A stretch of 64,000 nucleotides of DNA, taken from contig NZ_BMDC01000002.1 in NCBI RefSeq assembly GCF_014635585.1, positions 1 through 64,000 of the forward strand, written 5' to 3'. Both the position numbers and the translations under genes were made by a program. The notes under the pieces were generated by a model, which saw only the letters and a program-made list of their open reading frames with translations, did not search any database and was not told where the DNA came from. Positions 1-64,000 of this stretch are shown one piece after another. Source of the stretch: Rothia aerolata. GTDB lineage: Bacteria > Actinomycetota > Actinomycetes > Actinomycetales > Micrococcaceae. Each line of letters starts with the position of its first letter. The first letter of the stretch is position 1.

Positions 1-80
1 CATCCCGAACCCGGTAGCTAAGACCTGTTGAGCTGATGGTACTGCACTGGGGACGGTGTGGGAGAGTAGGTTGCCGCCGG
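1..80 (+). rRNA. rrf: 5S ribosomal RNA, 3' part
   Basis: The window opens inside a 5S rRNA. The conserved block CCCGAACCCGG, then GATGGTACTGCACTGGGGAC and the end GTGGGAGAGTAGG...CCGCCGG, are standard for the 3' two thirds of actinobacterial 5S rRNA. A T-run at 81-86 directly after the terminal stem serves as terminator. The 5' part, and presumably 23S and 16S, lie to the left of the window, so this is the tail of an rRNA operon. Confidence 0.93.
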
Positions 81-191
81 TTTTTTGTTTGGGATGTTGG
101 AAGGGGTCTGGGGTGTGGTGCTCCGGGCCCTTTTCTGTTTAAGGCTTTTCTGTTTTAACATGGAAATCCAGTGTGGGGTAGAGTGAGCTCT

Positions 192-695
192 ATGAACGCA
201 CTAGATATTTTGAATGATTCCATAACCCGCATTGGCGAATATGCAGACTCTCTCCGTGGGAAAATTACTGCTGACCAGCTGAACTGGCACCCTTGTGACC
301 ATGATAATTCTATTGCCTGGCTCCTCTGGCATACAGGCCGAGAGATCGACCTGCAGGTAGCTCATCTCTGGAACGCAACTCAGGTCTGGGAGTCAGGTAG
401 CTATGGTGAAAAGACAGGGCTGGGCAAAGCAGGTGCGCATATCGGCTACGGACACACCCCTGAAGAAGCCCGAGCAATCGTTGCAGACGACGCCTCGGTT
501 CTTCTGGACTACATCGTTGACTCGGTAGATTTTTTCAAAGCCTATCTGGTTACTCTCTCCGATGAGGACTTAGACGAAATCATCGACCGCAATTGGGACC
601 CCGCCGTTAGCCGAGGAGCTCGTTTGGTTTCTATCGTCGACGATGCTGCCCAGCACATAGGCCAAGTACAGTATGTGCTCGGAATGAAGAAATAA
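192..695 (+). CDS. DinB-like four-helix metal-binding protein (DUF664/DinB_2 type)
   Basis: A protein of 167 residues starting at ATG 192; an in-frame GTG at 171 is possible but lies in the purine-rich stretch that probably forms the ribosome-binding site. It has the DinB-family look: an early helix containing LLWHTGREID and a late AQHIGQVQYVLG, whose histidines occupy the positions used for metal binding in the family. Actinobacterial members of this superfamily include mycothiol-dependent enzymes, but no substrate can be read from this sequence. It stands alone between the 5S rRNA and the DsbA-like gene, with no shared operon visible. Confidence 0.75.
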   Translation: MNALDILNDSITRIGEYADSLRGKITADQLNWHPCDHDNSIAWLLWHTGREIDLQVAHLWNATQVWESGSYGEKTGLGKAGAHIGYGHTPEEARAIVADDASVLLDYIVDSVDFFKAYLVTLSDEDLDEIIDRNWDPAVSRGARLVSIVDDAAQHIGQVQYVLGMKK

Positions 696-857
696 TTTGC
701 GGGTCCTCAACTTCTCCCCGTAGAGAGATCGCCCTTCCTCAAGGTTTATACCCAAGATAGTATTAGTTTCCTGGGAAAGTGATGTTTGCGCTGGCTGTTG
801 TTAACCTAGTTCGGCTAATCTTGAATGGTTAGAACACACAAGAAAGTGAGGCCATTC

Positions 858-1736
858 GTGGCAAACAACAAGGCCGTAGATGCCCGCGAACGCGCACGCC
901 AAGTAGCGTCCCAACAGGCAAAAGCGTCTAAGAAATCAGGTGGCGGCTGGATCAAGGCAACCGTGCTGCTCGTAGCGGTTGCGATCGTCGTCATTATCGC
1001 GATGGTGATTGTACAGGCCAACCGCAACAAGATTGAAGATGCAGGCCCTGTTCCCGCCAGCTCCAACGGGTTCGGTGGTATCGTGTTGACTGCAAACGGC
1101 ATTGAACGAAATACCTCAGATGAGCCCAGCCGAGATATTAACTCTCTGAACTCGGCTACCGCTTCTCATACCGTGACTGAGGGAGCAGAAGAAACCGAGT
1201 TCCCCGTTGGTCTTGAGACCGCAGATCAGGCCAAGGACAACGGTGAACCCGTTCACCTGACCATCTTCCAGGATTACAACTGCGTACACTGTGCAGAGTT
1301 TGAGTCTAACTACGGCGATACCATCCAGCAGCTGGTTGAGGACGGCAAGATTACCCTTGAGGTTCGCAACCTGACCTTCCTCGATGCATCGAGCGCCACC
1401 GAGTACTCGGCACGCGCTGCTAACGCTGCCTACTCGGTAGCTAACCAGGTATCTACCGACCAGTTCCTCGAATACCAGAAGGAAATCTTCTCCCACCAGG
1501 GTGAGGGCGGCCTGACCAACGATGAGCTGATCGACATTGCTTCTAAGTACGGGGCAGACATCAAGGAAGACATGGACACCAACAAGTGGCGTCCGCTGGT
1601 GAACGTGGTAACTCCCGAGTCCCAGAACGGCGGTATCATCGGCACCCCGACCGTCTTCGCAGATGGTCAGCAGTTCACCACCGCTGACTTTGAAGGCTGG
1701 ATCAACAACCTGATTGATGAGAAGGCAAATGCATAA
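858..1736 (+). CDS. Membrane-anchored DsbA-like thioredoxin-fold protein
   Basis: About 292 residues from GTG 858, chosen because AAAGTGAGG sits at proper spacing upstream; an ATG at 825 in the same frame would add 11 residues. The charged N-terminus is followed by one membrane segment (about residues 31-53), then an extracytoplasmic thioredoxin fold with a CVHC active site in the context DYNCVHCAEFE and the cis-proline motif GTPTVF near the C-terminus. This is the Thioredoxin_4/DSBA layout of actinobacterial disulfide-forming proteins that act outside the membrane. The role as oxidase rather than isomerase is inferred from the family. A strong terminator follows, so it is transcribed separately from the nucleoside hydrolase. 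Confidence 0.85.
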   Translation: MANNKAVDARERARQVASQQAKASKKSGGGWIKATVLLVAVAIVVIIAMVIVQANRNKIEDAGPVPASSNGFGGIVLTANGIERNTSDEPSRDINSLNSATASHTVTEGAEETEFPVGLETADQAKDNGEPVHLTIFQDYNCVHCAEFESNYGDTIQQLVEDGKITLEVRNLTFLDASSATEYSARAANAAYSVANQVSTDQFLEYQKEIFSHQGEGGLTNDELIDIASKYGADIKEDMDTNKWRPLVNVVTPESQNGGIIGTPTVFADGQQFTTADFEGWINNLIDEKANA

Positions 1737-1771
1737 ATAGTCAAAAATCGGTATGATTTTTAGACGGATGT

Positions 1772-1819
1772 AGGGACAGCTACATTCTCCCGAATGGGGG
1801 AGTAGCTGTCCCTCTTTTT
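1772..1819 (+). terminator. Rho-independent terminator after the DsbA-like gene
   Basis: The arms AGGGACAGCTAC (1772-1783) and GTAGCTGTCCCT (1802-1813) are perfectly complementary, the inner bases extend the stem, and a CTTTTT run follows at 1814-1819. The T-run abuts the possible TTG start of the next gene, which favours the downstream GTG start for that gene. Confidence 0.9.
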
Positions 1820-1862
1820 GCAGTCCTCAGCTTTTGAGCTTTCCAGTGAAAGGCAGAATCCG

Positions 1863-2903
1863 GTGACCCAGGCCGAGTGCACGCTACTGATTGATTGTGA
1901 TCCTGGAATCGATGACATGATGGCGCTTGCCTACGCCTTTGCCCACCCGCAGGTGCAGGTGGCGGCTCTGGTGGCCAGCGGCGGTAATGTGAGCACAGAG
2001 CAGGTGGGTCGCAACCTGCGGGGTGTGCTGGAGCTGATTCAAGAATCAGTACCAGTACCCGCTGCTGCCGAGGTGCCCTGGGCGTTGGGGGCAGAGAATC
2101 CGCTCAAGCAGACCCTGACCACCACCGAAGAGACCCACGGCGATTTTGGTACCGGCTACGCGGTACTGCCCGGTCAAAGCGTGCCCACCGAGAAGAATCA
2201 TGACGACGGCGCCCGGCTCTGGGTGGAGACCGCCCGCCGGTATGAGGGGCAGCTGAGCGGCGTCGTCCTTGGACCCTGCACTAACCTCGCGCGGGCGCTT
2301 GAACTCGATCCCGAGCTACCCACCCGCCTGGCGAGCCTGCACATTATGGGCGGAGCGCTCAACCACCGCGGTAACACCATGCCCACTACCGAGTGGAATA
2401 TCCACTCGGACCCCGAAGCTGCGCATCAGGTTTTTGAGGCTTTTGACCGGCCGGACGCCGCCTGCTATCCGGTGCTCTGCCCGCTGGACGCGACCGAATC
2501 TAACATACTGACGCCCGAGCTGCGGCAGCGACTAACGGCGGGGAAGGAAGATTCACCGGTGTTGGCGGCCCTTGACGATGCCCTGCAGTTTTATATGGAA
2601 TTTCATGAGGGGGATGGGCTGGGCTTTATTGCCCACGTGCACGATCCCTTTGTGACCGCCTACGCGGTGAACCGGCTACTGCAAGAGCAGGGCGACGAAG
2701 GGGCACTGGTGCTGGGGAAAGAAGTCGAGACCGTTATCGACGTGGAGCTTGACGGTAAGCTCACCCGCGGGCAGACTATCGCTGACTGGCTGGGACGTTG
2801 GGGACGAACCCCCAACGCTTCTGCGCTCATGACGGCAGAGGCCGCGACATTTTTTGACCACTATATAGAAACCGTGCGTAGCTGCTACGCACACTCACAC
2901 TAA
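1863..2903 (+). CDS. Nucleoside hydrolase (inosine-uridine-preferring family)
   Basis: Splits the N-glycosidic bond of nucleosides to give ribose and a free base, in the cytoplasm. The N-terminal LLIDCDPGIDDMMAL carries the DxDPGxDD calcium- and ribose-binding signature; the central HIMGGAL and the late HVHDPF contain further active-site residues of the family. From GTG 1863, preceded by GAAAGGCAG, the protein is 346 residues, close to the family norm; a TTG at 1818 sits in the terminator T-run and is unlikely. The gene lies 11 bp before an ECF transporter operon, implying that the imported substrate is a nucleoside. Base specificity cannot be told from sequence. Confidence 0.9.
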   Translation: MTQAECTLLIDCDPGIDDMMALAYAFAHPQVQVAALVASGGNVSTEQVGRNLRGVLELIQESVPVPAAAEVPWALGAENPLKQTLTTTEETHGDFGTGYAVLPGQSVPTEKNHDDGARLWVETARRYEGQLSGVVLGPCTNLARALELDPELPTRLASLHIMGGALNHRGNTMPTTEWNIHSDPEAAHQVFEAFDRPDAACYPVLCPLDATESNILTPELRQRLTAGKEDSPVLAALDDALQFYMEFHEGDGLGFIAHVHDPFVTAYAVNRLLQEQGDEGALVLGKEVETVIDVELDGKLTRGQTIADWLGRWGRTPNASALMTAEAATFFDHYIETVRSCYAHSH

Positions 2904-2914
2904 AGGAAAATACT

Positions 2915-3727
2915 ATGAGTACACAGGCTACACCCCCGTCTGGGCAGAGGTTCTCGGCACAAGCGGAGAACCTCGGTAAACATCGGGATAAGAACCACAG
3001 CAAAACCTTCACCATCGTGATGAACGTCTTGGGCGCCCTTCTCATTATCGGCACCTATATTTTCACCGTAATCTACGGTGCGGGCGCCAACGACATGACC
3101 CAGGCTTCTCTGCCCCTGATGAGCGGCTACCTGGTGGGCGCGCTTCTTTTGCTCGCGGGCAATGTCTCCCGCATTCCTCTCTCAGCTCTGGCTCTAATTC
3201 CCTTCGCGGCAGCCTTCAACATTGTGCTGGGTCAGATAATCGGCTTTTCGGGAATTCCCCTCTACCTTGACTCTATCGCCACCATTCTGGTGGGCTACCT
3301 GGCAGGCCCCGCAGCCGGTGTGCTGACCGGGGTTGTTACCAACCTCGCCTGGGGCCTGACCGTCAACCCCACCACCATTCCTTTTGCCGCCGGTGCCGCC
3401 GTCATCGGCCTGCTGGCGGGCTACGCGGGCCGGGCGGGACTCTTCAAGAAAATCTGGACCGCTGTGTTGGCAGGTTTTGGCACCGGCATTGTCGCTGGCT
3501 TTATCGGGGCCCCCATTGCCGCCTTTGTCTACGGCGGTGGCCAGGGCTTTGGAACCGGCTCCCTAGTGGCTGCTTTCCAGGCAACCGGGCAGTCCCTGCT
3601 GGCGGCGACCACCTTTCAGTCCCTGCTCTCTGATCCGCTGGATAAGGCCGTGGCCTTTCTGCTGGTCTGGCTCATTGCCGCAGCTATTCCCCAGCGGGTC
3701 AAGAACCAGTTTTTGACTCGGCGCTAG
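2915..3727 (+). CDS. ECF transporter substrate-binding S component, substrate unassigned
   Basis: A 270-residue, very hydrophobic protein with a cytoplasmic N-tail of about 30 residues and roughly six membrane segments. The stretch LYLDSIATILVGYLAGP followed by GVLTGVVTN resembles the membrane core of ECF S components (the substrate-capturing subunit). Preceded by AAAGGAAA. The neighbours supply the rest of the transporter: EcfT starts on the base after its stop, and a fused EcfA pair follows. The upstream nucleoside hydrolase suggests a nucleoside or related ribosyl compound as substrate. That is inference from context, since S components share little sequence from one ligand class to the next. 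Confidence 0.8.
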   Translation: MSTQATPPSGQRFSAQAENLGKHRDKNHSKTFTIVMNVLGALLIIGTYIFTVIYGAGANDMTQASLPLMSGYLVGALLLLAGNVSRIPLSALALIPFAAAFNIVLGQIIGFSGIPLYLDSIATILVGYLAGPAAGVLTGVVTNLAWGLTVNPTTIPFAAGAAVIGLLAGYAGRAGLFKKIWTAVLAGFGTGIVAGFIGAPIAAFVYGGGQGFGTGSLVAAFQATGQSLLAATTFQSLLSDPLDKAVAFLLVWLIAAAIPQRVKNQFLTRR

Positions 3728-4507
3728 ATGACTGAAACTCGCGCGCGGTGGAGGGACTCGTTGCACCCGAGAACCTGGGTTGTGCTGAGTCTCTGTGCCC
3801 TCGTCCTTGCCCTGATGCCGCTGAGTTTAGCGGCGCGCGTCGTCCTGCTCCTGGCCCAGCTCACCCTGCTGGTAGCGGCGGGGCGGCTGCGTGGCTTTCT
3901 GCTCTTTGTGGGGGTGGGGCTCGGCCCCGTTGCCCTGATGGCTTTTCTCGTGCAGGCGGTCAGTTTTTCCGGGCAAACGGTGCTGGCCAGCTGGCAGCCC
4001 TTTGCTTTCATGACGTTTGCGGTGACGGTTGAGGGTATGACCTACGGTGCCCATCTTGCCCTGCAAATTCTCAATTTCGGTACCGCCTGCTCCCTGCTGA
4101 CCCTGCTGACGACGACGGCGGGGCTACGGTATGCCCTGAACAGCTGGAAGGTGCCGTCGCGGCTGGTTTTTCTGCTGGTGGCTTCGCTGAACGCTCCCGC
4201 CCAGCTGATTCGATATATTCGCATTGAGCAGGAGGCGGCGCGGGCGCGGGGTCTGGATGATTCCAGCTGGCTGGCCCGACTCAAGGGTAACCTCAAGATT
4301 GCCAGCACGCTCTTTACCCTGATTCTGCTAGACCACCAGGTGCGCGGGCGCGCCCTGGACTATCGAGGAATTGAGCTTGCGGGGCAGCGGGTTTTTGTGC
4401 GGGACTATCCCGACTCAGGGCTTCAGCGTGTGTTGCGCTGGGCCCTGCCTCTCTGCTGCCTGCTGGTGGTTCTTCTACATTTTGGAGTATTCCGTGGCTG
4501 GTTTTAA
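3728..4507 (+). CDS. ECF transporter transmembrane T component (EcfT/CbiQ-like)
   Basis: A 259-residue membrane protein beginning immediately after the S-component stop codon, so the two are translationally coupled. Several N-terminal membrane helices are followed by a charged region containing the two coupling motifs of EcfT: EQEAARARGLD (the A-R-G helix) and VRGRALDYRG. These helices transmit ATPase movement to the S component. A last membrane helix ends the protein. The final 14 bases overlap the start of the ATPase gene. It is a dedicated T subunit, distinct from the YkoC-like one at 31357-32160. Confidence 0.87.
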   Translation: MTETRARWRDSLHPRTWVVLSLCALVLALMPLSLAARVVLLLAQLTLLVAAGRLRGFLLFVGVGLGPVALMAFLVQAVSFSGQTVLASWQPFAFMTFAVTVEGMTYGAHLALQILNFGTACSLLTLLTTTAGLRYALNSWKVPSRLVFLLVASLNAPAQLIRYIRIEQEAARARGLDDSSWLARLKGNLKIASTLFTLILLDHQVRGRALDYRGIELAGQRVFVRDYPDSGLQRVLRWALPLCCLLVVLLHFGVFRGWF

Positions 4508-5714
4508 ACTCTCTGACGACGCGCTCAAAGCTGGCACGCGAATTTTGCTGGTGGGCGGCAGGTCCAGCGGAAAAACCGCCGCTTTGAATGCGGTTGCCGA
4601 GCGCAGGGCTGATGCCGTGCTGGTCTCTGGCGAGGCCAGCGCCCAGCTGACCGCTCTGGCCCAGACCGTTGCCGAGGAAATTTCACTGGGTATTGAGACC
4701 GACGTACCCACCCGGGCAGACCTGCTCCACGCGGTAGAAACCACGGCTGAGACCTTTGGAATTTCCCACCTGTTAGATGCCAATCCGCTGACGCTCTCCA
4801 GTGGGCAGACCCAGCTGGTGGTACTCGCCGCCAACTTTATTATGAACGCTCCGGCTCTTCTGCTGGATGAGCCCCTGACCGGCCTGGACAGCTCGGCACG
4901 CCGGCGGGTTCTCGCCGCTATCGCTGCCTACCCGGGTGCGGTGGCGTGGACTTCCACCCGGCCTGCTGCTGAGGAGAAGGACGCCGCCACCCGGGTGCTC
5001 GAGGTCGAGCAGGTTTGGGGCGGGGAATTTGTCTCAGGTGAGCTCTTTGGAACCGTTGAGCCTCGCTCTTTAGAGCTGGACTCTCTGGCGATTTCGCCTG
5101 ATTCAAGGCCTGCCCGGCCCTGGCGGCGAAAGGCTGTTGCTCAAGCTGTGCAGGAGAACCTGAACCTGCACTTAGAGCCGGGGCAGGTGCTACGGCTGGT
5201 GGGGCCCAACGGAGCGGGAAAGACCACCCTCCTTAAAACCATTGCCGGTCTGCTAGCACCCGTCTCTGGCAGGCTAACCGTGGGTGGGGTTAGCCCCTCT
5301 GCGGTTCCTACAGAGTCCCGGCTAGAGCTAGCCTGCCTTGCCCCGCAGAACCCCAGCCACCACTTTCTCGCTTCCACGGTAGAAGGGGAATTTAGCCTGG
5401 GGGCTGCCCGCCGCAGCACCGATGCTCAGCGTGATTTTCTTCTAGAATTTCTAGGACTCAATCTTTCCCTCGAAACCCACCCCCACGACCTCGTTCCTGT
5501 CGAGATGCACCTGCTCGCCCTAGCAACGGCAGCCGCCGCCCGCGCGTCCTGCCTCTTACTAGACGAACCCACCGGTCGAACCGACGCTCGGGGGCTTCAG
5601 CGGATCATCGAGCTGGTGCGGCTCTACACCCAAGCCGGGGGCAGCGTGGTGCTGGCAACCCACGACGGTCAGCTCTTTGACACGCTGGCCGGGCCCGTGC
5701 TGGAGCTCTCCTAA
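4494..5714 (+). CDS. ECF transporter fused double ATPase (EcfA-EcfA'), asymmetric
   Basis: Two ABC ATPase domains in one 406-residue chain, from GTG 4494 with TGGAG upstream; the ATG at 4371 lies deep in ecfT and is not the start. Domain 1 begins barely 20 residues before its Walker A (GGRSSGKT), has a variant signature LSSGQ and Walker B LLLDEP, but ends in AWTSTRP where the switch histidine is expected. Domain 2 has Walker A GPNGAGKTT, Walker B LLLDEP and a switch histidine (LATHDG), but the signature LSGGE is replaced by LVPVE. The defects are complementary: Walker A2 plus signature 1 form one canonical site, while Walker A1 plus signature 2 form a degenerate one. Compare the fully canonical YkoD-like protein at 29753-31360. 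Confidence 0.87.
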   Translation: MAGFKLSDDALKAGTRILLVGGRSSGKTAALNAVAERRADAVLVSGEASAQLTALAQTVAEEISLGIETDVPTRADLLHAVETTAETFGISHLLDANPLTLSSGQTQLVVLAANFIMNAPALLLDEPLTGLDSSARRRVLAAIAAYPGAVAWTSTRPAAEEKDAATRVLEVEQVWGGEFVSGELFGTVEPRSLELDSLAISPDSRPARPWRRKAVAQAVQENLNLHLEPGQVLRLVGPNGAGKTTLLKTIAGLLAPVSGRLTVGGVSPSAVPTESRLELACLAPQNPSHHFLASTVEGEFSLGAARRSTDAQRDFLLEFLGLNLSLETHPHDLVPVEMHLLALATAAAARASCLLLDEPTGRTDARGLQRIIELVRLYTQAGGSVVLATHDGQLFDTLAGPVLELS

Positions 5715-5786
5715 CCCCGGCCCAGACACAATGTGCGCCTGGGAGAAAGATTCGCTAGTATAGAACAGTCGCCGCGCGCGGTGTAC

Positions 5787-5860
5787 GCCTCCTTAGCTCA
5801 GCTGGCCAGAGCACCTGTCTTGTAAACAGGGGGTCACCGGTTCGAATCCGGTAGGGGGCT
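5787..5860 (+). tRNA. tRNA-Thr (anticodon TGT)
   Basis: A complete 74-base cloverleaf. The acceptor GCCTCCT pairs with AGGGGGC (one wobble), the D stem is GCTC/GAGC, the anticodon stem CCTGT/ACAGG encloses CTTGTAA with anticodon TGT, and the T stem ACCGG/CCGGT encloses TTCGAAT. CCA is not encoded. A CTTTTTT run at 5861-5867 follows the acceptor and probably ends transcription. A TAGTAT at 5756-5761 is a possible -10 element. Confidence 0.96.
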
Positions 5861-5987
5861 CTTTTTTCTGCCCGAAATTCTGTTGCTTGGAACCGGTGAC
5901 CATTCCGCGCCGGATTATATTCCTCGCTCGCTCGGAATCCGGCGCTTCATCTGGTTCGAATCCGGTAGGGGGCTCTTTTTTCTGCCC
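5832..5987. repeat. Mosaic of tRNA-Thr fragments: direct and inverted copies
   Basis: The last part of tRNA-Thr together with its T-run is repeated: 5839-5873 and 5953-5987 are identical over 35 bases, 114 bp apart. In between, GAACCGGTGACC (5890-5901) is the exact reverse complement of the tRNA segment GGTCACCGGTTC (5832-5843), and a 10-bp hairpin lies at 5907-5916/5936-5945 (GCGCCGGATT/AATCCGGCGC). The second copy has no acceptor 5' strand or anticodon arm, so it is not a tRNA gene. A tRNA 3'-end duplication recalls an integration site, but no integrase or cargo remains. From 5988 to 6182 I see no further feature. Confidence 0.85.
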
Positions 5988-6182
5988 AAAATCCTTCAAA
6001 CGCCGAGAGGCCATTTTTAGACCGAAAATGCGTGAAAAACGGTATATATTTGACCTCTCGAGGGAGAACTGACTTGTGTCCAGACTCCCCGGCGGGCCTG
6101 GAATCCGGCTCCTTGCAGGGTGGTCTAATTACGCAAGAAAAGTTGCACCAAAAAGAGGCAATGACCTATTCTTGAGGGAGCC

Positions 6183-6201
6183 TTAGGTAAGCCTAAGAAA
6201 A
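6183..6201 (+). promoter_or_regulatory. IdeR/DtxR-type iron box
   Basis: TTAGGTAAGCCTAAGAAAA matches most of the 19-bp DtxR/IdeR operator consensus (TTAGGTTAGSCTAACCTAA), with an intact left half and a weaker right half. It lies about 55 bp before the siderophore-binding protein gene, so Fe(II)-loaded IdeR would repress the uptake operon when iron is plentiful. Confidence 0.75.
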
Positions 6202-6256
6202 GAATTAGCTAGGCGAAAGATGCCGGCGTCCTCTCACGAATCTGGAGACTCAATTC

Positions 6257-7303
6257 ATGGTTACTCTCTCACGCGGAGCCTTTCTCAAAGTAGCGGCAGC
6301 AACCGCAGCGGCCGGTATTCTCTCGGCCTGCTCCACCGGCTCCAACCAAGAGTCCTCCAACTCCTCGGCCGCAGAGGGCGAGGCCTACACCGTCAAGCAC
6401 AATTTCGGCGAAACCACCTTTGAAGCGGTACCGCAGAAGATCGCTGTAGTGCAGAACTGGATGAACCCCGATGCAATCTTGGCGCTGGGCGTGGTTCCCG
6501 CCGGTACCCCCATCGTTGCTTGGGGCGGTAACGAGAACCAGTCGTCGCCCTGGTTCGATCAGAAGCTCGAAGAACTCGGTGGCGAAGAACCCCTGCGCTA
6601 CGACGAGACTGACGGCCCCAACTACGAGGAACTTGCCAAGCTGGGCCCCGACGCCATTTTCTCTCCCTACGGCGACATGAGCCAGGAAATCTATGACAAG
6701 CTCTCCGAAATCGCTCCGGTGGTCGCCGCCCCCGAGGGAGTGGGCGCCTGGGCGGCGTCCTGGCAGCAGACCGTAGAGATGGCCGGCAAGATGCTGAAGA
6801 AGGAGGACGAGGCGCAGAAGGTTATCGAAGAGACCGAACAGAAGATTAAGGACGCCGCTGCGGAGTACTCCAACCTTGAGGGAGCGACCTTCTTTGCCGG
6901 CGCCTTCGACAACGAGCAGAACACCTTTGGCGCCTACACTGCTGAAGACACCCGCCCGCGCTTCTTCTCCCTGCTGGGTATGCAGGAATCTGACTACATG
7001 AAGGAAAACGGCGGTGACAAGGGAACCTTCTTTATCAACATCTCGGCAGAGGTGCTCGACACCGTAGAGGCCGATGCGGTGTGGGCCTGGACCGAGACCG
7101 AAGACGATGTTGAGAAGGTTAAGCAGAACAACCTCTTCGCCAACATGCCTGCCCTGCAGAAGGACGCCGTGATTTTTGAGTCTGACAAGACCTTCGGTCT
7201 TGCGCTCTCGGCTGCCTCGCCCCTGTCTCTGGTGTGGGCCGTTGAGCAGACCCCCATTCTCGAGAACCTCTCAAAGGCTATTGATAACATCCGCAACGCC
7301 TAA
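6257..7303 (+). CDS. Iron-siderophore ABC transporter substrate-binding lipoprotein
   Basis: A 348-residue extracytoplasmic binding protein of the FepB/FhuD (periplasmic-binding type III) class. The signal peptide ends at a lipobox, ILSAC, with lipidated Cys25; SRGAFLK precedes the hydrophobic stretch and resembles a Tat motif, but has a single arginine. The mature part has the class-III layout: two lobes joined by a long helix (roughly residues 170-205, rich in Lys and Glu). It heads a tightly packed operon with two permeases, an ATPase and a siderophore-interacting reductase behind the iron box. Cargo is presumably a ferric siderophore whose identity is not evident. Confidence 0.92.
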   Translation: MVTLSRGAFLKVAAATAAAGILSACSTGSNQESSNSSAAEGEAYTVKHNFGETTFEAVPQKIAVVQNWMNPDAILALGVVPAGTPIVAWGGNENQSSPWFDQKLEELGGEEPLRYDETDGPNYEELAKLGPDAIFSPYGDMSQEIYDKLSEIAPVVAAPEGVGAWAASWQQTVEMAGKMLKKEDEAQKVIEETEQKIKDAAAEYSNLEGATFFAGAFDNEQNTFGAYTAEDTRPRFFSLLGMQESDYMKENGGDKGTFFINISAEVLDTVEADAVWAWTETEDDVEKVKQNNLFANMPALQKDAVIFESDKTFGLALSAASPLSLVWAVEQTPILENLSKAIDNIRNA

Positions 7304-7306
7304 GTA

Positions 7307-8317
7307 ATGGGCAGCTCTTTACGTCGTCACCGAAAAGTTACCGTAGCGGTGCTACTGCTGGCACTGCTGCTGCTTGCTACCCTGCTCTCTTTTCTACTGG
7401 GTACCCGCCCCATCGCCCCGGCGACCTTCTGGAACTACCTCACCGGAACTGACGTTTCGGGCATGGACCGGGCAGTCATTGACCAGCGGGCGGTGCGCAC
7501 CCTCTGGGCGGTGACCGTGGGCGCTAGCCTGGCGATTGCCGGGACCGGAATGCAGGGGGTCACCAGGAACCCCCTGGGCGACCCCGGAATCCTGGGACTC
7601 AACGCCGGGGCGGCCTTCGCCGTCGTCGTCGGTATTGTCTTTTTCGGCCTCTCCTCTCCGGCCGGCTTCGCCGCGCTCGCCTTTGTGGGCGCGACCGTCA
7701 CGGCCGTAGTGGTCTACGCGGTAGCCGCTATTGGGCGGGACGGCGCTACCCCCGTGAAGCTCGCGCTGATGGGTGCTGCTGTATCCGCCGGGCTTCTGTC
7801 GCTGACCTCAGCTTTTCTGCTACGCTACAACGATGCCCTGGATTCGCTGCGCAAGTGGCGGCAGGGAACCATTGCCGGAGCAAATATGGAAGATTACTTT
7901 CCGGGGATCTTTCTGCTGGTGGCAGGTGCCCTGATTCTTCTGCTTGGAGCACAGAGCATTAACAACTTTGCCCTGGGCGATGACATGGCGGCCTCGCTGG
8001 GAGAAAACGTTGCCCTCAAACGCCTGGTCATGTTTGTGGGGATTGCCCTGCTGGCCGGAACCGCCACCTCAATGGCCGGGCCTATTGCCTTTCTGGGGCT
8101 GATGGTTCCCCATGCCCTGCGCGCCCTGGTAGGCCCTGACTACCGGCTACTTGTGCCCTTGTCTGGAATTTTGGGCGCTACCGTGCTGACCCTCTCCGAT
8201 ACCGTGGGCAGAATTGTGCTTCCACCCGAGGAAGTTCCTGTGGGAGTCACCATGGTTGTGCTGGGCGTTCCGGTGTTCATTTTTCTGATTCGCTCCCGGA
8301 AGACGGGGGATCTCTAA
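7307..8317 (+). CDS. Iron-siderophore ABC transporter permease (FecCD family), first
   Basis: A 336-residue polytopic protein of the FecCD/BtuC type, starting 3 bp after the binding-protein gene. It shows the family hallmarks QGVTRNPLGDPGILGLNAGA early, and GPIAFLGLMVPH with the permease-ATPase contact region later. About ten membrane segments are expected. It would pair with the permease encoded next to form the heterodimeric channel through the membrane. The stop codon overlaps the next start by one base. Confidence 0.92.
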   Translation: MGSSLRRHRKVTVAVLLLALLLLATLLSFLLGTRPIAPATFWNYLTGTDVSGMDRAVIDQRAVRTLWAVTVGASLAIAGTGMQGVTRNPLGDPGILGLNAGAAFAVVVGIVFFGLSSPAGFAALAFVGATVTAVVVYAVAAIGRDGATPVKLALMGAAVSAGLLSLTSAFLLRYNDALDSLRKWRQGTIAGANMEDYFPGIFLLVAGALILLLGAQSINNFALGDDMAASLGENVALKRLVMFVGIALLAGTATSMAGPIAFLGLMVPHALRALVGPDYRLLVPLSGILGATVLTLSDTVGRIVLPPEEVPVGVTMVVLGVPVFIFLIRSRKTGDL

Positions 8318-9387
8318 TGGCGGCACGAGTGCTAGAGACCAGCGCCCCGGCTCTAAGCGCCCCTGCTCTAGAAGTGCAGCGCCTGCGCAAACGCCTGGTC
8401 AAGCGGCCCAGGACGGTAGTGCTGGGCCTGCTTGCCCTGCTAGTGGCTGCCCTGCTTATCCGGGTGCTTCTGGGCTCTTATACGGTGACCTTTCCCGATT
8501 TTCTGACCATTCTGCAGGGCGGAACGATTGAGGGCGCCCGCGGAGCGCGCTTTATCGTGATGGAAGATAAACTCCCCAGGGCGGTGTTGGGCGCCCTGGT
8601 CGGCCTTGCCTTTGGCTGCTCGGGCGCAATTTTTCAGCTGCTGTTGAGGAACCCGCTGGCTTCGCCAGATATTCTGGGCATTAGCTCGGGAGCCTCCCTC
8701 GGCGCCGTCATTGGAATCGTCTTCTTCGGTGCCACCGGCTTTGTACTTTCGGGCTTCGCCGTGGCCTTTGCCCTCTGCCTGGGGCTTATTATCATGGCGC
8801 TTGCCCGCGGTAGCGGCAGCGTGGGCAACCGCTTTGTACTCATGGGCATAGGAATTGCCGAGCTCTCGGGCGCCATCATTAACTACATGCTGGCCCGGAT
8901 CGATATTAGCTCGGCCCGGTCTGCGGTGGTATGGATTACCGGCTCCCTGGCACCGGCCAACTGGAACCGCATTGAGATTGTGCTGGTAATTCTGTTGCTG
9001 GTCTTTCCTCTGGTGGCGCTCATCCACATCAACCTGCACGCAGTTTCGGTGGGGGAGGAGCTAGCCCACGGACTGGGGCTGAATGTGCCCGCTACTCGCT
9101 GGAGCAGTATTAGCCTGGCCGTGGTACTGGCAGCGGTGGGCACCGCCGCCGCTGGCCCCATCGCCTTCGTTGCTTTTGTCTCTGGCCCCATTGCCCGGCG
9201 ACTGCTGGGCGGCAGGCATTCCCTACTTGCCTCGGCCCTGGTGGGGGCAATTATTGTGGTCTTGGCTGACTTTATAACGGCAAACTATATCCCCGGCGGA
9301 GATCTACCGGTGGGCGTGCTCACCGGTGCGCTGGGAGCACCCGTGCTGATTTGGCTTCTAATTCAATCCCAGAAAGAGGGACGATAA
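8317..9387 (+). CDS. Iron-siderophore ABC transporter permease (FecCD family), second
   Basis: A 356-residue FecCD-type permease. The first 40 residues form a basic cytoplasmic tail, followed by about ten membrane segments. Conserved motifs are FQLLLRNPLASPDILGISSGASLG and GPIAFVAFVSGPIARRL. Its start ATG overlaps the stop of the first permease and the ATPase gene begins immediately after its stop, which gives one translationally coupled unit. Confidence 0.92.
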   Translation: MAARVLETSAPALSAPALEVQRLRKRLVKRPRTVVLGLLALLVAALLIRVLLGSYTVTFPDFLTILQGGTIEGARGARFIVMEDKLPRAVLGALVGLAFGCSGAIFQLLLRNPLASPDILGISSGASLGAVIGIVFFGATGFVLSGFAVAFALCLGLIIMALARGSGSVGNRFVLMGIGIAELSGAIINYMLARIDISSARSAVVWITGSLAPANWNRIEIVLVILLLVFPLVALIHINLHAVSVGEELAHGLGLNVPATRWSSISLAVVLAAVGTAAAGPIAFVAFVSGPIARRLLGGRHSLLASALVGAIIVVLADFITANYIPGGDLPVGVLTGALGAPVLIWLLIQSQKEGR

Positions 9388-10242
9388 ATGAAAAACGCTG
9401 AGCCTCGCTCTCTCACTATTGAAAATGTGCGCCTGGGCTACGGAGCGAAAACCATTGTGCCCGACCTCAGTCTGGAGATTCCAGCAGGTCAGGTGACCGC
9501 CATTATTGGTCCCAACGGCTGCGGCAAGTCCACCCTGCTACGCGGCATTTCACGACTGCTCAAGCCGGAGTCTGGAACCATCTCGCTGGACGGTCGCGAT
9601 GTGCATTCCTACCCCGCCAAAGAGTTCGCCCGCCGGGTGGGCCTGCTGCCGCAGAGCCCCATTGCCCCCGACGGCATTACCGTGGCTGATCTGGTCTCGC
9701 GCGGCCGCTACCCCTATCAGGGCCTCTTTAAGAAGAACAGCAGGGAGGACGACGAGGCGGTGGCCTGGGCGCTAGAGGCCACTAATACCATGGCCCTGGC
9801 GGAGAACCAGGTTTCTGACCTCTCGGGAGGCCAGCGCCAGCGGGTCTGGATTGCTATGGCGCTGGCGCAGCAGACCGATATTCTGCTGCTGGATGAGCCC
9901 ACCACCTATCTTGATCTCGCCCACCAGGTAGACCTGCTCGATCTGCTCTGTGAACTCAACGAGACCCGAGGCACCACCATGGTGATGGTGTTGCACGAGC
10001 TTAACCTTGCCGCTCGCGCCGCCCACCACCTGGTGGCCATGAAAGACGGTCAGATTGCGGTGGCCGGATCAGCAGAGGAGGTTATGACCGGGGAAAACCT
10101 GCTCAATATCTTCGGGCTCAAGGCCTCGGTCGCAGACCCGCTGGGCAACGGCTCCACCGTGGTGGTGCCGCACTCCCGGGTGGCCAAGGGCGGTTTCTCC
10201 GCCGAGACCGCCGACCAAGCGATGCTTGAGGACGTCTCGTGA
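9388..10242 (+). CDS. Iron-siderophore ABC transporter ATP-binding protein
   Basis: A 284-residue cytoplasmic ATPase of the FepC/FecE type. It has Walker A GPNGCGKST, the Q-loop LPQSP, the signature LSGGQRQR, Walker B ILLLDEPTTYLD and the switch histidine in VLHELN, all canonical. It powers the two permeases encoded immediately upstream. The last four bases overlap the start of the siderophore-interacting protein gene. Confidence 0.95.
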   Translation: MKNAEPRSLTIENVRLGYGAKTIVPDLSLEIPAGQVTAIIGPNGCGKSTLLRGISRLLKPESGTISLDGRDVHSYPAKEFARRVGLLPQSPIAPDGITVADLVSRGRYPYQGLFKKNSREDDEAVAWALEATNTMALAENQVSDLSGGQRQRVWIAMALAQQTDILLLDEPTTYLDLAHQVDLLDLLCELNETRGTTMVMVLHELNLAARAAHHLVAMKDGQIAVAGSAEEVMTGENLLNIFGLKASVADPLGNGSTVVVPHSRVAKGGFSAETADQAMLEDVS

Positions 10243-11300
10243 GCCCCGCCCGCCCGCGCCGTACCCCCGACCACAAGCAGTTTGGGCTCTTTCCGGTGGC
10301 AGTCACCCGGGTGCAGGCGCTGTCTCCCCACTTTGTGCGCATCTCCCTGGCAGGGGAGTCCCTCCACCACGCCGCCGAAGAAATTTCTGACGGCACCGGT
10401 GACGTGCTCGATGCCTATATCAAACTGATGATTGCCCCCGAGCACAGCGCCAGCGGAATCATAGACCTGGAACTTACCGAGAACTGGCGCTCGCGGTATC
10501 TGAGCGCGCCACCCCAGGAACGCGGCTGGATGCGCACCTACACGCTACGCAATTCGCGCCTGGTGCCTGCCGATCGGGTGCCCCCGGTTGAAGCGGAACT
10601 AAGGGCAAACTCTGAGGCTGACCTGGCCGTGCTTGATCGGCCTCTACCGGCGGGGCAGGTACCCGAGGTCGATATAGATTTCGTGCTGCATCAGGACGAC
10701 GCCGGTGAGCTGGGCCCCGGCGCCCGTTGGGCGGCCACCGCCCAGGTTGGCGACAAGATTGCGCTGCTTGCCCCTCTGCGCGGTAATGCCCTGTGGAGTG
10801 CCTGGAACCCCGACCACTCCTCTCAGGTGCTCATGCTGGTGGACGAAACCGCCGTGCCCGCCGCCCTCTCCATCGCCCGTTCCCTCCCCGCCGAGACCCG
10901 GGCAGACCTGCTTTTGGAGGTTCCCTGCAGCGACGACGTCCTCAGCAATGACGTCGCCGCGCTCGCCGGAGCGCTGGAGAACCTGCCCGGTGTTGACCTG
11001 CATTGGCTACCGCGAACAGGCAATACGGTGCGCGGGGAAAACCTCTTTCGGGGGCTGCGGCAGGTCTTGGATCTGCCGACGCCGCTGGGCGCGGTGGATA
11101 CCGCCACCCGAGCCGATGAAGACGAAACCTGGACCCTGGCCGTTCCGCAGACTGGCGGAAAGGGGCAGCGCTACGTGTATATCGCCGGCGAATCATCGGT
11201 AATCAAGACCCTGCGCCGCATCTGTGTGAACGAGGCGGGAATCGACAAGCGGCAGATTTCCTTCATGGGCTACTGGAAGAAGGGCGTGGCGGAGTGCTGA
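10239..11300 (+). CDS. Siderophore-interacting protein (ferric-siderophore reductase, SIP/ViuB family)
   Basis: Starts at GTG 10239, overlapping the ATPase stop. In 353 residues it combines an N-terminal FAD-binding barrel (KQFGLFPVAVTRVQALSPHFVR and the flavin motif RTYTLRNSR near residue 105) with a C-terminal NAD(P)H-domain ending in the family signature GESSVIKTLRRIC and MGYWKKG. Family members reduce Fe(III) in imported siderophores and release Fe(II). It is longer than the usual roughly 270 residues because of insertions on both sides of the FAD motif. Last gene of the iron operon; a palindromic repeat follows. Confidence 0.9.
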   Translation: MSPARPRRTPDHKQFGLFPVAVTRVQALSPHFVRISLAGESLHHAAEEISDGTGDVLDAYIKLMIAPEHSASGIIDLELTENWRSRYLSAPPQERGWMRTYTLRNSRLVPADRVPPVEAELRANSEADLAVLDRPLPAGQVPEVDIDFVLHQDDAGELGPGARWAATAQVGDKIALLAPLRGNALWSAWNPDHSSQVLMLVDETAVPAALSIARSLPAETRADLLLEVPCSDDVLSNDVAALAGALENLPGVDLHWLPRTGNTVRGENLFRGLRQVLDLPTPLGAVDTATRADEDETWTLAVPQTGGKGQRYVYIAGESSVIKTLRRICVNEAGIDKRQISFMGYWKKGVAEC

Positions 11301-11315
11301 GGTTCGTTCAACAGG

Positions 11316-11459
11316 CACAGGGCCAGCATGAGGGCGCCGGCCAACCTCCCTTAAACGCACGCTTCGCGATTCCGTTCGCTCCTGAGTGCTCGCAAGCTCG
11401 CACCCGTCTCACTTCATCCCGATGCCAGTTGGCTGGCCCCCTCATGCTGTCTGCCTGTG
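11316..11459. repeat. Palindromic repeat family A, copy 1 (expanded loop)
   Basis: A long imperfect inverted repeat: CACAGG (11316-11321), CAGCATGAGGG and GGCCAAC on the left pair with GTTGGC, CCCTCATGCTG and CCTGTG (11454-11459) on the right. The loop begins with CCTCCCTTAAACG and ends with CCCGATGCCAG, the two ends of the conserved family loop, but about 50 extra bases are inserted between them. Just outside, ACCTTTGAATAA (11465-11476) also flanks copy 3. It lies between the iron operon and the SGNH hydrolase gene. Confidence 0.85.
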
Positions 11460-11532
11460 CTGTCACCTTTGAATAAATCTCGTCTGCCGCACTAAAGTAG
11501 CAGGTGAGGTTACAAATTTATAAGGGGAGAGC

Positions 11533-12348
11533 ATGTCTTCAATTCTCAGTAACGACCACAGCATTCGTTATGTGGCAATCGGCGACTCTTTTACCGAGGG
11601 CGTAGGTGACCCCGACCCTGAGCGCCCCAACGGGGTACGCGGCTGGGCAGACCGCGTGGCGGAGCAGTTCATGCTGGCAGATTCCGAGGCTCTGTACGCC
11701 AACCTGGCAATCCGCGGCCGCCTGCTGGGGCAGATTATCGATGAGCAGCTTCAGGCCGCCATTGACCTCAAGCCCAACCTGGTGAGCTTCTACGGTGGCG
11801 GCAATGATATTTTGCGGCCCAATACCGATATTGACCAGCTGATGAGCCAGATGGAAGAAGGCTTCAAAGCGCTGCGTGCCGCAGACATTGAGGTTTTCAC
11901 CTTTACCGGTATGGACGTGCGCGACTTCAATGCTTTCAAGGCCACCCGGCCCAAGACCGCCATTTATAACGAGCTTTTGCGTGAGATCGCCGATGAACAC
12001 GGCGTGAAAATTGTTGATTTCTGGCGGATGCGAGACTTTGTTGATCAGCGCTACTTTGCCCCTGATCGCCTGCACCTGAACACCCGCGGCCACATTAAGA
12101 TGGCGGGTCGGGTGCTGGATTTGCTCTCGGACGAGTCTATCAGCATGGCCGGGCCGCAGACCCTGCCCATCGCTTTGCCCAAGACCCGCATGCAGCGGTT
12201 GCGCGATGAGGCTCGCTGGACCCGCGAGTTCGTGGTGCCCTGGGTAGGACGACGCCTGCGCGGCACCAGCTCCGGCGATGGTCTCTCGCCCAAGTACCCC
12301 GAGCTTACCCGCTTTGAGGGGCAGCAGGAGAAGGCCTCTGAGCAGTAG
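11533..12348 (+). CDS. SGNH/GDSL-family hydrolase
   Basis: A 271-residue cytoplasmic esterase/lipase-type protein. It carries the SGNH blocks in order: IGDSFTEG (catalytic Ser), a Gly block around ANLAIRGR, YGGGNDI (Asn block), and DRLHLNTRGH with the catalytic Asp-His pair. The ATG is preceded by AAGGGGAGAG. The last 70 residues are basic with Trp-Val-Gly-Arg motifs and lie outside the hydrolase core. No signal peptide. Substrate unknown. It sits alone between a palindromic repeat and a terminator. Confidence 0.85.
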   Translation: MSSILSNDHSIRYVAIGDSFTEGVGDPDPERPNGVRGWADRVAEQFMLADSEALYANLAIRGRLLGQIIDEQLQAAIDLKPNLVSFYGGGNDILRPNTDIDQLMSQMEEGFKALRAADIEVFTFTGMDVRDFNAFKATRPKTAIYNELLREIADEHGVKIVDFWRMRDFVDQRYFAPDRLHLNTRGHIKMAGRVLDLLSDESISMAGPQTLPIALPKTRMQRLRDEARWTREFVVPWVGRRLRGTSSGDGLSPKYPELTRFEGQQEKASEQ

Positions 12349-12445
12349 GGGAGATTCCCCAGCTCACCCCATTAAGCCGTTAACGTCACACTATAAATTT
12401 CACCGGTGTAATTTAGCGGGGGTAGCGGATGGCTGTGGCAGAGTG

Positions 12446-12501
12446 AGACCTCTGACTCACTCCCCTTAAATCCTTGAAAATTCAAGGGAAGAGGCCTTTT
12501 T
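12446..12501 (+). terminator. Terminator after the SGNH hydrolase gene
   Basis: AGACCTCT (12446-12453) pairs with AGAGGCCT (12490-12497) with one mismatch, an inner stem CCTTGAA/TTCAAGG (12472-12478/12481-12487) stacks inside, and TTTTT (12497-12501) follows. A nested GAGTGAG/CTCACTC (12441-12447/12456-12462) offers an alternative fold. Confidence 0.6.
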
Positions 12502-12871
12502 CTGCTAGACTAGAGAATGGTTTTGCGTGTGCATACTGTCTACCCGAACCGGGGTGCAAACCAGTCTGCGGGGAACTCTTTCAGGCCGGAAAGCCCTTAA
12601 ATCTCGGGTCTTTAGGTTGCATATAAGCCTGTATTTACCTAGTATTTAAGGCTGTCGCATTGGTGGCAACACCTCTCGACACCTTGAAATATTCACCGTT
12701 ATCCCGTGGCGCGGGATTTAGCTTGTCTTCTCACCCAAGCTGAGTCTCAAACACTCTAGCCCGGAGAATAACCCGGTGCTCTACCTTGGTGACGGGACGC
12801 AAGCCGCTTGTGAAAATCAAGTGTGCACCAACTGCGCACCGTCATTTCGTCAACAAATGGAGGAGAAAACT
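12502..12871 (+). promoter_or_regulatory. Promoter and long structured 5' leader of the ribosomal-protein operon
   Basis: About 370 bp with no supported gene precede rpmB. TAGACT at 12506-12511 is a plausible -10. Downstream are stacked hairpins: ATCCCG/CGGGAT (12701-12706/12712-12717), then AGCTTG/CAAGCT (12720-12725/12736-12741), plus several weaker ones. The leader ends in ATGGAGGAG, the strong ribosome site of rpmB. Length and folding suggest control by ribosomal protein binding or attenuation, but no known leader class is recognised and I find no convincing Zur palindrome. Confidence 0.45.
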
Positions 12872-13108
12872 ATGGCAGCAGTCTGCCAGGTGACCGGAGC
12901 TGTTCCCGGCTTTGGACACAGCATTTCCCACTCACACCGTCGCACCAAGCGTCGCTTCAACGTTAACCTGCAGAAGAAGAAGTACTACGTACCCTCACTG
13001 CGCCGCAACGTTACCCTGACTGTTTCCAGCAAGGGTATCAAGGTTATTGATGCACGCGGCATCGACGCTGTAGTAGCTGAAATCATCGCACGCGGGGAGA
13101 AGATCTAA
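12872..13108 (+). CDS. rpmB: 50S ribosomal protein L28, zinc-independent type
   Basis: A 78-residue L28. The N-terminal [20 protein letters not shown] and the later [14 protein letters not shown] identify it. It starts at ATG 12872 with a strong AATGGAGGAG; the longer in-frame reading from 12776 lies in the leader and has no homologous look. It has a single Cys, so the zinc ribbon of the other L28 type is absent. First gene of rpmB-rpmG-rpsN, with 2-4 bp between genes. Confidence 0.97.
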
Positions 13109-13110
13109 GT

Positions 13111-13281
13111 ATGGCTTCAAAGGCTAAGGACGTTCGTCCTATCATCAAGCTCAAGTCCACTGCGGGTACCGGTTACACCTACGTAACCCGCAAGAACCGC
13201 CGCAACAACCCCGATCGTATGACCCTGAAGAAGTACGATCCCGTTGTTCGCAAGCACGTAGAATTCCGAGAGGAGCGATAA
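13111..13281 (+). CDS. rpmG: 50S ribosomal protein L33, cysteine-free type
   Basis: A short gene of 56 residues, beginning [19 protein letters not shown] and ending EFREER. The middle [15 protein letters not shown] is the conserved L33 core. It has no cysteine at all, so it is the zinc-independent form. It starts 2 bp after the rpmB stop and ends 4 bp before rpsN, with GAGAGGAGCG across its end serving as the rpsN ribosome site. Confidence 0.97.
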
Positions 13282-13285
13282 GCGC

Positions 13286-13591
13286 ATGGCTAAGAAGTCA
13301 AAGATCGCTCGTAACGAGCAGCGCAAGGAAATCGTTGCACGTTACGCAGAGAAGCGCGAGGCGCTCAAGAAGACCCTGATCGACGAAAACGCTACTCCCG
13401 AAGAGCGCGAAGCTGCTCGCGTGGGCCTGCAGAAGCTGCCCCGCAACGCTTCTCCTGTTCGCGTACGTAACCGTGACCAGATTGACGGTCGCCCCCGCGG
13501 TACCTTCCAGAAGTTTGGTATCTCCCGCGTACGCTTCCGTCAGATGGCACACCGCGGCGAGTTGCCCGGTATTACCAAGTCAAGCTGGTAA
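13286..13591 (+). CDS. rpsN: 30S ribosomal protein S14, long cysteine-free type
   Basis: A 101-residue S14 with the conserved C-terminus [20 protein letters not shown] and the ending GITKSSW. It is the long bacterial form without the CxxC pairs of the short zinc-binding S14. Last of the three-gene ribosomal operon. About 70 bp separate it from the HU gene, which may be co-transcribed since no terminator is seen between them. Confidence 0.97.
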
Positions 13592-13660
13592 GGTTTGGCT
13601 AGAACGGTTAGGAAAATTGCCTGACCGACTAGAAAAACATAAGTCTCAGGAGGGGCATCT

Positions 13661-13945
13661 ATGGCTAAGAACCGCAGCGAACTCGTTGCAGAGGTTGCAG
13701 AAAAGGCTGGCACCAGCCAGGCAGCAGTGAACGGCGTTCTTGACGCACTGTTCCAGGTTTTCGAATCTTCCGTTGCTAAGGGCGAGAAGATTACCATTCC
13801 CGGTTGGATGGCAATCGAGCGCACTGACCGTGCAGCACGTACCGGCCGCAACCCCCAGACCGGTGAAACCATTCAGATTCCTGCCGGCCACGGCGTGAAG
13901 CTGACCGCTGGTTCCAAGCTGAAGGCAGCAGTCTCCAACAAGTAA
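13661..13945 (+). CDS. hup: DNA-binding protein HU
   Basis: A 94-residue HU-family nucleoid protein. It has helix-rich dimerisation residues at the N-terminus (NRSELVAEVAEKAG) and the DNA-embracing beta arm with ARTGRNPQTGETIQIPAG. Preceded by CAGGAGGGGC. It lacks the long lysine- and alanine-rich tail found in mycobacterial and streptomycete HupB proteins. A clear terminator follows. Confidence 0.96.
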   Translation: MAKNRSELVAEVAEKAGTSQAAVNGVLDALFQVFESSVAKGEKITIPGWMAIERTDRAARTGRNPQTGETIQIPAGHGVKLTAGSKLKAAVSNK

Positions 13946-13962
13946 AACTTGTAAGACTTCTC

Positions 13963-13998
13963 AAAGAGACCGTCTCGTGTTGAGGCGGTCTCTTTCTG
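13963..13998 (+). terminator. Terminator after hup
   Basis: Perfect 10-bp stem AAAGAGACCG (13963-13972) with CGGTCTCTTT (13986-13995), running into TTTCTG. Confidence 0.88.
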
Positions 13999-14128
13999 TT
14001 TAAGCTGTTGCCTCAGACGGGCCCCGTAACGAGTTTGCGCCGGTTATAGCTGGTGGTGCTTCTCCGCTAAAATAGAGGGTGGTTTGCCCGGTCAGCACGG
14101 TGTTGAGGAAAGGAGTGATGAGCTAGCT

Positions 14129-14752
14129 ATGACGGCGTCTCACTCCACGCGCTCTGAACGCCTGCTGAAAGGCTGGATTGTAGCGGTATCCTCAACCTCT
14201 CTGGCTTCTGCCTCGCACGGGCTGGCGGGAGGTCACCTTCCGCACCCGATGGTGTGGGCGCTGTGTACCGCACTGTCGGCTTTGGTCTGCGTGATGTTAG
14301 CTGGACGGCGCTTGCCCAAGGTTGGTCTGGCGACCTCCGTTTTGCTCTCGCAGGGGCTGTTGCACTGGCTCTTCTCACTTCAGGGCCTGGCTGTGGCGCA
14401 GGTACCCCAGGCCAGCGGTCACCTTCACCATGGCTCCCACTTGCTGGGATCCTCTTTAGCGCACAGCCATGCTGTCTCAGGCAACCAGCCCGCTATGCTG
14501 GCTTACCACCTGCTCGCCGCGGTTCTGACCTTCCTGCTCTTGCGCCGGGGCCGGGCTCTGGCTCACCGGGCCAACAGCTGCTTGGGCCTGGCTTTGCAGG
14601 CTATTTTTACCCTGCCCGGCCGCCTACAGATTCCCGCGCCCGTACGCACGGTAGCCGTGCAGCGGCGTCCTCTCACAAACTTTCTGAACACCTGGCTCGA
14701 CTCGGTGCGGCTGCTCAGGGGCCCACCGGCAGTGTTATTTTCTATTCGCTAA
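14129..14752 (+). CDS. His-rich membrane protein heading the copper cluster, unknown function
   Basis: About 207 residues from ATG 14129; the ATG at 14084 would add 15 polar residues and overlaps the probable AAAGGAG site. Four or five membrane segments are interrupted by an extracytoplasmic loop rich in His (SGHLHHGSHLLGSSLAHSH), a plausible metal-binding patch. The C-terminal 40 residues are basic. I do not recognise a named family. Its position 34 bp ahead of a CopC gene, followed by a PCu(A)C protein and CopD, suggests a role in copper handling; this is context, not homology. Confidence 0.65.
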   Translation: MTASHSTRSERLLKGWIVAVSSTSLASASHGLAGGHLPHPMVWALCTALSALVCVMLAGRRLPKVGLATSVLLSQGLLHWLFSLQGLAVAQVPQASGHLHHGSHLLGSSLAHSHAVSGNQPAMLAYHLLAAVLTFLLLRRGRALAHRANSCLGLALQAIFTLPGRLQIPAPVRTVAVQRRPLTNFLNTWLDSVRLLRGPPAVLFSIR

Positions 14753-14786
14753 ATTCAAATAACACTGACTGAAAAGAGCTTTAACC

Positions 14787-15362
14787 GTGACTATTTCACA
14801 GAACATTTCCCGTGCCCTGGGCGCTGTCGCCGCTACCGGTCTGCTGGCCCTGACCACCTTCACTCCGGCCCTGGCCCACGACTCCCTGGTTTCATCCAAC
14901 CCCGAGGACGGCGCCCAGCTGGAGCAGGCTCCCGATGAGATTTCCATGACCTTCAGCGGAGAGATTACCCAGGTGGACGGCAGCAACCAGGTGCGGGTTA
15001 CCGACTCGGCGGGTGAGGACGTCACCAATGGCGATCTCACAGTCGATGGCAAGCAGGTGACCCAGCCTATTGCCGGCCACGGCGCCGAGGACGACACCTA
15101 CACGGTCACCTGGCGAGTTGTCTCCGAAGACGGCCACCCCATTGAGGGCCAGCAGACCCTCACCGTGGGCGAGGGAAAGTCAGCTGCAGAGGAGGAGAGC
15201 TCAGCGGCTGCTTCGGATGAGGCGGAGGAAGCCAGCCAGCCCGTAGAAGAAGCTACCCAGGGTATGTCGACCGGTGCAAAGATTGGCCTCTTTGTTCTGG
15301 GCGCTGCGGTGATTATCGGTGCCTTCGTGGTAATCCTGGCCAAGCGCCCCAAGAACAAGTAG
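14787..15362 (+). CDS. CopC-domain copper-binding protein, membrane-anchored
   Basis: A 191-residue secreted protein. A signal peptide ends near LALA, and the mature protein starts HDSLVSSNPEDG, where the first His is the conserved CopC copper ligand; a second conserved His lies in RVVSEDGHPIEG. An acidic Ser/Ala/Glu linker leads to a C-terminal membrane anchor and a KRPKNK tail. CopC proteins carry copper outside the membrane and deliver it to CopD, which is encoded three genes downstream as a fusion. Starts at GTG 14787. Confidence 0.92.
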   Translation: MTISQNISRALGAVAATGLLALTTFTPALAHDSLVSSNPEDGAQLEQAPDEISMTFSGEITQVDGSNQVRVTDSAGEDVTNGDLTVDGKQVTQPIAGHGAEDDTYTVTWRVVSEDGHPIEGQQTLTVGEGKSAAEEESSAAASDEAEEASQPVEEATQGMSTGAKIGLFVLGAAVIIGAFVVILAKRPKNK

Positions 15363-15375
15363 GGGGGCTCCAGAG

Positions 15376-16011
15376 ATGACACACCATTTTAAGTCCCTGG
15401 CAGCTGTGGCAGCCGTGGGTATTCTTGCCCTGACCGGCTGCTCTCAGAATGACTCCTCCACTGCCGCAGACCAGAGCGATACCGCTGAAGCGCTTACCGT
15501 GGAGAACTCCTGGGCCAAAGCGGCCGATAGCGGTATGACCGCTGTATTCGGAGAAATCACCAACAACTCGGATCAAGCGGTGACCATCACCGGGGCTAGC
15601 TCCAACGCCACCGATGCTGAGAATACCCAGCTGCACACCACCGCTCTTGACGCTTCCAGTGGCTCCAGCCAGATGAAGCAGGTGGACTCGATGACCATCG
15701 AGGCGGGCCAGACCCTGACCCTTGAGCCCGGTGGCGACCACATTATGCTCATGGATCTCACCTGCTCGCTGCCCGCCGGTATACCGGTTCACGTGACCCT
15801 GGAAACGGAGTCGGGCCAGGAGCTGACCTTTGACGCCGGTGCCCGCGACTACTCGGGTGCCCAGGAAGAATACGCACCGGGGGAGATGCCCTCTGGCGGG
15901 TCAGAATCTGAGGGCGGTATGGACGGCATGGAGGGTATGGAGCACTCCGATATGTCTGACATGCCCGGTATGGCCACCGAGTCGGCTGCTGCCCTGCCCC
16001 AGTGCTCCTAG
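15376..16011 (+). CDS. PCu(A)C-type copper chaperone lipoprotein
   Basis: A 211-residue lipoprotein with lipobox LTGC (Cys22). The PCu(A)C/DUF461 domain shows His in QLHTT, Met in SSQMKQVD and the GGDHIMLMDL strand, the set that binds Cu(I) in this family. The C-terminal 40 residues are rich in Met, His, Gly and Asp (MDGMEGMEHSDMSDMPGM), a second likely copper site. Such chaperones feed the CuA or CuB site of cytochrome oxidase, which fits the CtaG-type domain encoded two genes on. Confidence 0.9.
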   Translation: MTHHFKSLAAVAAVGILALTGCSQNDSSTAADQSDTAEALTVENSWAKAADSGMTAVFGEITNNSDQAVTITGASSNATDAENTQLHTTALDASSGSSQMKQVDSMTIEAGQTLTLEPGGDHIMLMDLTCSLPAGIPVHVTLETESGQELTFDAGARDYSGAQEEYAPGEMPSGGSESEGGMDGMEGMEHSDMSDMPGMATESAAALPQCS

Positions 16012-16020
16012 GCTGACACC

Positions 16021-17304
16021 ATGAAACACGATTCTCAGCACCCCGATTCACATACCTCAGACGGAATAAACCGGCGCACCCTGGTAGCGGGAGCCGCAGG
16101 CACTGGCCTGGGCGTTGCCGCAACGCTGGGTGCCCAGTTTGCCACCGAGGTACGGGCCCAGGAAAGGGCCGAAGAAGCCCTGCCTCCGCTTCAAACCGCG
16201 CGGGTGGGCTTCTTCGGCCGGCGTCAGGCCGGGGTAGATACCCCGCCGCCGGCTCACGCCAGCTTCATCGCCTGCGACCTCAACGAGGAGCTAAAGGCAG
16301 CTGATATTGAACGGCTGCTGAGAATCATCACCGCCGACGCCGCCCAGCTCACCGCTGGGCGGGCGCCGGTGGTTGACCAGGAGCCCGAGCTGGCCACTAT
16401 TCCGGCCGAACTCACCGTGACAGTGGGGTTTGGGGAAAAGATTTTTGACCTGGTTAATCCGGCGAAAAAGCCGGGTTGGCTCAAGCCCCTAACCGCTTTT
16501 CCGCAAATAGACCAGCTACAGGAGCAGTGGAGCCACGGGGACCTGCTGCTTCAAATCTGCTCTCAGGATCCGCTGACCCTGGCCCATGCCCAAAGAATGC
16601 TACTGAAGGACGTGCGCTCCTTTGTGACGGTGCGCTGGGTGCAGAGCGGCTTCCGTAATGCCTATGGCTCAAGTCAGCAGGGAACGACCCAGCGAAACCT
16701 CTTTGGGCAGGTGGACGGAACCATTAACCCCACATCGCAAGACGAGACGATGGATCAGTTTGTCTGGGGAAGCCACGAGGATTTAGAGCCCTGGGAAGAA
16801 GGCGGAACCTCCCTGGTGATTCGGCGGATTCACATGAACCTGGATACCTGGGATCAAGCCGACCGGCCCGCCCGAGAAGACGCCGTGGGTCGCACCCTCG
16901 ATACCGGGGCGCCGCTGACCGGTGAGTCTGAGGACGACGTCGCCGACCTCTCTGCCACCACCGAGCTTGGCTTCCCCGTGATTGCTCCCTACGCTCATAT
17001 TCGACGAGCTACCGCCCAGAACCCGGTGGAACATATTCTGCGCAGGCCCTATAACTATGACCTGCCGGTTTCCAATGCCTCGGGCTTTTCAGACCACGGC
17101 CAGACTAGCGGGGGAGTCTCCAACTCGGGTCTGATTTTCTGCTCTTATCAGGCAGATCCGCTGAAGCAGTTTGTTCCCGTTCAGAAGCGGCTTGCGGAAC
17201 TCGATATGCTTAATACCTGGACAGTCCCCATCGGTTCGGCGGTCTTTGCTCTACCGGCGGGTTGCAGCGAAAGCGGCTTTATCGGAGAGAGCCTGTTTAG
17301 CTGA
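16021..17304 (+). CDS. DyP-type haem peroxidase, Tat-exported (EfeB/DtpA-like)
   Basis: 427 residues. The N-terminus has a twin-arginine signal (INRRTLVAGAAG, Arg18-Arg19) followed by a hydrophobic stretch. The peroxidase domain has the DyP hallmark GQVDGT near residue 230 (GxxDG with the catalytic Asp) and the proximal region around EHILRRPYNYD. EfeB normally sits with EfeU and EfeO in iron uptake; neither is present. Here the gene is enclosed by copper genes. Streptomyces DyP peroxidases are also linked to extracytoplasmic copper chaperones, so a copper-related or oxidative role is more likely than iron import. Confidence 0.9.
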   Translation: MKHDSQHPDSHTSDGINRRTLVAGAAGTGLGVAATLGAQFATEVRAQERAEEALPPLQTARVGFFGRRQAGVDTPPPAHASFIACDLNEELKAADIERLLRIITADAAQLTAGRAPVVDQEPELATIPAELTVTVGFGEKIFDLVNPAKKPGWLKPLTAFPQIDQLQEQWSHGDLLLQICSQDPLTLAHAQRMLLKDVRSFVTVRWVQSGFRNAYGSSQQGTTQRNLFGQVDGTINPTSQDETMDQFVWGSHEDLEPWEEGGTSLVIRRIHMNLDTWDQADRPAREDAVGRTLDTGAPLTGESEDDVADLSATTELGFPVIAPYAHIRRATAQNPVEHILRRPYNYDLPVSNASGFSDHGQTSGGVSNSGLIFCSYQADPLKQFVPVQKRLAELDMLNTWTVPIGSAVFALPAGCSESGFIGESLFS

Positions 17305-17352
17305 TTCACACTCTTTTGTTTATCTTCACCCCTTCAACACAGAATTGAGATT

Positions 17353-19545
17353 ATGTCGCAGTCAACCTTGCCGAGCCGGGAGACTTCGCACCGGACAACG
17401 GGCCAGCGCCTCCAGTACCACAGCGGTGTAACCCGCCACTGGATTTGGCTTTTTCCTGCGGCAGCTCTGGTTTTTCTTCTAGTTTCTTTGGCGCTGACCG
17501 GCTCCAACAGCGCCACCGATTTAGCCGATGCCGGTGCCTTTGTGCGCTGGGCCCTACCGGTAGCGGAAACCGTCCATAACTTTGCAATGACCACCACCAT
17601 GGGTGCGATTCTCTTTGCTATGGCGGTGGTGCCCCGCTACGCCGACTCGGCTCGGGGAAAGCTACGGCTCAACACCGCCCACAAGTTCTCCAAGCAGCAG
17701 GTAGCAGACCGCGAAGAATACCCCGCCTTCACCGCGGTACTCAACCTAGCGGCGTCCGCGGCGGTTACCTGGACCATCTTCGCTATGGCGGTGCTGGTAC
17801 TGGCCTACGCCGATATTTCCGGTCGGCCGGTCAGCCTCTCTAACTCCTACACCTCTGAGCTCCTCAGCTACATCACCACCATTGAGTCGGGTATGCAGGA
17901 GGCCACCACCGTGGTGGTCGCCGCCGTGGTAGCAACCCTGGTCTTTGGCGTTCGTTCGCTCATGGGTCTCTTTTTGACCCTGGCAATTTCCTTGATTGGA
18001 ATTATCGATATGGCTCTGGGCGGCCACTCATCGGGCGGCGCCGACCACATGGGGGCGGTCAATTCTTTGGGTCTGCACCTGCTGGGCGTGGTCATCTGGT
18101 GCGGTGGGCTGATTACCCTGGTCTTTCTCTCGCGGCTGATTAGCTCCGATGACGCCGGGGAAGCAACGATTGCCGGAAGCCGCCGGGCTTGCGGGGACGC
18201 CGCTGGCCGCCGGGTACCCATGGCGGTGGCGGTGTTGCGTCGCTACTCTGCGCTGGCGCTGGGTGGTTTTATTCTGGTGACCCTCTCAGGAATCTTAAAT
18301 GCCGCGGTGCGCATGAATAACCTGGGGGAGCTCTTCAGCACAGCCTACGGTGGCCTGATTCTCTCAAAGTTTGCCCTGACCATGCTGTTGGGTGCTATCG
18401 GTGCCCTGCACCGCCTAACCCTGATACCCGCGATGGAAAAGGGCTCTGTCTCTAAAACCCGCGGGCTCTGGACCGCTATCCTGGTGGAGCTGGTGCTGAT
18501 GGGCGGTACCAGTGGCCTGGCGGCGTCCCTGTCCCGAACAGCCCCGCCGGTGCCCGAAACCCTCGATGAGGGAGCCTCCCCGGCGCGAATTCTCACCTGG
18601 TACGACCTACCGCCCGAACCCCACGTTGCCGAGTGGTTTACCCAGTGGCGTTTCGACTGGTTCTGGGTGGCCTTCTGTCTCTTCGCCGCCTATATCTACA
18701 TCTGGGCATATATTAGGGTGCGTCGGGCCGGTGGTACCTGGAATCTAGCCCGTTTACTCTCCTGGCTTTGGGGCCTCTTCCTGCTCAACTACGTAACCTC
18801 GGGCGGGCTGGCCATTTATGGCCGCGTGCTTTTCTCGGCCCACATGGTTGAGCATATGTCCCTGACCATGATTGTTCCGGTTTTCCTGGTGCTGGGCGCT
18901 CCGATTACCCTGCTCCTTCGCGCGCTAGAACCCCGGCAGGACGGCACCCGTGGTCCCCGCGAGTGGATTCTTCGCCTGGTACATTCGGGCTGGTCAAAGG
19001 TGATTACCAACCCCATCTTTGCCGCGGTGAACTTCGCCGGCTCCATTGTGGTGGTCTACTTTACTCCGGTGCTGAACTTTATTCTCAAGTACCACGTGGG
19101 CCACGAATTCATGATCGTGCACTTCTTGATTACCGGCTACATTTTCAGCCTGGTGCTCATTGGCATTGACCCGATTCCGCGCCGCCCCATGTACCCCATT
19201 CGCCTGATTCTGCTGATTGCCACCCTGGGCTACCACGCCTTTGTGGGCATTGCCATGATGAACATGGAGTCCCTGCTGGCGGCCTCCTGGTTCGGCAACA
19301 TGGGCCGACCCTGGGGTCTGCCCGCCATTGACGACCAGAAGCTGGGTGGCTCCCTGATGTGGGGTATCGGCGAGCTACCGACCATGATTATTGCGGTGGC
19401 CGTTGCCGTGCAGTGGTCTATCAATGACAAAAAGGTGCAGAAGCGGGAAGACCGGCAGGCAGACCGCGACGGCGATGCCGAACTGAACGCCTACAACGAG
19501 ATGTTTGAGAAGCTGGCTGAGCGGGATGAACAGTCCCGGCGCTAG
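17353..19545 (+). CDS. CopD-CtaG fusion membrane protein
   Basis: 730 residues with about 15 membrane segments. The first 400 residues correspond to a CopD-type copper resistance/import protein, with the His-rich loop GGHSSGGADHMGAVN and a following LHLLGVVIWCGG helix. From about residue 410, the sequence is the caa3-type cytochrome-oxidase assembly factor CtaG, with LFSAHMVEHMSLTMIVPVFL and conserved histidines in YHVGHEFMIVHFL. Fusion of these domains is known in actinobacteria and links copper entry to oxidase copper insertion. Ends in a charged cytoplasmic tail. Confidence 0.92.
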   Translation: MSQSTLPSRETSHRTTGQRLQYHSGVTRHWIWLFPAAALVFLLVSLALTGSNSATDLADAGAFVRWALPVAETVHNFAMTTTMGAILFAMAVVPRYADSARGKLRLNTAHKFSKQQVADREEYPAFTAVLNLAASAAVTWTIFAMAVLVLAYADISGRPVSLSNSYTSELLSYITTIESGMQEATTVVVAAVVATLVFGVRSLMGLFLTLAISLIGIIDMALGGHSSGGADHMGAVNSLGLHLLGVVIWCGGLITLVFLSRLISSDDAGEATIAGSRRACGDAAGRRVPMAVAVLRRYSALALGGFILVTLSGILNAAVRMNNLGELFSTAYGGLILSKFALTMLLGAIGALHRLTLIPAMEKGSVSKTRGLWTAILVELVLMGGTSGLAASLSRTAPPVPETLDEGASPARILTWYDLPPEPHVAEWFTQWRFDWFWVAFCLFAAYIYIWAYIRVRRAGGTWNLARLLSWLWGLFLLNYVTSGGLAIYGRVLFSAHMVEHMSLTMIVPVFLVLGAPITLLLRALEPRQDGTRGPREWILRLVHSGWSKVITNPIFAAVNFAGSIVVVYFTPVLNFILKYHVGHEFMIVHFLITGYIFSLVLIGIDPIPRRPMYPIRLILLIATLGYHAFVGIAMMNMESLLAASWFGNMGRPWGLPAIDDQKLGGSLMWGIGELPTMIIAVAVAVQWSINDKKVQKREDRQADRDGDAELNAYNEMFEKLAERDEQSRR

Positions 19546-19657
19546 ATTTCTTTACCCGTGTAACAGTCCGCAAAATTTGCAACACTTCTCAGCGGGCTTT
19601 GCCCTTGGTTAGGCTGGTAGCAATAGAAGATTACCCCTGACGTTCAAGGACTAAACC

Positions 19658-21574
19658 ATGGCAGAGAACCTTCGTAGCACCCGGGTGCGCGCTTCAGAAC
19701 TGGTGGGCCGCAACTGGCTCAATACCGGTGAGAAGCAACTGAGCCTTGAGGATTTGCGCGGCAAAATCGTGATTCTCGATTTCTGGACCTTCTGCTGCAT
19801 GAACTGCCTGCACGTGCTAGACGAACTGCGCCCGCTGGAAGAAGAGTTCTCTGACATTTTGGTGACGGTGGGCGTGCATTCTCCCAAGTTTGAGCACGAG
19901 GCCGACCCCGATGCCCTGGCAGCTGCCGTAGACCGCTACGACATTACCCACCCGGTGCTGGATGACCCCAACCTGACCACCTGGAGCGCCTACACCGCCC
20001 GTGCCTGGCCCACCCTGGTGGTGGTTGACCCCGAGGGCTACGTGGTGGCGCATCTCTCCGGCGAGGGCCACGTGCAGGGACTGATTTCCCTGGTGCGGGA
20101 GCTGGCCGAGGAGCACGAGGCCAAGGGCACCCTGCACCGCGGTAACGGCCCCTATGTGCCCCGCCCCAAGCCCCAGGGTGTTTTTGCCTTTCCCGGTAAG
20201 GCGGCCCGCCTGCCCGAGAGCCTGGGCGGCGGCTACCTGGTAACCGATACGGCGCGGCACCGCCTGGTGCAGGTTGAAGAAGACCTGCAAACCGAGATTT
20301 CTCGTATCGGCGGCGTCCAGAAGGGCTGGGCAGACGGTGACCGCGAGGCAGCCCGCTTCAACGAGCCCCAGGGCTTTGCCCTGGTACCCGAGCACCTGCG
20401 CGAACAGCTGGGCTACGATGTGCTGGTTGCCGACTCGGTCAACCATCGCCTGCGCGCGGTTTCCCTGGCCAGCGGTGAGGTAAAAACCGTAGCTGGCAAC
20501 GGCGAGCAACGCCTGACTAGTTCAGATAATGCCCGCTCCGCCGACCCCAACTTCATTGCTACCGGTGCTGACCCGCTGACCGTTGCGCTTTCCTCCCCCT
20601 GGGATATCGTGTGGTCTTCTTCCGCCTCTCTCTTTTTGGTCGCTATGGCGGGCACCCACCAGATTTTCAGCTTTGACCCGCTGACCGGCCAGCTGGCGGT
20701 CTTCGCAGGCACCGGCGCTGAGGGGCTCAAGGACGGCGCTGCCGATGAGGCTTGGTTCGCGCAGACCTCCGGCCTGGCGGAGGCCGCCGACGGCTCGGTC
20801 TGGGCCGCCGATTCTGAGACCTCCGCCCTGCGCCGTATCGTTTTTGAGGACGGCGCGGTGCGGGTTGAAACCGCAATCGGCATCGGCCTCTTCGACTTCG
20901 GCTTTGTAGACGGCACCATCGAAGAAGCCCGGATGCAGCACTGCCTGGGCGTCACCGCCCTGCCCGATGGATCTGTTGCCGTTGCCGATACCTACAACGG
21001 AGCAATCCGCCGCTTTGACCCCGCCAGCGGGGAACTGACCACCCTGGCCCGGGGCCTGGCTGAACCCTCAGACGTGCTGGTAGAAACCACCGACGAGGGC
21101 GCTCGCCTGATCGTGGTTGAATCCAACGCTCACGAGCTCACCCGTGTAGCGATTCCCGAGCACGTGCAAAAGGTCAACGAGGGAGCCTCACAGACAGCCC
21201 GGCCCGCCACCCGGCTCACCGGCGGCACCCTCAACTTTGAATCCCGCTTCACCGCCCCTGCCGGCCAAAAGCTCGATACCCGCTGGGGCGACCCCACCCA
21301 GCTGAAGATTTCTTCCACCCCCGAAGACTTCATTCTCGAAGGCGCCGGAACCTCCCAGGGCCTGACCCGCTCCCTGGTGCTCAACCCCGAAATTGAAGAG
21401 GCGGTTCTGCACATCACCGCCCGAGCGGCGTCCTGCGACGGCGAACCCGGCGGTGAAATCCCCGATCACGCCGCCTGCCACCTCTACCAGCAGGACTGGG
21501 GCATTCCGGTGGTGGTCACCGGCTCTGAGGACGACGAAAGCGACCTGGTGCTGGACCTACGAGGAGTCAACTAG
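19658..21574 (+). CDS. Thioredoxin-like protein with NHL-repeat propeller (NHLRC2-like)
   Basis: 638 residues with no signal peptide. The N-terminal thioredoxin fold (about 1-150) has FWTFCCMNCLHVLDEL, so the redox pair is Cys47-x-x-Cys50 with an additional Cys46. It is followed by about 350 residues of NHL-type beta-propeller repeats (DVLVADSVNHRLRAV, SVAVADTYNGAIRRF) and a C-terminal beta domain with two Cys. The family is widespread but lacks an assigned substrate. It starts 110 bp after the copper cluster with its own AAGGA site; a role in redox maintenance of that cluster is only a guess. Confidence 0.85.
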   Translation: MAENLRSTRVRASELVGRNWLNTGEKQLSLEDLRGKIVILDFWTFCCMNCLHVLDELRPLEEEFSDILVTVGVHSPKFEHEADPDALAAAVDRYDITHPVLDDPNLTTWSAYTARAWPTLVVVDPEGYVVAHLSGEGHVQGLISLVRELAEEHEAKGTLHRGNGPYVPRPKPQGVFAFPGKAARLPESLGGGYLVTDTARHRLVQVEEDLQTEISRIGGVQKGWADGDREAARFNEPQGFALVPEHLREQLGYDVLVADSVNHRLRAVSLASGEVKTVAGNGEQRLTSSDNARSADPNFIATGADPLTVALSSPWDIVWSSSASLFLVAMAGTHQIFSFDPLTGQLAVFAGTGAEGLKDGAADEAWFAQTSGLAEAADGSVWAADSETSALRRIVFEDGAVRVETAIGIGLFDFGFVDGTIEEARMQHCLGVTALPDGSVAVADTYNGAIRRFDPASGELTTLARGLAEPSDVLVETTDEGARLIVVESNAHELTRVAIPEHVQKVNEGASQTARPATRLTGGTLNFESRFTAPAGQKLDTRWGDPTQLKISSTPEDFILEGAGTSQGLTRSLVLNPEIEEAVLHITARAASCDGEPGGEIPDHAACHLYQQDWGIPVVVTGSEDDESDLVLDLRGVN

Positions 21575-21591
21575 TAGCCCCTGCAGAAAAG

Positions 21592-21695
21592 GGGCGATGG
21601 ACGCCCCTGCAAGCTGACCCTCTCGCAGGCTCGCTGGCGCTCGCATGCGATTCACGCCAGCCCCAGCCAGCTTGCAGGGAAGGCGTCCATCGCCC
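21592..21695. repeat. Large palindrome related to family A (diverged loop)
   Basis: GGGCGATGGACGCCCCTGCAAGCTG (in parts, 21592-21616) pairs with CAGCTTGCAGGG...GGCGTCCATCGCCC (21668-21695) with one small bulge. The 51-base loop contains CGCCAGCCCC, shared with the family A loop, but lacks the CTTAAACG part and instead carries CTCGC-rich repeats as copy 1 does. It lies between two convergent genes, where it could end transcription both ways. Confidence 0.8.
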
Positions 21696-21723
21696 TTTCC
21701 TCACGGTTGGGCTCCTGCCCCCT

Positions 21724-22695
21724 CTACTCGACCGTCACCTCGGTATCGGTCACCTGCAGGTTGGCCGAGTAGGTGAAGGGTACCTCATGCTTGACCTGCG
21801 AGGTCTTGCCGGTGTACAGATCCAGCTCGGTAAAGGAGACCTCAGCGGTACCGCGGGAATCATCCAGCACCCAGCGGCCGGTCTGGTCAACGGTGGGGGA
21901 GGGCTCGGGATAGTCCGTAATCTTCCAGGAGACATCACCCTGCACGCGTCCGTCAAAGGGGTACTCAAAGGGGCAGCCCGCCGGATAGAGGGTGTTCTGA
22001 GTGGCACATTTATCCAGCTGCGACTGCACCTGGTAGCGCACGGAATTAATGGCTGATTCGCTAGGTTCCAGCTTCACCATAAGATCTTCGGGAGTGCTGG
22101 TGGGCGAGGTGACCGCCACCGTCTGTTCCTGGGACGAAAACAGGGAGGACTCGTAGGCGACCGTAAACTCACCGGGGTAGAAGACCGCAAAGTTGCGGTT
22201 GCCGTTATCAACCGCTACCTTCTCGTTGTTCAGTGTGGCGGCATCGACCGAGGAAGATGAAACGTGAACGGTGGGCAGTTCGGTGGAGTCAATATGCCAT
22301 TGGTCGAATACACCCCAGTGGGAGCCCACTTTCGTCAGGTGAAAATCGGTGGTCTGCGGCGTTTCACCCAGGGTATAGGCAACGGTGACGGTGGCGTGGT
22401 CTCCCTGAATCTCGGTGTTTTTAACCGTGAGATTCTTGAGGTTTTTCAGGGAATTGCTGACCGCCTCACCGCTGAGCATGGCGGCGTTAGAATCGGGAAC
22501 TTCCGCTCCGAGGATTCCCAGAGCCCGCTCGCCGTCCCCGGCTCGAAGCGCCTGAAAATACTGGCGGACCTGCCCGGAGGGTTCATAGACCGTGCGGTTA
22601 ATCAGCGCCAAAGCACCCAGCGCCACCAGCACAGCGGTGAGAACTCCCACGAACCAACCGACAAATACTCGATCAACACCCGATGAAAAACGCAT
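21724..22695 (-). CDS. Single-pass membrane protein of unknown function, NTF2-like fold suspected
   Basis: 323 residues: a short cytoplasmic start, one membrane helix (about 12-34, VGWFVGVLTAVLVALGALAL), then an extracytoplasmic part. The first 110 outer residues (VRQYFQALRAGDGERALGIL ... YTLGETPQTTDFHL) have the spacing of an NTF2-like/DUF4878-type domain; the rest is beta-rich and contains a Cys pair (DKCATQNTLYPAGC). I do not recognise a specific family. It converges with the thioredoxin-NHL gene and diverges from the next gene. Confidence 0.6.
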   Translation of the reverse strand: MRFSSGVDRVFVGWFVGVLTAVLVALGALALINRTVYEPSGQVRQYFQALRAGDGERALGILGAEVPDSNAAMLSGEAVSNSLKNLKNLTVKNTEIQGDHATVTVAYTLGETPQTTDFHLTKVGSHWGVFDQWHIDSTELPTVHVSSSSVDAATLNNEKVAVDNGNRNFAVFYPGEFTVAYESSLFSSQEQTVAVTSPTSTPEDLMVKLEPSESAINSVRYQVQSQLDKCATQNTLYPAGCPFEYPFDGRVQGDVSWKITDYPEPSPTVDQTGRWVLDDSRGTAEVSFTELDLYTGKTSQVKHEVPFTYSANLQVTDTEVTVE

Positions 22696-22758
22696 GCCTC
22701 TAATCTAGCTCACAAAGAACACTGGCGTGTAACCAAGCCTATTCTCAGACCAGCCGCC

Positions 22759-22764
22759 TAGGAT
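22759..22764 (+). promoter_or_regulatory. -10 element of a probable leaderless promoter
   Basis: TAGGAT ends six bases before ATG 22771, and no Shine-Dalgarno sequence fits in between, so transcription probably starts at or near the start codon. The -35 is not clear. Confidence 0.4.
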
Positions 22765-22770
22765 ATTCCT

Positions 22771-23469
22771 ATGGCTGAATACGCGCACCAGGTACCTGAA
22801 AAATATGGCGAGGCTCTAGCATCCTACTATCCGAGAATCGTCTCCTACCATCGCAGAATTCTTACTGCCCTGCCCCCGGCGCTGGTGATTGTGGGCATTC
22901 TTTTTCTGCTGACCCGCCGCCGTTTTGCTCTGCCCTACACTTTGATGATGGTGGTTGTCGTGGTGATTGTGGCTATCGCTGTCTATTCGGTGCTCAAGCC
23001 CACCATTGTGGTGCGAACCAAGACCCACCTGCTGAGCGGGCGAATTGTGGGCTGGAAGGTCATTGAGCTTGCTGAGATTGACCGCACGGTCTTTACCGAG
23101 CGGCTGGCCCCGAAGAAGGCGACTAACCTTCCCGACGGCGGCGCCAAGTCGCTGACCGCCAGGGGAGTCCCTGCCATGTGGGCGGTCAACGCCAAGGGCA
23201 AGAGCGTCTTTCGGCTGGACGGTAGAATCTGGGACCACAAGACCATGCGGAAAATTGCCGCCGATATTTCAGCCCAAACCGTGGTCTACCCGCGCATTAA
23301 CGTGGTGCAGATGAACAAGCAGCACCCCGGCCTGGTGACCTTCAATGAGTTGCACCCCGGCTGGAAGTCAGCCACCGTGGCCGTGGTCTCTGTGATAGTG
23401 CTTGCCCTGGTTGCCGCAGGCGCCATGCTGCCCGAGGAAACCTTGCAACAGTTCAATGTGCTGCGCTAG
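22771..23469 (+). CDS. Membrane protein with PH-like core, unknown function
   Basis: 232 residues. Two close membrane helices (about 32-75, the second very Val/Ile-rich), a cytoplasmic middle resembling bacterial PH domains (PTIVVRTKTHLLSGRIVGWKVIELAEIDRTVF), and a last membrane helix (about 205-222). The LxxGRIVGWKxIxLxEI pattern recalls bPH_2-type proteins. No partner genes in operon. The function is unknown. Confidence 0.6.
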   Translation: MAEYAHQVPEKYGEALASYYPRIVSYHRRILTALPPALVIVGILFLLTRRRFALPYTLMMVVVVVIVAIAVYSVLKPTIVVRTKTHLLSGRIVGWKVIELAEIDRTVFTERLAPKKATNLPDGGAKSLTARGVPAMWAVNAKGKSVFRLDGRIWDHKTMRKIAADISAQTVVYPRINVVQMNKQHPGLVTFNELHPGWKSATVAVVSVIVLALVAAGAMLPEETLQQFNVLR

Positions 23470-23499
23470 TCCCGGGCACCTTCGGTCACTAGAAAGAAG

Positions 23500-24120
23500 C
23501 TAGCGGGTCAGCACCGCTACTAAGAAGTTTGAGTCTTCTGTAAAGGGGCGCAAGTCCCAGGTGGAGAACTTCTGCTCCACGCGCAGGCCCACCGCGGCGG
23601 CGTCCTCAAAGAACTGGGCGAAATCATAGCCGCGGCCGGCACCGAAGCCAATTACCGCGCGTCCTGACTCCTTGAGCACCGCACGGAAGTTCTCAAGCAC
23701 GGGCAGGCGGGTTGAGGCCGCCAAAAAGGTCATCACATTACCGGCGCAGAGAATCGCGTCGAAGCCCTCGACGCCCAACTCGGCGTCGGCAGCCAGCCCC
23801 AGGACCTCGCGCAAATCGGTGAGATCCGCGGTTTTCCAGGTGGCATCGGGGCAGACCCGCTGAGCTTCCTCAATGAGCTTGGGGTCAATATCGACGCCGG
23901 TCACCCGGTGCCCGCGCTCGTACAGGTAGGTGCCGAGACGGCCGGGGCCGGAACCGGCGTCCAGAACCTTAGCGCCCCGGGGGAGCATGGCATCGAGGGT
24001 GCGAGCTTCGCCCCAAATATCCTGGCCCTGCTCGGCCATGGTCTTGAAGCGCTGAATGTACCATTCAGAGTGCTGGGGGTTGCGTTCGGTTTGAATCTGC
24101 CAGAGCGACTTCTCGCGCAT
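23500..24120 (-). CDS. SAM-dependent methyltransferase
   Basis: 206 residues, class I Rossmann methyltransferase. Motif I KVLDAGSGPGRLG and the acidic end of strand 2, VTGVDIDPK, bind SAM; motif IV is DAILCAGNVMTFL. Preceded by AGAAGGAG on the minus strand. The substrate is unknown. Homologues are usually annotated as class I SAM-dependent methyltransferases with no defined pathway. Confidence 0.85.
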   Translation of the reverse strand: MREKSLWQIQTERNPQHSEWYIQRFKTMAEQGQDIWGEARTLDAMLPRGAKVLDAGSGPGRLGTYLYERGHRVTGVDIDPKLIEEAQRVCPDATWKTADLTDLREVLGLAADAELGVEGFDAILCAGNVMTFLAASTRLPVLENFRAVLKESGRAVIGFGAGRGYDFAQFFEDAAAVGLRVEQKFSTWDLRPFTEDSNFLVAVLTR

Positions 24121-24195
24121 GAAAACTCCTTCTAGACTAAAAGCCTCTTATACCTAACGTTACCGCTTTGCTTGGGTGCAATCGCGATGGAGAAA

Positions 24196-25239
24196 CTAGG
24201 TCTGGTTCACACCGAACTCGGTCATGATGTCTTCCATGAACTGCTCAACATCGCCGCTTCCTATCACGGGGCCACCCGCTACCAGGCCGTCTGCCCCCAG
24301 GGCCACCGCCAGGGGAGTGCCGAGCCCAAACAGGCGCTCGGTGGAGGACTGCTCATCGACGAAAACCTCTATCTCGGCGGGCAATCCCAGCTGGGAAACC
24401 TGCGATTCGGTAGAGACCACCGGGTTGATTTTGAGCAGGGGTAGCTTCTGCTGCCAGGTTTCTACCCGCTCAAGCACCTTTCGGCAGGGCGTGCAGCCGG
24501 GGGAGACCCAGATCAGAACGCGCGCCTGCTGTGCTGCCAGTTCTCGTAGCGAGACGGTTTCCCCGCGGTAGGGGCGGGTCAGCGCCGCAAACGGAATGGG
24601 CAGGCGGATGTAATCTTCTTCGGCCTGCTCTGACTGGGTGATCTCGCCCTGCTCTTCACCGGTTTGTGCCGGGGCAGTCTGCTGGGACCCAGCCACCTGC
24701 TGCGCTGCCGGCTCGGCCAGCAGCTCCGAGCGGTACATGGCCCATAAGGCAAGTGCCGCTAGAGCCGCCCCGAGCAGCCAAAGCCATCCGGCGGCGTCCA
24801 GTGCTAAGAGCTGTCCCAGCGCGGAGCGGTCGGTGGCCATCCCACCGATGAGGGCGCCAACCGCCGCGCCCAGCAGGGCAAGGTTGCGCAGCAGGGTATA
24901 GCCGGAGATAGGGGCGGTGGAAGCCCCGCCAAAACAGTTGCAGCTGGCGGTGTTGCCCGCGAGTAGGGCCCGAAGAATCACGCCGAAGTAGGCGGCGAAG
25001 AGGAGAACCGCCGCGATACCGCCGAGAACCCCCAGCCAGCCCGGTGCCAGAAGCAACCACAGGGCTAGCACGATTTCACCGGCGGGCAGAACCCGGGAGA
25101 CCGCCTTGAACGGTAGCCAGCGGTCGAGGTCGAGGTTGACAATGGCGGCGGCGGTGCTGGCACGATCTTTCGCTTTGGCCACGCCACTGGCGAGCAGCGT
25201 GATGATAATGATGAGGGAACAGAGAACCAGGGGGGTCAC
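24196..25239 (-). CDS. MauE/DoxX-like membrane protein fused to a thioredoxin-like domain
   Basis: 347 residues. The N-terminal 150 residues hold four membrane helices in the MauE (methylamine utilisation)/DoxX arrangement, with ASCNCFGG between helices 3 and 4 carrying a Cys-x-Cys pair. A polar linker rich in Gln and Glu follows, then a thioredoxin-like domain with SPGCTPCRKVLERVE (CTPC) near residue 245. MauE-type proteins are thought to pass electrons to thioredoxin-like proteins, and here both are one chain. No methylamine dehydrogenase genes are present, so a general disulfide role is more likely. Confidence 0.8.
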   Translation of the reverse strand: MTPLVLCSLIIIITLLASGVAKAKDRASTAAAIVNLDLDRWLPFKAVSRVLPAGEIVLALWLLLAPGWLGVLGGIAAVLLFAAYFGVILRALLAGNTASCNCFGGASTAPISGYTLLRNLALLGAAVGALIGGMATDRSALGQLLALDAAGWLWLLGAALAALALWAMYRSELLAEPAAQQVAGSQQTAPAQTGEEQGEITQSEQAEEDYIRLPIPFAALTRPYRGETVSLRELAAQQARVLIWVSPGCTPCRKVLERVETWQQKLPLLKINPVVSTESQVSQLGLPAEIEVFVDEQSSTERLFGLGTPLAVALGADGLVAGGPVIGSGDVEQFMEDIMTEFGVNQT

Positions 25240-25387
25240 AGACGCTCCTCTTTCGGTGGGGCAAGTTTATGTTCAGCTTAGCCCGCAGGACGCCGCGGGG
25301 GTGAGTTTGTGTCAGCGAGAGGGGCTTGGTGTTGAGCACAGGGCTTCTTCTTGGGCGCGTAGCGGGCGGTGAGGTGGGGTTTTGCGC

Positions 25388-25393
25388 TATTTT
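25388..25393 (+). promoter_or_regulatory. -10 element of a probable leaderless dcd promoter
   Basis: TATTTT ends six bases before the GTG start at 25400. The intervening TAGAGT gives no ribosome-binding site, so the mRNA probably begins at the start codon. The -35 is weak. Confidence 0.4.
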
Positions 25394-25399
25394 TAGAGT

Positions 25400-25984
25400 G
25401 TGCTTTATTCAGATCGGGATATACGTAGGGAAATTGACGGCGGCCGCATTGTGCTGGAGCCCTTTGATGAGGCGATGATTCAGCCCGCTTCGGTGGATGT
25501 GCGCCTGGATAGGTTTTTCCGCCTCTTTGATAACCACAAGTACGCTCACATTGACCCCTCTCAGGACCAGTCGGAGCTCACCCACCTGGTAGAGGTTGAC
25601 CCGAATGAGCCCTTTATTCTGCACCCCGGTGAGTTTGTGCTGGGCTCCACCTATGAAAAGGTCACCCTGCCCGATAATATCGCTGCCCGTCTTGAAGGTA
25701 AGTCATCTCTGGGGCGTCTGGGGCTGCTGACCCACTCGACCGCCGGTTTTATTGACCCCGGTTTTTCGGGGCATGTGACCCTGGAACTGTCGAATATGGC
25801 AACCCTGCCGATTATGCTCTGGCCCGGCTCTAAGGTGGGCCAGCTCTGCTTCTTCCAGCTGACCAGCCCTACCGAGCACCCCTACGGTGACGGTGCCTAT
25901 GGCAACCGCTACCAGGACCAGCGCGGCCCCACAGCCTCGCGGTCTTATCTGAACTTTCACCGTACCGAGATTCAGGCAGATTAG
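25400..25984 (+). CDS. dcd: dCTP deaminase, bifunctional dUMP-forming type
   Basis: 194 residues from GTG 25400, giving the typical N-terminus [12 protein letters not shown]. It has the trimer core motif [23 protein letters not shown] (in parts) with the catalytic Glu in VTLELSN, and ends [11 protein letters not shown]. Actinobacterial enzymes of this length usually convert dCTP directly to dUMP, performing deamination and diphosphate release, and so supply thymidylate synthesis. The start is discussed with the promoter element at 25388. Confidence 0.95.
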
Positions 25985-26002
25985 GCTTCAGATGGGGTGG
26001 TC

Positions 26003-27148
26003 ATGTTCCGCGGGTTAGCGCTGAGCCCCGCCGGGGTTGAGGTAAACATCGCCTTTGATACGGGGATTTCGGCTGACCTGGTGGAGGCGGTGCGCCTCTC
26101 CTGGGCCAGCATGAAGCCGCGGGAGATTGAACTGGATTCCCCCGCGGGGCAGCCCCGAACTATTCTGCTGACCGACCGGAATCTGAGCGAGGTTCTGGCG
26201 GAGTTTGGCCGGCAAGGCTCCTATACTCCCCACCTGGTTCATGTGCGCTCTGCCGCGCGGGCGCAGGAGCGGCTGACCGTTGAGGTTACCCTACGTCTAT
26301 TGGAGGCGCTGGCTGGAAAGCTCAGTCTCTTTCACGCCGCGGCACTGGGGGATTCTGCAAGCCGCGCCGCCATGATTCTGATTGGGCCTTCGGGCCGGGG
26401 CAAGACCACCGCCGCCCGCTTTCTGGGTCGGCATTTTGCCTACCTCTCCGACGAAACTGCGGTGGTTCAGCCCAACCACACGGTACGCCCCTACCCTAAG
26501 CCGCTGTCTGTCATCGACAACCCCCACCAGCCCAAGGTCCAGTACGATCCCGCCGCCGCGGGGCTGAGCCCCGCTGCCCCCGACGACTTCTCCTATACCC
26601 TGCGCCGAATTATTCTGCTGGACCGCCGAGAGGAGCCGGTTGAGGCCCACCTGGAGCCTGTTGCGCTCGCCGATGCTCTACTGGAAATCGTTGAGCAGAC
26701 CTCGGGGCTGGTGAAGACCGAGGACGGCGTGGGGAAGCTGATTGCGCTTATTGAGGCCTGCGGTGGTGTGCAGAGGCTGACCTACCACGAGATTCACCAA
26801 GCCCTTGACCTACTGCGAGAGAACCTGCAAAAGCCCACGCTGGCACAGGCTTTTCCGGTGAAATACTTTGCCCCGACTGAGGCAGGTTCTCTTCAGCGGG
26901 GGCAGCTGCACAGGGCCCCTGCCGCGAGCGGTTTTTTGATGGACGAGCGGCTTTTGATTCTGCAGGACTCGCAGTTTTTTGAGCTGTCTCCTTTTGCCGC
27001 AGACTGCTGGTTAGCTGCCGGGCAAGCGGTGAGTCTTGGAGAGCTCAAAGTCCAGCTAGAGAAAATATACGGCCCGATTCCCGGGGAAGACTTTTCCCGC
27101 GTGATAGAGCAGATGGTAGAGGCTCGGGTGCTTCAGCAGGCGGCCTAG
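26003..27148 (+). CDS. HPr-kinase-like P-loop protein with C-terminal PqqD-like domain
   Basis: 381 residues from ATG 26003, with a GTG two codons earlier possible. A central P-loop ILIGPSGRGKTTAARFL (about residue 130) followed by HFAYLSDETAVV is the Walker A and capping motif of HPr-kinase-like serine kinases. The final 75 residues (LILQDSQFFELSPFAADCWLAAGQAV ... VIEQMVEARVLQQ, in parts) fit a PqqD/RiPP-recognition-element winged helix. Such combinations belong to peptide-modification systems, yet no precursor peptide, radical SAM or protease gene lies nearby. Its stop codon overlaps that of the convergent MFS gene (CTAG at 27145-27148). Confidence 0.65.
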   Translation: MFRGLALSPAGVEVNIAFDTGISADLVEAVRLSWASMKPREIELDSPAGQPRTILLTDRNLSEVLAEFGRQGSYTPHLVHVRSAARAQERLTVEVTLRLLEALAGKLSLFHAAALGDSASRAAMILIGPSGRGKTTAARFLGRHFAYLSDETAVVQPNHTVRPYPKPLSVIDNPHQPKVQYDPAAAGLSPAAPDDFSYTLRRIILLDRREEPVEAHLEPVALADALLEIVEQTSGLVKTEDGVGKLIALIEACGGVQRLTYHEIHQALDLLRENLQKPTLAQAFPVKYFAPTEAGSLQRGQLHRAPAASGFLMDERLLILQDSQFFELSPFAADCWLAAGQAVSLGELKVQLEKIYGPIPGEDFSRVIEQMVEARVLQQAA

Positions 27149-28482
27149 CTCTGCGGGGTATCGCTGAGTCGAACCTGCCGCGGTGCGGGAGCCAGCGGAA
27201 GCACCAGCAGCAGGCCTACTCCAATCACCACCATGATGCCCAGGATTCCCCAGATCTGTGCGCCGAGCACCGTGACGAAGAGGGTGAAAAGGCCGGGCGC
27301 CAGGAAAGAGGTGGCGCGGCCGGTGGTGGAGTAGAGCCCGAAGATTTCTCCCTCCTGCCCGGCCGGGGTTAGGCGGGAGAGGTAGGTGCGCGAGGCTGAC
27401 TGGGCGGGGCCCACGAAAAGGCAGAGGAAGAGACCGCAGATCCAGAACAGCCAGGTTGCCTGGGAGAAGAGCAGGGGAGCGGCCGCCACCAAAATACCGG
27501 CGAGGCTGCCGATAATCACGCGCTTGGGCCCCACGGCGTCGTCCAGCTTACCGCCTACCAGCGCGCCCACGCCCGCCGCGATATTGCCGACGATGGCAAA
27601 AATAATAACCTGCGTGGTGGTGAAGCCGAAGGTGCCTGCGGCGAGGATTCCGCCGAAGGTAAAGACGCCGGTCAGGCCGTCGCGGAAGACCGCCGAGGCC
27701 AGCAGGAAGTAGAGGGTCTGCGGTGCCTGCCGGTAGAGGCGCTTGAGCGTGAGGAAAAGATTCTTGTAGGACTGCACAAAGCTCACCCGTTCACCGGCGG
27801 TCAGCGCAGGGCGGGCCCGGTCGCGGCGGGCGAGCGCAATGAGAATGGGCAGGCTAAAGACCGTGCACCACAGGGCAGAGAAAATCGCTACAGCACGGAT
27901 ATTCTCGGAATTTCCGGTGGGTATGCCCAGCAGACCACCGCTATCACCCAGCCCGATGAAGAATACCAGCACCAGGGCCAGGGCAACAATGCCGCCGAAG
28001 TACCCCGAGGCCCAGCCGATACCGCTGATGCGACCCACGTTCTCCCGAGTGGAGATTTCCGGTAGCACGGCGTTGTAGTTGACAAAGGCGAACTCGTTGA
28101 GCACGTTGGCTATGCAGATCAGAGTGACCCCCAAAAGCAGAAAGTCGGGAGAGGGGGCGGCAAACCAACACAGGCCCATGAGCACCGCAGCTGCTAAAGT
28201 GTTGAAGCCCAGCCAGAAGGCGCGGCGGCCTGAAGCATCAGATCGCTGGCCGGTAACCGGCGCTAGCAGGGCAATCAGCAGGCCCGCCAGGGTGAGGCCG
28301 GTAGACATGACCGAGGAGGCGTGGGCGGGGTCGCCAAAAGCAGAGGAGGTCAGATAAACAGCAAACACAAAGGTGGTCATGATTGCGTTGAAGGCGGCAT
28401 CGCCAATATCCCACATTGCCCAGGCCGCAATAGTGCGGCGGGTAACCGGGGGAGTTTGGGGCTGTAGTGTCTGCTGTGTCAT
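27145..28482 (-). CDS. MFS transporter of the UMF1 (Atg22-like) family
   Basis: 445 residues with 12 predicted membrane segments. The UMF1 hallmark is at the N-terminus: RTIAAWAMWDIGDAAFNAIMTTFVF (in parts), followed by LAPVTGQRSDASGRR, the MFS loop 2-3 motif. Unlike classic MFS proteins, UMF1 members have unassigned substrates; the fungal relative Atg22 exports amino acids from vacuoles. Convergent and overlapping in stop codon with the HPrK-like gene. Confidence 0.87.
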   Translation of the reverse strand: MTQQTLQPQTPPVTRRTIAAWAMWDIGDAAFNAIMTTFVFAVYLTSSAFGDPAHASSVMSTGLTLAGLLIALLAPVTGQRSDASGRRAFWLGFNTLAAAVLMGLCWFAAPSPDFLLLGVTLICIANVLNEFAFVNYNAVLPEISTRENVGRISGIGWASGYFGGIVALALVLVFFIGLGDSGGLLGIPTGNSENIRAVAIFSALWCTVFSLPILIALARRDRARPALTAGERVSFVQSYKNLFLTLKRLYRQAPQTLYFLLASAVFRDGLTGVFTFGGILAAGTFGFTTTQVIIFAIVGNIAAGVGALVGGKLDDAVGPKRVIIGSLAGILVAAAPLLFSQATWLFWICGLFLCLFVGPAQSASRTYLSRLTPAGQEGEIFGLYSTTGRATSFLAPGLFTLFVTVLGAQIWGILGIMVVIGVGLLLVLPLAPAPRQVRLSDTPQS

Positions 28483-28510
28483 GTTGCTTAGGTTACTTCA
28501 GCTCAGCGGG

Positions 28511-28548
28511 CAAAGAAAAACTGCCCCACCGTGTGAGCGGAGCAGTTT
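28511..28548 (-). terminator. Terminator after the DUF4235 gene
   Basis: Read on the minus strand, AAACTGC (28548-28542) pairs with GCAGTTT (28524-28518), followed by TTCTTTG. It separates the DUF4235 gene from the MFS gene. Confidence 0.6.
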
Positions 28549-28569
28549 AACTCAAAGTTCAGGAATCAA

Positions 28570-28836
28570 TTAGATTTCTTCCTGGCCACCGTGCTTTTCT
28601 TTGCGCTTGGAATCGTAGACCACTGCGGAGCGAGTGATGCCCACCTTGATGATGGTTGCTACGGCGCCGGAAAGCATGGCCCAGACGATGATGTCGCGCC
28701 AGCGCTCGTCGGGATCAGGGTTGGAGGCCGGAGGCTCGTTACCGGTGATCTTCTTCCAGGATGCTGCTAGTACCTTGTTGGCCAGGGCAGCGCCACCGAT
28801 GGAAGCAGCGGTGCCTGCAAGCTGAATCGGGTTCAT
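28570..28836 (-). CDS. DUF4235 small membrane protein
   Basis: 88 residues with two hydrophobic segments (about 5-22 and 50-68) around a charged loop (SWKKITGNEPPASNPDPDERWRD, in parts). This matches the actinobacterial DUF4235 family, small inner-membrane proteins with no known function. The ATG is preceded by ATATGGAGTG on the minus strand. Divergent from the TPP riboswitch-controlled operon. Confidence 0.82.
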   Translation of the reverse strand: MNPIQLAGTAASIGGAALANKVLAASWKKITGNEPPASNPDPDERWRDIIVWAMLSGAVATIIKVGITRSAVVYDSKRKEKHGGQEEI

Positions 28837-29003
28837 TATTCACTCCATATTTCTTGTGAGTTGTACGTAACCAGCCTAGCGGTTAAAAAGCATACTGTCT
28901 TGTTTGCCTTCGGGTTTCTGCGCAAAAAACGAAAGATTTTGGTTGGTCTGAACCCGGTGCCTATACTGGAGACATTCGCCCTTTGCTCGGGCGATGTATG
29001 AAA

Positions 29004-29084
29004 CGACAGGGGAGCACCTAGGTGCTGAGAGTGCGCAAGCAGACCCTCGAACCTGATCCGGCTAATACCGGCGTGAGGAAGTCG
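29004..29084 (+). promoter_or_regulatory. TPP riboswitch (THI element) of the ykoEDC operon
   Basis: The conserved pieces are in order: ACAGGGGAGC, GCTGAGAGTGCG, GACCCTCGAACCTGATCCGG and TAATACCGGCGTGAGGAAG, closed by CGAC (29004-29007)/GTCG (29081-29084) as P1. The expression platform downstream is a hairpin CCTTCCA/TGGAAGG (29131-29137/29145-29151) followed by TTTTG. Its right arm contains the YkoE ribosome site GGAAGG, so thiamine pyrophosphate could act by sequestering the site, by termination, or both. Confidence 0.95.
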
Positions 29085-29158
29085 AGTTCTCGTGAACTGT
29101 GCTGTGCCGCCAGTCAATGGCGCAGGCTCCCCTTCCACATTCTTTGGAAGGTTTTGTT

Positions 29159-29752
29159 ATGGCAAGAAGATCTGCGCTGAAGTGGCGCGTGAATGACATT
29201 GTGGTGGCTTCGGTTCTCGCCGTTGCCTGCGGTCTGCTCTTTTGGCTCTGGTCGAATATCATTTTCCCGGTTTCAACCGCAGCCCTGGCGCTAGCGCCCG
29301 AGTACGCCCCGCTGATGGGCGGTGCCTGGTTGCTCGGCGGCGTGCTGGGTGGTTATGTGATTCGTAAGCCCGGCGCCGCGCTCTATGTGGAGCTGCTGGC
29401 GGCTATTGTCTCTGGTCTGTTGGGTACCGAGTATTCCTGGACCGTGGTGCTTTCGGGCCTGATTCAGGGCCTGGGAGCCGAGATTATTTTCGCTATTTTT
29501 GTCTACCGGGTCTGGAACCTGGGCACCGCGATGCTCGCCGGGGCCCTAGCCGGTGCTATCGGTGGCTTCTCCGAGGTCATCATCTACTACGCCTCTGAGA
29601 TGGTGGGCATCAAAGCCGTGATCTACACCGTCTGCTTTGCTGTGTCGGGGGCGATTATCTCCGGTATCGTCAGCTGGGCCCTGACCGCTGCCCTGGCCAA
29701 GACCGGGGTGCTCTCGTCGCTGGCTTCTGGCCGCACCGCGCGCAGGGCTTAG
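29159..29752 (+). CDS. ykoE: Thiamine-precursor ECF transporter S component YkoE
   Basis: 197 residues from ATG 29159 (GGAAGG seven bases upstream); a longer reading from 29099 runs through the riboswitch leader. Five or six membrane segments. The N-terminus WRVNDIVVASVLAVACGLLF and the middle GSLLGTEYSWTVVLSG-like region are typical of YkoE, the substrate-binding subunit of the YkoEDC transporter proposed to import hydroxymethylpyrimidine or related thiamine precursors. TPP riboswitch control supports that. Followed immediately by the ATPase gene. Confidence 0.92.
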   Translation: MARRSALKWRVNDIVVASVLAVACGLLFWLWSNIIFPVSTAALALAPEYAPLMGGAWLLGGVLGGYVIRKPGAALYVELLAAIVSGLLGTEYSWTVVLSGLIQGLGAEIIFAIFVYRVWNLGTAMLAGALAGAIGGFSEVIIYYASEMVGIKAVIYTVCFAVSGAIISGIVSWALTAALAKTGVLSSLASGRTARRA

Positions 29753-31360
29753 ATGCAACCGGCGGGTATCGAGGCCACAGACTTCGGCTGGCACCACCCC
29801 GGCAGGGCACAGCCGGCTTTTTCCGGTCTTAACTTTGTGATTGAGCCGGGCCAGAAGGTGTTGCTGCTGGGAGCTTCCGGCGCGGGAAAGTCCACCCTGC
29901 TCCACGCTATGGCCGGGGTAATTCACGATGACGACGGCGAAACCCAGCTGGGTAGCCTCACGGTGGGCGGTCTCGCCCCGGCTGAAGCCCGCGGAGTCGT
30001 GGGTCTCATGCAGCAGGATCCCGAGTCGTCGGTGGTGCTGGCCCGCGTGGGAGACGACGTCGCCTTTGGCCCCGAAAACCTGGGGGTTGCCCGTGAGGAA
30101 ATTTGGCGGCGGGTAGAAGAGTGCCTGCGGGTGGTGGGCCTAGAAGACCTGGACCTCAACCGATCGACCTCCGCCCTCTCCGGCGGGCAAAAACAGCGCC
30201 TGGGCCTGGCCGGTATTCTGGTCATGCACCCGGGCGCCCTCCTACTGGACGAACCGACCGCCAACCTCGACCCGGCGGGCGTGGAACAGGTGCGCCGCGC
30301 CGTCCTCGACGCCCAGGCCGCCACGGGGGCAACCCTGGTGGTGATTGAGCACCGGGTCGGTATCTGGGCTGAGCACATGGATCGGGTGATTGTGCTCGGT
30401 TCCAACGGCGGCATTACCCACGACGGCGCCCCCGAGACGGTACTTCGCGAGGCGAGGGCCGAGCTGATTGAGGCGGGGGTGTGGGTACCCGATTACCTAC
30501 CGCAGACTCCTCAGCCCGTGACCGGCAAGCAGACCCCGCTGGTCAGCGCGCAAGACCTTAGCATTACCCGTGCCTACCCCAGCCGCAAACAGCGTAAGCA
30601 GCGCGCCCGCGACCTGGCGGCGGGGCAGAGCCCCGTGCTGGAGCTTGAGCCGGTGGCGCAGGGAATCTCGCTCCAGGTGCTCTCGGGTGAGCACCTGAGC
30701 ATTTTGGGGCCCAACGGCGCCGGAAAATCGACCCTGGCGCTGACCCTGGCGGGCCTGCTCTACCCGGTTTCTGGCCGGCTAGAGGCAGAGGAGCCACTGC
30801 GGGCGTCGTCCTCCCTCATGGGTGATGCCGCCTCGGGTAGCCGTAGCGCTCAGACTGTCAGCAGCGACATAGCCAGCTGGCAGCCAGCGGAACTTGCCTC
30901 TCGCATTGGCCTGGTTTTTCAGGAGCCCGAACAGCAGTTTATTCGCCCCACCGTGCGGGAGGAACTGGAGTTCGGCCCGCGCCAGATTGCCCGAATCCGC
31001 AAGAGCCCCCTCAATGAGGAGGAGCTGGCCGAGCGCACCGACTTTCTGCTTCAGCGGCTGCGGCTGGACACCCTACAGGATGCCAACCCCTTTACCCTCT
31101 CGGGCGGGGAGAAGCGGCGCCTGTCGGTAGCCAGCGCCCTGACCACGGCCCCGGCCATTGTGGTACTGGACGAGCCCACCTTTGGTCAGGACGCCAAGAC
31201 CTGGGCCGAGCTCGTGGTGCTCATTCGCGAGCTGGTAGAAGGCGGAACCGCGGTCATCTCTATTACCCACGACATGGATTTTGTGCGCGCTCTGGGCGGG
31301 AGAGCCTTCTCGGTCGGCGGCGAGCGTGCGGGGCAGATGAGGCGGGTGGGCCAGCTGTGA
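29753..31360 (+). CDS. ykoD: Thiamine-precursor ECF transporter double ATPase YkoD
   Basis: 535 residues with two full ABC ATPase domains. Domain 1: Walker A GASGAGKST, signature LSGGQKQR, Walker B LLLDEPTANLD, switch VIEHRV. Domain 2: GPNGAGKST, LSGGEKRR, VVLDEPTFGQD, ITHDMD. All motifs are canonical, unlike the ECF ATPase at 4494-5714. A loop of about 45 residues rich in Ser and Ala is inserted in domain 2 before the Q-loop (FQEPEQQF). It begins on the base after the ykoE stop and overlaps the ykoC start by four bases. Confidence 0.93.
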   Translation: MQPAGIEATDFGWHHPGRAQPAFSGLNFVIEPGQKVLLLGASGAGKSTLLHAMAGVIHDDDGETQLGSLTVGGLAPAEARGVVGLMQQDPESSVVLARVGDDVAFGPENLGVAREEIWRRVEECLRVVGLEDLDLNRSTSALSGGQKQRLGLAGILVMHPGALLLDEPTANLDPAGVEQVRRAVLDAQAATGATLVVIEHRVGIWAEHMDRVIVLGSNGGITHDGAPETVLREARAELIEAGVWVPDYLPQTPQPVTGKQTPLVSAQDLSITRAYPSRKQRKQRARDLAAGQSPVLELEPVAQGISLQVLSGEHLSILGPNGAGKSTLALTLAGLLYPVSGRLEAEEPLRASSSLMGDAASGSRSAQTVSSDIASWQPAELASRIGLVFQEPEQQFIRPTVREELEFGPRQIARIRKSPLNEEELAERTDFLLQRLRLDTLQDANPFTLSGGEKRRLSVASALTTAPAIVVLDEPTFGQDAKTWAELVVLIRELVEGGTAVISITHDMDFVRALGGRAFSVGGERAGQMRRVGQL

Positions 31361-32160
31361 ACATCGATCTCTTTGCCGATTCGGTAGAAAAACAGGGGGC
31401 TATCGGCAGGCTCAACGCCGGAGTGAAACTGCTGGCAACCCTACTGATGACCCTGGCCCTGATTCTGGTCAAAGACTGGGTCTCAGCCGGGTCAATTCTG
31501 CTCCTAGAACTCATCGCCCTGCGGGCTGTGGGAGTGCACCCGCTACGGCTCCTGGGCCGCTTCTGGCCAGTGCTCTTCGGTGCCCTGCTCTCGGGTTGGT
31601 CAACCGCCCTGCTGGTCGAGAAAACCGGCAGGGTAGTGCTGGAAATCGGCTTCTTGCTCGTCACCACCGATTCGCTGGCAACCGGCTTCGCTCTAATGCT
31701 GCGTGGCCTTGCCATGGTTCTGCCCGGCCTTTTGCTGATTGCTACCAGCGACCCCACCGACATCGCCGATTCCCTGGCCCAGACCGCCAAGCTACCGGCG
31801 CGGTTCGTGCTGGCAGCCCTGGCAGCCCTGCGCCTGGTGGGCCTAATGTTTACCGAGTGGAACGCACTGGGCCAGGCCCGCCGCGCTCGCGGTTTGGGGG
31901 GCAGGGATAATCCCTGGCAGACCCTGAAAACCGTGGGTGGGCAGACCTTCGCCCTGCTGGTGCAGGCAATCCGCCGGGGCACCCGGCTTTCCACCACCAT
32001 GGAAGCCCGGGGCTTTGGCGGGCCTGAGCCCCGTACCTGGGCACGGCAGGTCACCTACTCGCGTGGCGACCTCTTCTTCTTTCTCGGCTGTCTGCTCTTG
32101 ATTGCCGCAGGTTACAGTATTTCGGCTGCTGCGGGGGAGCTCACCTTCCTCTGGCAGTAG
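31357..32160 (+). CDS. ykoC: Thiamine-precursor ECF transporter T component YkoC
   Basis: 267 residues, starting at GTG 31357 within the ykoD stop. Membrane helices at the N-terminus, then the EcfT coupling motifs WNALGQARRARGLGG and TTMEARGFGG (A-R-G type), then a final helix. It couples the ATPase to YkoE. It closes the TPP-controlled operon and converges with the aminotransferase-like gene 15 bp away. Confidence 0.92.
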   Translation: MNIDLFADSVEKQGAIGRLNAGVKLLATLLMTLALILVKDWVSAGSILLLELIALRAVGVHPLRLLGRFWPVLFGALLSGWSTALLVEKTGRVVLEIGFLLVTTDSLATGFALMLRGLAMVLPGLLLIATSDPTDIADSLAQTAKLPARFVLAALAALRLVGLMFTEWNALGQARRARGLGGRDNPWQTLKTVGGQTFALLVQAIRRGTRLSTTMEARGFGGPEPRTWARQVTYSRGDLFFFLGCLLLIAAGYSISAAAGELTFLWQ

Positions 32161-32175
32161 TGCCGTTCTACTGGG

Positions 32176-33054
32176 CTAGCCCTGTGCCAGATAGCTCAGT
32201 AGCTCTTCGGTGAGTCCTTTATCTACGGGTAAGGGGTTGCCGTTGAGACGGATGACGGGCGCAAGCAGTCGCACTGAGGACGCCAACCACACGCCGTCCG
32301 ACTCATACAGATCCTGGGGATAGAGCGGCCCGAAGCCCAGCTCCCAGCCATGCTCGCGGGCCGCGGTGAAAATCGCGCCCTGGGTGGTACCGGGCAGAAT
32401 ACCGTGGTTGGGCTCGGGGGTGAGCAGGGTCTTGACCCCGTTTTCCACCCGGGCGACCAGCACAGACGAGGTGGCCCCCTCTAAGATGCGTCGGTCCTCG
32501 GTCACGAAAATAGCCTCGTCGGCACCCTGCTTTTTCACGTAGCGCAGCACCGCCATGTTCAGTGCGTAGGAGAGGGTCTTGGCGCCGGTCAACAACCAGG
32601 GGTAGGCGCCGTCCTCAGCGGGGTCGTGGCCGCGCGGCAGGGTCATCGCCGCCACCCCGTGCTCGCGCTGGTCTAAGGTGGAGGACGGCGCGGGAGCGGC
32701 GGTCACCCAGCAGTGAGGGCCTGCCTCGGGGGTACCGCGGGAAATAATAATCTTGACGACGTGCTCTTCGCCCACCACGGTCTGGGGCCCCGTCTCTACC
32801 TCGTCCAGGGCAAGGGCGATGGCGGAGGTGAGAGCCTGGTTATCGGGGGCGGGCAAATCTAGCATCCGGGCAGAATTGGCCAGCCGGGCCAGGTGGGAGT
32901 CGAGCTTCCTCACGCTCCGGTTGGAGGAGAGCATGGTTTCAAAAACGCCGTCGCCCCGGGTGAGGCCCTGGTCTTCGATGCTAATGAGGGGCTGGGAGGA
33001 ATCGACCAGCTCGCCGCTGGGGTTCTCGGCTGTGAGCATTACAACAGTAGTCAT
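32176..33054 (-). CDS. Class IV aminotransferase, probable aminodeoxychorismate lyase
   Basis: 292 residues, PLP fold type IV. The catalytic lysine is in LLTGAKTLSYALNMA, and the phosphate-binding stretch is EGATSSVLVA followed by GILPGTT. N-terminal LISIEDQGLTRGDGVFET is shared by PabC-type lyases and branched-chain aminotransferases; the length and LTRGDGVFET fit 4-amino-4-deoxychorismate lyase (PabC), which makes p-aminobenzoate for folate. D-amino acid aminotransferase activity remains possible. No other folate gene is adjacent. Confidence 0.8.
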   Translation of the reverse strand: MTTVVMLTAENPSGELVDSSQPLISIEDQGLTRGDGVFETMLSSNRSVRKLDSHLARLANSARMLDLPAPDNQALTSAIALALDEVETGPQTVVGEEHVVKIIISRGTPEAGPHCWVTAAPAPSSTLDQREHGVAAMTLPRGHDPAEDGAYPWLLTGAKTLSYALNMAVLRYVKKQGADEAIFVTEDRRILEGATSSVLVARVENGVKTLLTPEPNHGILPGTTQGAIFTAAREHGWELGFGPLYPQDLYESDGVWLASSVRLLAPVIRLNGNPLPVDKGLTEELLSYLAQG

Positions 33055-33095
33055 GCTCTTAATACTAAGCAGAAAGTTTCTGCGAGGTGCATCCT

Positions 33096-34364
33096 TTACT
33101 GCTCAACCACCGGCATCTCACCGGTCTTGGGGCCGCCATGGCTGTGGTATTCGGCGCCTTCCTTGGTCCAGTCACCGTACTCAACGGGGGTGGTAAAGAA
33201 AGCAAGAGCTGCCAGCAGGGCAAAGCCCAGCATAGTCAGCGCCATGGGCATCACCGCCTGGTCGCCGCCCAGGGCCACCAGGGGAGAGGCCAGGCCGCCC
33301 ACCACAAACTGAATGGCTCCCATGGTTGCCGAGGCTGAACCCGCCAGGTGGCGAGCCTGAACCAGGGCCAGGGTGGGGGCGTTACCCATCACGAGACCCA
33401 CCGAGCAGGTGGTCAGGAAGAGCAGAATAAGGGTGGGCCAGAGGCTCACGATACCCAGGGCAAAGAGCACGGTGAGAGTGCCGGATACCAGCACCAGAGC
33501 GATAATGCCAACGGTCAGCATGAGCCGCTGGGCTATCTTGCCCACCAGGTAGGTCACCAGCGAGCTCGTAGCGACAATGCCCAGGGAATTGATGCCGTAA
33601 ACAAGGGTGAATTGCTGTTGCGAAAGACCCAAGACGTTCTGTAGCACGTAGGTGGAGCCAGAAATGTAGCCGAAGAAGGCGCCGAAGGTGAGCACCATGG
33701 TGAACATAAAACCGCGGTAGCGGCGAATCTTGATTACTTCAAAAAGGCCCCGGTAGGCAGAAAAAACGCTGCCGGTGCGGCGTTTTTCAACGGGCAGGGA
33801 TTCTTTGATCACGAGAAAGACCGCGATAGCTGAGAGCGCCATGAAGATGGCAAGCAAGCCGAAGATAGCGCGCCAGGTGGCAACGGAGAGCACCACGCCA
33901 CCAATGAGCGGGGCAAGAATCGGGGCAAAACCGTTAATCATCATCATGATGCCCATCAGGCGGGCGGTCTGTAGCCCCTTGGTGGAGTCGGAAATGATAG
34001 CGCGTGCCAGAACCAGGCCGAAGGAGCCGAAGAGGCCCATGATAAAACGAGCGGCAATAAAGAGCTCAACGCTGGGCACAAAAACACAGGCTAGGGTGGC
34101 TAGGAAACAGATCACCACGCCCACATAGAGGGGGCGCAGGCGGCCGATCTTGTCTGAGAGCGGCCCAATGATAATCTGCCCTAGCCCCAGACCCACCATA
34201 AAGGCCGTTAGGGTGAGCTGGCCCCGCGATGCCGTGGTGCCCAGATCTTGGGAAATCTCCGGCAGTGCTGCCAGGTAGGTGTCAATCGACAGCGGTGCCA
34301 CAGCGGTGAGTAAGGCCAGCACCACTATGGAAATCGGTGTTAATTTTTTTAGTGTTTTTGTCAT
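33096..34364 (-). CDS. MFS drug efflux transporter, Bcr/CflA family
   Basis: 422 residues with 12 membrane segments. The loop 2-3 motif GPLSDKIGRLRPL, preceded by QLTLTAFMVGLGLGQ, and the SIDTYLAALPEI N-terminus are characteristic of Bcr/CflA proton-driven exporters (bicyclomycin and related drugs). The first ten codons are unusually AT-rich. An operator-like inverted repeat lies 36 bp upstream. The substrate is not predictable. Confidence 0.9.
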   Translation of the reverse strand: MTKTLKKLTPISIVVLALLTAVAPLSIDTYLAALPEISQDLGTTASRGQLTLTAFMVGLGLGQIIIGPLSDKIGRLRPLYVGVVICFLATLACVFVPSVELFIAARFIMGLFGSFGLVLARAIISDSTKGLQTARLMGIMMMINGFAPILAPLIGGVVLSVATWRAIFGLLAIFMALSAIAVFLVIKESLPVEKRRTGSVFSAYRGLFEVIKIRRYRGFMFTMVLTFGAFFGYISGSTYVLQNVLGLSQQQFTLVYGINSLGIVATSSLVTYLVGKIAQRLMLTVGIIALVLVSGTLTVLFALGIVSLWPTLILLFLTTCSVGLVMGNAPTLALVQARHLAGSASATMGAIQFVVGGLASPLVALGGDQAVMPMALTMLGFALLAALAFFTTPVEYGDWTKEGAEYHSHGGPKTGEMPVVEQ

Positions 34365-34399
34365 GTCTACCCCGTTTCTCGCTAGGTCTTTTGCATTAG

Positions 34400-34417
34400 T
34401 GCACAGTACAGTGTACA
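34400..34417. promoter_or_regulatory. Operator-like inverted repeat upstream of the Bcr/CflA gene
   Basis: TGCACAGT (34400-34407) and AGTGTACA (34410-34417) are imperfect inverted halves (6 of 8 match) separated by two bases. Position and form suit a TetR- or MarR-type repressor site overlapping the promoter of the efflux gene, but no such regulator is encoded next to it. Confidence 0.3.
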
Positions 34418-34447
34418 GCCAGCGAGCCTCGGGGATAAAGCCTTATT

Positions 34448-35032
34448 TTATTTTGACTGTAAAGTAACTTCACCCTCGTTGAAGAAGACCAGGTCTACTT
34501 TTTGGTCTAGGCGGCGCTGGGCTAGCAGTTCTTCCTCCTGCTCGGCCCAGGTGTTCCACCAGGGGCGGTAGGTCTCCCCGTCGCGGGTCAGTGCCCGGTG
34601 CTTGCGGGTGAGTGTCGGCGCCTCAACCCAGCAGGAGAAGTCTACGCTTCCGGCGGAGGCCCCGACCCCTTCAATAATGAGGACGCTTCGCGGCAGGACG
34701 GCGCGGATGTGGGGCCCGGTGGGGCGGCTGGTCTCCCAGTCCCAGCCGGTGAAGGTCAGCTGCCCACCGGCTTTTAGCTCGGCTGAGTTTTTCTCCCAGG
34801 CACTCACCGCCTGAGACAGGCCCCACCAGCCCTGGTAGGTATCTTCCAGATGAAAGGTGGCAGTCTGAAATCCCGCAGCTTTGAGAAAGTCTGCCAGCTG
34901 CCCTGCCAGCGTGGTCTTTCCCGCGCCAGATCGCCCGTCCAGAGCAAGCAGAAAGGGGCGGGCGGGGTAGAGAGTAACCTGATTTTCCAGTCGCTGCATC
35001 AGGGTGCTGCGGCTATCTACGCTCTGGGGCAT
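34448..35032 (-). CDS. P-loop nucleoside/nucleotide kinase-like protein
   Basis: 194 residues. Walker A LALDGRSGAGKTTLAGQL near residue 30, followed by ATFHLEDTYQGWWGL and VLIIEGVGA as in uridine-kinase-like enzymes, and an Arg/Trp-rich lid region (RDGETYRPWWNTW). The substrate is not assigned; the compact size and the lid fit actinobacterial proteins annotated as uridine kinase-like or (d)CMP kinase-like. The start overlaps the stop of the phosphatase gene by one base, so both form a two-gene operon. Confidence 0.7.
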   Translation of the reverse strand: MPQSVDSRSTLMQRLENQVTLYPARPFLLALDGRSGAGKTTLAGQLADFLKAAGFQTATFHLEDTYQGWWGLSQAVSAWEKNSAELKAGGQLTFTGWDWETSRPTGPHIRAVLPRSVLIIEGVGASAGSVDFSCWVEAPTLTRKHRALTRDGETYRPWWNTWAEQEEELLAQRRLDQKVDLVFFNEGEVTLQSK

Positions 35033-35514
35033 TAGCCCTGCTTCCGGGCAAAATCAATAACCCCGTCTACCGCATCGCGGATCATAGTGAAAGTATCGTA
35101 GAAGTCCTGCTGGTCGCCGTACCAGGGGTCATAGATTCCCAGCGAGTCCTGCGGCTGGTCGGCTACCGCCGGGTCAAACTCGCGCATCAGGTGAACCTTG
35201 GCGCGGTCGTCGTCATTCTTCGCCATGCGCATCAGGGCGCGGTAGTGGTTGAGGTCCATAGCCAGCAGCAGGTCGTGGGAGTCAAAATCTGACCGCTTGA
35301 ACTGCCGAGCTCGGTGGGAGTCCGTATTAATGTTGAGCTCTCTGAGCACCTTGGCGGCGCGGCGGTCAATGGGGTTGCCCTCTTCTTCATTGGAGATGCC
35401 AGAGGAATCAACCTCAACCTCCACGCCCGCTTTATGGGCGGCGTCCTTAATCAAAAACTCTCCCATGGGGGAGCGGCAGATATTGCCGGTGCAGACGGTC
35501 ATAATCTTCAGCAC
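35032..35514 (-). CDS. Low-molecular-weight protein-tyrosine phosphatase
   Basis: 160 residues. The N-terminal VCTGNICRSPMGE is the catalytic P-loop (C-x5-R-S), and DPWYGDQQDF near the C-terminus gives the general-acid Asp. Only the short Rossmann-like domain is present, and there is no arsenate-reductase Cys pair. Homologues (PtpA-like) dephosphorylate protein tyrosines and some are secreted by pathogens. The promoter must lie in the 35515-35600 stretch. First gene of the pair with the kinase. Confidence 0.92.
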   Translation of the reverse strand: MLKIMTVCTGNICRSPMGEFLIKDAAHKAGVEVEVDSSGISNEEEGNPIDRRAAKVLRELNINTDSHRARQFKRSDFDSHDLLLAMDLNHYRALMRMAKNDDDRAKVHLMREFDPAVADQPQDSLGIYDPWYGDQQDFYDTFTMIRDAVDGVIDFARKQG

Positions 35515-35649
35515 GGCTGGTTCCTTTCACATAGTGTAGGGATACAATATCGAGGGAGCATTCAGCTTACTCTCAAGGTGCCTCGTAACTTAAGTTTTAA
35601 CTGAGAATAAGTATGCGAAAGCACTGCAAACCTGTGTATAGTCTTAGCG

Positions 35650-35792
35650 GTACACACATTTACTCAAAGCGTTGGGACTGTCCCTCGATAGTCACGGTAT
35701 CAGCAAACCGTTAAACGCTTCAGATTGCTTCGACGCTAGCTCTCGAAGAACGACTTGAAAACCCCGCAACCGGAGCAGGTTGCGGGGTTTCT
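35650..35792 (+). ncRNA. Candidate structured small RNA
   Basis: TATAGT (35637-35642) could be a -10, and a strong terminator lies 120 bp on, with no ORF of note between. The sequence folds well: AAGCGTT (35667-35673) pairs with AACGCTT (35714-35720) and encloses GGGA/TCCC (35674-35677/35681-35684) and ACGGT/ACCGT (35694-35698/35707-35711), a three-way junction. Next come CTTCGA/TCGAAG (35728-35733/35743-35748) and the terminator stem. It matches no RNA family I know (not tmRNA, SRP RNA, RNase P or 6C). The limits are approximate. Confidence 0.5.
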
Positions 35793-35793
35793 T
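35759..35793 (+). terminator. Strong terminator of the candidate RNA
   Basis: AAACCCCGCAACC (35759-35771) pairs with GGTTGCGGGGTTT (35778-35790), a perfect 13-bp stem with loop GGAGCA, followed by CTT. AAAA on the left also makes it usable from the other strand. Confidence 0.85.
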
Positions 35794-35840
35794 GCGTTGA
35801 GTGTCAATTTTCTGCCTGGTCCCTCGCCCCTGAGCCTCGG

Positions 35841-35904
35841 TTTGTACAGGGTTATCTCCGATATACAGCGGTATCTCTGGACAGAGGAGACAAGCCTGTA
35901 CAAA
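35841..35904. repeat. Inverted-repeat element C, copy 1
   Basis: TTTGTACAGGGTTATCTCC (35841-35859) and GGAGACAAGCCTGTACAAA (35886-35904) are inverted with two mismatches. The 26-bp core between them reads GATATACAGCGGTATC then TCTGGACAGA. Flanks CCTCGG on the left and ATTG on the right are shared with copy 2. Confidence 0.85.
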
Positions 35905-35955
35905 ATTGCTGATTCGTGTACTGAGACCGAACCTAGGCCACTCGGGGGCTGCTGA

Positions 35956-36153
35956 CTAACTGTTCTGATTGGTCTTGTCGAAGGAAAACACCAGAACAAA
36001 TGAAAGGCCCAAAGTTAGAAGGGCTCTGGGAAAATCGAAAAATACATGAAAATAAGGCTCAGACCTGCCAAAAGACACGAAGGCAATGAGAATTGCAAAG
36101 CATAAGAAGACCTCTATAAATTTCTTGACTAGAGACAAGTTCCTACCGTTCAT
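35956..36153 (-). CDS. Possible small membrane protein, unknown
   Basis: 65 residues from the inner ATG at 36153, preceded by AGGGGAAGC on the minus strand. Two hydrophobic segments (VFLCFAILIAFVSF and ALLTLGLSFVLVF) flank a short aromatic loop. The codon use is more AT-rich than the surrounding genes and no family is recognised. It lies between two repeat elements. It could be a real two-helix membrane protein, or a chance ORF in a low-GC island. Confidence 0.35.
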   Translation of the reverse strand: MNGRNLSLVKKFIEVFLCFAILIAFVSFGRSEPYFHVFFDFPRALLTLGLSFVLVFSFDKTNQNS

Positions 36154-36250
36154 GCTTCCCCTAGGCTTTCTCAAGTACTTCACCTCTTAGTTGTAGCAGT
36201 TCTTCATTGGCAGGCACAGAAGAAACCTCCTCTTGGCTGGTAGAAGCTAG

Positions 36251-36313
36251 CGCCGAGTGGTGGATTTTAGGCTTAAAATCGCAAGATTTAAGCCTAAAAT
36301 CCACCACTCGGCG
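36251..36313. repeat. Long near-perfect palindrome
   Basis: The left arm 36251-36280 (starting CGCCGAGTGGTGGATTTTAG) and right arm 36285-36313 (ending CCACCACTCGGCG) are complementary apart from one extra A, with a GCAA loop. No T-run follows on either side. Only one copy is seen in this window. Confidence 0.9.
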
Positions 36314-36369
36314 GTTAAAGGTTGCCCAAGCGATGATGGAACGGGGTCTCCTTGTAGCCATAGTCTCGG

Positions 36370-36435
36370 TTTTGTACAGGGTTGTCTCGTCTGTACAGAG
36401 ATACCGGTGTATAGCGGAGACAACCCTGTACAAAA
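36370..36435. repeat. Inverted-repeat element C, copy 2 (core inverted relative to copy 1)
   Basis: TTTTGTACAGGGTTGTCTC (36370-36388) and GAGACAACCCTGTACAAAA (36417-36435) form a perfect 19-bp inverted repeat. The core between them, with CAGAGATACCGGTGTATAGC, is the reverse complement of the copy 1 core (with a few changes), while the outer flanks (CTCGG left, TTGG right) keep the same orientation. Confidence 0.87.
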
Positions 36436-36504
36436 TTGGCGGGGGACTCTCGGAAGATCCTCGCAGGAAAGAGCCGGGGATCGTTGAGCATGTGCAGGCA
36501 CTAA

Positions 36505-36525
36505 CCTGAGCCTTCAAGACTCAAG
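36505..36525. promoter_or_regulatory. HAIR-like operator 1 (HspR)
   Basis: CCTGAGC-N7-ACTCAAG: 5 of 7 and 7 of 7 bases match the HAIR consensus CTTGAGT-N7-ACTCAAG. It lies about 300 bp before dnaK, upstream of the better copy at 36649. Confidence 0.55.
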
Positions 36526-36648
36526 TTTTGCAGTTTTCTCTGAGGGTGAAATTCGAGGAGCGAAGCCCTGCAAAACCCCGAGATTCCGCGGAAAACTACC
36601 CGCTTCGCCGTCCTCAAAACCAAAATTAAGCGCTCAAAATTCATAAAA

Positions 36649-36669
36649 GTTGAGTTTATCTGACTCAAG
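36649..36669. promoter_or_regulatory. HAIR operator 2 (HspR) at the dnaK promoter
   Basis: GTTGAGT-N7-ACTCAAG matches HAIR in 13 of 14 positions. TTGACA (36674-36679) directly behind it is a likely -35, with TTGTAT or GAGACT near 36695-36706 as a weak -10. HspR bound here would block polymerase. HspR is encoded at the end of the same cluster, giving the known DnaK-HspR feedback. Confidence 0.85.
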
Positions 36670-36818
36670 TCTGTTGACAGATTCCAAAAAAGTGAGAGAC
36701 TTGTATCGAAGCGAAACGCAAAAGCTGACACAGGCAGGCTCAAGTTTGAGCTTGCCGGTCAGACAAGAAACCGGTTTCGCAATGGTTCTAAAAGAAGAAA
36801 CTCTAAGGAGAAAAACAC

Positions 36819-38675
36819 ATGGCACGTGCAGTAGGTATTGACCTCGGTACTACCAACTCAGTTGTATCAGTTCTTGAAGGCGGCGAGCCCACCGTTATCG
36901 CTAACGCTGAAGGCGCCCGCACCACCCCCTCAGTCGTAGCTTTCTCAAAGGACGGCGAGGTGCTGGTGGGTGACGTTGCAAAGCGTCAGGCTGTCACCAA
37001 CGTTGACCGCACCATCGCTTCCGTCAAGCGTCACATGGGCACCAACTGGACCACCGACATCGATGGTAAGAAGTACACCCCCCAGGAAATCTCAGCCCGC
37101 ACCCTGATGAAGCTCAAGGGCGACGCTGAGGCATTCCTGAACGACACCGTGACCGACGCCGTCATCACCGTTCCCGCCTACTTCAATGACGCCGAGCGCC
37201 AGGCAACCAAGGAGGCCGGCGAGATCGCAGGTCTGAACGTTCTGCGTATCGTCAACGAGCCCACCGCGGCAGCTCTGGCCTACGGCCTGGAAAAGGGCAA
37301 CGAAGACGAATTGATTCTGGTATTCGACCTCGGTGGCGGTACTTTCGACGTCTCCCTGCTTGAGGTAGCAAAGGATGAAGACGGCTTCTCCACCATTCAG
37401 GTTCGCGCAACCGCTGGTGACAACCGCCTGGGTGGCGACGACTGGGACCAGCGCATTGTTGACTGGTTGCTGGAGCAGGTCAAGTCCAAGACCGGTGCAG
37501 ACCTGTCTAAGGACAAGATTGCTCTGCAGCGTCTGCGTGAGGCAGCTGAGCAGGCTAAGAAGGAACTCTCTTCTGCAACCTCCACCAACATCTCGCTGCA
37601 GTACCTCTCGGTAACCCCCGAGGGCCCCATCCACCTGGATGAGAAGCTCTCCCGCGCTAAGTTCCAGGACATGACTTCTGACCTGCTCGAGCGCACCAAG
37701 AAGCCCTTCAACGATGTCATCAAGGAAGCCGGTATCTCCGTCTCCGACATCGCTCACGTGATCCTGGTGGGTGGCTCCACCCGTATGCCCGCAGTGGCAG
37801 ACGTGGTCAAAGATCTGACCAACGGTCGCGAAGCAAACAAGGGTGTTAACCCCGATGAGGTTGTGGCTATGGGTGCAGCTGTTCAGGCTGGCGTGCTCAA
37901 GGGCGACCGCAAGGACGTTCTGCTGATCGACGTCACCCCCCTCTCCCTCGGTATCGAGACCAAGGGCGGCGTGATGACCAAGCTGATCGAGCGCAACACC
38001 GCAATCCCCACCAAGCGCTCGGAGACCTTCACCACCGCTGAGGACAACCAGCCCTCCGTGTCTATCCAGGTCTTCCAGGGCGAGCGCGAGTTCACCCGCG
38101 ACAACAAGTCCCTGGGCAACTTCGAGCTGACCGGTATCGCACCCGCCCCCCGCGGTGTGCCCCAGATTGAAGTTACCTTCGACATCGACGCCAACGGTAT
38201 CGTGCACGTCTCCGCAAAGGACAAGGGCACCGGCACCGAGCAGTCCATGACCATCACCGGCGGTACCTCCCTCTCCAAGGAAGACATCGACCGCATGGTC
38301 AAGGACGCCGAGGCTCACGCTGAGCAGGATAAGGCTCGCCGCGAGGCAGCTGAGACCCGCAACCAGGCTGAAACCTCCGCCTACTCCATCGAGAAGCTGA
38401 TCAAGGACAACGAAGACAAGCTGCCCGAGGACGTCAAGTCCGAGGTTCAGGCAGATGTTGACGCCGTCAAGGCAGCGCTCGAGGGCGATGACGACGACGC
38501 CGTGAAGTCAGCTTTCGAGAAGCTGCAGGCTTCCCAGACCAAGCTGGGCGAGGCAATCTACGCTTCTGCCCAGGCTGAGGCAGCCAACGGCGCAGGTGAG
38601 TCCGGCGAGAACAACGACGATGACTTCGTAGACGCAGAGGTTATCGACGACGAAGACAACAACGAAAAGAAGTAA
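36819..38675 (+). CDS. dnaK: Chaperone protein DnaK (Hsp70)
   Basis: 618 residues. ATPase domain with GIDLGTTNS at the N-terminus, [11 protein letters not shown] (about 170) and [10 protein letters not shown] (about 310); linker and substrate domain from [18 protein letters not shown]; the C-terminal tail is acidic with EVIDDEDNN. Preceded by CTAAGGAG. It folds nascent and stress-denatured proteins with GrpE and DnaJ and acts as HspR co-repressor in actinobacteria. First gene of the cluster; grpE begins two bases after its stop. Confidence 0.98.
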
Positions 38676-38677
38676 TC

Positions 38678-39265
38678 ATGGCTGAAAACACCAACGAGCA
38701 GCAGGGTAAAGACCCTCTGGAAGACGCCTTCAACGCGCCGTCCGCGGAAGGTCACCCCGAAGCCGAGGGTGTATCCGAAGAAGCTGCTGCGGAAGAAACC
38801 GCAGCAGCCTCTGAGGAGGCCGAGGCTTCAGAGCCCGCAAACGAATTCGAACAGCTGGCCGAGGCCCGCTTGAACGACCTGCGCTCCCTGCAGGCAGAGT
38901 TCACCAACTTCAAGAACCGCTCCAACAAAGAGAAGGAGCAGCTACGCGAGTTTGTTGCCGCGGAACTGGTCACCTCTTTGCTGCCGGTTATCGACGACAT
39001 CGATGCCGCCCGCACCCACGGCGACCTTGAAGACGGTCCCTTCGCAGCAATTGCAAAGAAGCTGGAAGAAACTCTGGCAAAACAGGGCCTGGTTCGCTAC
39101 GGCGAAGTTGGGGAGCCCTTCAACCCCCAGATTCACGAGGCTGTTCTTCAGCAGCCCACCTCTGAGGTAGAAGAAGACCACGTGGCCCTGGTTCTGCGCA
39201 ACGGCTACAAGGTCAAAGACCGCGTGGTGCGTACCGCGCAGGTAGCGGTGGCAGTAGCTGAATAA
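38678..39265 (+). CDS. grpE: Nucleotide exchange factor GrpE
   Basis: 195 residues. An acidic, disordered N-terminal 60 residues (many Glu/Ala), then the long dimerising helix (LRSLQAEFTNFKNRSNKE) and the beta-wing domain ending VLRNGYKVKDRVVRTAQVAV. It releases ADP from DnaK. Directly coupled to dnaK by a two-base gap; a repeat hairpin and a terminator follow, before dnaJ. Confidence 0.97.
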   Translation: MAENTNEQQGKDPLEDAFNAPSAEGHPEAEGVSEEAAAEETAAASEEAEASEPANEFEQLAEARLNDLRSLQAEFTNFKNRSNKEKEQLREFVAAELVTSLLPVIDDIDAARTHGDLEDGPFAAIAKKLEETLAKQGLVRYGEVGEPFNPQIHEAVLQQPTSEVEEDHVALVLRNGYKVKDRVVRTAQVAVAVAE

Positions 39266-39294
39266 GCCAGGCTAGATGGGTAGGCCATCGGGCC

Positions 39295-39363
39295 GGCAAA
39301 GGCCGACCCGGTAGCCTCCCTTAAACGCCAGCCCCGGTGCCAGCTACCGGGTCGGCCTTTGCC
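39295..39363. repeat. Palindromic repeat family A, copy 2
   Basis: A perfect 20-bp stem: GGCAAAGGCCGACCCGGTAG (39295-39314) with its complement at 39344-39363. The 29-nt loop (39315-39343) starts CCTCCCTTAAACGCCAGCCC and ends GTGCCAG, differing from copy 4 by one base. It lies inside the heat-shock cluster, between grpE and dnaJ. Confidence 0.92.
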
Positions 39364-39426
39364 AGCCCCGAGCCAGCCAGCTCGGGTGCATTCGCAGCGG
39401 CCGGGATCGCGTGGCAATAACGATTC

Positions 39427-39458
39427 GGGCGGGTTCGAGTAATCGGGCCCGCCCTTTT
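39427..39458 (+). terminator. Terminator between grpE and dnaJ
   Basis: GGGCGGG (39427-39433) pairs with CCCGCCC (39448-39454) and TTTT follows. It implies that dnaJ-hspR can be transcribed separately from dnaK-grpE, or receives only read-through. Confidence 0.7.
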
Positions 39459-39515
39459 ACACAGCAAATACTTTTCTAAAAGAACTGAAGCTCTAGACCC
39501 TAAGGAGGCGTAGAC

Positions 39516-40535
39516 ATGGCAAGTGAAAACTGGCTCCATCAAGATTTTTATAAGGTACTGGGCGTCTCTGAATCCGCTTCAGAGGCCGACATCAAAAAGG
39601 CCTACCGCAAGCTGGCCCGCCAGTACCACCCTGACCAGCACCCCGGCGATGAAGCCGCCGAGAAGAAATTCAAAGAAATCGCAGAGGCCTACGACGTTCT
39701 CTCCGATAAGAAGCAGCGCGAAGAATACGACCAAATCCGCAAGTACGGCGCTTCCGCCTTTGCCGGTGGAGCAGGCGGTGGCTTCGGCGGAGCAGGCGGC
39801 TTTAGCGGCGGCTTCCCCGGTGGCGCCGGAGGTTTCAGTGCCGGTGGCCAAAACATCAACATCGAAGACCTGCTGGGCGGCATGTTCGGTGGGGGAGGTT
39901 TCGGCGGCGGCCGTGGCTTTAGCGCCGGTGGCTTTGGCGGGGGAGGTTTCCCCGGTGGAGCCGGCGGTTTCGGTACCCAGCCCCAGCCTAAGGGATCCGA
40001 CATCAACGCCAACGTTCGTATCTCCTTCACCCAGTCCTTTACCGGGGCTGCGGTATCGGTCACCAAGCCCGACGGCTCTCAGACCAAGATTAAGGTTCCC
40101 GCCGGCGTCAAAGACGGCCAGAAAATCAAGCTGCGCGGCAAGGGCCAGTCCGGCCCCGGTGGTGCGGGCGATTTGATCGTTCATGTTTTCGTGGACAAGC
40201 ACTCGGTCTATGAACGTGACGGCGACGATTTGATTGTTCACTACCCCGTCTCCCTGGCCGAGGCCGTGGAAGGCACTATCCTCGAAGTACCCACCCCCGG
40301 CGCAGAGAAGCCGGTCAAGCTCCGCCTGGCCGCCGGAGCGGCGTCCGGCCAAAAACTGCGCGCCAAGGGCAAGGGCTTCAAAACCAAGAAGCACACCGGT
40401 AACCTAATTGTTATCCCCGAGGTGCAGGTTCCCACCAACCTCAGCGACGACGCCGCGGCGGCGCTGGCTGAGTTCGTCAAACGTGCACCGCAGGACGACG
40501 TTCGGGCAGATTTCGCACGGAAGGCGGCGCAGTAA
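39516..40535 (+). CDS. dnaJ: J-domain co-chaperone DnaJ without zinc finger
   Basis: 339 residues. J domain at 10-75 with YHPDQHP (the HPD tripeptide), a Gly/Phe-rich stretch (about 85-155) with many GGF repeats, then directly the two C-terminal beta domains ([31 protein letters not shown]). No CxxCxGxG repeat is present and the protein has no Cys in this region, so it is of CbpA/type II form although it holds the place of canonical dnaJ1 beside grpE. Preceded by CTAAGGAGG; hspR follows after three bases. Confidence 0.93.
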
Positions 40536-40538
40536 ACC

Positions 40539-40973
40539 ATGGCACTCGGATCAGATCGGCCGGTCTTTGTGATTTCGGTAGCGGCTGAGCTGGCAGGTAT
40601 GCACCCGCAGACCCTGCGACAGTACGATCGCATGGGTCTGGTTCAGCCCTCCCGCGCCCCCGGGCGGGCGCGCCGCTACTCCCAGCGCGACGTCGAGAAA
40701 CTGCAGGAAATTCAAGACCTCTCGCAGTCCGGCGTCTCGCTGGAGGGCATCAAACGCATCATGAGCCTGCAAAACCAGCTGGACGACATGACCGCCCGGG
40801 TTGCGGATCTCATGGACCAGCTGGACGCCGCCCACGCCAAGTTGGCGGAGTCATCGCGGGTTTTCGCGGCGGGCACCAGCGGCGACGTCGTGGGCCTGAC
40901 CCGCGGCAAACGCCCCGAACCCCGGCAGCGCTCGCAGGCGGTAGTGCTCTACCGCGGCAACCGCAACCGCTAG
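40539..40973 (+). CDS. hspR: MerR-family heat-shock repressor HspR
   Basis: 144 residues. A MerR-type winged helix (FVISVAAELAGMHPQTLRQYDRMGLVQPSR, in parts) with the HspR-specific HPQTLRQYDR and GRARRYSQRD, a coiled-coil dimer helix (about 65-105) and a basic tail. It binds HAIR sites such as those at 36505 and 36649 and represses the dnaK operon when DnaK is free. Converges with the DUF4143 ATPase gene 12 bp on. Confidence 0.96.
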   Translation: MALGSDRPVFVISVAAELAGMHPQTLRQYDRMGLVQPSRAPGRARRYSQRDVEKLQEIQDLSQSGVSLEGIKRIMSLQNQLDDMTARVADLMDQLDAAHAKLAESSRVFAAGTSGDVVGLTRGKRPEPRQRSQAVVLYRGNRNR

Positions 40974-40985
40974 GCGAACCTATAC

Positions 40986-42263
40986 CTATATTGTGAGGCT
41001 GGAAAGCGGGAAGGTATGTACCCCGCTTTTCGGCTCGGTGTAGGTCATGCCGGTTCCCGAAATGACGGCCATTACAGCAGGGGGAGTCGAAGCATCAATT
41101 TGGGCAACCGCCTTTTGTAGACTTTCGATTCCTTTTTCAACATGGCCCACGCCGAGCTTAATCTCAAAAGCACCCCAGCGACCGTCGGGGAGCTCAATGA
41201 CAGCATCGATTTCATACCCGTTCGAATCCCGGTAATGGTAAATCTTTCCGCCCAGTGCTTCAGCCATCACCGCTAAATCGTGAACCGCCGCTGACTCAAA
41301 GACAAAGCCAAGGGTCTCGGGGTCTTCCCTCAGTGTCTTTTCCCCGGCGTTAAGGGCAGCAACTGCTAATGACGGGTCTGCAAAATGAATCTTTTTATTG
41401 GTTCTCAACCGCGCTCTGGAACGTAATTTTGGCGCCCAAGCCGAAACAGTCTCAATCGCAAAAACCCTCTCCAATAACGTGATGTAGTGAGATACCGTGT
41501 CTGTAGAAATCGAGGGAGTGACCTGAAGCAGGTCTTTCCGAATAGTGCTGATGTTGACTTCTTGGGCCACGCACCGTGCCAGTGCCCTCAGTAGATTCTG
41601 TAAAACTGCTGGGCTCTGCCGGATGTTTTCCAAGCGGTGTAAATCAGTTCTCGTGATTTCTTCAAGGTAGGCTTGCGCAAGTATCTGTGACTGGGCTGGA
41701 GCTAGACCCTGTTGCGCGGGGAACCCGGATTGCATTAACCGGGAAATAATAGTTCCGATTTCTTCTCTTTTTGTATTCGGACTCAAACGGGTTCCGTTAA
41801 AAAGCTCTGCCAGGGAAATCGGATTTTCAGGAGTCTCTCTTTCTGACCAGGTAAGTGTCCGTTGCCGGACACGCATAAAACGGCCCGCGCCGGTGTGCCG
41901 AGTTTCGTCATCCTTAGGAACGGCAGATCCCGTGAGAATAAACTCGCCGAATCCTCCTCGAAAGTCAACTTCGCGTCTGACCTGATTCCAAATCTCGGGG
42001 TGTAGTTGCCATTCGTCAATCAGATGGGGTGCTTGTCCATCTAGCGCGAATGCTGGATCAATAGCAAGGAGCGCTTGGGCTTCGGCAGAGTCTAGAAATA
42101 TTGAAGAATTGCTGTGGTGCAACCCCGTCATGGTTTTGCCACAGGCCCTCACACCTTCGATAACTACCGCCCCGGAAATATTGAGCGCTTGCTGAATTTG
42201 CGCATCGATGAGGCGGGGCTGGTAGTCGCGGCCGAGGTGCTTTTTTGTGTCCATAGAAACCAA
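40986..42263 (-). CDS. AAA-type ATPase with DUF4143 domain
   Basis: 422-425 residues, from TTG 42263 or ATG 42254. Variant Walker A near residue 40 (EGVRACGKTMTG), Walker B-like SIFLDSAEAQ, sensor-type FILTGSAV, a winged-helix middle, then the DUF4143 domain with the nuclease-like ending YHYRDSNGYEIDAVIELPDG and AFEIKLG (E-x-D ... E-x-K, a PD-(D/E)XK-like pattern). Such proteins are common in bacteria and archaea, often of uncertain role. Base composition is lower in GC than neighbours, suggesting transfer. Three tandem 23-bp repeats sit just upstream of its start. Confidence 0.87.
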   Translation of the reverse strand: MVSMDTKKHLGRDYQPRLIDAQIQQALNISGAVVIEGVRACGKTMTGLHHSNSSIFLDSAEAQALLAIDPAFALDGQAPHLIDEWQLHPEIWNQVRREVDFRGGFGEFILTGSAVPKDDETRHTGAGRFMRVRQRTLTWSERETPENPISLAELFNGTRLSPNTKREEIGTIISRLMQSGFPAQQGLAPAQSQILAQAYLEEITRTDLHRLENIRQSPAVLQNLLRALARCVAQEVNISTIRKDLLQVTPSISTDTVSHYITLLERVFAIETVSAWAPKLRSRARLRTNKKIHFADPSLAVAALNAGEKTLREDPETLGFVFESAAVHDLAVMAEALGGKIYHYRDSNGYEIDAVIELPDGRWGAFEIKLGVGHVEKGIESLQKAVAQIDASTPPAVMAVISGTGMTYTEPKSGVHTFPLSSLTI

Positions 42264-42273
42264 GTTACTCCAT

Positions 42274-42342
42274 CTAGGCGGTGATTTGCAGACTTTCTAG
42301 AGGGTGATTTGCAGACTTTCTAGACGGTGTTTTGCAGAATCT
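42274..42342. repeat. Three tandem 23-bp repeats upstream of the DUF4143 gene
   Basis: Units at 42274-42296, 42297-42319 and 42320-42342 follow the pattern CTAGRSGGTGATTTGCAGAC (then TTT), with the third unit the most changed. They are contiguous with no spacers. They occupy the leader or promoter region of the ATPase gene, 11-20 bp from its start, as an autoregulatory operator would. Confidence 0.88.
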
Positions 42343-42483
42343 GGTCCGTAACATTCCTTGTAAGTGTGGCTTGGGAAACACTGCTGAAATATTTTTGGGT
42401 AAAAATGTTTTTCAACCACTCACACAGACAGCTCGGCTCATCCGCGCTCGCGCGGTGCGCTGGGCATTTTGCAAGGAAACACC

Positions 42484-43932
42484 ATGACTCTCAACGATAT
42501 TCTGGGCAATATTTCCAGTTTCATTTGGGGCCCCTGGCTTCTCATTCCCCTTCTTCTGGGTACCGGTATCTACATGACCGTGCGACTAGGGCTCATCCAG
42601 CTCTTCAAGCTCATTCCGGCGCTTCGTCTTTCTTTCTTTGACCGCAAGGACGAAGGCGCTGAAGGCGGCGACATTTCGCAGTTCCAGGCCCTCACCACCG
42701 CCCTGGCGGCCACGGTGGGTACGGGTAACATCGTGGGTGTTGCCACCGCTATCTCCATCGGTGGCCCCGGTGCCCTCTTCTGGATGTGGGTAACCGCAAT
42801 TTTCGGTATGGCCTCGAAATACTCCGAAGCGTTTTTGGGTGTTCGCTTCCGTACCAAGGACTCTAAGGGTGAGGTATCAGGTGGTCCGCAGTACTACCTG
42901 CAACGCGGTATCAAGGGTGGCTTTGGTAAGTTCCTGGCGCTCTTCTTCGCAATTGCGGCGGTGCTGGCCTCTTTTGGTATCGGCAACATGACCCAGGGCA
43001 ACTCCATCGCCACCAACTTAGAAACCACTTTTGACGTTCCGCTGGCCTTTACCGGTAGCATCCTGGCCCTGCTGACCCTCTTTGTGCTCCTGGGTGGTAT
43101 TAAGTCGATTGCTAAGGTGACCTCTGGGTTTGTTCCCGTCATGATTATCTTCTACATCGGCGGTGCTCTTTACATTATTGGCGCCAATGCCTCGATGATT
43201 CCCACCGCCCTGGGTGAGATCTTCACCGATGCCTTCACCGGAACCTCGGCGGTGGGCGGCTTCGCCGGTTCTGCCATGATTTACGCAATCCAGTACGGTG
43301 TTGCCCGCGGTATTTTCTCCAACGAATCTGGCATGGGCTCCGCTGCTATCGCTGCCTCCGCCGCTAACACCACCCACCCGGTGCGCCAGGGCGTGGTCTC
43401 CATGACCCAGACCTTTATCGACACCATCATCGTGGTGACCTGCACCGGCCTAGTGCTCATCGTAACCGGCGCCTGGCACCAGAGCGAGGGCGGGGAGCTC
43501 ATCTCTGCCTCGACCATGACCAACTGGGCTTTCTCCGAAACCATCGGCCCCATCGGTGGCTGGATTGTGACCATCGGCCTGGTGCTCTTTGCCTACTCCA
43601 CCATTCTGGGCTGGGCCTACTACGGCGAGCGCTGCATGGAACGCCTCTTCGGCCGCCGCGGCGTCGTCCCCTACCGCATCTTCTTCTCCGCCATCGTCTT
43701 TATCGGCTGCACCCAGGAGCTGGAGACCGTCTGGACTTTCTCAGACATCGCTAACGGCCTCATGGCGATTCCCAACCTGATTGGCATTCTGGTGCTCTCG
43801 GGTCTCATCGCCCGCGAAACCAAGCACTACTTCAGGCATGACCCCTCGTTGAAGGCGTCTAAGGAAGAAGTGGATGCCTTTATGGAGGGCCACCCCGGAG
43901 CTATTGACTCCTATGAGAGAACGGGGCGCTAG
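42484..43932 (+). CDS. Sodium:alanine/glycine symporter, AGCS family (first)
   Basis: 482 residues from ATG 42484 (GCAAGGAAA upstream). About ten membrane segments. AGCS motifs are present: FQALTTALAATVGTGNIVGVATAI near residue 65, GGPGALFWMW, GGPQYYLQRG, and GIFSNESGMGSAAIA. It imports alanine or glycine with Na+ or H+. Transcribed toward a perfect palindromic terminator. A second, more diverged AGCS protein is at 46144. Confidence 0.93.
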   Translation: MTLNDILGNISSFIWGPWLLIPLLLGTGIYMTVRLGLIQLFKLIPALRLSFFDRKDEGAEGGDISQFQALTTALAATVGTGNIVGVATAISIGGPGALFWMWVTAIFGMASKYSEAFLGVRFRTKDSKGEVSGGPQYYLQRGIKGGFGKFLALFFAIAAVLASFGIGNMTQGNSIATNLETTFDVPLAFTGSILALLTLFVLLGGIKSIAKVTSGFVPVMIIFYIGGALYIIGANASMIPTALGEIFTDAFTGTSAVGGFAGSAMIYAIQYGVARGIFSNESGMGSAAIAASAANTTHPVRQGVVSMTQTFIDTIIVVTCTGLVLIVTGAWHQSEGGELISASTMTNWAFSETIGPIGGWIVTIGLVLFAYSTILGWAYYGERCMERLFGRRGVVPYRIFFSAIVFIGCTQELETVWTFSDIANGLMAIPNLIGILVLSGLIARETKHYFRHDPSLKASKEEVDAFMEGHPGAIDSYERTGR

Positions 43933-43953
43933 ACAAAAGCGAAAGACTGAACG

Positions 43954-43992
43954 GTAGCAGAAGAAAGGGCGCCCTTTCTTCTGCTACTTTCC
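43954..43992 (+). terminator. Perfect palindrome terminator after the AGCS gene
   Basis: GTAGCAGAAGAAAGGGC (43954-43970) is immediately followed by its exact complement (43971-43987), a 34-bp perfect palindrome, then TTTCCTT. The tip must open to form a loop. Confidence 0.75.
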
Positions 43993-44080
43993 TTATTAGG
44001 TTTATATCGCTTGTCGGTTAAAAACTTTCGGAGTAAAATAAAAACCGTAGTTTTTCGCCGACGAGAAAGTTTATAAGATC

Positions 44081-45139
44081 ATGCAGAAAGATCCTCAGCA
44101 GATTGAATTTGGTCTCGATACCTTTGGAGACACCACCGAAGACCTGCAGGGGGAGACCCTCCACCAGGCCCAGGTTATTCGTAACGTTATTGAGCAGGGC
44201 CAGCTCGCAGACCGCGTGGGAGTTGACTTCTTTGGCGTGGGCGAGCACCACCGCCCCGACTTTGCGGTGAGCTCACCCGATACGATTCTGGCCGGTCTTG
44301 CCACCTCTACCGAGCGAATTAAGCTCGGTTCCGCGGTGACCGTTCTTTCATCAGACGATCCGATTCGCGTCTACCAGCGCTTTGCCACTATCAACGCTAT
44401 GAGCAAGGGCAGGGCAGAGGTGGTACTGGGTCGCGGCTCTTTCACTGAGTCTTTCCCCCTCTTTGGCTTTGACCTTTCAGACTATGACCGTCTCTTCTCT
44501 GAGAAGCTGGATCTCTTCAGCAAGATTGTGACCGAAGAGCCTGTTAACTGGAACCCCGGCAACCGTAACCCGCTGGTGAACCAGGAAATTTATCCTAAGA
44601 CCGAGGGCGGCCTCTCCCGCTGGATTGCCGTAGGTGGTAGCCCCGAGTCGGTGGTGCGCGCAGCCGAGTACAAGATTCCGCTGATGCTGGCAATTATCGG
44701 TGGCCCTGCCAGCCGCTTTGCCCCCTTCGTAGACCTCTACCACCGCGCAAACCAGCAGCTGGGCAACGAAAATCTGCCCGTCGCCGTCCACTCACCCGGT
44801 CATATCGCCGAGACCGACGAAGAGGCGATGGAGCAGCTCAAGCCCTACTGGATTCTCAACCGCAACAAGATTGGTGCTGAGCGTGGCTGGGGTAGCGCCG
44901 GTGAGAAGGAGTTCTACCACGAGGCTAAGTACGGTTCGCTCTACGTGGGCTCGCCCGAGACGGTTGCGCAGAAAATTGCCAAGACCGTGAAGGGTCTAAA
45001 TCTTGACCGTTTCGATTTGAAGTACTCCAACGGCCCCCTGCCGCACGAGTACTCGATGAAGAACATCGAGCTCTACGGCACCCAGGTGATTCCGCGGGTT
45101 CGCGAGCTGCTGAGCGAGAAGTCAGCAGACGACGAGTAA
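44081..45139 (+). CDS. Luciferase-like flavin-dependent monooxygenase (LLM class)
   Basis: 352 residues with a TIM-barrel LLM fold. N-terminal IEFGLDTFGDT, ADRVGVDFFGVGEHHRPDFAVSSPDTILA (in parts) and later RGSFTESFPLFGFDL and IAVGGSPESVVRAA are features of the group often annotated as a putative FMN-dependent luciferase-like monooxygenase. It would use FMNH2 or F420; the substrate is unknown. An inverted repeat AAACTTTC/GAAAGTTT (44022-44029/44065-44072) overlaps its promoter region. Confidence 0.88.
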   Translation: MQKDPQQIEFGLDTFGDTTEDLQGETLHQAQVIRNVIEQGQLADRVGVDFFGVGEHHRPDFAVSSPDTILAGLATSTERIKLGSAVTVLSSDDPIRVYQRFATINAMSKGRAEVVLGRGSFTESFPLFGFDLSDYDRLFSEKLDLFSKIVTEEPVNWNPGNRNPLVNQEIYPKTEGGLSRWIAVGGSPESVVRAAEYKIPLMLAIIGGPASRFAPFVDLYHRANQQLGNENLPVAVHSPGHIAETDEEAMEQLKPYWILNRNKIGAERGWGSAGEKEFYHEAKYGSLYVGSPETVAQKIAKTVKGLNLDRFDLKYSNGPLPHEYSMKNIELYGTQVIPRVRELLSEKSADDE

Positions 45140-45144
45140 GAAGC

Positions 45145-45185
45145 GAGAGGACGGCGCCGGGTAGAGTGGGCGCCGTCCTCTCCTT
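45145..45185. terminator. Bidirectional terminator between the LLM gene and trmB
   Basis: A perfect 14-bp stem: GAGAGGACGGCGCC (45145-45158) with GGCGCCGTCCTCTC (45169-45182), followed by CTTG. It separates two convergent genes. Confidence 0.8.
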
Positions 45186-45202
45186 GCTATAGGTGGGGCA
45201 GC

Positions 45203-46024
45203 CTACTTGCGCCGGTAGGTCAGGTCGTGGGCGCGTCGTCCTGCCTCGCCCGCCTTGCGCTCAAAGGAGGTCAGGATTCGACCCTCCCAGCGCGGGGCCC
45301 AGCCGCCGGCGGGATCTTCCTCAGTAGCACCCTCACCGGCGTGTAGGTTCTCAAAGTCGGGGTGGGCATCGAGCACATCGCGCATGACCAGGGCGTATTC
45401 TTCCCAGTCGGTGGCCAGTCGCCAGATTCCGCCGGGCTTCATCACGCGGGCCACCTTGCTGGCAAACTCGGGGGAGATCAGACGGCGCTTGTGGTGGCGG
45501 GTCTTGTGCCAGGGATCGGGGAAGAAGACCCAGAGCTCGTCCACCGAGTTCTCTTCGAGCATGTTATCGAGCAGTTCGGGGGCGTTGGCCTGCGCCACGC
45601 GCACGTTCTCGACGCCGGCGCTGTGGGCCTTGCGCAGAAGGTCGGCGATGCCGGGGGTGTAGACCTCCACCGCCAAGAAGTTGGTTTCGGGCTGGTTCTC
45701 GGCGCGGGCAACGATTGCCTCGCCCAGACCCGACCCGATTTCAACGGTCAGCGGAGCGGTGCGACCATAGATTTCCTGCTGGTCGAAGCTGGCTTCGGGC
45801 GCTACCGAGGTGTCGGTCAGCTCACGGGGGATATCGAGCACATAGTTCTCTGAGTGCTCCTCCCAGGCCTTCAGACGGCGGCCGGTTAGGCGGTCACCGC
45901 GGCGCACAAAAGAGAGCGGCTGACGGTGAAACTTCTGGGGAGTCTCCTGAGTTGCCGGGTCAATACCCTGGGCGCGGAGCTTTTCTTTGGCTTCTTTATT
46001 GGCCTTCTGCTTGTTAGTTTCCAT
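45203..46024 (-). CDS. trmB: tRNA (guanine-N7-)-methyltransferase
   Basis: 273 residues from ATG at 46024, with AAGGAGAATC directly upstream on the minus strand; the longer reading to 46240 has no ribosome site and low-complexity content. It methylates G46 of tRNAs with SAM. Motif I is LTVEIGSGLGEAIVA; the family signature VFFPDPWHKTRHHKRRLI supplies tRNA and SAM contacts. The N-terminal 55 residues are basic and variable. Divergent from the second AGCS gene. Confidence 0.94.
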   Translation of the reverse strand: METNKQKANKEAKEKLRAQGIDPATQETPQKFHRQPLSFVRRGDRLTGRRLKAWEEHSENYVLDIPRELTDTSVAPEASFDQQEIYGRTAPLTVEIGSGLGEAIVARAENQPETNFLAVEVYTPGIADLLRKAHSAGVENVRVAQANAPELLDNMLEENSVDELWVFFPDPWHKTRHHKRRLISPEFASKVARVMKPGGIWRLATDWEEYALVMRDVLDAHPDFENLHAGEGATEEDPAGGWAPRWEGRILTSFERKAGEAGRRAHDLTYRRK

Positions 46025-46143
46025 GATTCTCCTTGAGAAATCGAGACAGCCAGCGCCTGAGGAAACTCTAATCAGGCGCGGGAAAGACTGTTCTACTGTA
46101 CCCGATAGCACGGTCGGGGTGCCGTGACCCACCGGCGGGCTAA

Positions 46144-47922
46144 ATGTTAGAGTCGGTTCACGTGCTTTACTTAAACTCTTCTGCTGGATCAGTTCAGGCA
46201 GCCTCCTTTGACCAGTGGCTGACTGATACGCTCGATACACCGGTCACCTGGATAGAGAATATTGTTTTCTACGCCGTGCCCATCGGCGGGGCAGAGATTC
46301 CCCTGCTTATTGTGTGGCTGATGGCGGCCTCGCTTTTCTTTACCGTCTACCTGCGCTTTCAGCCGGTGACGGGCCTGAAGCACTCCATTGATTTGATTCG
46401 CGGAAAGTTCTCCCGCCGCTCCGACCCCGGAGAGGTCACCAGTTTCCAGGCGCTCGCCACTGAACTCTCGGGTACGGTGGGCCTGGGCAACATCGCCGGT
46501 GTTGCCGTAGCGATTACCATGGGTGGGCCCGGTGCAGCTTTCTGGATTATTGTTGCCGGTCTGCTGGGTATGAGCCTGAAAATGGCAGAGGCCGTGATGG
46601 GCGTGAGATACCGCGAGATTAAGGACGACGGCTCGGTGGCGGGCGGGCCCATGTACTACCTGCGCAACGGCTTGAAGGAAATTGGCCGACCCAAAACAGG
46701 CAGGGCCCTGGCGCTTATGTACGCCATCTTTGCTCTGATTGGTACCATCGGCGCAGGCAACCTCTTTCAGGCAAACCAGGTCACCGCAATTCTTACCGCA
46801 GACCTGAACGAGGGAAACTTCTTCGCGCAGAATAACTGGGCGATCGGCGTCATTATCGCGGTTCTAGCAGCCCTGGTGATTCTGGGCGGTATCTCGGCTA
46901 TTGCCAAGATGACCGCCATTCTCACCCCCGCTATGTCGGTGCTCTACATCGGCATGACCCTGGCCGTTCTGGCGGTGAACTTTACCGCTATTCCCGAGGC
47001 CTTCCGCCTGATTGTGGCCCACGCCTTCACCGGCGAGGGCGTGGCCGGCGGCGTCGTCGGCGTGGCGGTGGTGGGCATCCAGCGCGCCCTCTTCTCAAAC
47101 GCGGCGGGCGTGGGTACCGCGGGCTTCGCCCACGCGGCGGTCAAAACCCACCGACCCGCAACCGAGGGTTTTGTTGCTCTCTGGGAGCCCTTTATTGCCT
47201 CGGTGGTTATCTGTACCATGACTGCCCTGGCGATTATCACCACCGGCCAGTACACCTCTGAGGGTGCAGACGGTATTGCGCTCACCTCTGCCTCTTTCGC
47301 CACCGTGGCGGGCTGGTTCCCCCTGCTGCTGACTCTGGCTGTGGTGCTTTTTGGGTTCTCCACCATCCTCTCCTATGCCTACTACGGCCAGCGCGCAGCC
47401 GCCTACCTCTTTGGTGAAAAGAAGTCGGTGGAGAAGGTCTACAACATCTTCTACATTCTGGTGATTGTGGTGGGCGCGACCATCTCACTGGATACTGTGG
47501 TGCGCTTCTCTGACGCCATGTTCTTCTTGATGACCTTCCCCAACGTGCTGGGCCTCTTCTTCCTGGCCAAGGTGCTTCGTCTTGAGATTCTGGGCCACCA
47601 GATTCGGGTGGGGGCTGGCTCGGTGGCGCCCGAGCACCCCGACGAGCAGACCGGTCTGGGCGCCACTGATGAGGACGACGCCGCCCAGCAGGCGCGCCAA
47701 GTGCGAGAGATTAAGGAGACCCAGGTGGCCACCGGCGCCATTGACCTCTCAGAGCTGCGCCGCTGGCAGGCCGAGGGAGAAACGGTGTCTGATCGGGAGT
47801 ACTCTGAAGCTCGGGACTTTGCTCGTTCTTCAGAGCATTTTGAGGTTGATGACTCGGGCGAGATTATTGCCCGGGACGACGCTCCCACCACTACCGGCAG
47901 TCAGGGAGGGCACACGATTTAG
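46144..47922 (+). CDS. Sodium:alanine/glycine symporter, AGCS family (second, long form)
   Basis: 592 residues. The membrane core has AGCS motifs FQALATELSGTVGLGNIAGVAVAITM (in parts), GGPMYYLRNG and ALFSNAAGVGTAGFAHAA. Compared with the first AGCS protein it has an extended N-terminus and a 110-residue acidic cytoplasmic tail, rich in Glu/Asp, with a possible regulatory role. A GTG at 46162 is an alternative start; no clear Shine-Dalgarno decides. Divergent from trmB. Confidence 0.9.
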   Translation: MLESVHVLYLNSSAGSVQAASFDQWLTDTLDTPVTWIENIVFYAVPIGGAEIPLLIVWLMAASLFFTVYLRFQPVTGLKHSIDLIRGKFSRRSDPGEVTSFQALATELSGTVGLGNIAGVAVAITMGGPGAAFWIIVAGLLGMSLKMAEAVMGVRYREIKDDGSVAGGPMYYLRNGLKEIGRPKTGRALALMYAIFALIGTIGAGNLFQANQVTAILTADLNEGNFFAQNNWAIGVIIAVLAALVILGGISAIAKMTAILTPAMSVLYIGMTLAVLAVNFTAIPEAFRLIVAHAFTGEGVAGGVVGVAVVGIQRALFSNAAGVGTAGFAHAAVKTHRPATEGFVALWEPFIASVVICTMTALAIITTGQYTSEGADGIALTSASFATVAGWFPLLLTLAVVLFGFSTILSYAYYGQRAAAYLFGEKKSVEKVYNIFYILVIVVGATISLDTVVRFSDAMFFLMTFPNVLGLFFLAKVLRLEILGHQIRVGAGSVAPEHPDEQTGLGATDEDDAAQQARQVREIKETQVATGAIDLSELRRWQAEGETVSDREYSEARDFARSSEHFEVDDSGEIIARDDAPTTTGSQGGHTI

Positions 47923-47946
47923 GTAGCTCTCACTCGGTGAAGAGAC

Positions 47947-47981
47947 AAAAATCCCCGGTCTCATAAGACCGGGGATTTTTC
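47947..47981. terminator. Bidirectional terminator after the second AGCS gene
   Basis: AAAATCCCCGGTCT (47947-47960 with neighbours) pairs with AGACCGGGGATTTT (47966-47979), with A-run left and T-run right. It serves the AGCS gene and the convergent DoxX gene. Confidence 0.9.
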
Positions 47982-48001
47982 TGTCTACAGGGCGCTAGGA
48001 T

Positions 48002-48412
48002 TTAGCGGCGCTTCAGGGGTGCAAACACCAGGGCCAGGCCAGCTGCTACCAGCCAGGAGTCCTTAGCCAGTGCGGTGCCGTCCTGAGTGGGGCGAATGCC
48101 GTCCTTCTCAGTCATGCCGGGGGTCTTCAGGTACATGGTGGTCAGACCAGCGCCGAAGGCGGTCAGGCCCAGGCCAGCCAGGCGGGAAGGAACGAGGGGG
48201 CACAGCAGGGCGGTGCCCAGGGCAATCTCAGCAGCGGAGAGGGACTTGCCGAAGGTCTTAGCAGAAACCTGCTCAACCTGGGGCAGGGCAACCTTTGCCA
48301 TACCCTGCATGTGGCCGGCGGTGCCCTCATCGAGCTTGGTCTTGTTCAGGCCGGAGTTCAGAATGAAAGCGCCGGTAACGGTGCGCAGGATTGCGTTTGA
48401 GAGACGGGGCAT
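48002..48412 (-). CDS. DoxX-family membrane protein
   Basis: 136 residues from ATG at 48412, with AGAAAGGAAACC upstream; the upstream ATG at 48445 lies before the ribosome site. Four short membrane segments of the DoxX type, with LRTVTGAFILNSGLNKTKLD at the start and KDSWLVAAGLALVFAPLKRR at the end. DoxX-like proteins are linked to redox stress and thiol metabolism, but this subgroup has no defined role. Confidence 0.75.
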   Translation of the reverse strand: MPRLSNAILRTVTGAFILNSGLNKTKLDEGTAGHMQGMAKVALPQVEQVSAKTFGKSLSAAEIALGTALLCPLVPSRLAGLGLTAFGAGLTTMYLKTPGMTEKDGIRPTQDGTALAKDSWLVAAGLALVFAPLKRR

Positions 48413-48659
48413 GAGGTTTCCTTTCTCTATAAAATGTATCCTCAAGATTCACTTTACTGGAAAACTAACCATGCTTGTGGTTTTAACACCTCAGAGCTGA
48501 AAAATTCCCTCGGGCGGTCAAGTTAGTTAGTTTTACTAAATGTCGTGATTATTGAAGTGGACCGTGCAGGTCTAAACTTGGTTGTCGGAACGAAAGTATT
48601 GACCTATGACTCTGCCCGATTCATGTCCTCCGGGCACAGCCACATATATGGAGGGCTTC

Positions 48660-50105
48660 ATGCCTCACGACACTCAATCAGCCGGCGGTCAGGCTCTACA
48701 GCGCGGCCTCAGCAACCGACATATTCAGCTTATTGCCATTGGTGGTGCGATTGGCACCGGCTTGTTTATGGGCTCTGGCAAGACCATTAGCCTCACCGGC
48801 CCCTCGATTCTTTTTGTTTACATTATTATCGGTGCGGCGATTTTCTTTGTCTTGCGCGCTATGGGCGAGTTGCTGCTTTCTAACCTGCACTACAAGTCTT
48901 TCTCAGATTTTGCCTCAGATATTCTGGGCCCCGGTGCGGGCTTTTTTGTCGGCTGGTCTTACTGGTTTACCTGGGTGGTCACCGCCGTGGCAGACGTGAT
49001 TGCTATTACCGGCTACACCCAGTTTTGGTGGCCTGAGATTCCCCTGTGGATTCCCGCCATTGTGCTGATTGTGCTGTTGCTGGCGCTGAACCTGCCCTCG
49101 GTCAAGAACTTCGGCGAGATTGAGTTCTGGTTTGCCCTTATTAAGATTGTTGCCATTCTTGCCCTGATCGTGGTGGGTGGCTTTATGGTGGCCATTGGCT
49201 TTACTGCCCCCAGCGGCCACCAGGCCCAGATTTCTAACCTCTGGATTCACGATGGCATGTTCCCCCACGGTCTCGTGGGCTTCCTTGGCGCTTTCCAGAT
49301 TGCCCTCTTTGCTTTCCTGGGTTCTGAGCTGGTGGGTACCGCCGCGGCAGAGACCCGTGACCCCTATAAGACCCTGCCCAAGGCTATTAACGCGGTTCCG
49401 GTTCGTATCATCATCTTCTACGTGCTGACCCTCGCCGTCATTCTGATGGTGACTCCCTGGAACGACATCGACCCCGAAACCAGCCCCTTTGTGAGCATGT
49501 TTAGCCTGGCGGGCCTGGGCTTTGCTGCCGGTTTGGTTAACCTGGTGGTGCTGACCTCGGCAACCTCTTCGGCGAATTCCGGTATCTTCTCGACCTCCCG
49601 CATGGTCTACGGCCTGGCGGAAGAGGGTTCGGCTCCCCGCGCCTTTAGCAAGCTCAGCAAAAACGGCGTGCCCCGCAACGCGCTCTTCCTCACCGCAGTG
49701 CTGATGCTCTCGGCCCTGGTGCTGCTCTACTCCGGCGACTCGGTGATTCAGGCATTCACCTTGGTGACCACCGTTGCCTCGGTGCTCTCGGTCTTCAACT
49801 GGGCCATGATTCTGGTCTCTTACATTGTCTACCGTAAGAAGCACCCGCAGCGTCACGCCGAATCCACCTATAAGATGCCCGGCGGCGTGGTGATGTGCTA
49901 CGTGGTACTGGCCTTCTTCGCCTTTATGATTGCGGTGCTGGCCTTCTACGAAGACACCCGCGCGGCCCTGTTTGCTATGCCCCTGTGGTTTATTCTGCTG
50001 GCTATCGGCTGGGCCTTCGTGCGCAGGAACCCGGCCCATCACGAGAAGCAGCGCGAGATTCAGCAGGCTCGCACTTCTCAGATTGACCTCAACGATTTGA
50101 AGTAA
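48660..50105 (+). CDS. Amino acid permease, CycA-like (APC family)
   Basis: 481 residues from ATG 48660, directly after TGGAGGG; an ATG at 48606 reads through that site. Twelve membrane segments. LSNRHIQLIAIGGAIGTGLFMGSGKTI (in parts) and LRAMGELLL are APC-family signatures. The pattern is closest to CycA, the D-serine/D-alanine/glycine:H+ symporter, and to AapA. With two AGCS symporters within 8 kb, alanine or glycine uptake is a theme here. Confidence 0.88.
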   Translation: MPHDTQSAGGQALQRGLSNRHIQLIAIGGAIGTGLFMGSGKTISLTGPSILFVYIIIGAAIFFVLRAMGELLLSNLHYKSFSDFASDILGPGAGFFVGWSYWFTWVVTAVADVIAITGYTQFWWPEIPLWIPAIVLIVLLLALNLPSVKNFGEIEFWFALIKIVAILALIVVGGFMVAIGFTAPSGHQAQISNLWIHDGMFPHGLVGFLGAFQIALFAFLGSELVGTAAAETRDPYKTLPKAINAVPVRIIIFYVLTLAVILMVTPWNDIDPETSPFVSMFSLAGLGFAAGLVNLVVLTSATSSANSGIFSTSRMVYGLAEEGSAPRAFSKLSKNGVPRNALFLTAVLMLSALVLLYSGDSVIQAFTLVTTVASVLSVFNWAMILVSYIVYRKKHPQRHAESTYKMPGGVVMCYVVLAFFAFMIAVLAFYEDTRAALFAMPLWFILLAIGWAFVRRNPAHHEKQREIQQARTSQIDLNDLK

Positions 50106-50111
50106 GGACGG

Positions 50112-50149
50112 CGCGCGGGCGAGTGATTCTCGCCCGCGCGAGTTTTATT
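50112..50149 (+). terminator. Terminator after the CycA-like gene
   Basis: A perfect 12-bp stem CGCGCGGGCGAG/CTCGCCCGCGCG (50112-50123/50129-50140) with loop TGATT, followed by AGTTTTATT. The T-run overlaps the stop codon of the convergent nuclease gene. Confidence 0.87.
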
Positions 50150-50921
50150 CCGCCCCGAAATCAGACCGGTAGGCGGGCTGGTCGGGGCAGGTGGCTAAGA
50201 CCGTTTCCATCGCGGATTTTTCTGCCGGGGTGACCCAGAGGCGGTAGGCTGCCTTAACCGAGATTTGCCGTGCCACGTATTCGCATCGGTAGCCCCGCTG
50301 GGGCAGCCATTCAGAGGCATCTGCATCTGATTTCTGGGTGTTGGGCAGGCGGCCGGTTGCCTGTAAGTTGAGGGGATCGTTGGCGAGCTCGGCGCGGTCT
50401 GCCTCGGGCAGCAGGGTAGCACCGGTCTGCCAGGCGTTAGAGAGCGCAACCACGTGGTCAATCGGAACGTCCTGGCTGGTTTTCTCTCCCCGCTCAAAGT
50501 CAATGACCTCGCCGGTGTAGGGGTCGGTCAGGGTGCCCGAGAGAACCCTGCAGTTTTCTGCCCGCTGGAGGTTGCCCAAATCCCGGGCCAGAATATCGTT
50601 GCGCTGGTCGCAACCGTTGTGGTCTATATCAGCCCAGGCGTTGCCGTAGAGCTGGCGTGAATAGCCGGTAGATTCACCGGCTTCCCGCACCGGCAGGTCG
50701 TCTAACACCGCCGAGGCGCTGGAATATTCTTTAACCCCGCTACCGGCAAAACCGGTACTGACCGGGGTTCCGCCCGCCAGAGAATCCAGGGCGGCATCGA
50801 GGCTCCAGTCGTGCCGGGCCAGCCAGATGAGAGAGGACAGCGCAAGAAGGGCAAGCAGAATCAGGGCCAGCCACAGCCGAACCTTCAGCGGCAGCTGGCG
50901 TAGCAGGGAAGAAAGACTCAC
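50145..50921 (-). CDS. Membrane-anchored or secreted HNH nuclease (DUF1524/GmrSD C-terminal type)
   Basis: 258 residues. One N-terminal membrane helix (about 14-33, LWLALILLALLALSSLIWLA), a linker, then a nuclease domain outside the cell: DIDHNGCDQRNDIL, PYTGEVIDFE, then VPIDHVVALSNAW (catalytic His of the HNH fold) and NLQATGRLPNTQKSDADASEWLP (in parts) with the conserved Asn and Lys. Two or three Cys could form disulfides. Families of this type occur widely as actinobacterial exported nucleases. Its start overlaps the stop of the large gene upstream by four bases. Confidence 0.87.
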   Translation of the reverse strand: MSLSSLLRQLPLKVRLWLALILLALLALSSLIWLARHDWSLDAALDSLAGGTPVSTGFAGSGVKEYSSASAVLDDLPVREAGESTGYSRQLYGNAWADIDHNGCDQRNDILARDLGNLQRAENCRVLSGTLTDPYTGEVIDFERGEKTSQDVPIDHVVALSNAWQTGATLLPEADRAELANDPLNLQATGRLPNTQKSDADASEWLPQRGYRCEYVARQISVKAAYRLWVTPAEKSAMETVLATCPDQPAYRSDFGAE

Positions 50922-52369
50922 TGCTCGTCCCAGTCGATATGTACCTGGGAGGTCTGCTCCACCGGAACCATAGGAATCGAACCGGTATTGGGGTGGGCGG
51001 CGCTGGTCTCAGCGGCACCGGGATCGTCTGACTGGAAGTAGTCGGGGCGCTCGCAACCCATGCCAAAGCGCATAGCAGAGAGTAGCTCCTCTGCCGCCGA
51101 CGAGACGCTAAAGAAGTTCTGGCTCCACACCGGGTAACCGTTGTTCTGGGGCTGAACCCAGCCAGCCTGGGCCAGGTAGTCGGTGTCAAAATCGGGGCTG
51201 ATATGCTCAAAAGCCTCGGCGGCAGAGAGCTCACAGAAGTAACCTGCCGGGGTGCGCAGAATAGTGGCATAGGGGGTGTAATCCTGGGTTGCCACCACCT
51301 CGGGGGAGATGTAGTAAACGCTCATGGACTGGCTCCAGGGCAGCTCCTGAAGGCGGCTGAAGAGCACCGAATCCAGGTTCTTCCAGGCTTTCTCGGCAGC
51401 TTCTTCGGGGCTGAGTTTGGGGGTCTCCACCACGCCAATGCCCTGGGCCTTAAGATCTTCAATGCGCAGGGACTCGGTTCTCGGACTAGTTACCTCACCG
51501 CTGGCTGAAGCAGGCACCGCCGAAGCGGCACTCATCTTCAGCGCATCGTTGACCATGCGGCGTCCTAACTTCAATGCCCGCGACCAGGAACCGTACTTGG
51601 CTCGTACCGCGCCCAGGAGTGGCACGCGCCCCAGCTGGGCGGTAGAGGTAGACCAGGCGCCGTAGAGCATCACGGTCGGCTTACGGTCGTAGCGAATGCA
51701 GTAGCTCAAAAACTCGCCTAGCGCGTTGCGGAAGGCGCGGTCAGAGATGGACGACGCCGCCAGGTTCAGCCCTAGCTCCTCCACGTTGGGCGGGCAGACC
51801 CCGGCGCGGAGCAGAGCCTTAGACCACTCACCCTCACCGAGACGGTCCTCAATCATAAAGCGCGAGGGCGGCCAGCTCATCACCTCATCGCTAATCCCCT
51901 GAGCCTCCTCGGGCAGGTGGGCCAGAAGATCGTCGTAGCTGGCTTCATCGAGGCTGGTGTAGGGAACCTCCGCCAGGTACTTCAGACCCGCGCCAATACG
52001 GGCAAGAATCAGAGCGCTGGTCTCGGGGCTGACCTCTGCCGCCTGAAAGAGGCGGGGAATATCCTGCATAATCACCGGGTCAAGAGAAACAGCGGTGTAG
52101 GCGGGGTCGGGCTCCAAATCGTAGGTAATTCCCACCGCGTACCACAGGGCAGCCGACATCATGGTGTTGTTGACCAGGTGCTCCTTGCGGCCCACGAAAG
52201 TCCACTTACCGGAGTTCAGAGCCCGGGCAATGTGTTCGCGAGAGACGGTTGGGTAGAGCGTGGTGATACGGGCGTAAGCCTCTGCCGGGGTCCACCCCAC
52301 CGAGGCCAGTGATTCGATGAGGGAAGAATACTGATCGATAAATTCGTCGTACGATCCGGTTTCTATCAC
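50918..52369 (-). CDS. Large protein with HNH-repeat-like and TY-Chap-like segments, unknown function
   Basis: 483 residues, soluble. The middle (about 225-275) contains IRYDRKPTVMLYGAWSTST then VRAKYGSWSRALKLG, which resembles the homing-endonuclease-associated (HNH) repeat: 'P-T...Y..W....R.P......YGSW..AL'. A similar WSKALLRAGVCPPNVEELG lies about 180. After a linker, the C-terminal 130 residues (SVLFSRLQELPWSQSMSVYY ... AEELLSAMRFGMGC, in parts) recall the TY-Chap (YbjN-like) fold. The N-terminal 170 residues match nothing I know. It is cotranscribed with the HNH nuclease through a four-base overlap. Confidence 0.55.
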   Translation of the reverse strand: MIETGSYDEFIDQYSSLIESLASVGWTPAEAYARITTLYPTVSREHIARALNSGKWTFVGRKEHLVNNTMMSAALWYAVGITYDLEPDPAYTAVSLDPVIMQDIPRLFQAAEVSPETSALILARIGAGLKYLAEVPYTSLDEASYDDLLAHLPEEAQGISDEVMSWPPSRFMIEDRLGEGEWSKALLRAGVCPPNVEELGLNLAASSISDRAFRNALGEFLSYCIRYDRKPTVMLYGAWSTSTAQLGRVPLLGAVRAKYGSWSRALKLGRRMVNDALKMSAASAVPASASGEVTSPRTESLRIEDLKAQGIGVVETPKLSPEEAAEKAWKNLDSVLFSRLQELPWSQSMSVYYISPEVVATQDYTPYATILRTPAGYFCELSAAEAFEHISPDFDTDYLAQAGWVQPQNNGYPVWSQNFFSVSSAAEELLSAMRFGMGCERPDYFQSDDPGAAETSAAHPNTGSIPMVPVEQTSQVHIDWDEQ

Positions 52370-52528
52370 TGCTGGAGCTATCTTTCTTGCGCGCGGTTAG
52401 AGGACTGGGGGATTAGTTCTAGGAAGAACTCTATTGTGCCAGATTGGGCGGTACAAACATATTCAGCTCTATTACCGCCTATATCGGCCTATGTGTCAGA
52501 CCGAGAGGGGAGATAGATGGAATAAGGG

Positions 52529-52641
52529 TTATTCAAAGGTGAGGTATCCAGCTCGAGAGCGCTGGCCAACCTCCCTTAAACGCCAGCCCCGATGCCAGTT
52601 GGCCAGCCGCTCTCGAGCGGTCTTGTGGGACCTTTGAATAA
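52529..52641. repeat. Palindromic repeat family A, copy 3, with outer inverted repeat
   Basis: The inner stem CTCGAGAGCGCTGGCCAAC (52552-52570) pairs with GTTGGCCAGC, a bulged C, and GCTCTCGAG (52598-52617). The loop 52571-52597 is the conserved family sequence. An outer pair TTATTCAAAGGT (52529-52540)/ACCTTTGAATAA (52630-52641) encloses it; the right outer arm recurs beside copy 1. With the promoter at 52673 this accounts for the gap between 52370 and 52685. Confidence 0.9.
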
Positions 52642-52672
52642 GCCTCATTTATCGCCGGAAAAGGCGGTGTTC

Positions 52673-52678
52673 TACACT
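52673..52678 (+). promoter_or_regulatory. -10 element of a probable leaderless tex promoter
   Basis: TACACT ends seven bases before ATG 52686, which puts the transcription start at the start codon; TTATCG about 18 bases upstream is a weak -35. No Shine-Dalgarno precedes the gene. Confidence 0.55.
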
Positions 52679-52685
52679 AGTGTTT

Positions 52686-55022
52686 ATGACATCGCACAGT
52701 AGTATTTCCGCTGAGATCGAGAACGTTCTAGCGCAGGAGCTGGGGGTCGCTCTCTCTAGTGTGCGTGCGGCCGTTCAGCTCTTGGATGACGGCGCTACTG
52801 TGCCCTTTATTGCCCGCTACCGCAAGGAGAAAACGGGTGGGCTCAGCGACAGCGTGCTGCGTCAGCTGCGGGAGCGGCTGACCTACCTGCGGGAGCTCGA
52901 AGACCGCCGGGCAACCATTCTGAACCTGCTCAAAGAGCGCGGCGTTCTTGAAGACTCGTTGCGCATAGCCGTGGAATCTGCCATTACGAAAAACGAGCTG
53001 GAAGCCCTCTACACCCCCTATAAGGTGGCTCGGCGCTCCAAGGCGCAGATTGCTCTAGAAGCGGGTCTAGAACCTTTGGTTGATGACCTGCTTGAGGTGC
53101 CCCTGGCCGGTCTCTACGATATTGCAGAGGCATACGTTCACCCCGCTGAGGCAGGGGCTAACCCCGACACTGCGGTGCCCGACTCAGCCGCAGCCCTGGC
53201 GGGTGCCCGTGCCATTTTGCTGGAATACGCCCTCTACGACCACCACCTCATGGAGTCGCTACGCGAGCGGCTGTGGGAGACCGGCGTCATTACCTCCCGA
53301 GCAACCGCCGCCTACCGCACCCCCGGGCCGGGCCAGCCCAACAAATTTTCTGACTACTTTGATTTCTCCGAGCGGATTCGCAGAATTCCCTCCCACCGCC
53401 TTCTGGCGCTCTTCCGCGCCGAAAAAGAGGGGGTCGTCAAGGTCTCCATCGACGTCGCCGAGGTTCCGCCGGCCCTCTCCCGGATCAGCGGCGAAGAACG
53501 GGCGCGGGCGGAGAAGCTGGCAGAGGAATACGAGCACACCCGCCACACCTATGAGGCAGAGGTGGCTAACTCCCTGGGCATACCCGTGCAGGTGCTCAAC
53601 ACCGTCTCCGACGAAGAGAGGGTGCTGGGCTGGCTGGCCTCCACCGTCAAAAGCTCCTGGCGCTCGCGGATTCTGCCCCGGCTCGCCAACGAAATTCGCA
53701 CCCGGCTCTTTGAACGTGCCGAAGCAGCCGCCATTGAGGTCTTTGCCTCCAACCTGCGCGACGTTCTCTTAGCAGCGCCCGCTGGCCAGCGAACCATCCT
53801 GGGCCTGGATCCCGGTCTGCGCACCGGCGTCAAGGTCGCGGTGGTCGGCCCTACCGGCGCCGTCCTCGATACCGCGGTGATCTACCCCCACGCTCCGCGC
53901 AACCTCTGGACGGAATCGCTGGCCACCCTGGAACGGCTAGTGCTTGAGCACGGCGTTGACCTGATTTCCATCGGTAACGGCACAGCCTCCCGAGATACAG
54001 ACCGGCTGGCGGCAGAGCTCCTCAAAAACCTGGCGGCCCAGGGCGTCACCGAGGTGCAGAAGGTCACCGTCTCAGAAGCCGGCGCCTCGGTTTACTCCGC
54101 CTCAGCCCTGGCAAGCGCGGAGCTACCCGACCTCGATGTTTCGTTGCGCGGAGCGGTCTCCATCGCCCGACGTCTGCAAGACCCCCTGGCAGAACTGGTC
54201 AAAATTGACCCCCAGTCCATCGGCGTGGGCCAGTACCAGCACGACCTCAGCCAGACCCTACTGGCGCGCTCGCTCGATGCGACCGTGGAGGACTGCGTGA
54301 ACTCGGTGGGTGTGTTGGTCAACCAGGCCTCGGCCGCTCTGCTGAGCCACGTGGCCGGCTTCAACAAGACCATTAGTCAAAATATTGTGGCCTACCGCGA
54401 GGAACACGGGCCCTTCACCCGCCGTGAGGAGCTTCTTCGGGTGCCCCGGCTCGGCCCCAAGGCCTATGAGCAGGCGGCGGGCTTTGTGCGGATTCCCGAC
54501 GGCGCTGAGCCGCTGGACGCCTCCGCAGTGCATCCCGAGGCCTACCCCCTGGCGCGGGTTATTGTTGAGGACGCCGGCGGTCTGGTGGGCGGGGCCGTTC
54601 CGGCTCAGGCGCTGGCCCGGCTAAGGCCCGAAGACTACATCAATTCAGAATTTGGTCTACCCACGGTGCGTGATATCTTCGCCGAGCTGGAACGGCCCGG
54701 CCGCGACCCCCGCCCCGAATTCCGCACCGCTGAGTTTGCCCCCGGCATCGAATCTATTGAGGACGTGCAACCGGGCATGATTTTAGAGGGCACGGTTTCA
54801 AACGTGGCGGCCTTCGGTGCTTTTGTGGATATTGGGGTGCACCAAGACGGCCTGGTGCATATCTCCCAGATGAGCACCGGCTATGTCGCTGACCCCCACG
54901 CGCTGGTCAAATCAGGAGAGGTGGTCACGGTGCGAGTGACCGAGGTTGACCCGGCCCGCAAACGCATCTCCCTCTCCTTGCTGCTGGAGGCACCCGAGCC
55001 GAAGAAGCGCCGTCGTCGATAA
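52686..55022 (+). CDS. tex: Tex-family RNA-binding transcription accessory protein
   Basis: 778 residues from ATG 52686, with a GTG two codons earlier. Domain order: N-terminal helical Tex domain (FIARYRKEKTGGL near residue 42), a YqgF/RNase H-like fold (TILGLDPGLRTGVKVAVVG, about 370-500), helix-hairpin-helix (RVPRLGPKAYEQAAGFVRI), and a C-terminal S1 RNA-binding domain (EGTVSNVAAFGAFVDIGVHQDGLVHISQ, in parts). Tex proteins bind nucleic acid and affect transcription and toxin expression in some pathogens. The start is probably leaderless. Confidence 0.95.
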   Translation: MTSHSSISAEIENVLAQELGVALSSVRAAVQLLDDGATVPFIARYRKEKTGGLSDSVLRQLRERLTYLRELEDRRATILNLLKERGVLEDSLRIAVESAITKNELEALYTPYKVARRSKAQIALEAGLEPLVDDLLEVPLAGLYDIAEAYVHPAEAGANPDTAVPDSAAALAGARAILLEYALYDHHLMESLRERLWETGVITSRATAAYRTPGPGQPNKFSDYFDFSERIRRIPSHRLLALFRAEKEGVVKVSIDVAEVPPALSRISGEERARAEKLAEEYEHTRHTYEAEVANSLGIPVQVLNTVSDEERVLGWLASTVKSSWRSRILPRLANEIRTRLFERAEAAAIEVFASNLRDVLLAAPAGQRTILGLDPGLRTGVKVAVVGPTGAVLDTAVIYPHAPRNLWTESLATLERLVLEHGVDLISIGNGTASRDTDRLAAELLKNLAAQGVTEVQKVTVSEAGASVYSASALASAELPDLDVSLRGAVSIARRLQDPLAELVKIDPQSIGVGQYQHDLSQTLLARSLDATVEDCVNSVGVLVNQASAALLSHVAGFNKTISQNIVAYREEHGPFTRREELLRVPRLGPKAYEQAAGFVRIPDGAEPLDASAVHPEAYPLARVIVEDAGGLVGGAVPAQALARLRPEDYINSEFGLPTVRDIFAELERPGRDPRPEFRTAEFAPGIESIEDVQPGMILEGTVSNVAAFGAFVDIGVHQDGLVHISQMSTGYVADPHALVKSGEVVTVRVTEVDPARKRISLSLLLEAPEPKKRRRR

Positions 55023-55036
55023 AACCTAGGGCCCGC

Positions 55037-55576
55037 CTAGCCGAGGGAAGAGACCGAACCGGTATCGGTTGATACCTTCTGCTGGGGCCTGGTGATAGGA
55101 ATAATCTCGCTCATCTGCGCCTTCTGGCGGGCCTCTTTACCGTGGAAAACAAAGCGGTCGAGTGCCCAGTAGCGAAAGACCATAGCGAGCAGGGTACCCA
55201 GAATTGGCCCGGCAATAAAGTCTGCGGTTTCCTGAACCAGCAGAGACACCGCGGGTTGCTCAATGCCAAAGACATAGCGGGAGATCCACTGCGGGGCTGC
55301 GTTGATGATGATTCCGCCGATTGTCACCAAAACAAAGCCCACCATTTCTTTGGGCTTAGGGTCGCCGCCGGCGTTCTTCCAGGTCCACTGGGAGGAGAGA
55401 ACGTAGGAGACGACCGAGGCAATGGCGGTAGCAATCAGCAGTGCGGTGGTGGGCTTGTGGGTGAGAACCGTGTACTTGAGCCCGTAGTTAATCGCCATGG
55501 TCAGCACAAAACAGAAACCACCGACCACCAGAAAACGAACCTTTTCGTTGCCCAGTAGTTTCTTGATTGTGTTCAT
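55037..55576 (-). CDS. GtrA-like membrane protein
   Basis: 179 residues with four membrane segments. VRFLVVGGFCFVLTMAINYGL at the N-terminus, YVLSSQWTWKN between helices 2 and 3, and FRYWALDRFVFHG at the end are typical of GtrA-like flippases or accessory proteins in cell-surface polysaccharide and teichoic acid glycosylation. No glycosyltransferase gene is adjacent. Converges with tex 14 bp away. Confidence 0.9.
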   Translation of the reverse strand: MNTIKKLLGNEKVRFLVVGGFCFVLTMAINYGLKYTVLTHKPTTALLIATAIASVVSYVLSSQWTWKNAGGDPKPKEMVGFVLVTIGGIIINAAPQWISRYVFGIEQPAVSLLVQETADFIAGPILGTLLAMVFRYWALDRFVFHGKEARQKAQMSEIIPITRPQQKVSTDTGSVSSLG

Positions 55577-55752
55577 TGTGCCTACTCTTTTCTGGCTTTC
55601 GGTGTGAATCTCGGGACGCCAAATATTGCGGTGTGTAGCGAGAAGTAAAAACCTTTGCAGTTACTGCATATAATTAAGCAGGATAACACTTTTGAATGAG
55701 AGCCGGCTGGGAAAAGAGAGTAGGTTCACCCTGCATTCGGTCACAAAAAAGT

Positions 55753-55800
55753 AAAGAACCGCCCGCTACCGTGTTGGGCACGGGGCAGGCGGTTCTTTTT
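55753..55800. terminator. Terminator upstream of gtrA-like and downstream of the aldo/keto reductase gene
   Basis: AAAGAACCGCC (55753-55763) pairs with GGCGGTTCTTT (55788-55798), and an inner CCGTG/CACGG extends the fold. There are A-rich bases on the left and TTTTT on the right. On the minus strand it ends the aldo/keto reductase transcript before the gtrA-like promoter. Confidence 0.85.
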
Positions 55801-55817
55801 ATGGGAGCGCAGATATT

Positions 55818-56648
55818 TTAGAAATCTGCGGTGGCGGGATCGGCGCCAATACGGCCGTCCTCACGGGTAAGACCGTTGATCTTTTCAATTTCTTCAGGGC
55901 TCAGCTTGAGCTCGAGTGCCTTAAAGTTTGAGGCAATGCGCTCCTCGGTCACCGACTTGGGGAAGACGATGATTCCGTTAGCCAGGTGCCAGGCAATAAT
56001 CACCTGGGCGCTGGTGGCGCTGTGGGTCTCGGCAATTTCGGTGATAACCGGGTCTTTGAGAACCTCGCCGCCCTGGCCCAGCGGTGACCAGGCTTCGGTC
56101 TTGATACCCAGCTCGTCGTTGACCTTGCGCAGTTCTGCCTGGTTGAAGTAGGGGTGCAACTCAATCTGGTTGACGGCGGGGGTCACACCGGTGGCGTCAA
56201 TAATCTCGCGCAGGTGCTCCTCGGGGAAATTGGAGACACCAATGGACTTGGCCTTGCCCTGCTTCTGGAGCTCAATCAGAGCCTTCCAGGTCTCCAGGTA
56301 GAGGCCACGGTGGGCGGAAACCCAGTGGATGAGCAGCAGGTCTACAGACTCCACGCCCAGACGGGCCAGGGACTCGTTAAAAGCCTCGATGGCTCGGTCG
56401 TAGCCCTGGTCATCATTCCAGACCTTGGTGGTCAGCCAGATTTCGTCGCGGTCAACAGAAGAAGCCGCAATAGCCTTACCTACACCCTCTTCGTTGCCGT
56501 AAATCTTTGCGGTATCAATGTGGCGGTAGCCGTCGTCAAGGGCGATGCCCACCACCTTCTCTGCTATGTCGTTTTCAACCTGCCAGACGCCAAAGCCCAG
56601 CTGGGGAATCGCGCGGCCGTCATTGAGTTTTACTGAGGGGTAAGTCAT
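55818..56648 (-). CDS. Aldo/keto reductase (DkgA-like)
   Basis: 276 residues, a (beta/alpha)8 barrel. The catalytic tetrad is visible: Asp in GYRHIDTAKIYGNEEGVG together with Tyr, Lys in IWLTTKVW, and His in LLLIHW. NADPH-binding residues lie in IVFPKSVTEERI. AKR5-type enzymes such as 2,5-diketo-D-gluconate reductase reduce small aldehydes and ketones. The physiological substrate is unknown. Preceded by AAAGGAAAC on the minus strand. Confidence 0.93.
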   Translation of the reverse strand: MTYPSVKLNDGRAIPQLGFGVWQVENDIAEKVVGIALDDGYRHIDTAKIYGNEEGVGKAIAASSVDRDEIWLTTKVWNDDQGYDRAIEAFNESLARLGVESVDLLLIHWVSAHRGLYLETWKALIELQKQGKAKSIGVSNFPEEHLREIIDATGVTPAVNQIELHPYFNQAELRKVNDELGIKTEAWSPLGQGGEVLKDPVITEIAETHSATSAQVIIAWHLANGIIVFPKSVTEERIASNFKALELKLSPEEIEKINGLTREDGRIGADPATADF

Positions 56649-56872
56649 GAGTTTCCTTTCTTTGACGTTCGGTAGCTAGAGCGTTTGAATCTAACTAAAT
56701 ATTCCATGTGTAGTCTACCTCACCTGCATTAACACCTCTGGAATAAGCCTGTGCATCACCGCCATCACGTTTCCGAGCAGGCTGGCGGAGCCAGATATCG
56801 CGTATGCTTAGTACTTAAAAGAAAGTGTTTCTGCGGCGACTCTGGGCCGCGATCTAGACCAAGGAGAATCCC

Positions 56873-57823
56873 ATGGCAGGTGGCCTCGCCGCCCTACTCG
56901 ATGACGTAGCTGCGCTCGTCAAACTCACCGCAGCCAGCACCGACGACGTCGCTGCAGCCGCCGGCCGCGCGTCCGCAAAAGCAGCGGGTGTGGTGGTGGA
57001 CGACGCCGCAGTGGTACCCCAGTATGTGCGCGGTATTGAACCCAAGCGTGAGTTTCCCATCGTTTGGAAAATCGCCAAGGGCTCGCTGCTCAACAAGCTC
57101 ATTATCCTGGTGATCATTCTGATTCTGGACTGGCTTCTGCCAGCATCGCTGACCCCGCTGCTCATGCTCGGTGGCCTCTACCTTTCCTTTGAGGGAGCCG
57201 AGAAAGTGCTGGAGATGTTCGGCCTGGGCCACCACGCCGAAGAAGACGATAAGCCGGCTGTTGTGCAGGGCGAGGAGGCTGAGAAGAAGGTTGTTTCCGG
57301 TGCCGTGCGTACCGACTTTATTCTCTCTGCCGAGATCATGGTGATCTCCATGAATTCCATTGCAGCCGATGCTGGCTTTGGTTTGAAGGCAATTACCCTG
57401 GTGGTGGTTGCGGTACTGATTACCTTGCTGGTTTACGGAGCCGTGGCGCTGCTGGTCAAGGCAGACGATTTTGGCCTGCGTCTGATGGAAAAAGACTCCG
57501 CAGGTGCCCAGAAGTTCGGCCGGGGTCTGGTGGATGCCATGCCCAAGGTCATGAAGGTCATCTCCGTGGTGGGTACCTTTGCCATGCTCTGGGTGGGCGG
57601 GCACATTCTGCTGGCTGGCTTTGACACCCTGGGCTGGCACTGGCCCTACGGTCTGGTGCACAGCATTGAGCACTGGTTCGAGCATTTTGTTTCCGGCTGG
57701 TTTGGCTCGGTGGTGCTCTGGCTGGTTGAGACTATCTGCTCTATGATTTTTGGCTTCATCTTCGGTACGGTCATCGCCCTGGTGGTCATGAACCTGCCCA
57801 AGAAAAAGAAGGCGGCCCACTAG
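56873..57823 (+). CDS. DUF808 (YedI-like) inner-membrane protein
   Basis: 316 residues. The N-terminal MAGGLAALLDDVAALVKLTA and the DDAAVVPQYVRGIEPKREFPIVWKIAKGSLLNK region (in parts) define DUF808. Six to seven membrane segments follow, with HSIEHWFEHFVSGW near the end. E. coli YedI is a homologue of unknown function. Preceded by CAAGGAG. Stands alone; a family B palindrome follows. Confidence 0.93.
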   Translation: MAGGLAALLDDVAALVKLTAASTDDVAAAAGRASAKAAGVVVDDAAVVPQYVRGIEPKREFPIVWKIAKGSLLNKLIILVIILILDWLLPASLTPLLMLGGLYLSFEGAEKVLEMFGLGHHAEEDDKPAVVQGEEAEKKVVSGAVRTDFILSAEIMVISMNSIAADAGFGLKAITLVVVAVLITLLVYGAVALLVKADDFGLRLMEKDSAGAQKFGRGLVDAMPKVMKVISVVGTFAMLWVGGHILLAGFDTLGWHWPYGLVHSIEHWFEHFVSGWFGSVVLWLVETICSMIFGFIFGTVIALVVMNLPKKKKAAH

Positions 57824-57845
57824 TCTTTAGGGATCCTGCCTAGTC

Positions 57846-57909
57846 ACCGGTGCAGAAAAGCGGTTTTCGGTTTGAAATGTGCAACCGAAAACCGCTTTTC
57901 TGCACCGGT
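57846..57909. repeat. Palindromic repeat family B, copy 1
   Basis: A perfect 27-bp stem, ACCGGTGCAGAAAAGCGGTT... (57846-57872) with its complement (57883-57909) and a 10-nt loop. The core GCAGAAAAGCGGTTT is shared with copies at 59380 and 62752. No T-run is on the plus strand right after it. Confidence 0.93.
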
Positions 57910-57989
57910 CAGATTTAGGCTGGGAATAGCCTAGCCTGTTCCCGCTGTTAAGAAGAAGAAATCCTTTCCTCAAGAGAAAGCAAGGTAGC

Positions 57990-59354
57990 GTGGAGACCCT
58001 CCATTTTGATTTGGTTGTGATTGGATTCGGCAAGGCAGGAAAGACCCTGGCTTGGACCTTGGCTGCTCAGGGAAAGAATGTTGCCCTGATTGAGCAGTCC
58101 AACCAGATGTACGGTGGCACCTGCATCAATATCGGCTGTGTTCCCACCAAGGCGCTGGTTCACCGGGCCGAGCAGGTAGCTGATTCTAACGGTGCCGAGC
58201 TTTTTGAAGAGGCGGTTGCTTTCCGCGGTAAGCTCACCGAGGCTATGCGCGCTAAGAATAAGCAGCTCTTGGTCACCCACGAAACCGCTAAGCTCATTGA
58301 CGGGCACGCCCGTTTTGTCTCTGACCGCGAGGTGGAGGTAACTGCCGGTGACGACCGGCTTCGAGTAACCGCTGACTATTTTGTGATTAACACCGGTGCG
58401 TCTCCGGTGATCCCCGAGGCTGAAGGAATCAATGAATCGCGGCGGGTCTTTACCTCTACAGAATTACAGACCCACACGCCTCGTCCTCAGCGCTTAGCAG
58501 TGGTGGGAGGTGGCCCCATCGGCATTGAGTTTGCCTCGATGTTCGCTCATTTCGGTTCGGAGGTCACCGTTTTCAACCGCGGCGAGCGCCTGTTTGGTAG
58601 TAGTGACCCCGATGTTGCCGAGGTCGCCAGCCAGATTCTTTCCGACGCCGGGGTGAAGATTCTCAACGGAGTTTCGGTGACCTCGGTGGAAGATGGTGAA
58701 GACGCTACCTCGGTGGGCTACCGTGATTCCGCAGGCGAGGTGCAGCGGTTAGAGGTTGATGCGGTTTTGGTTGCTGCAGGACGGCGCCCCGCCACCGAGG
58801 ACCTGGGCCTTGAGAATACCTCGGTGAAAGTCGATGATCGCGGTGCCATTGAGGTTGATCAAACCCTGCATACGTCGGTACCCCATATTTTTGCGGTGGG
58901 CGATGTTAACGGGGGCCCGCAGTTTACCTACATTTCTCTCGATGATTTCCGCATTGTGTTGGACCAGCTGGTGGGGGAGGGAAAGCGCTCTGCCCAAGAC
59001 CGCTTTGCGGTGGCAACCACCACCTTTATGACCCCGCCGCTGTCTCAGGTGGGCATGACCGAGCAGGAAGCTCAGCAGGCAGGTAAGAACTTTAGGGTTG
59101 CTTCGAAGCCGGTAGACCAGATTGCCGCTATGCCCAAGGCAAAGATTCTCGAGACCCCTCAGGGCGTTATGAAGTTCGTGATTGATACCGATACCGATCA
59201 GATTCTGGGCGCCCAGCTGCTGGTGGTGGAATCTGTTGAGGTCATCAACCTGGTGGCGATGGCAATGCGGGCGGGCATCACTGCCACCCAGTTGCGCAAC
59301 TCAATCTATACCCACCCCTCGGTGACCGAGGGATTGAACGAGGTTCTTGCCTAA
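57990..59354 (+). CDS. RclA-like flavoprotein disulfide reductase
   Basis: 454 residues from GTG 57990. FAD motif VVIGFGKAGKTLAWTLA, redox-active GGTCINIGCVPTKALVH (Cys-x4-Cys), NAD(P)-binding AVVGGGPIGIEFASMFAHFGSEV (in parts), FAD motif 2 FAVGDVNGGPQFTYISLDD, and the C-terminal dimer motif SIYTHPSVTEGLNEVLA. The GFGKAGKTLA and FTYISLDDFRIV stretches point to RclA, the hypothiocyanous-acid/reactive-chlorine reductase, rather than lipoamide or mercuric reductase. It would protect against oxidants made by host peroxidases. Confidence 0.9.
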   Translation: METLHFDLVVIGFGKAGKTLAWTLAAQGKNVALIEQSNQMYGGTCINIGCVPTKALVHRAEQVADSNGAELFEEAVAFRGKLTEAMRAKNKQLLVTHETAKLIDGHARFVSDREVEVTAGDDRLRVTADYFVINTGASPVIPEAEGINESRRVFTSTELQTHTPRPQRLAVVGGGPIGIEFASMFAHFGSEVTVFNRGERLFGSSDPDVAEVASQILSDAGVKILNGVSVTSVEDGEDATSVGYRDSAGEVQRLEVDAVLVAAGRRPATEDLGLENTSVKVDDRGAIEVDQTLHTSVPHIFAVGDVNGGPQFTYISLDDFRIVLDQLVGEGKRSAQDRFAVATTTFMTPPLSQVGMTEQEAQQAGKNFRVASKPVDQIAAMPKAKILETPQGVMKFVIDTDTDQILGAQLLVVESVEVINLVAMAMRAGITATQLRNSIYTHPSVTEGLNEVLA

Positions 59355-59379
59355 TCTGCTTGGCTGACCTGCTCGGTCA

Positions 59380-59441
59380 CTGGTGCAGAAAAGCGGTTTC
59401 CGGTTGTTAGTTTGCAGCCGGAAACCGCTTTTCTGCACCGG
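59380..59441. repeat. Palindromic repeat family B, copy 2
   Basis: CTGGTGCAGAAAAGCGGTTT... (59380-59403) pairs with its complement at 59418-59441; a paired change (TTTCCGG/CCGGAAA instead of TTTTCGG/CCGAAAA) keeps the stem intact. It lies between rclA-like and the thiamine riboswitch. Confidence 0.92.
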
Positions 59442-59532
59442 TCGCCGCCGTGAAACAAACCCTTAATATGGACGGCAGACAGGGGCGCCCCTGGAAAGTC
59501 CCGGGGGAGGAACCTAAGATGGTGAGCGTTAC

Positions 59533-59613
59533 CCACGGGGTGCTGGTTTGGTATAAACCGGCTGAGAACACACCCGTATATACCTGATCTCGATAATGCG
59601 AGCGGAGGAATGG
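59533..59613 (+). promoter_or_regulatory. TPP riboswitch (THI element) of the thiM operon
   Basis: Conserved blocks: CACGGGGTGCTGG, CCGGCTGAGAACACACCCGT, TACCTGATCTCGATAATGCG and AGCGGAGGAATGG. The closing CCA/TGG pair places the right P1 strand at 59611-59613, two bases before the thiM ATG. The ribosome site GGAGG (59604-59608) lies inside the aptamer core, so ligand binding would hide it directly: a compact translational switch, with no separate terminator needed. Confidence 0.93.
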
Positions 59614-59615
59614 AT

Positions 59616-60419
59616 ATGACGCTCTCTCTGTCTACCCAAGTCATTGAACCCTGGCACAACCTGCAAGAAAATACACCTCTGGTGCAGTGCATCACCAACA
59701 CCGTGGTGCAGTCTTTTACAGCCAACATTTTGTTAGCGGCGGGGGCCTCGCCCGCCATGGTAGATATTCCGGGGGAGTCCGCTGATTTTGCCCGGGTTGC
59801 ATCGGGGCTACTCATCAACTTGGGCACCATCAACGTGAGCCACCAGCTCTCTATTCCCGAGGCAGCCCACGCAGCTTTCGAGGCCGGTACCCCCTGGGTT
59901 CTTGACCCGGTGGCTATCGGTGCCCTGAAAACCCGCACCCGTATCGCCCACGAGCTGCTACAGTACCGACCCACCGCCATTCGCGGTAATGCCTCAGAGA
60001 TTATTGCCCTGGCAGGTGGCGAAGGAGGCAGGGGCACAGATGCCACGGCCTCCGTCGAAGCAGCTGCGGAAAGTGCTACGCAGCTTGCCCGCGAATACGG
60101 TTCGGTAGTGGCTGTCTCGGGCCCCGTCGATTTGATTACCGACGGTGAGACCAGCATCGAGTGCGCCAACGGCCACGAGATTTTGACCAGGGTCACGGGC
60201 GCGGGTTGCTCCCTGGGTGCCTGCGTAGCCGCCTACCTTTCAACCCATGAGAACCCGCTGATTGCCACCGCCGCAGCCCACGCTACTTTTGAAGTCGCGG
60301 CAGAGAAGGCCCAGGCTAAATCTCAGGGCCCGGGTACCTTCGCGGTGAACCTGCTCGATGAGCTCTCCCTGCTCACCGCCGATTCCCTGCAAGAATCGGT
60401 CAAGATCAGCCAGCGCTAG
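59616..60419 (+). CDS. thiM: Hydroxyethylthiazole kinase ThiM
   Basis: 267 residues from ATG 59616; ATG 59610 is one base from GGAGG and cannot be the start. It phosphorylates 4-methyl-5-hydroxyethylthiazole for thiamine salvage. Family motifs: CITNTVVQSFTANILLAAGASPAM (in parts), WVLDPVAIG, AIRGNASEIIALAG, and the catalytic Cys in VTGAGCSLGACVAAY. First gene of thiM-thiE-thiD/tenA under the TPP riboswitch. Confidence 0.96.
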   Translation: MTLSLSTQVIEPWHNLQENTPLVQCITNTVVQSFTANILLAAGASPAMVDIPGESADFARVASGLLINLGTINVSHQLSIPEAAHAAFEAGTPWVLDPVAIGALKTRTRIAHELLQYRPTAIRGNASEIIALAGGEGGRGTDATASVEAAAESATQLAREYGSVVAVSGPVDLITDGETSIECANGHEILTRVTGAGCSLGACVAAYLSTHENPLIATAAAHATFEVAAEKAQAKSQGPGTFAVNLLDELSLLTADSLQESVKISQR

Positions 60420-60427
60420 GGGTAAGC

Positions 60428-61162
60428 ATGTATTCGAGAAGAGTCCCCCTCAGAGGCATCTATTTTGTGACCGACCCCGCCATGACCCTTGCCTCGCGGG
60501 AGAAAAAGGCCCAGTCTATCTCAACCGACCGTCTGTGGCACACCCAGGCCATCGATACCACGGTTGAGACCATCGAGCAGGCGCTTAGGGCCGGAGTCAC
60601 CACGGTTCAGTTGCGCTGGAAGCAGGTTGATTCGGGTTACTTTCTTGATCTGGCCAAAGCTGCCAGCGAGGTCACCCAGGGAAGAGCCCAGCTGATTATC
60701 AATGACCGGGTTGATGTTTTTCTTGCCGCCCGGGAAAGCGGTTGCGCGGTGGACGGCGTGCATATCGGCCAGACCGATATTCACCCCACCCTGGTGCGCG
60801 CTCTTATTGGGGACGACGCGCAGCTGGGCTGGTCTGTCTCCCTGCCCAGGGACGTCGATGAAGCCCTTGAACTAACCGAGGTCATCGACTCGGCCGGGGT
60901 GGGCGCCCTGCGCGAGACGAGCACGAAAACCGACGCGCCGCCGTCCTTAGGTCTTGAAGGTATCGCGCGCATAGCGCAGCGGCTGCCCCTGCCGGTCACC
61001 GCGATTGGCGGAATCGGGGTGGACGACGTCGCCCCGCTCGCCTCCCGCGTGCACAACGTGGCGGTGGTGTCGGCAATTGCTGCTGCCCAAGACCCTTTCC
61101 GAGCGGCAGCTCAGCTGGTCGAGGCCTTTAAAACCGGGCAGAAAACGGAGGAGCAGGCATGA
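60428..61162 (+). CDS. thiE: Thiamine phosphate synthase ThiE
   Basis: 244 residues, a TIM barrel. It joins HMP pyrophosphate and thiazole phosphate to thiamine phosphate. VQLRWKQVD, LIINDRVDVFLA, VDGVHIGQTD and ITAIGGIGVDDV-like strands carry the substrate and phosphate contacts. It is longer than the usual 210 residues because of an N-terminal insert (about residues 20-45) after YFVTDPAMTL. It overlaps the next gene by four bases. Confidence 0.95.
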   Translation: MYSRRVPLRGIYFVTDPAMTLASREKKAQSISTDRLWHTQAIDTTVETIEQALRAGVTTVQLRWKQVDSGYFLDLAKAASEVTQGRAQLIINDRVDVFLAARESGCAVDGVHIGQTDIHPTLVRALIGDDAQLGWSVSLPRDVDEALELTEVIDSAGVGALRETSTKTDAPPSLGLEGIARIAQRLPLPVTAIGGIGVDDVAPLASRVHNVAVVSAIAAAQDPFRAAAQLVEAFKTGQKTEEQA

Positions 61163-62739
61163 TTCCCCGGGTACTTTCTATCGCTGGAACCGATCCCACG
61201 GGTGGAGCCGGTATCCACGCAGATCTCAAATCAATTTCAGCCGCCGGCGGTTACGCCATGGGTGCGGTGACCGCGGTGGTAGCGCAGAACACGCACGGGG
61301 TCACCGATATCCACTATCCGCCGGTTGAGGCCCTGACCGCGCAGCTGGAGGCTGTCTCGTCGGATGTTCAGATTGACGCAGTGAAAATCGGCATGCTGGG
61401 CCGGGTTGATTACATTGACGCGGTGAGAGCCTGGCTAGAGAAAACCGCGCCCAAGGTGCTGGTGCTTGACCCGGTGATGGTGGCGACCTCGGGCGACCGG
61501 CTCATTGACGAGCAGGCGGAGGAACACCTGCGCCAGCTCTTCGACTTTGCCACGGTGATTACTCCCAACACCCCCGAGCTAGAGATTTTGGTGGGGGCTC
61601 AGCGGGGAGAGATTCGTGGTGTGGATGATGCCGTGGACGCCGCCCGGCGGCTGGCCGCCGAGACCGGCAGCTGGGTAGCGGTGAAGGGAGGCCACCTAGA
61701 AGGCAGCGAAATTTCTAATTACCTGGTTTCTGCGGAGGGAAGCCTGGCAGAGACCCGCTCTGCCCGTATCGAAACCAGCTCAACCCACGGTACCGGTTGC
61801 TCGCAGTCCTCAGCTCTGGCTACCCGTTTGGCGGCGGGGGATTCTGGCCAGGAGGCCCTCGATTGGGTGAGCAGCTGGCTCACCGAGTCAATTGCCCGTG
61901 CTGACCAGCTACAGGTGGGTTCGGGCAATGGGCCGATTGACCACTTCTTTAGGATGCGGAAGTTCTCTCATCCTGAGGAATTGGTGGGGCCGAGCTTGGC
62001 ACACACTGCGGTGCTGGGTGAGCTGGCGGAACCTGTCGCCGTGCCTGAATCTCAGACTGAGAAACCCCTGCAAACGATTGAACCCGCCGGCCCCTGGACA
62101 GCCATGCTTGCGGGACTCTCTGAAAATATCCTCCAGCAAACAATCGGCGATGGTTTTCTGACGGCGCTTCAGCGCGGCAATCTTTCAACCCGGGAATTTG
62201 TTGCCTATCAGGTTCAAGATGCGCTGTATCTTGACCGCTACGCTAGGGCTCTGAGCCTTCTGGCTGCAAAGTCTCCTCTTCAGGAAGAAACAGCCTTTTG
62301 GGCGGGCTCTGCCAGTAACACCTATGAGGTGGAGCAGGAACTTCATAGGAGCTGGCTCGCCAGAAGAGAGGTTGCTGATTTCCTCAAGACAGTTCCCTCT
62401 GCCCCGAGTAAGGTAACCTCGGGCTACACCGACTTCTTGCTGGCCCGCGCTGCAACCGCTGACTACGTGGTGGGTGCTGCTGCGGTTTTACCCTGTTTCT
62501 GGATGTACGCGGATATCAGCCTGTATATGGCAGAGGCCAACCGGCCTGACCACCCCTACCGGAGCTGGCTAGAGACCTACCAGGATCAGGACTTTGTTCT
62601 CGCCACGCAAAAAGCAATAGCTATTGTTGAGCGTCTCTTTGAAGAAGCAAGGCCCGACCAGCGGGTGCGGGCCACTCGGGCCTACCTTGAAGCCTGCCTG
62701 TGGGAGCGAGAATTCTTCCAGCAGGCAAGCTACCTGTAG
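61159..62739 (+). CDS. thiD: ThiD-TenA fusion: HMP(-P) kinase with thiaminase-II-like domain
   Basis: 526 residues. Residues 1-265 are ThiD: SIAGTDPTGGAGIHADLK, KIGMLG, VLDPVMVATSGDRL and STHGTGCSQSSA; they phosphorylate HMP twice. Residues 310-526 are TenA, which releases HMP from damaged thiamine. Its active-site residues are all visible: Asp in YQVQDALYL, Cys in LPCFWMYADI, Tyr in RSWLETYQ, Glu in LEACLWE. The fusion channels salvaged HMP straight to phosphorylation. The start overlaps the thiE stop. Confidence 0.95.
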   Translation: MIPRVLSIAGTDPTGGAGIHADLKSISAAGGYAMGAVTAVVAQNTHGVTDIHYPPVEALTAQLEAVSSDVQIDAVKIGMLGRVDYIDAVRAWLEKTAPKVLVLDPVMVATSGDRLIDEQAEEHLRQLFDFATVITPNTPELEILVGAQRGEIRGVDDAVDAARRLAAETGSWVAVKGGHLEGSEISNYLVSAEGSLAETRSARIETSSTHGTGCSQSSALATRLAAGDSGQEALDWVSSWLTESIARADQLQVGSGNGPIDHFFRMRKFSHPEELVGPSLAHTAVLGELAEPVAVPESQTEKPLQTIEPAGPWTAMLAGLSENILQQTIGDGFLTALQRGNLSTREFVAYQVQDALYLDRYARALSLLAAKSPLQEETAFWAGSASNTYEVEQELHRSWLARREVADFLKTVPSAPSKVTSGYTDFLLARAATADYVVGAAAVLPCFWMYADISLYMAEANRPDHPYRSWLETYQDQDFVLATQKAIAIVERLFEEARPDQRVRATRAYLEACLWEREFFQQASYL

Positions 62740-62751
62740 GTTGCAATATGA

Positions 62752-62812
62752 CTGGTGTAGAAAAGCGGTTTTCGGTTTGAAATACGCCGCCGAAAACCGC
62801 TTTTCTGCACCA
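62752..62812. repeat. Palindromic repeat family B, copy 3
   Basis: CTGGTGTAGAAAAGCGGTTT... (62752-62775) pairs with CCGAAAACCGCTTTTCTGCA... (62790-62812) with one G-T pair. It starts 13 bp after the thiD/tenA stop. Confidence 0.92.
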
Positions 62813-62849
62813 CTGGCTATGAGATATTCTCCCAAGGTGATAAAACGAC

Positions 62850-62920
62850 AGTCTGAGGGGACCCGGCCAACTGGCATCGGGGCTGGCGTTTAAGGGAGGT
62901 TGGCCGGGTCCCCTCAGACT
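62850..62920. repeat. Palindromic repeat family A, copy 4 (reverse orientation)
   Basis: A perfect 21-bp stem, AGTCTGAGGGGACCCGGCCA... (62850-62870) with its complement (62900-62920). The loop 62871-62899 is the reverse complement of the 29-nt loop of copy 2 with one base changed. It lies between two convergent genes, 30 bp from a family B copy. Confidence 0.93.
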
Positions 62921-62953
62921 GGAAGCCTCATCCCTTGAGAACAAGCACCCGGT

Positions 62954-64000
62954 TTACTCCTCCGAAGAAGTCAGCAGATCCCTCACCTGCTCGGCAGTCA
63001 GCGACGAGCTGAAGAACTGCCCTTCATCAACCACCGCGTCGAAGAGGGCGGCCTTGGATTCTTTGAGTTCCATGACCTTCTCTTCAATGGTGCCCGCAGA
63101 CACCAGGCGGTAGACCATCACGTGCCGGGTCTGGCCAATGCGGTGTACCCGGTCTACCGCCTGTTGTTCGGCGGCGGGGTTCCACCAGGGGTCCATGATG
63201 AAGCAGTAGTCTGCCGAGGTCAGATTTAGACCAAAACCGCCCGCCTTGAGCGAGATGAGGAAGAGAGGGGCCTCACCCGCCTCGAAGCGCTCCAAAACGC
63301 GCGCGCGGTCACCGGTGGCGCCGTCCAAATACAGGTAGGGAATTCCCAGCGCGTCGAGGCGCTCGGCCACCTTCTTCAGGTAGGAGGTGAACTGCGAGAA
63401 AATCAGCGCCCGGTGGCCGTCTTCCACAATCTCGGGCAGGTTTTCTTCCAGGTAGTCCAGCTTCGACGAGGGCACCGAACCGTAAGAATCGGCATCAATC
63501 AGCGAAGCGTCCAGGGCCATGCGGCGCAGCATGGTTAGCGACTGGAAGACGGTAAACCGGTTCCTATCCATGTCTTCGAGCAGGCCCAGTACCTTTTTGC
63601 GCTCGCGTTGGAGCACCGTGTCATAGGCGCGGCGGTGGGCGGGTTCTAGCGGAACGTCCACCCGCAAATCTGACTTTTCGGGCAGGTCTGCCGCAACCAG
63701 GTCTTTGGTGCGGCGTTTCATCAGGGGTCGCACGCGCTGGCGTAGTCGGGGGAGGGCCTGCTTGTCTTCGCCGCCCTCAATGGGGGTGGCATAGAAGTCT
63801 TTGAAGGCGCGCGCCGAGGGAAAGAGCCCCGGTGCCACGATGGAGAACATGGCCCACAGCTCCATGAGGTTGTTCTCCATAGGGGTGCCTGTGACCGCCA
63901 GTTTGAAGCGGGCGGGCAGATCGCGGGCAAGCCTGTGCGCCTTGGTCTTGGCGTTTTTCACGAACTGGGCTTCATCGAGAATGAGCCCGTTCCACTCCTC
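62954..64000 (-). CDS. SNF2-family helicase/ATPase, C-terminal part
   Basis: The gene runs off the right edge; about 348 codons are present with the stop at 62954. Read from the edge: LILDEAQFVKN (motif II, DEAQ), GTPMENNLMELWAM (motif III region), LIFSQFTSYLKK (IV), LKAGGFGLNLTSADYCFIMD (V) and AVDRVHRIGQTR (VI). This is the SWI2/SNF2 ATPase core, which moves along double-stranded DNA. The N-terminal part, usually with a SWIM or SNF2_assoc domain, lies outside. The reading frame is open across the edge, so a GTG at 63961 is not the start. Confidence 0.93.
   Translation of the reverse strand, partial: EEWNGLILDEAQFVKNAKTKAHRLARDLPARFKLAVTGTPMENNLMELWAMFSIVAPGLFPSARAFKDFYATPIEGGEDKQALPRLRQRVRPLMKRRTKDLVAADLPEKSDLRVDVPLEPAHRRAYDTVLQRERKKVLGLLEDMDRNRFTVFQSLTMLRRMALDASLIDADSYGSVPSSKLDYLEENLPEIVEDGHRALIFSQFTSYLKKVAERLDALGIPYLYLDGATGDRARVLERFEAGEAPLFLISLKAGGFGLNLTSADYCFIMDPWWNPAAEQQAVDRVHRIGQTRHVMVYRLVSAGTIEEKVMELKESKAALFDAVVDEGQFFSSSLTAEQVRDLLTSSEE

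Follow-up and report, generated by a model that had tools for sequence, protein, structure and literature searches.

The mycobacterial small RNA F6, with its proposed seed, is a precedent for seed pairing in a bacterium without Hfq (PMC8583896). 6S RNA (mostly 150-210 nt) and Ms1 (about 300 nt) both form an extended hairpin interrupted at its centre by an open bubble (PMC4191392), and the target RNAs of ANTAR proteins carry two hexaloop hairpins close to the regulated gene (PMC8164766). For the genus Rothia itself, predicted ncRNAs are described in the oral species R. dentocariosa (PMC7160235). In the DNA analysed here, a 64,000-nucleotide stretch of Rothia aerolata (hereafter the window), a structured RNA of about 145 nt was predicted on the plus strand at 35649-35793. 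Like F6, it would be an intergenic small RNA driven by a promoter of its own, for which seed pairing with the 5′ region of mRNAs is proposed; it differs from F6 in having a three-way junction scaffold, and no sequence relation connects the two. 6S RNA and Ms1 are likewise single, stable intergenic RNAs that end in a terminator, but a 6S RNA was not supported: the predicted fold is a three-way junction plus hairpins within about 145 nt, and Rfam returned no 6S match. Its adjoining hairpins recall ANTAR targets, and in one lineage P3 bears the hexaloop ACAGCA, with A1 and G4; however, the P2 and P3 loops in the window have 4 and 8 nt, and P2 has no hexaloop in most homologues, so that an ANTAR target was not supported either.

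Searching Rfam 15 at the gathering threshold returned nothing at the RNA locus, and the best sub-threshold match of a permissive search scored 17.8 bits versus the 45 needed (E 0.16). Six homologous loci likewise gave no Rfam match on the RNA, and ARAGORN and Rfam together placed no tRNA at the locus. An earlier note on this DNA, which had recognised no known small RNA family here, thus agreed with the Rfam check. No report of the locus was found in the openly available papers, including what is accessible on the R. dentocariosa ncRNAs. The locus is a new RNA family of a familiar kind, namely the intergenic sRNA genes that have a promoter and a terminator of their own and a conserved structure.

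Promoter and boundaries of the predicted RNA

The predicted transcript was delimited by a promoter, conserved RNA elements and a terminator in 18 genomes of the genus. Its promoter box, TGTGTATAGT (35633-35642, plus strand), was exact in all 18 homologues and contains, at 35637-35642, the -10-like TATAGT that the earlier note had singled out; no matching -35 element was conserved among the homologues. The expected RNA start, 35649/35650, lies 7-8 nt 3′ of this hexamer, and invariant bases resumed there in 17 of the 18 homologues. The window's genome has four copies of the box; apart from that of the RNA, they lie immediately before the genes for tRNA-Ala, tRNA-Met and tRNA-Leu. Since all boxes elsewhere in this genome precede tRNA genes, the RNA's promoter belongs, judging by sequence, to the tRNA-type, stable-RNA class; the RNA thus shares an identical promoter box with the tRNA genes of the genus while not being a tRNA itself. 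Over four genomes, 12 of the 16 sites not belonging to this RNA preceded a tRNA. An operator formed by the inverted repeat TGTGTA-N12-TACACA across the promoter was also considered. This reading was weakened because the left arm is part of the tRNA-type box, where it occurs without the right arm, and because the right arm is altered in one homologue (G023). Separately, a TGTGTATAGT box without a tRNA downstream was observed in G029 (L152, near position 1500), possibly a second small RNA or an mRNA promoter.

At its 5′ end the RNA carries GUACACACA (35650-35658, plus strand), predicted to be unpaired and a candidate seed; indeed, it was unpaired in the minimum free energy fold of the window's copy. 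After the variable spacer, GTACACACA begins at 35650, and about 8 further unpaired bases precede the junction. The 3′ boundary is set by an intrinsic terminator (35759-35793, plus strand) with a 13-bp stem (35759-35771/35778-35790), a 6-nt loop and a TTTCTT end, which was not listed by a simple terminator scan, probably because its short T run lies in part within the stem. No plus-strand ORF of at least 80 aa was found inside the RNA, in keeping with the earlier description of an intergenic stretch devoid of ORFs; a minus-strand ORF (35736-35999) overlaps the RNA 3′ end and looks spurious.

Predicted fold, covariation and distribution

In the predicted plus-strand fold, a closed three-way junction (35667-35720) is formed by P1 (AAGCGUU/AACGCUU, 35667-35673/35714-35720), P2 (GACUGUC/GAUAGUC, 35676-35682/35687-35693) and P3 (ACGGU/ACCGU, 35694-35698/35707-35711), the last capped by the loop AUCAGCAA (35699-35706). 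It is followed by the P4 hairpin (35728-35748; CUUCGA/UCGAAG, arms 35728-35733/35743-35748) and then by the terminator. The closed multi-branch structure, further hairpin and 13-bp terminator stem described in the earlier note were therefore all recovered. The 151-nt region folded at -54.9 kcal/mol (z = -3.8), and none of 200 shuffles was equally stable. Without the terminator, the P1-P3 domain still reached z = -3.2; of 500 shuffles of this domain, 2 were equally stable and just 29 formed any multi-branch loop. Across the 18 homologues z-scores ranged from -1.1 to -5.0, and the Stouffer score over 11 representatives, with related lineages treated as independent, was -9.4.

Pairing was then compared among lineages. 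A MAFFT alignment of all homologues misaligned the helices, hence their arms were aligned by hand. In these arms 98-100% of cells were paired for the five helices, versus 53-86% with shuffled 3′ partners, the hand alignment having followed the predicted folds, which favours pairing. In P1, P2, P3 and the terminator, both sides had changed at every counted pair. The P1 arms read AAGCG/CGCUU in the window, GAGCC/GGCUC in G029, GAGUC/GACUC in G004 and GGUGU/ACACC in G032; the P2 arms likewise differed in sequence between lineages with pairing kept, and P4 in the other main lineage was UCUUGAG/UUCGAGA. Within the close-relative alignment A3 alone, covariation was weak, with two pairs changed on both sides, a level reached by 144 of 500 shuffles. 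The three-way junction was the predicted fold at the same place in 15 of 18 homologues, the exceptions being G025, G017 and G023. The predicted RNA structure appears to be under selection. G023 kept the 5′ ACACACA, P1, P4 and the terminator and had no P2 or P3, which points to the junction being a scaffold. At the 5′ end, GUACACACA was identical in 17 of 18 homologues, following a variable 6-nt spacer, and G023 had UAACACACA, in which the first two bases differ.

Homologues were found in 18 of the 35 genomes searched in the genus, which was judged to be Rothia by contig names. In 17 of them, BLAST with 201 bases retrieved the promoter together with the 5′ block, each copy running on into the structured RNA and terminator, and a covariance model with a relaxed pattern added the eighteenth, G023. 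Scanning about 85,000 species genomes with an exact pattern gave 15 records, from Rothia only, among them R. amarae, R. nasimurium, R. nasisuis and R. endophytica; viral contigs held no copy. The other genera of the family, with about 270 genomes, yielded no homologue. Within the family the pattern was run on 298 genomes and the covariance model R1 on 200, where R1 had matches in the genus only; R1 was built from one lineage, misses the window's own copy and lineage, and could also miss distant relatives. The sole relaxed-pattern match outside the genus, in G288, lies inside a coding sequence and was dismissed as chance. Thus, of the proposal that covariation be sought in Rothia and in other Micrococcaceae, the first part was confirmed, compensating changes having kept the stems paired in related genomes, and the second found no RNA in other genera. 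On the ptp tree two changes were needed, fitting one gain and one loss, the loss falling in G007/G030. The origin of the RNA is probably single, and the RNA is best read as specific to one Rothia clade. An independent RNA gene very probably exists at this locus.

Possible modes of action

The reading that we favour, with some confidence, is a free-standing small non-coding RNA gene restricted to a Rothia clade and probably acting in trans through its unpaired 5′ end. Its own tRNA-type promoter would start transcription at about 35649/35650, and the RNA would stop at the intrinsic terminator near 35793. It would then fold into a scaffold of three-way junction, P4 and terminator lying 3′ of the unpaired, near-invariant GUACACACA. 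This end would serve as a seed pairing in trans with target mRNAs without Hfq, blocking or exposing their translation starts. Because it is near-invariant while the stems vary, the unpaired 5′ end is the likeliest functional part of the RNA, which is probably regulatory; we infer base pairing in trans as its mechanism, at odds that are even or slightly better.

The target searches named no conserved mRNA partner. The 9-nt 5′ end had perfect complements at 9 sites in G000 (the window's species), 5 in G029 and 4 in G032, the RNA locus being included in each count, and no gene or start site was common to the three; perfect 12-nt complements revealed no shared target either. This outcome counts in favour of a protein-binding RNA, the main rival of the trans-acting seed, in which single-stranded ACACA (at the 5′ end and, in most species, in the terminator loop) or the CAGCA of the P3 loop captures an RNA-binding protein or enzyme, as do 6S, Ms1 and CsrB-type RNAs. 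Such capture is also consistent with a second CACACA-type motif in the terminator loop and with CAGCA in the P3 loop, each present in 16 of 18 homologues. However, the window's own species and G025 lack the terminator-loop motif, and CAGCA is found neither in G025 nor in G023, which has no P2 or P3 at all; since each is absent from some homologues, neither is essential. Protein capture is rather unlikely, and the trans-acting seed is the likelier of the two. More speculative still is the idea that Rothia has here a regulatory RNA of a new class, linked to growth and made from a tRNA-type promoter. Its repeated unpaired ACACA would bind an as yet undescribed RNA-binding protein or a set of mRNAs, replacing an Hfq-dependent network, and the junction would be only a replaceable stabilising scaffold. 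As a separate observation, an intergenic repeat (AGGTGTAC...AACTTGTGTGTACCTGAGG) lies near position 1500 of each of L166, L176 and L177 in the window's genome and holds exact complements of the RNA 5′ end; it occurs only in G000 among the three genomes and is likely due to chance.

Relation to dnaK and ptp

The RNA is flanked by ptp (35032-35514, minus strand; motif VCTGNICRSP), a divergent low-molecular-weight protein tyrosine phosphatase gene outside the RNA, and by dnaK, which starts at 36819, about 1 kb downstream. A cis-acting leader or attenuator of either gene, in which the terminator would be the off state, might be suspected because in G000, G029, G004, G025, G016 and G023 the RNA precedes dnaK and shares its strand. 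However, dnaK has a separate promoter at 36650-36679 (plus strand), read from the sequence as HAIR-like TTGAGT-N7-ACTCAAG followed by TTGACA, which we take to be a HAIR/HspR, heat-shock-type site. Furthermore, the RNA is conserved in R. nasimurium-type genomes, where the gene after it is another one and the downstream flank examined contains no dnaK. In several outgroup species ptp adjoins dnaK and the RNA is absent. As for ptp, it lies on the opposite strand, divergent in most homologous loci, and was not found in the RNA-bearing G025. The 5′ end paired with ptp codons or leader, or with the dnaK leader, no better than its shuffled versions did. A leader function is thus very improbable. The downstream gene varies by species, so the link to dnaK is positional only, and the RNA, as far as its sequence context tells, is independent of the dnaK unit. 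The placing upstream of the dnaK locus in the earlier note is qualified in that the RNA does not belong to the dnaK unit, dnaK having its own promoter and, in many species, not being the gene that follows the RNA. Least credible of all is a short mRNA for a small peptide, since the ATG-led frame of about 45 codons that runs through the RNA in several R. nasimurium-type homologues is broken in other species by early stops and by indels not in threes, is absent as an ATG frame from the window's copy and has no ribosome-binding site seen before it, and conservation tracks paired positions, not codons; a conserved reading frame was thus rejected.

Other elements were noted in the window. A palindromic repeat about 70 bp long (TTTTGTACAGGGTT...CCTGTACAAAA) is present twice, at 35836-35908 and 36365-36438, and this REP- or MITE-like family had 35 matches at about 20 places in the genome. 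Between the RNA and dnaK, a near-perfect inverted repeat with about 26 bases per arm (ccgagtggtggattttaggcttaaa...) occupies 36253-36311, and two TPP riboswitches are found on the plus strand at 28998-29097 and 59526-59627.

The locus illustrates that a real RNA gene missing from Rfam is detectable by reading a single intergenic region without tools. Few small RNAs have been described in Rothia, and this predicted RNA, with its clear promoter, boundaries and structure, its probable single origin and its natural loss lines (G007 and G030), lends itself readily to tests of how RNAs regulate genes in actinobacteria.
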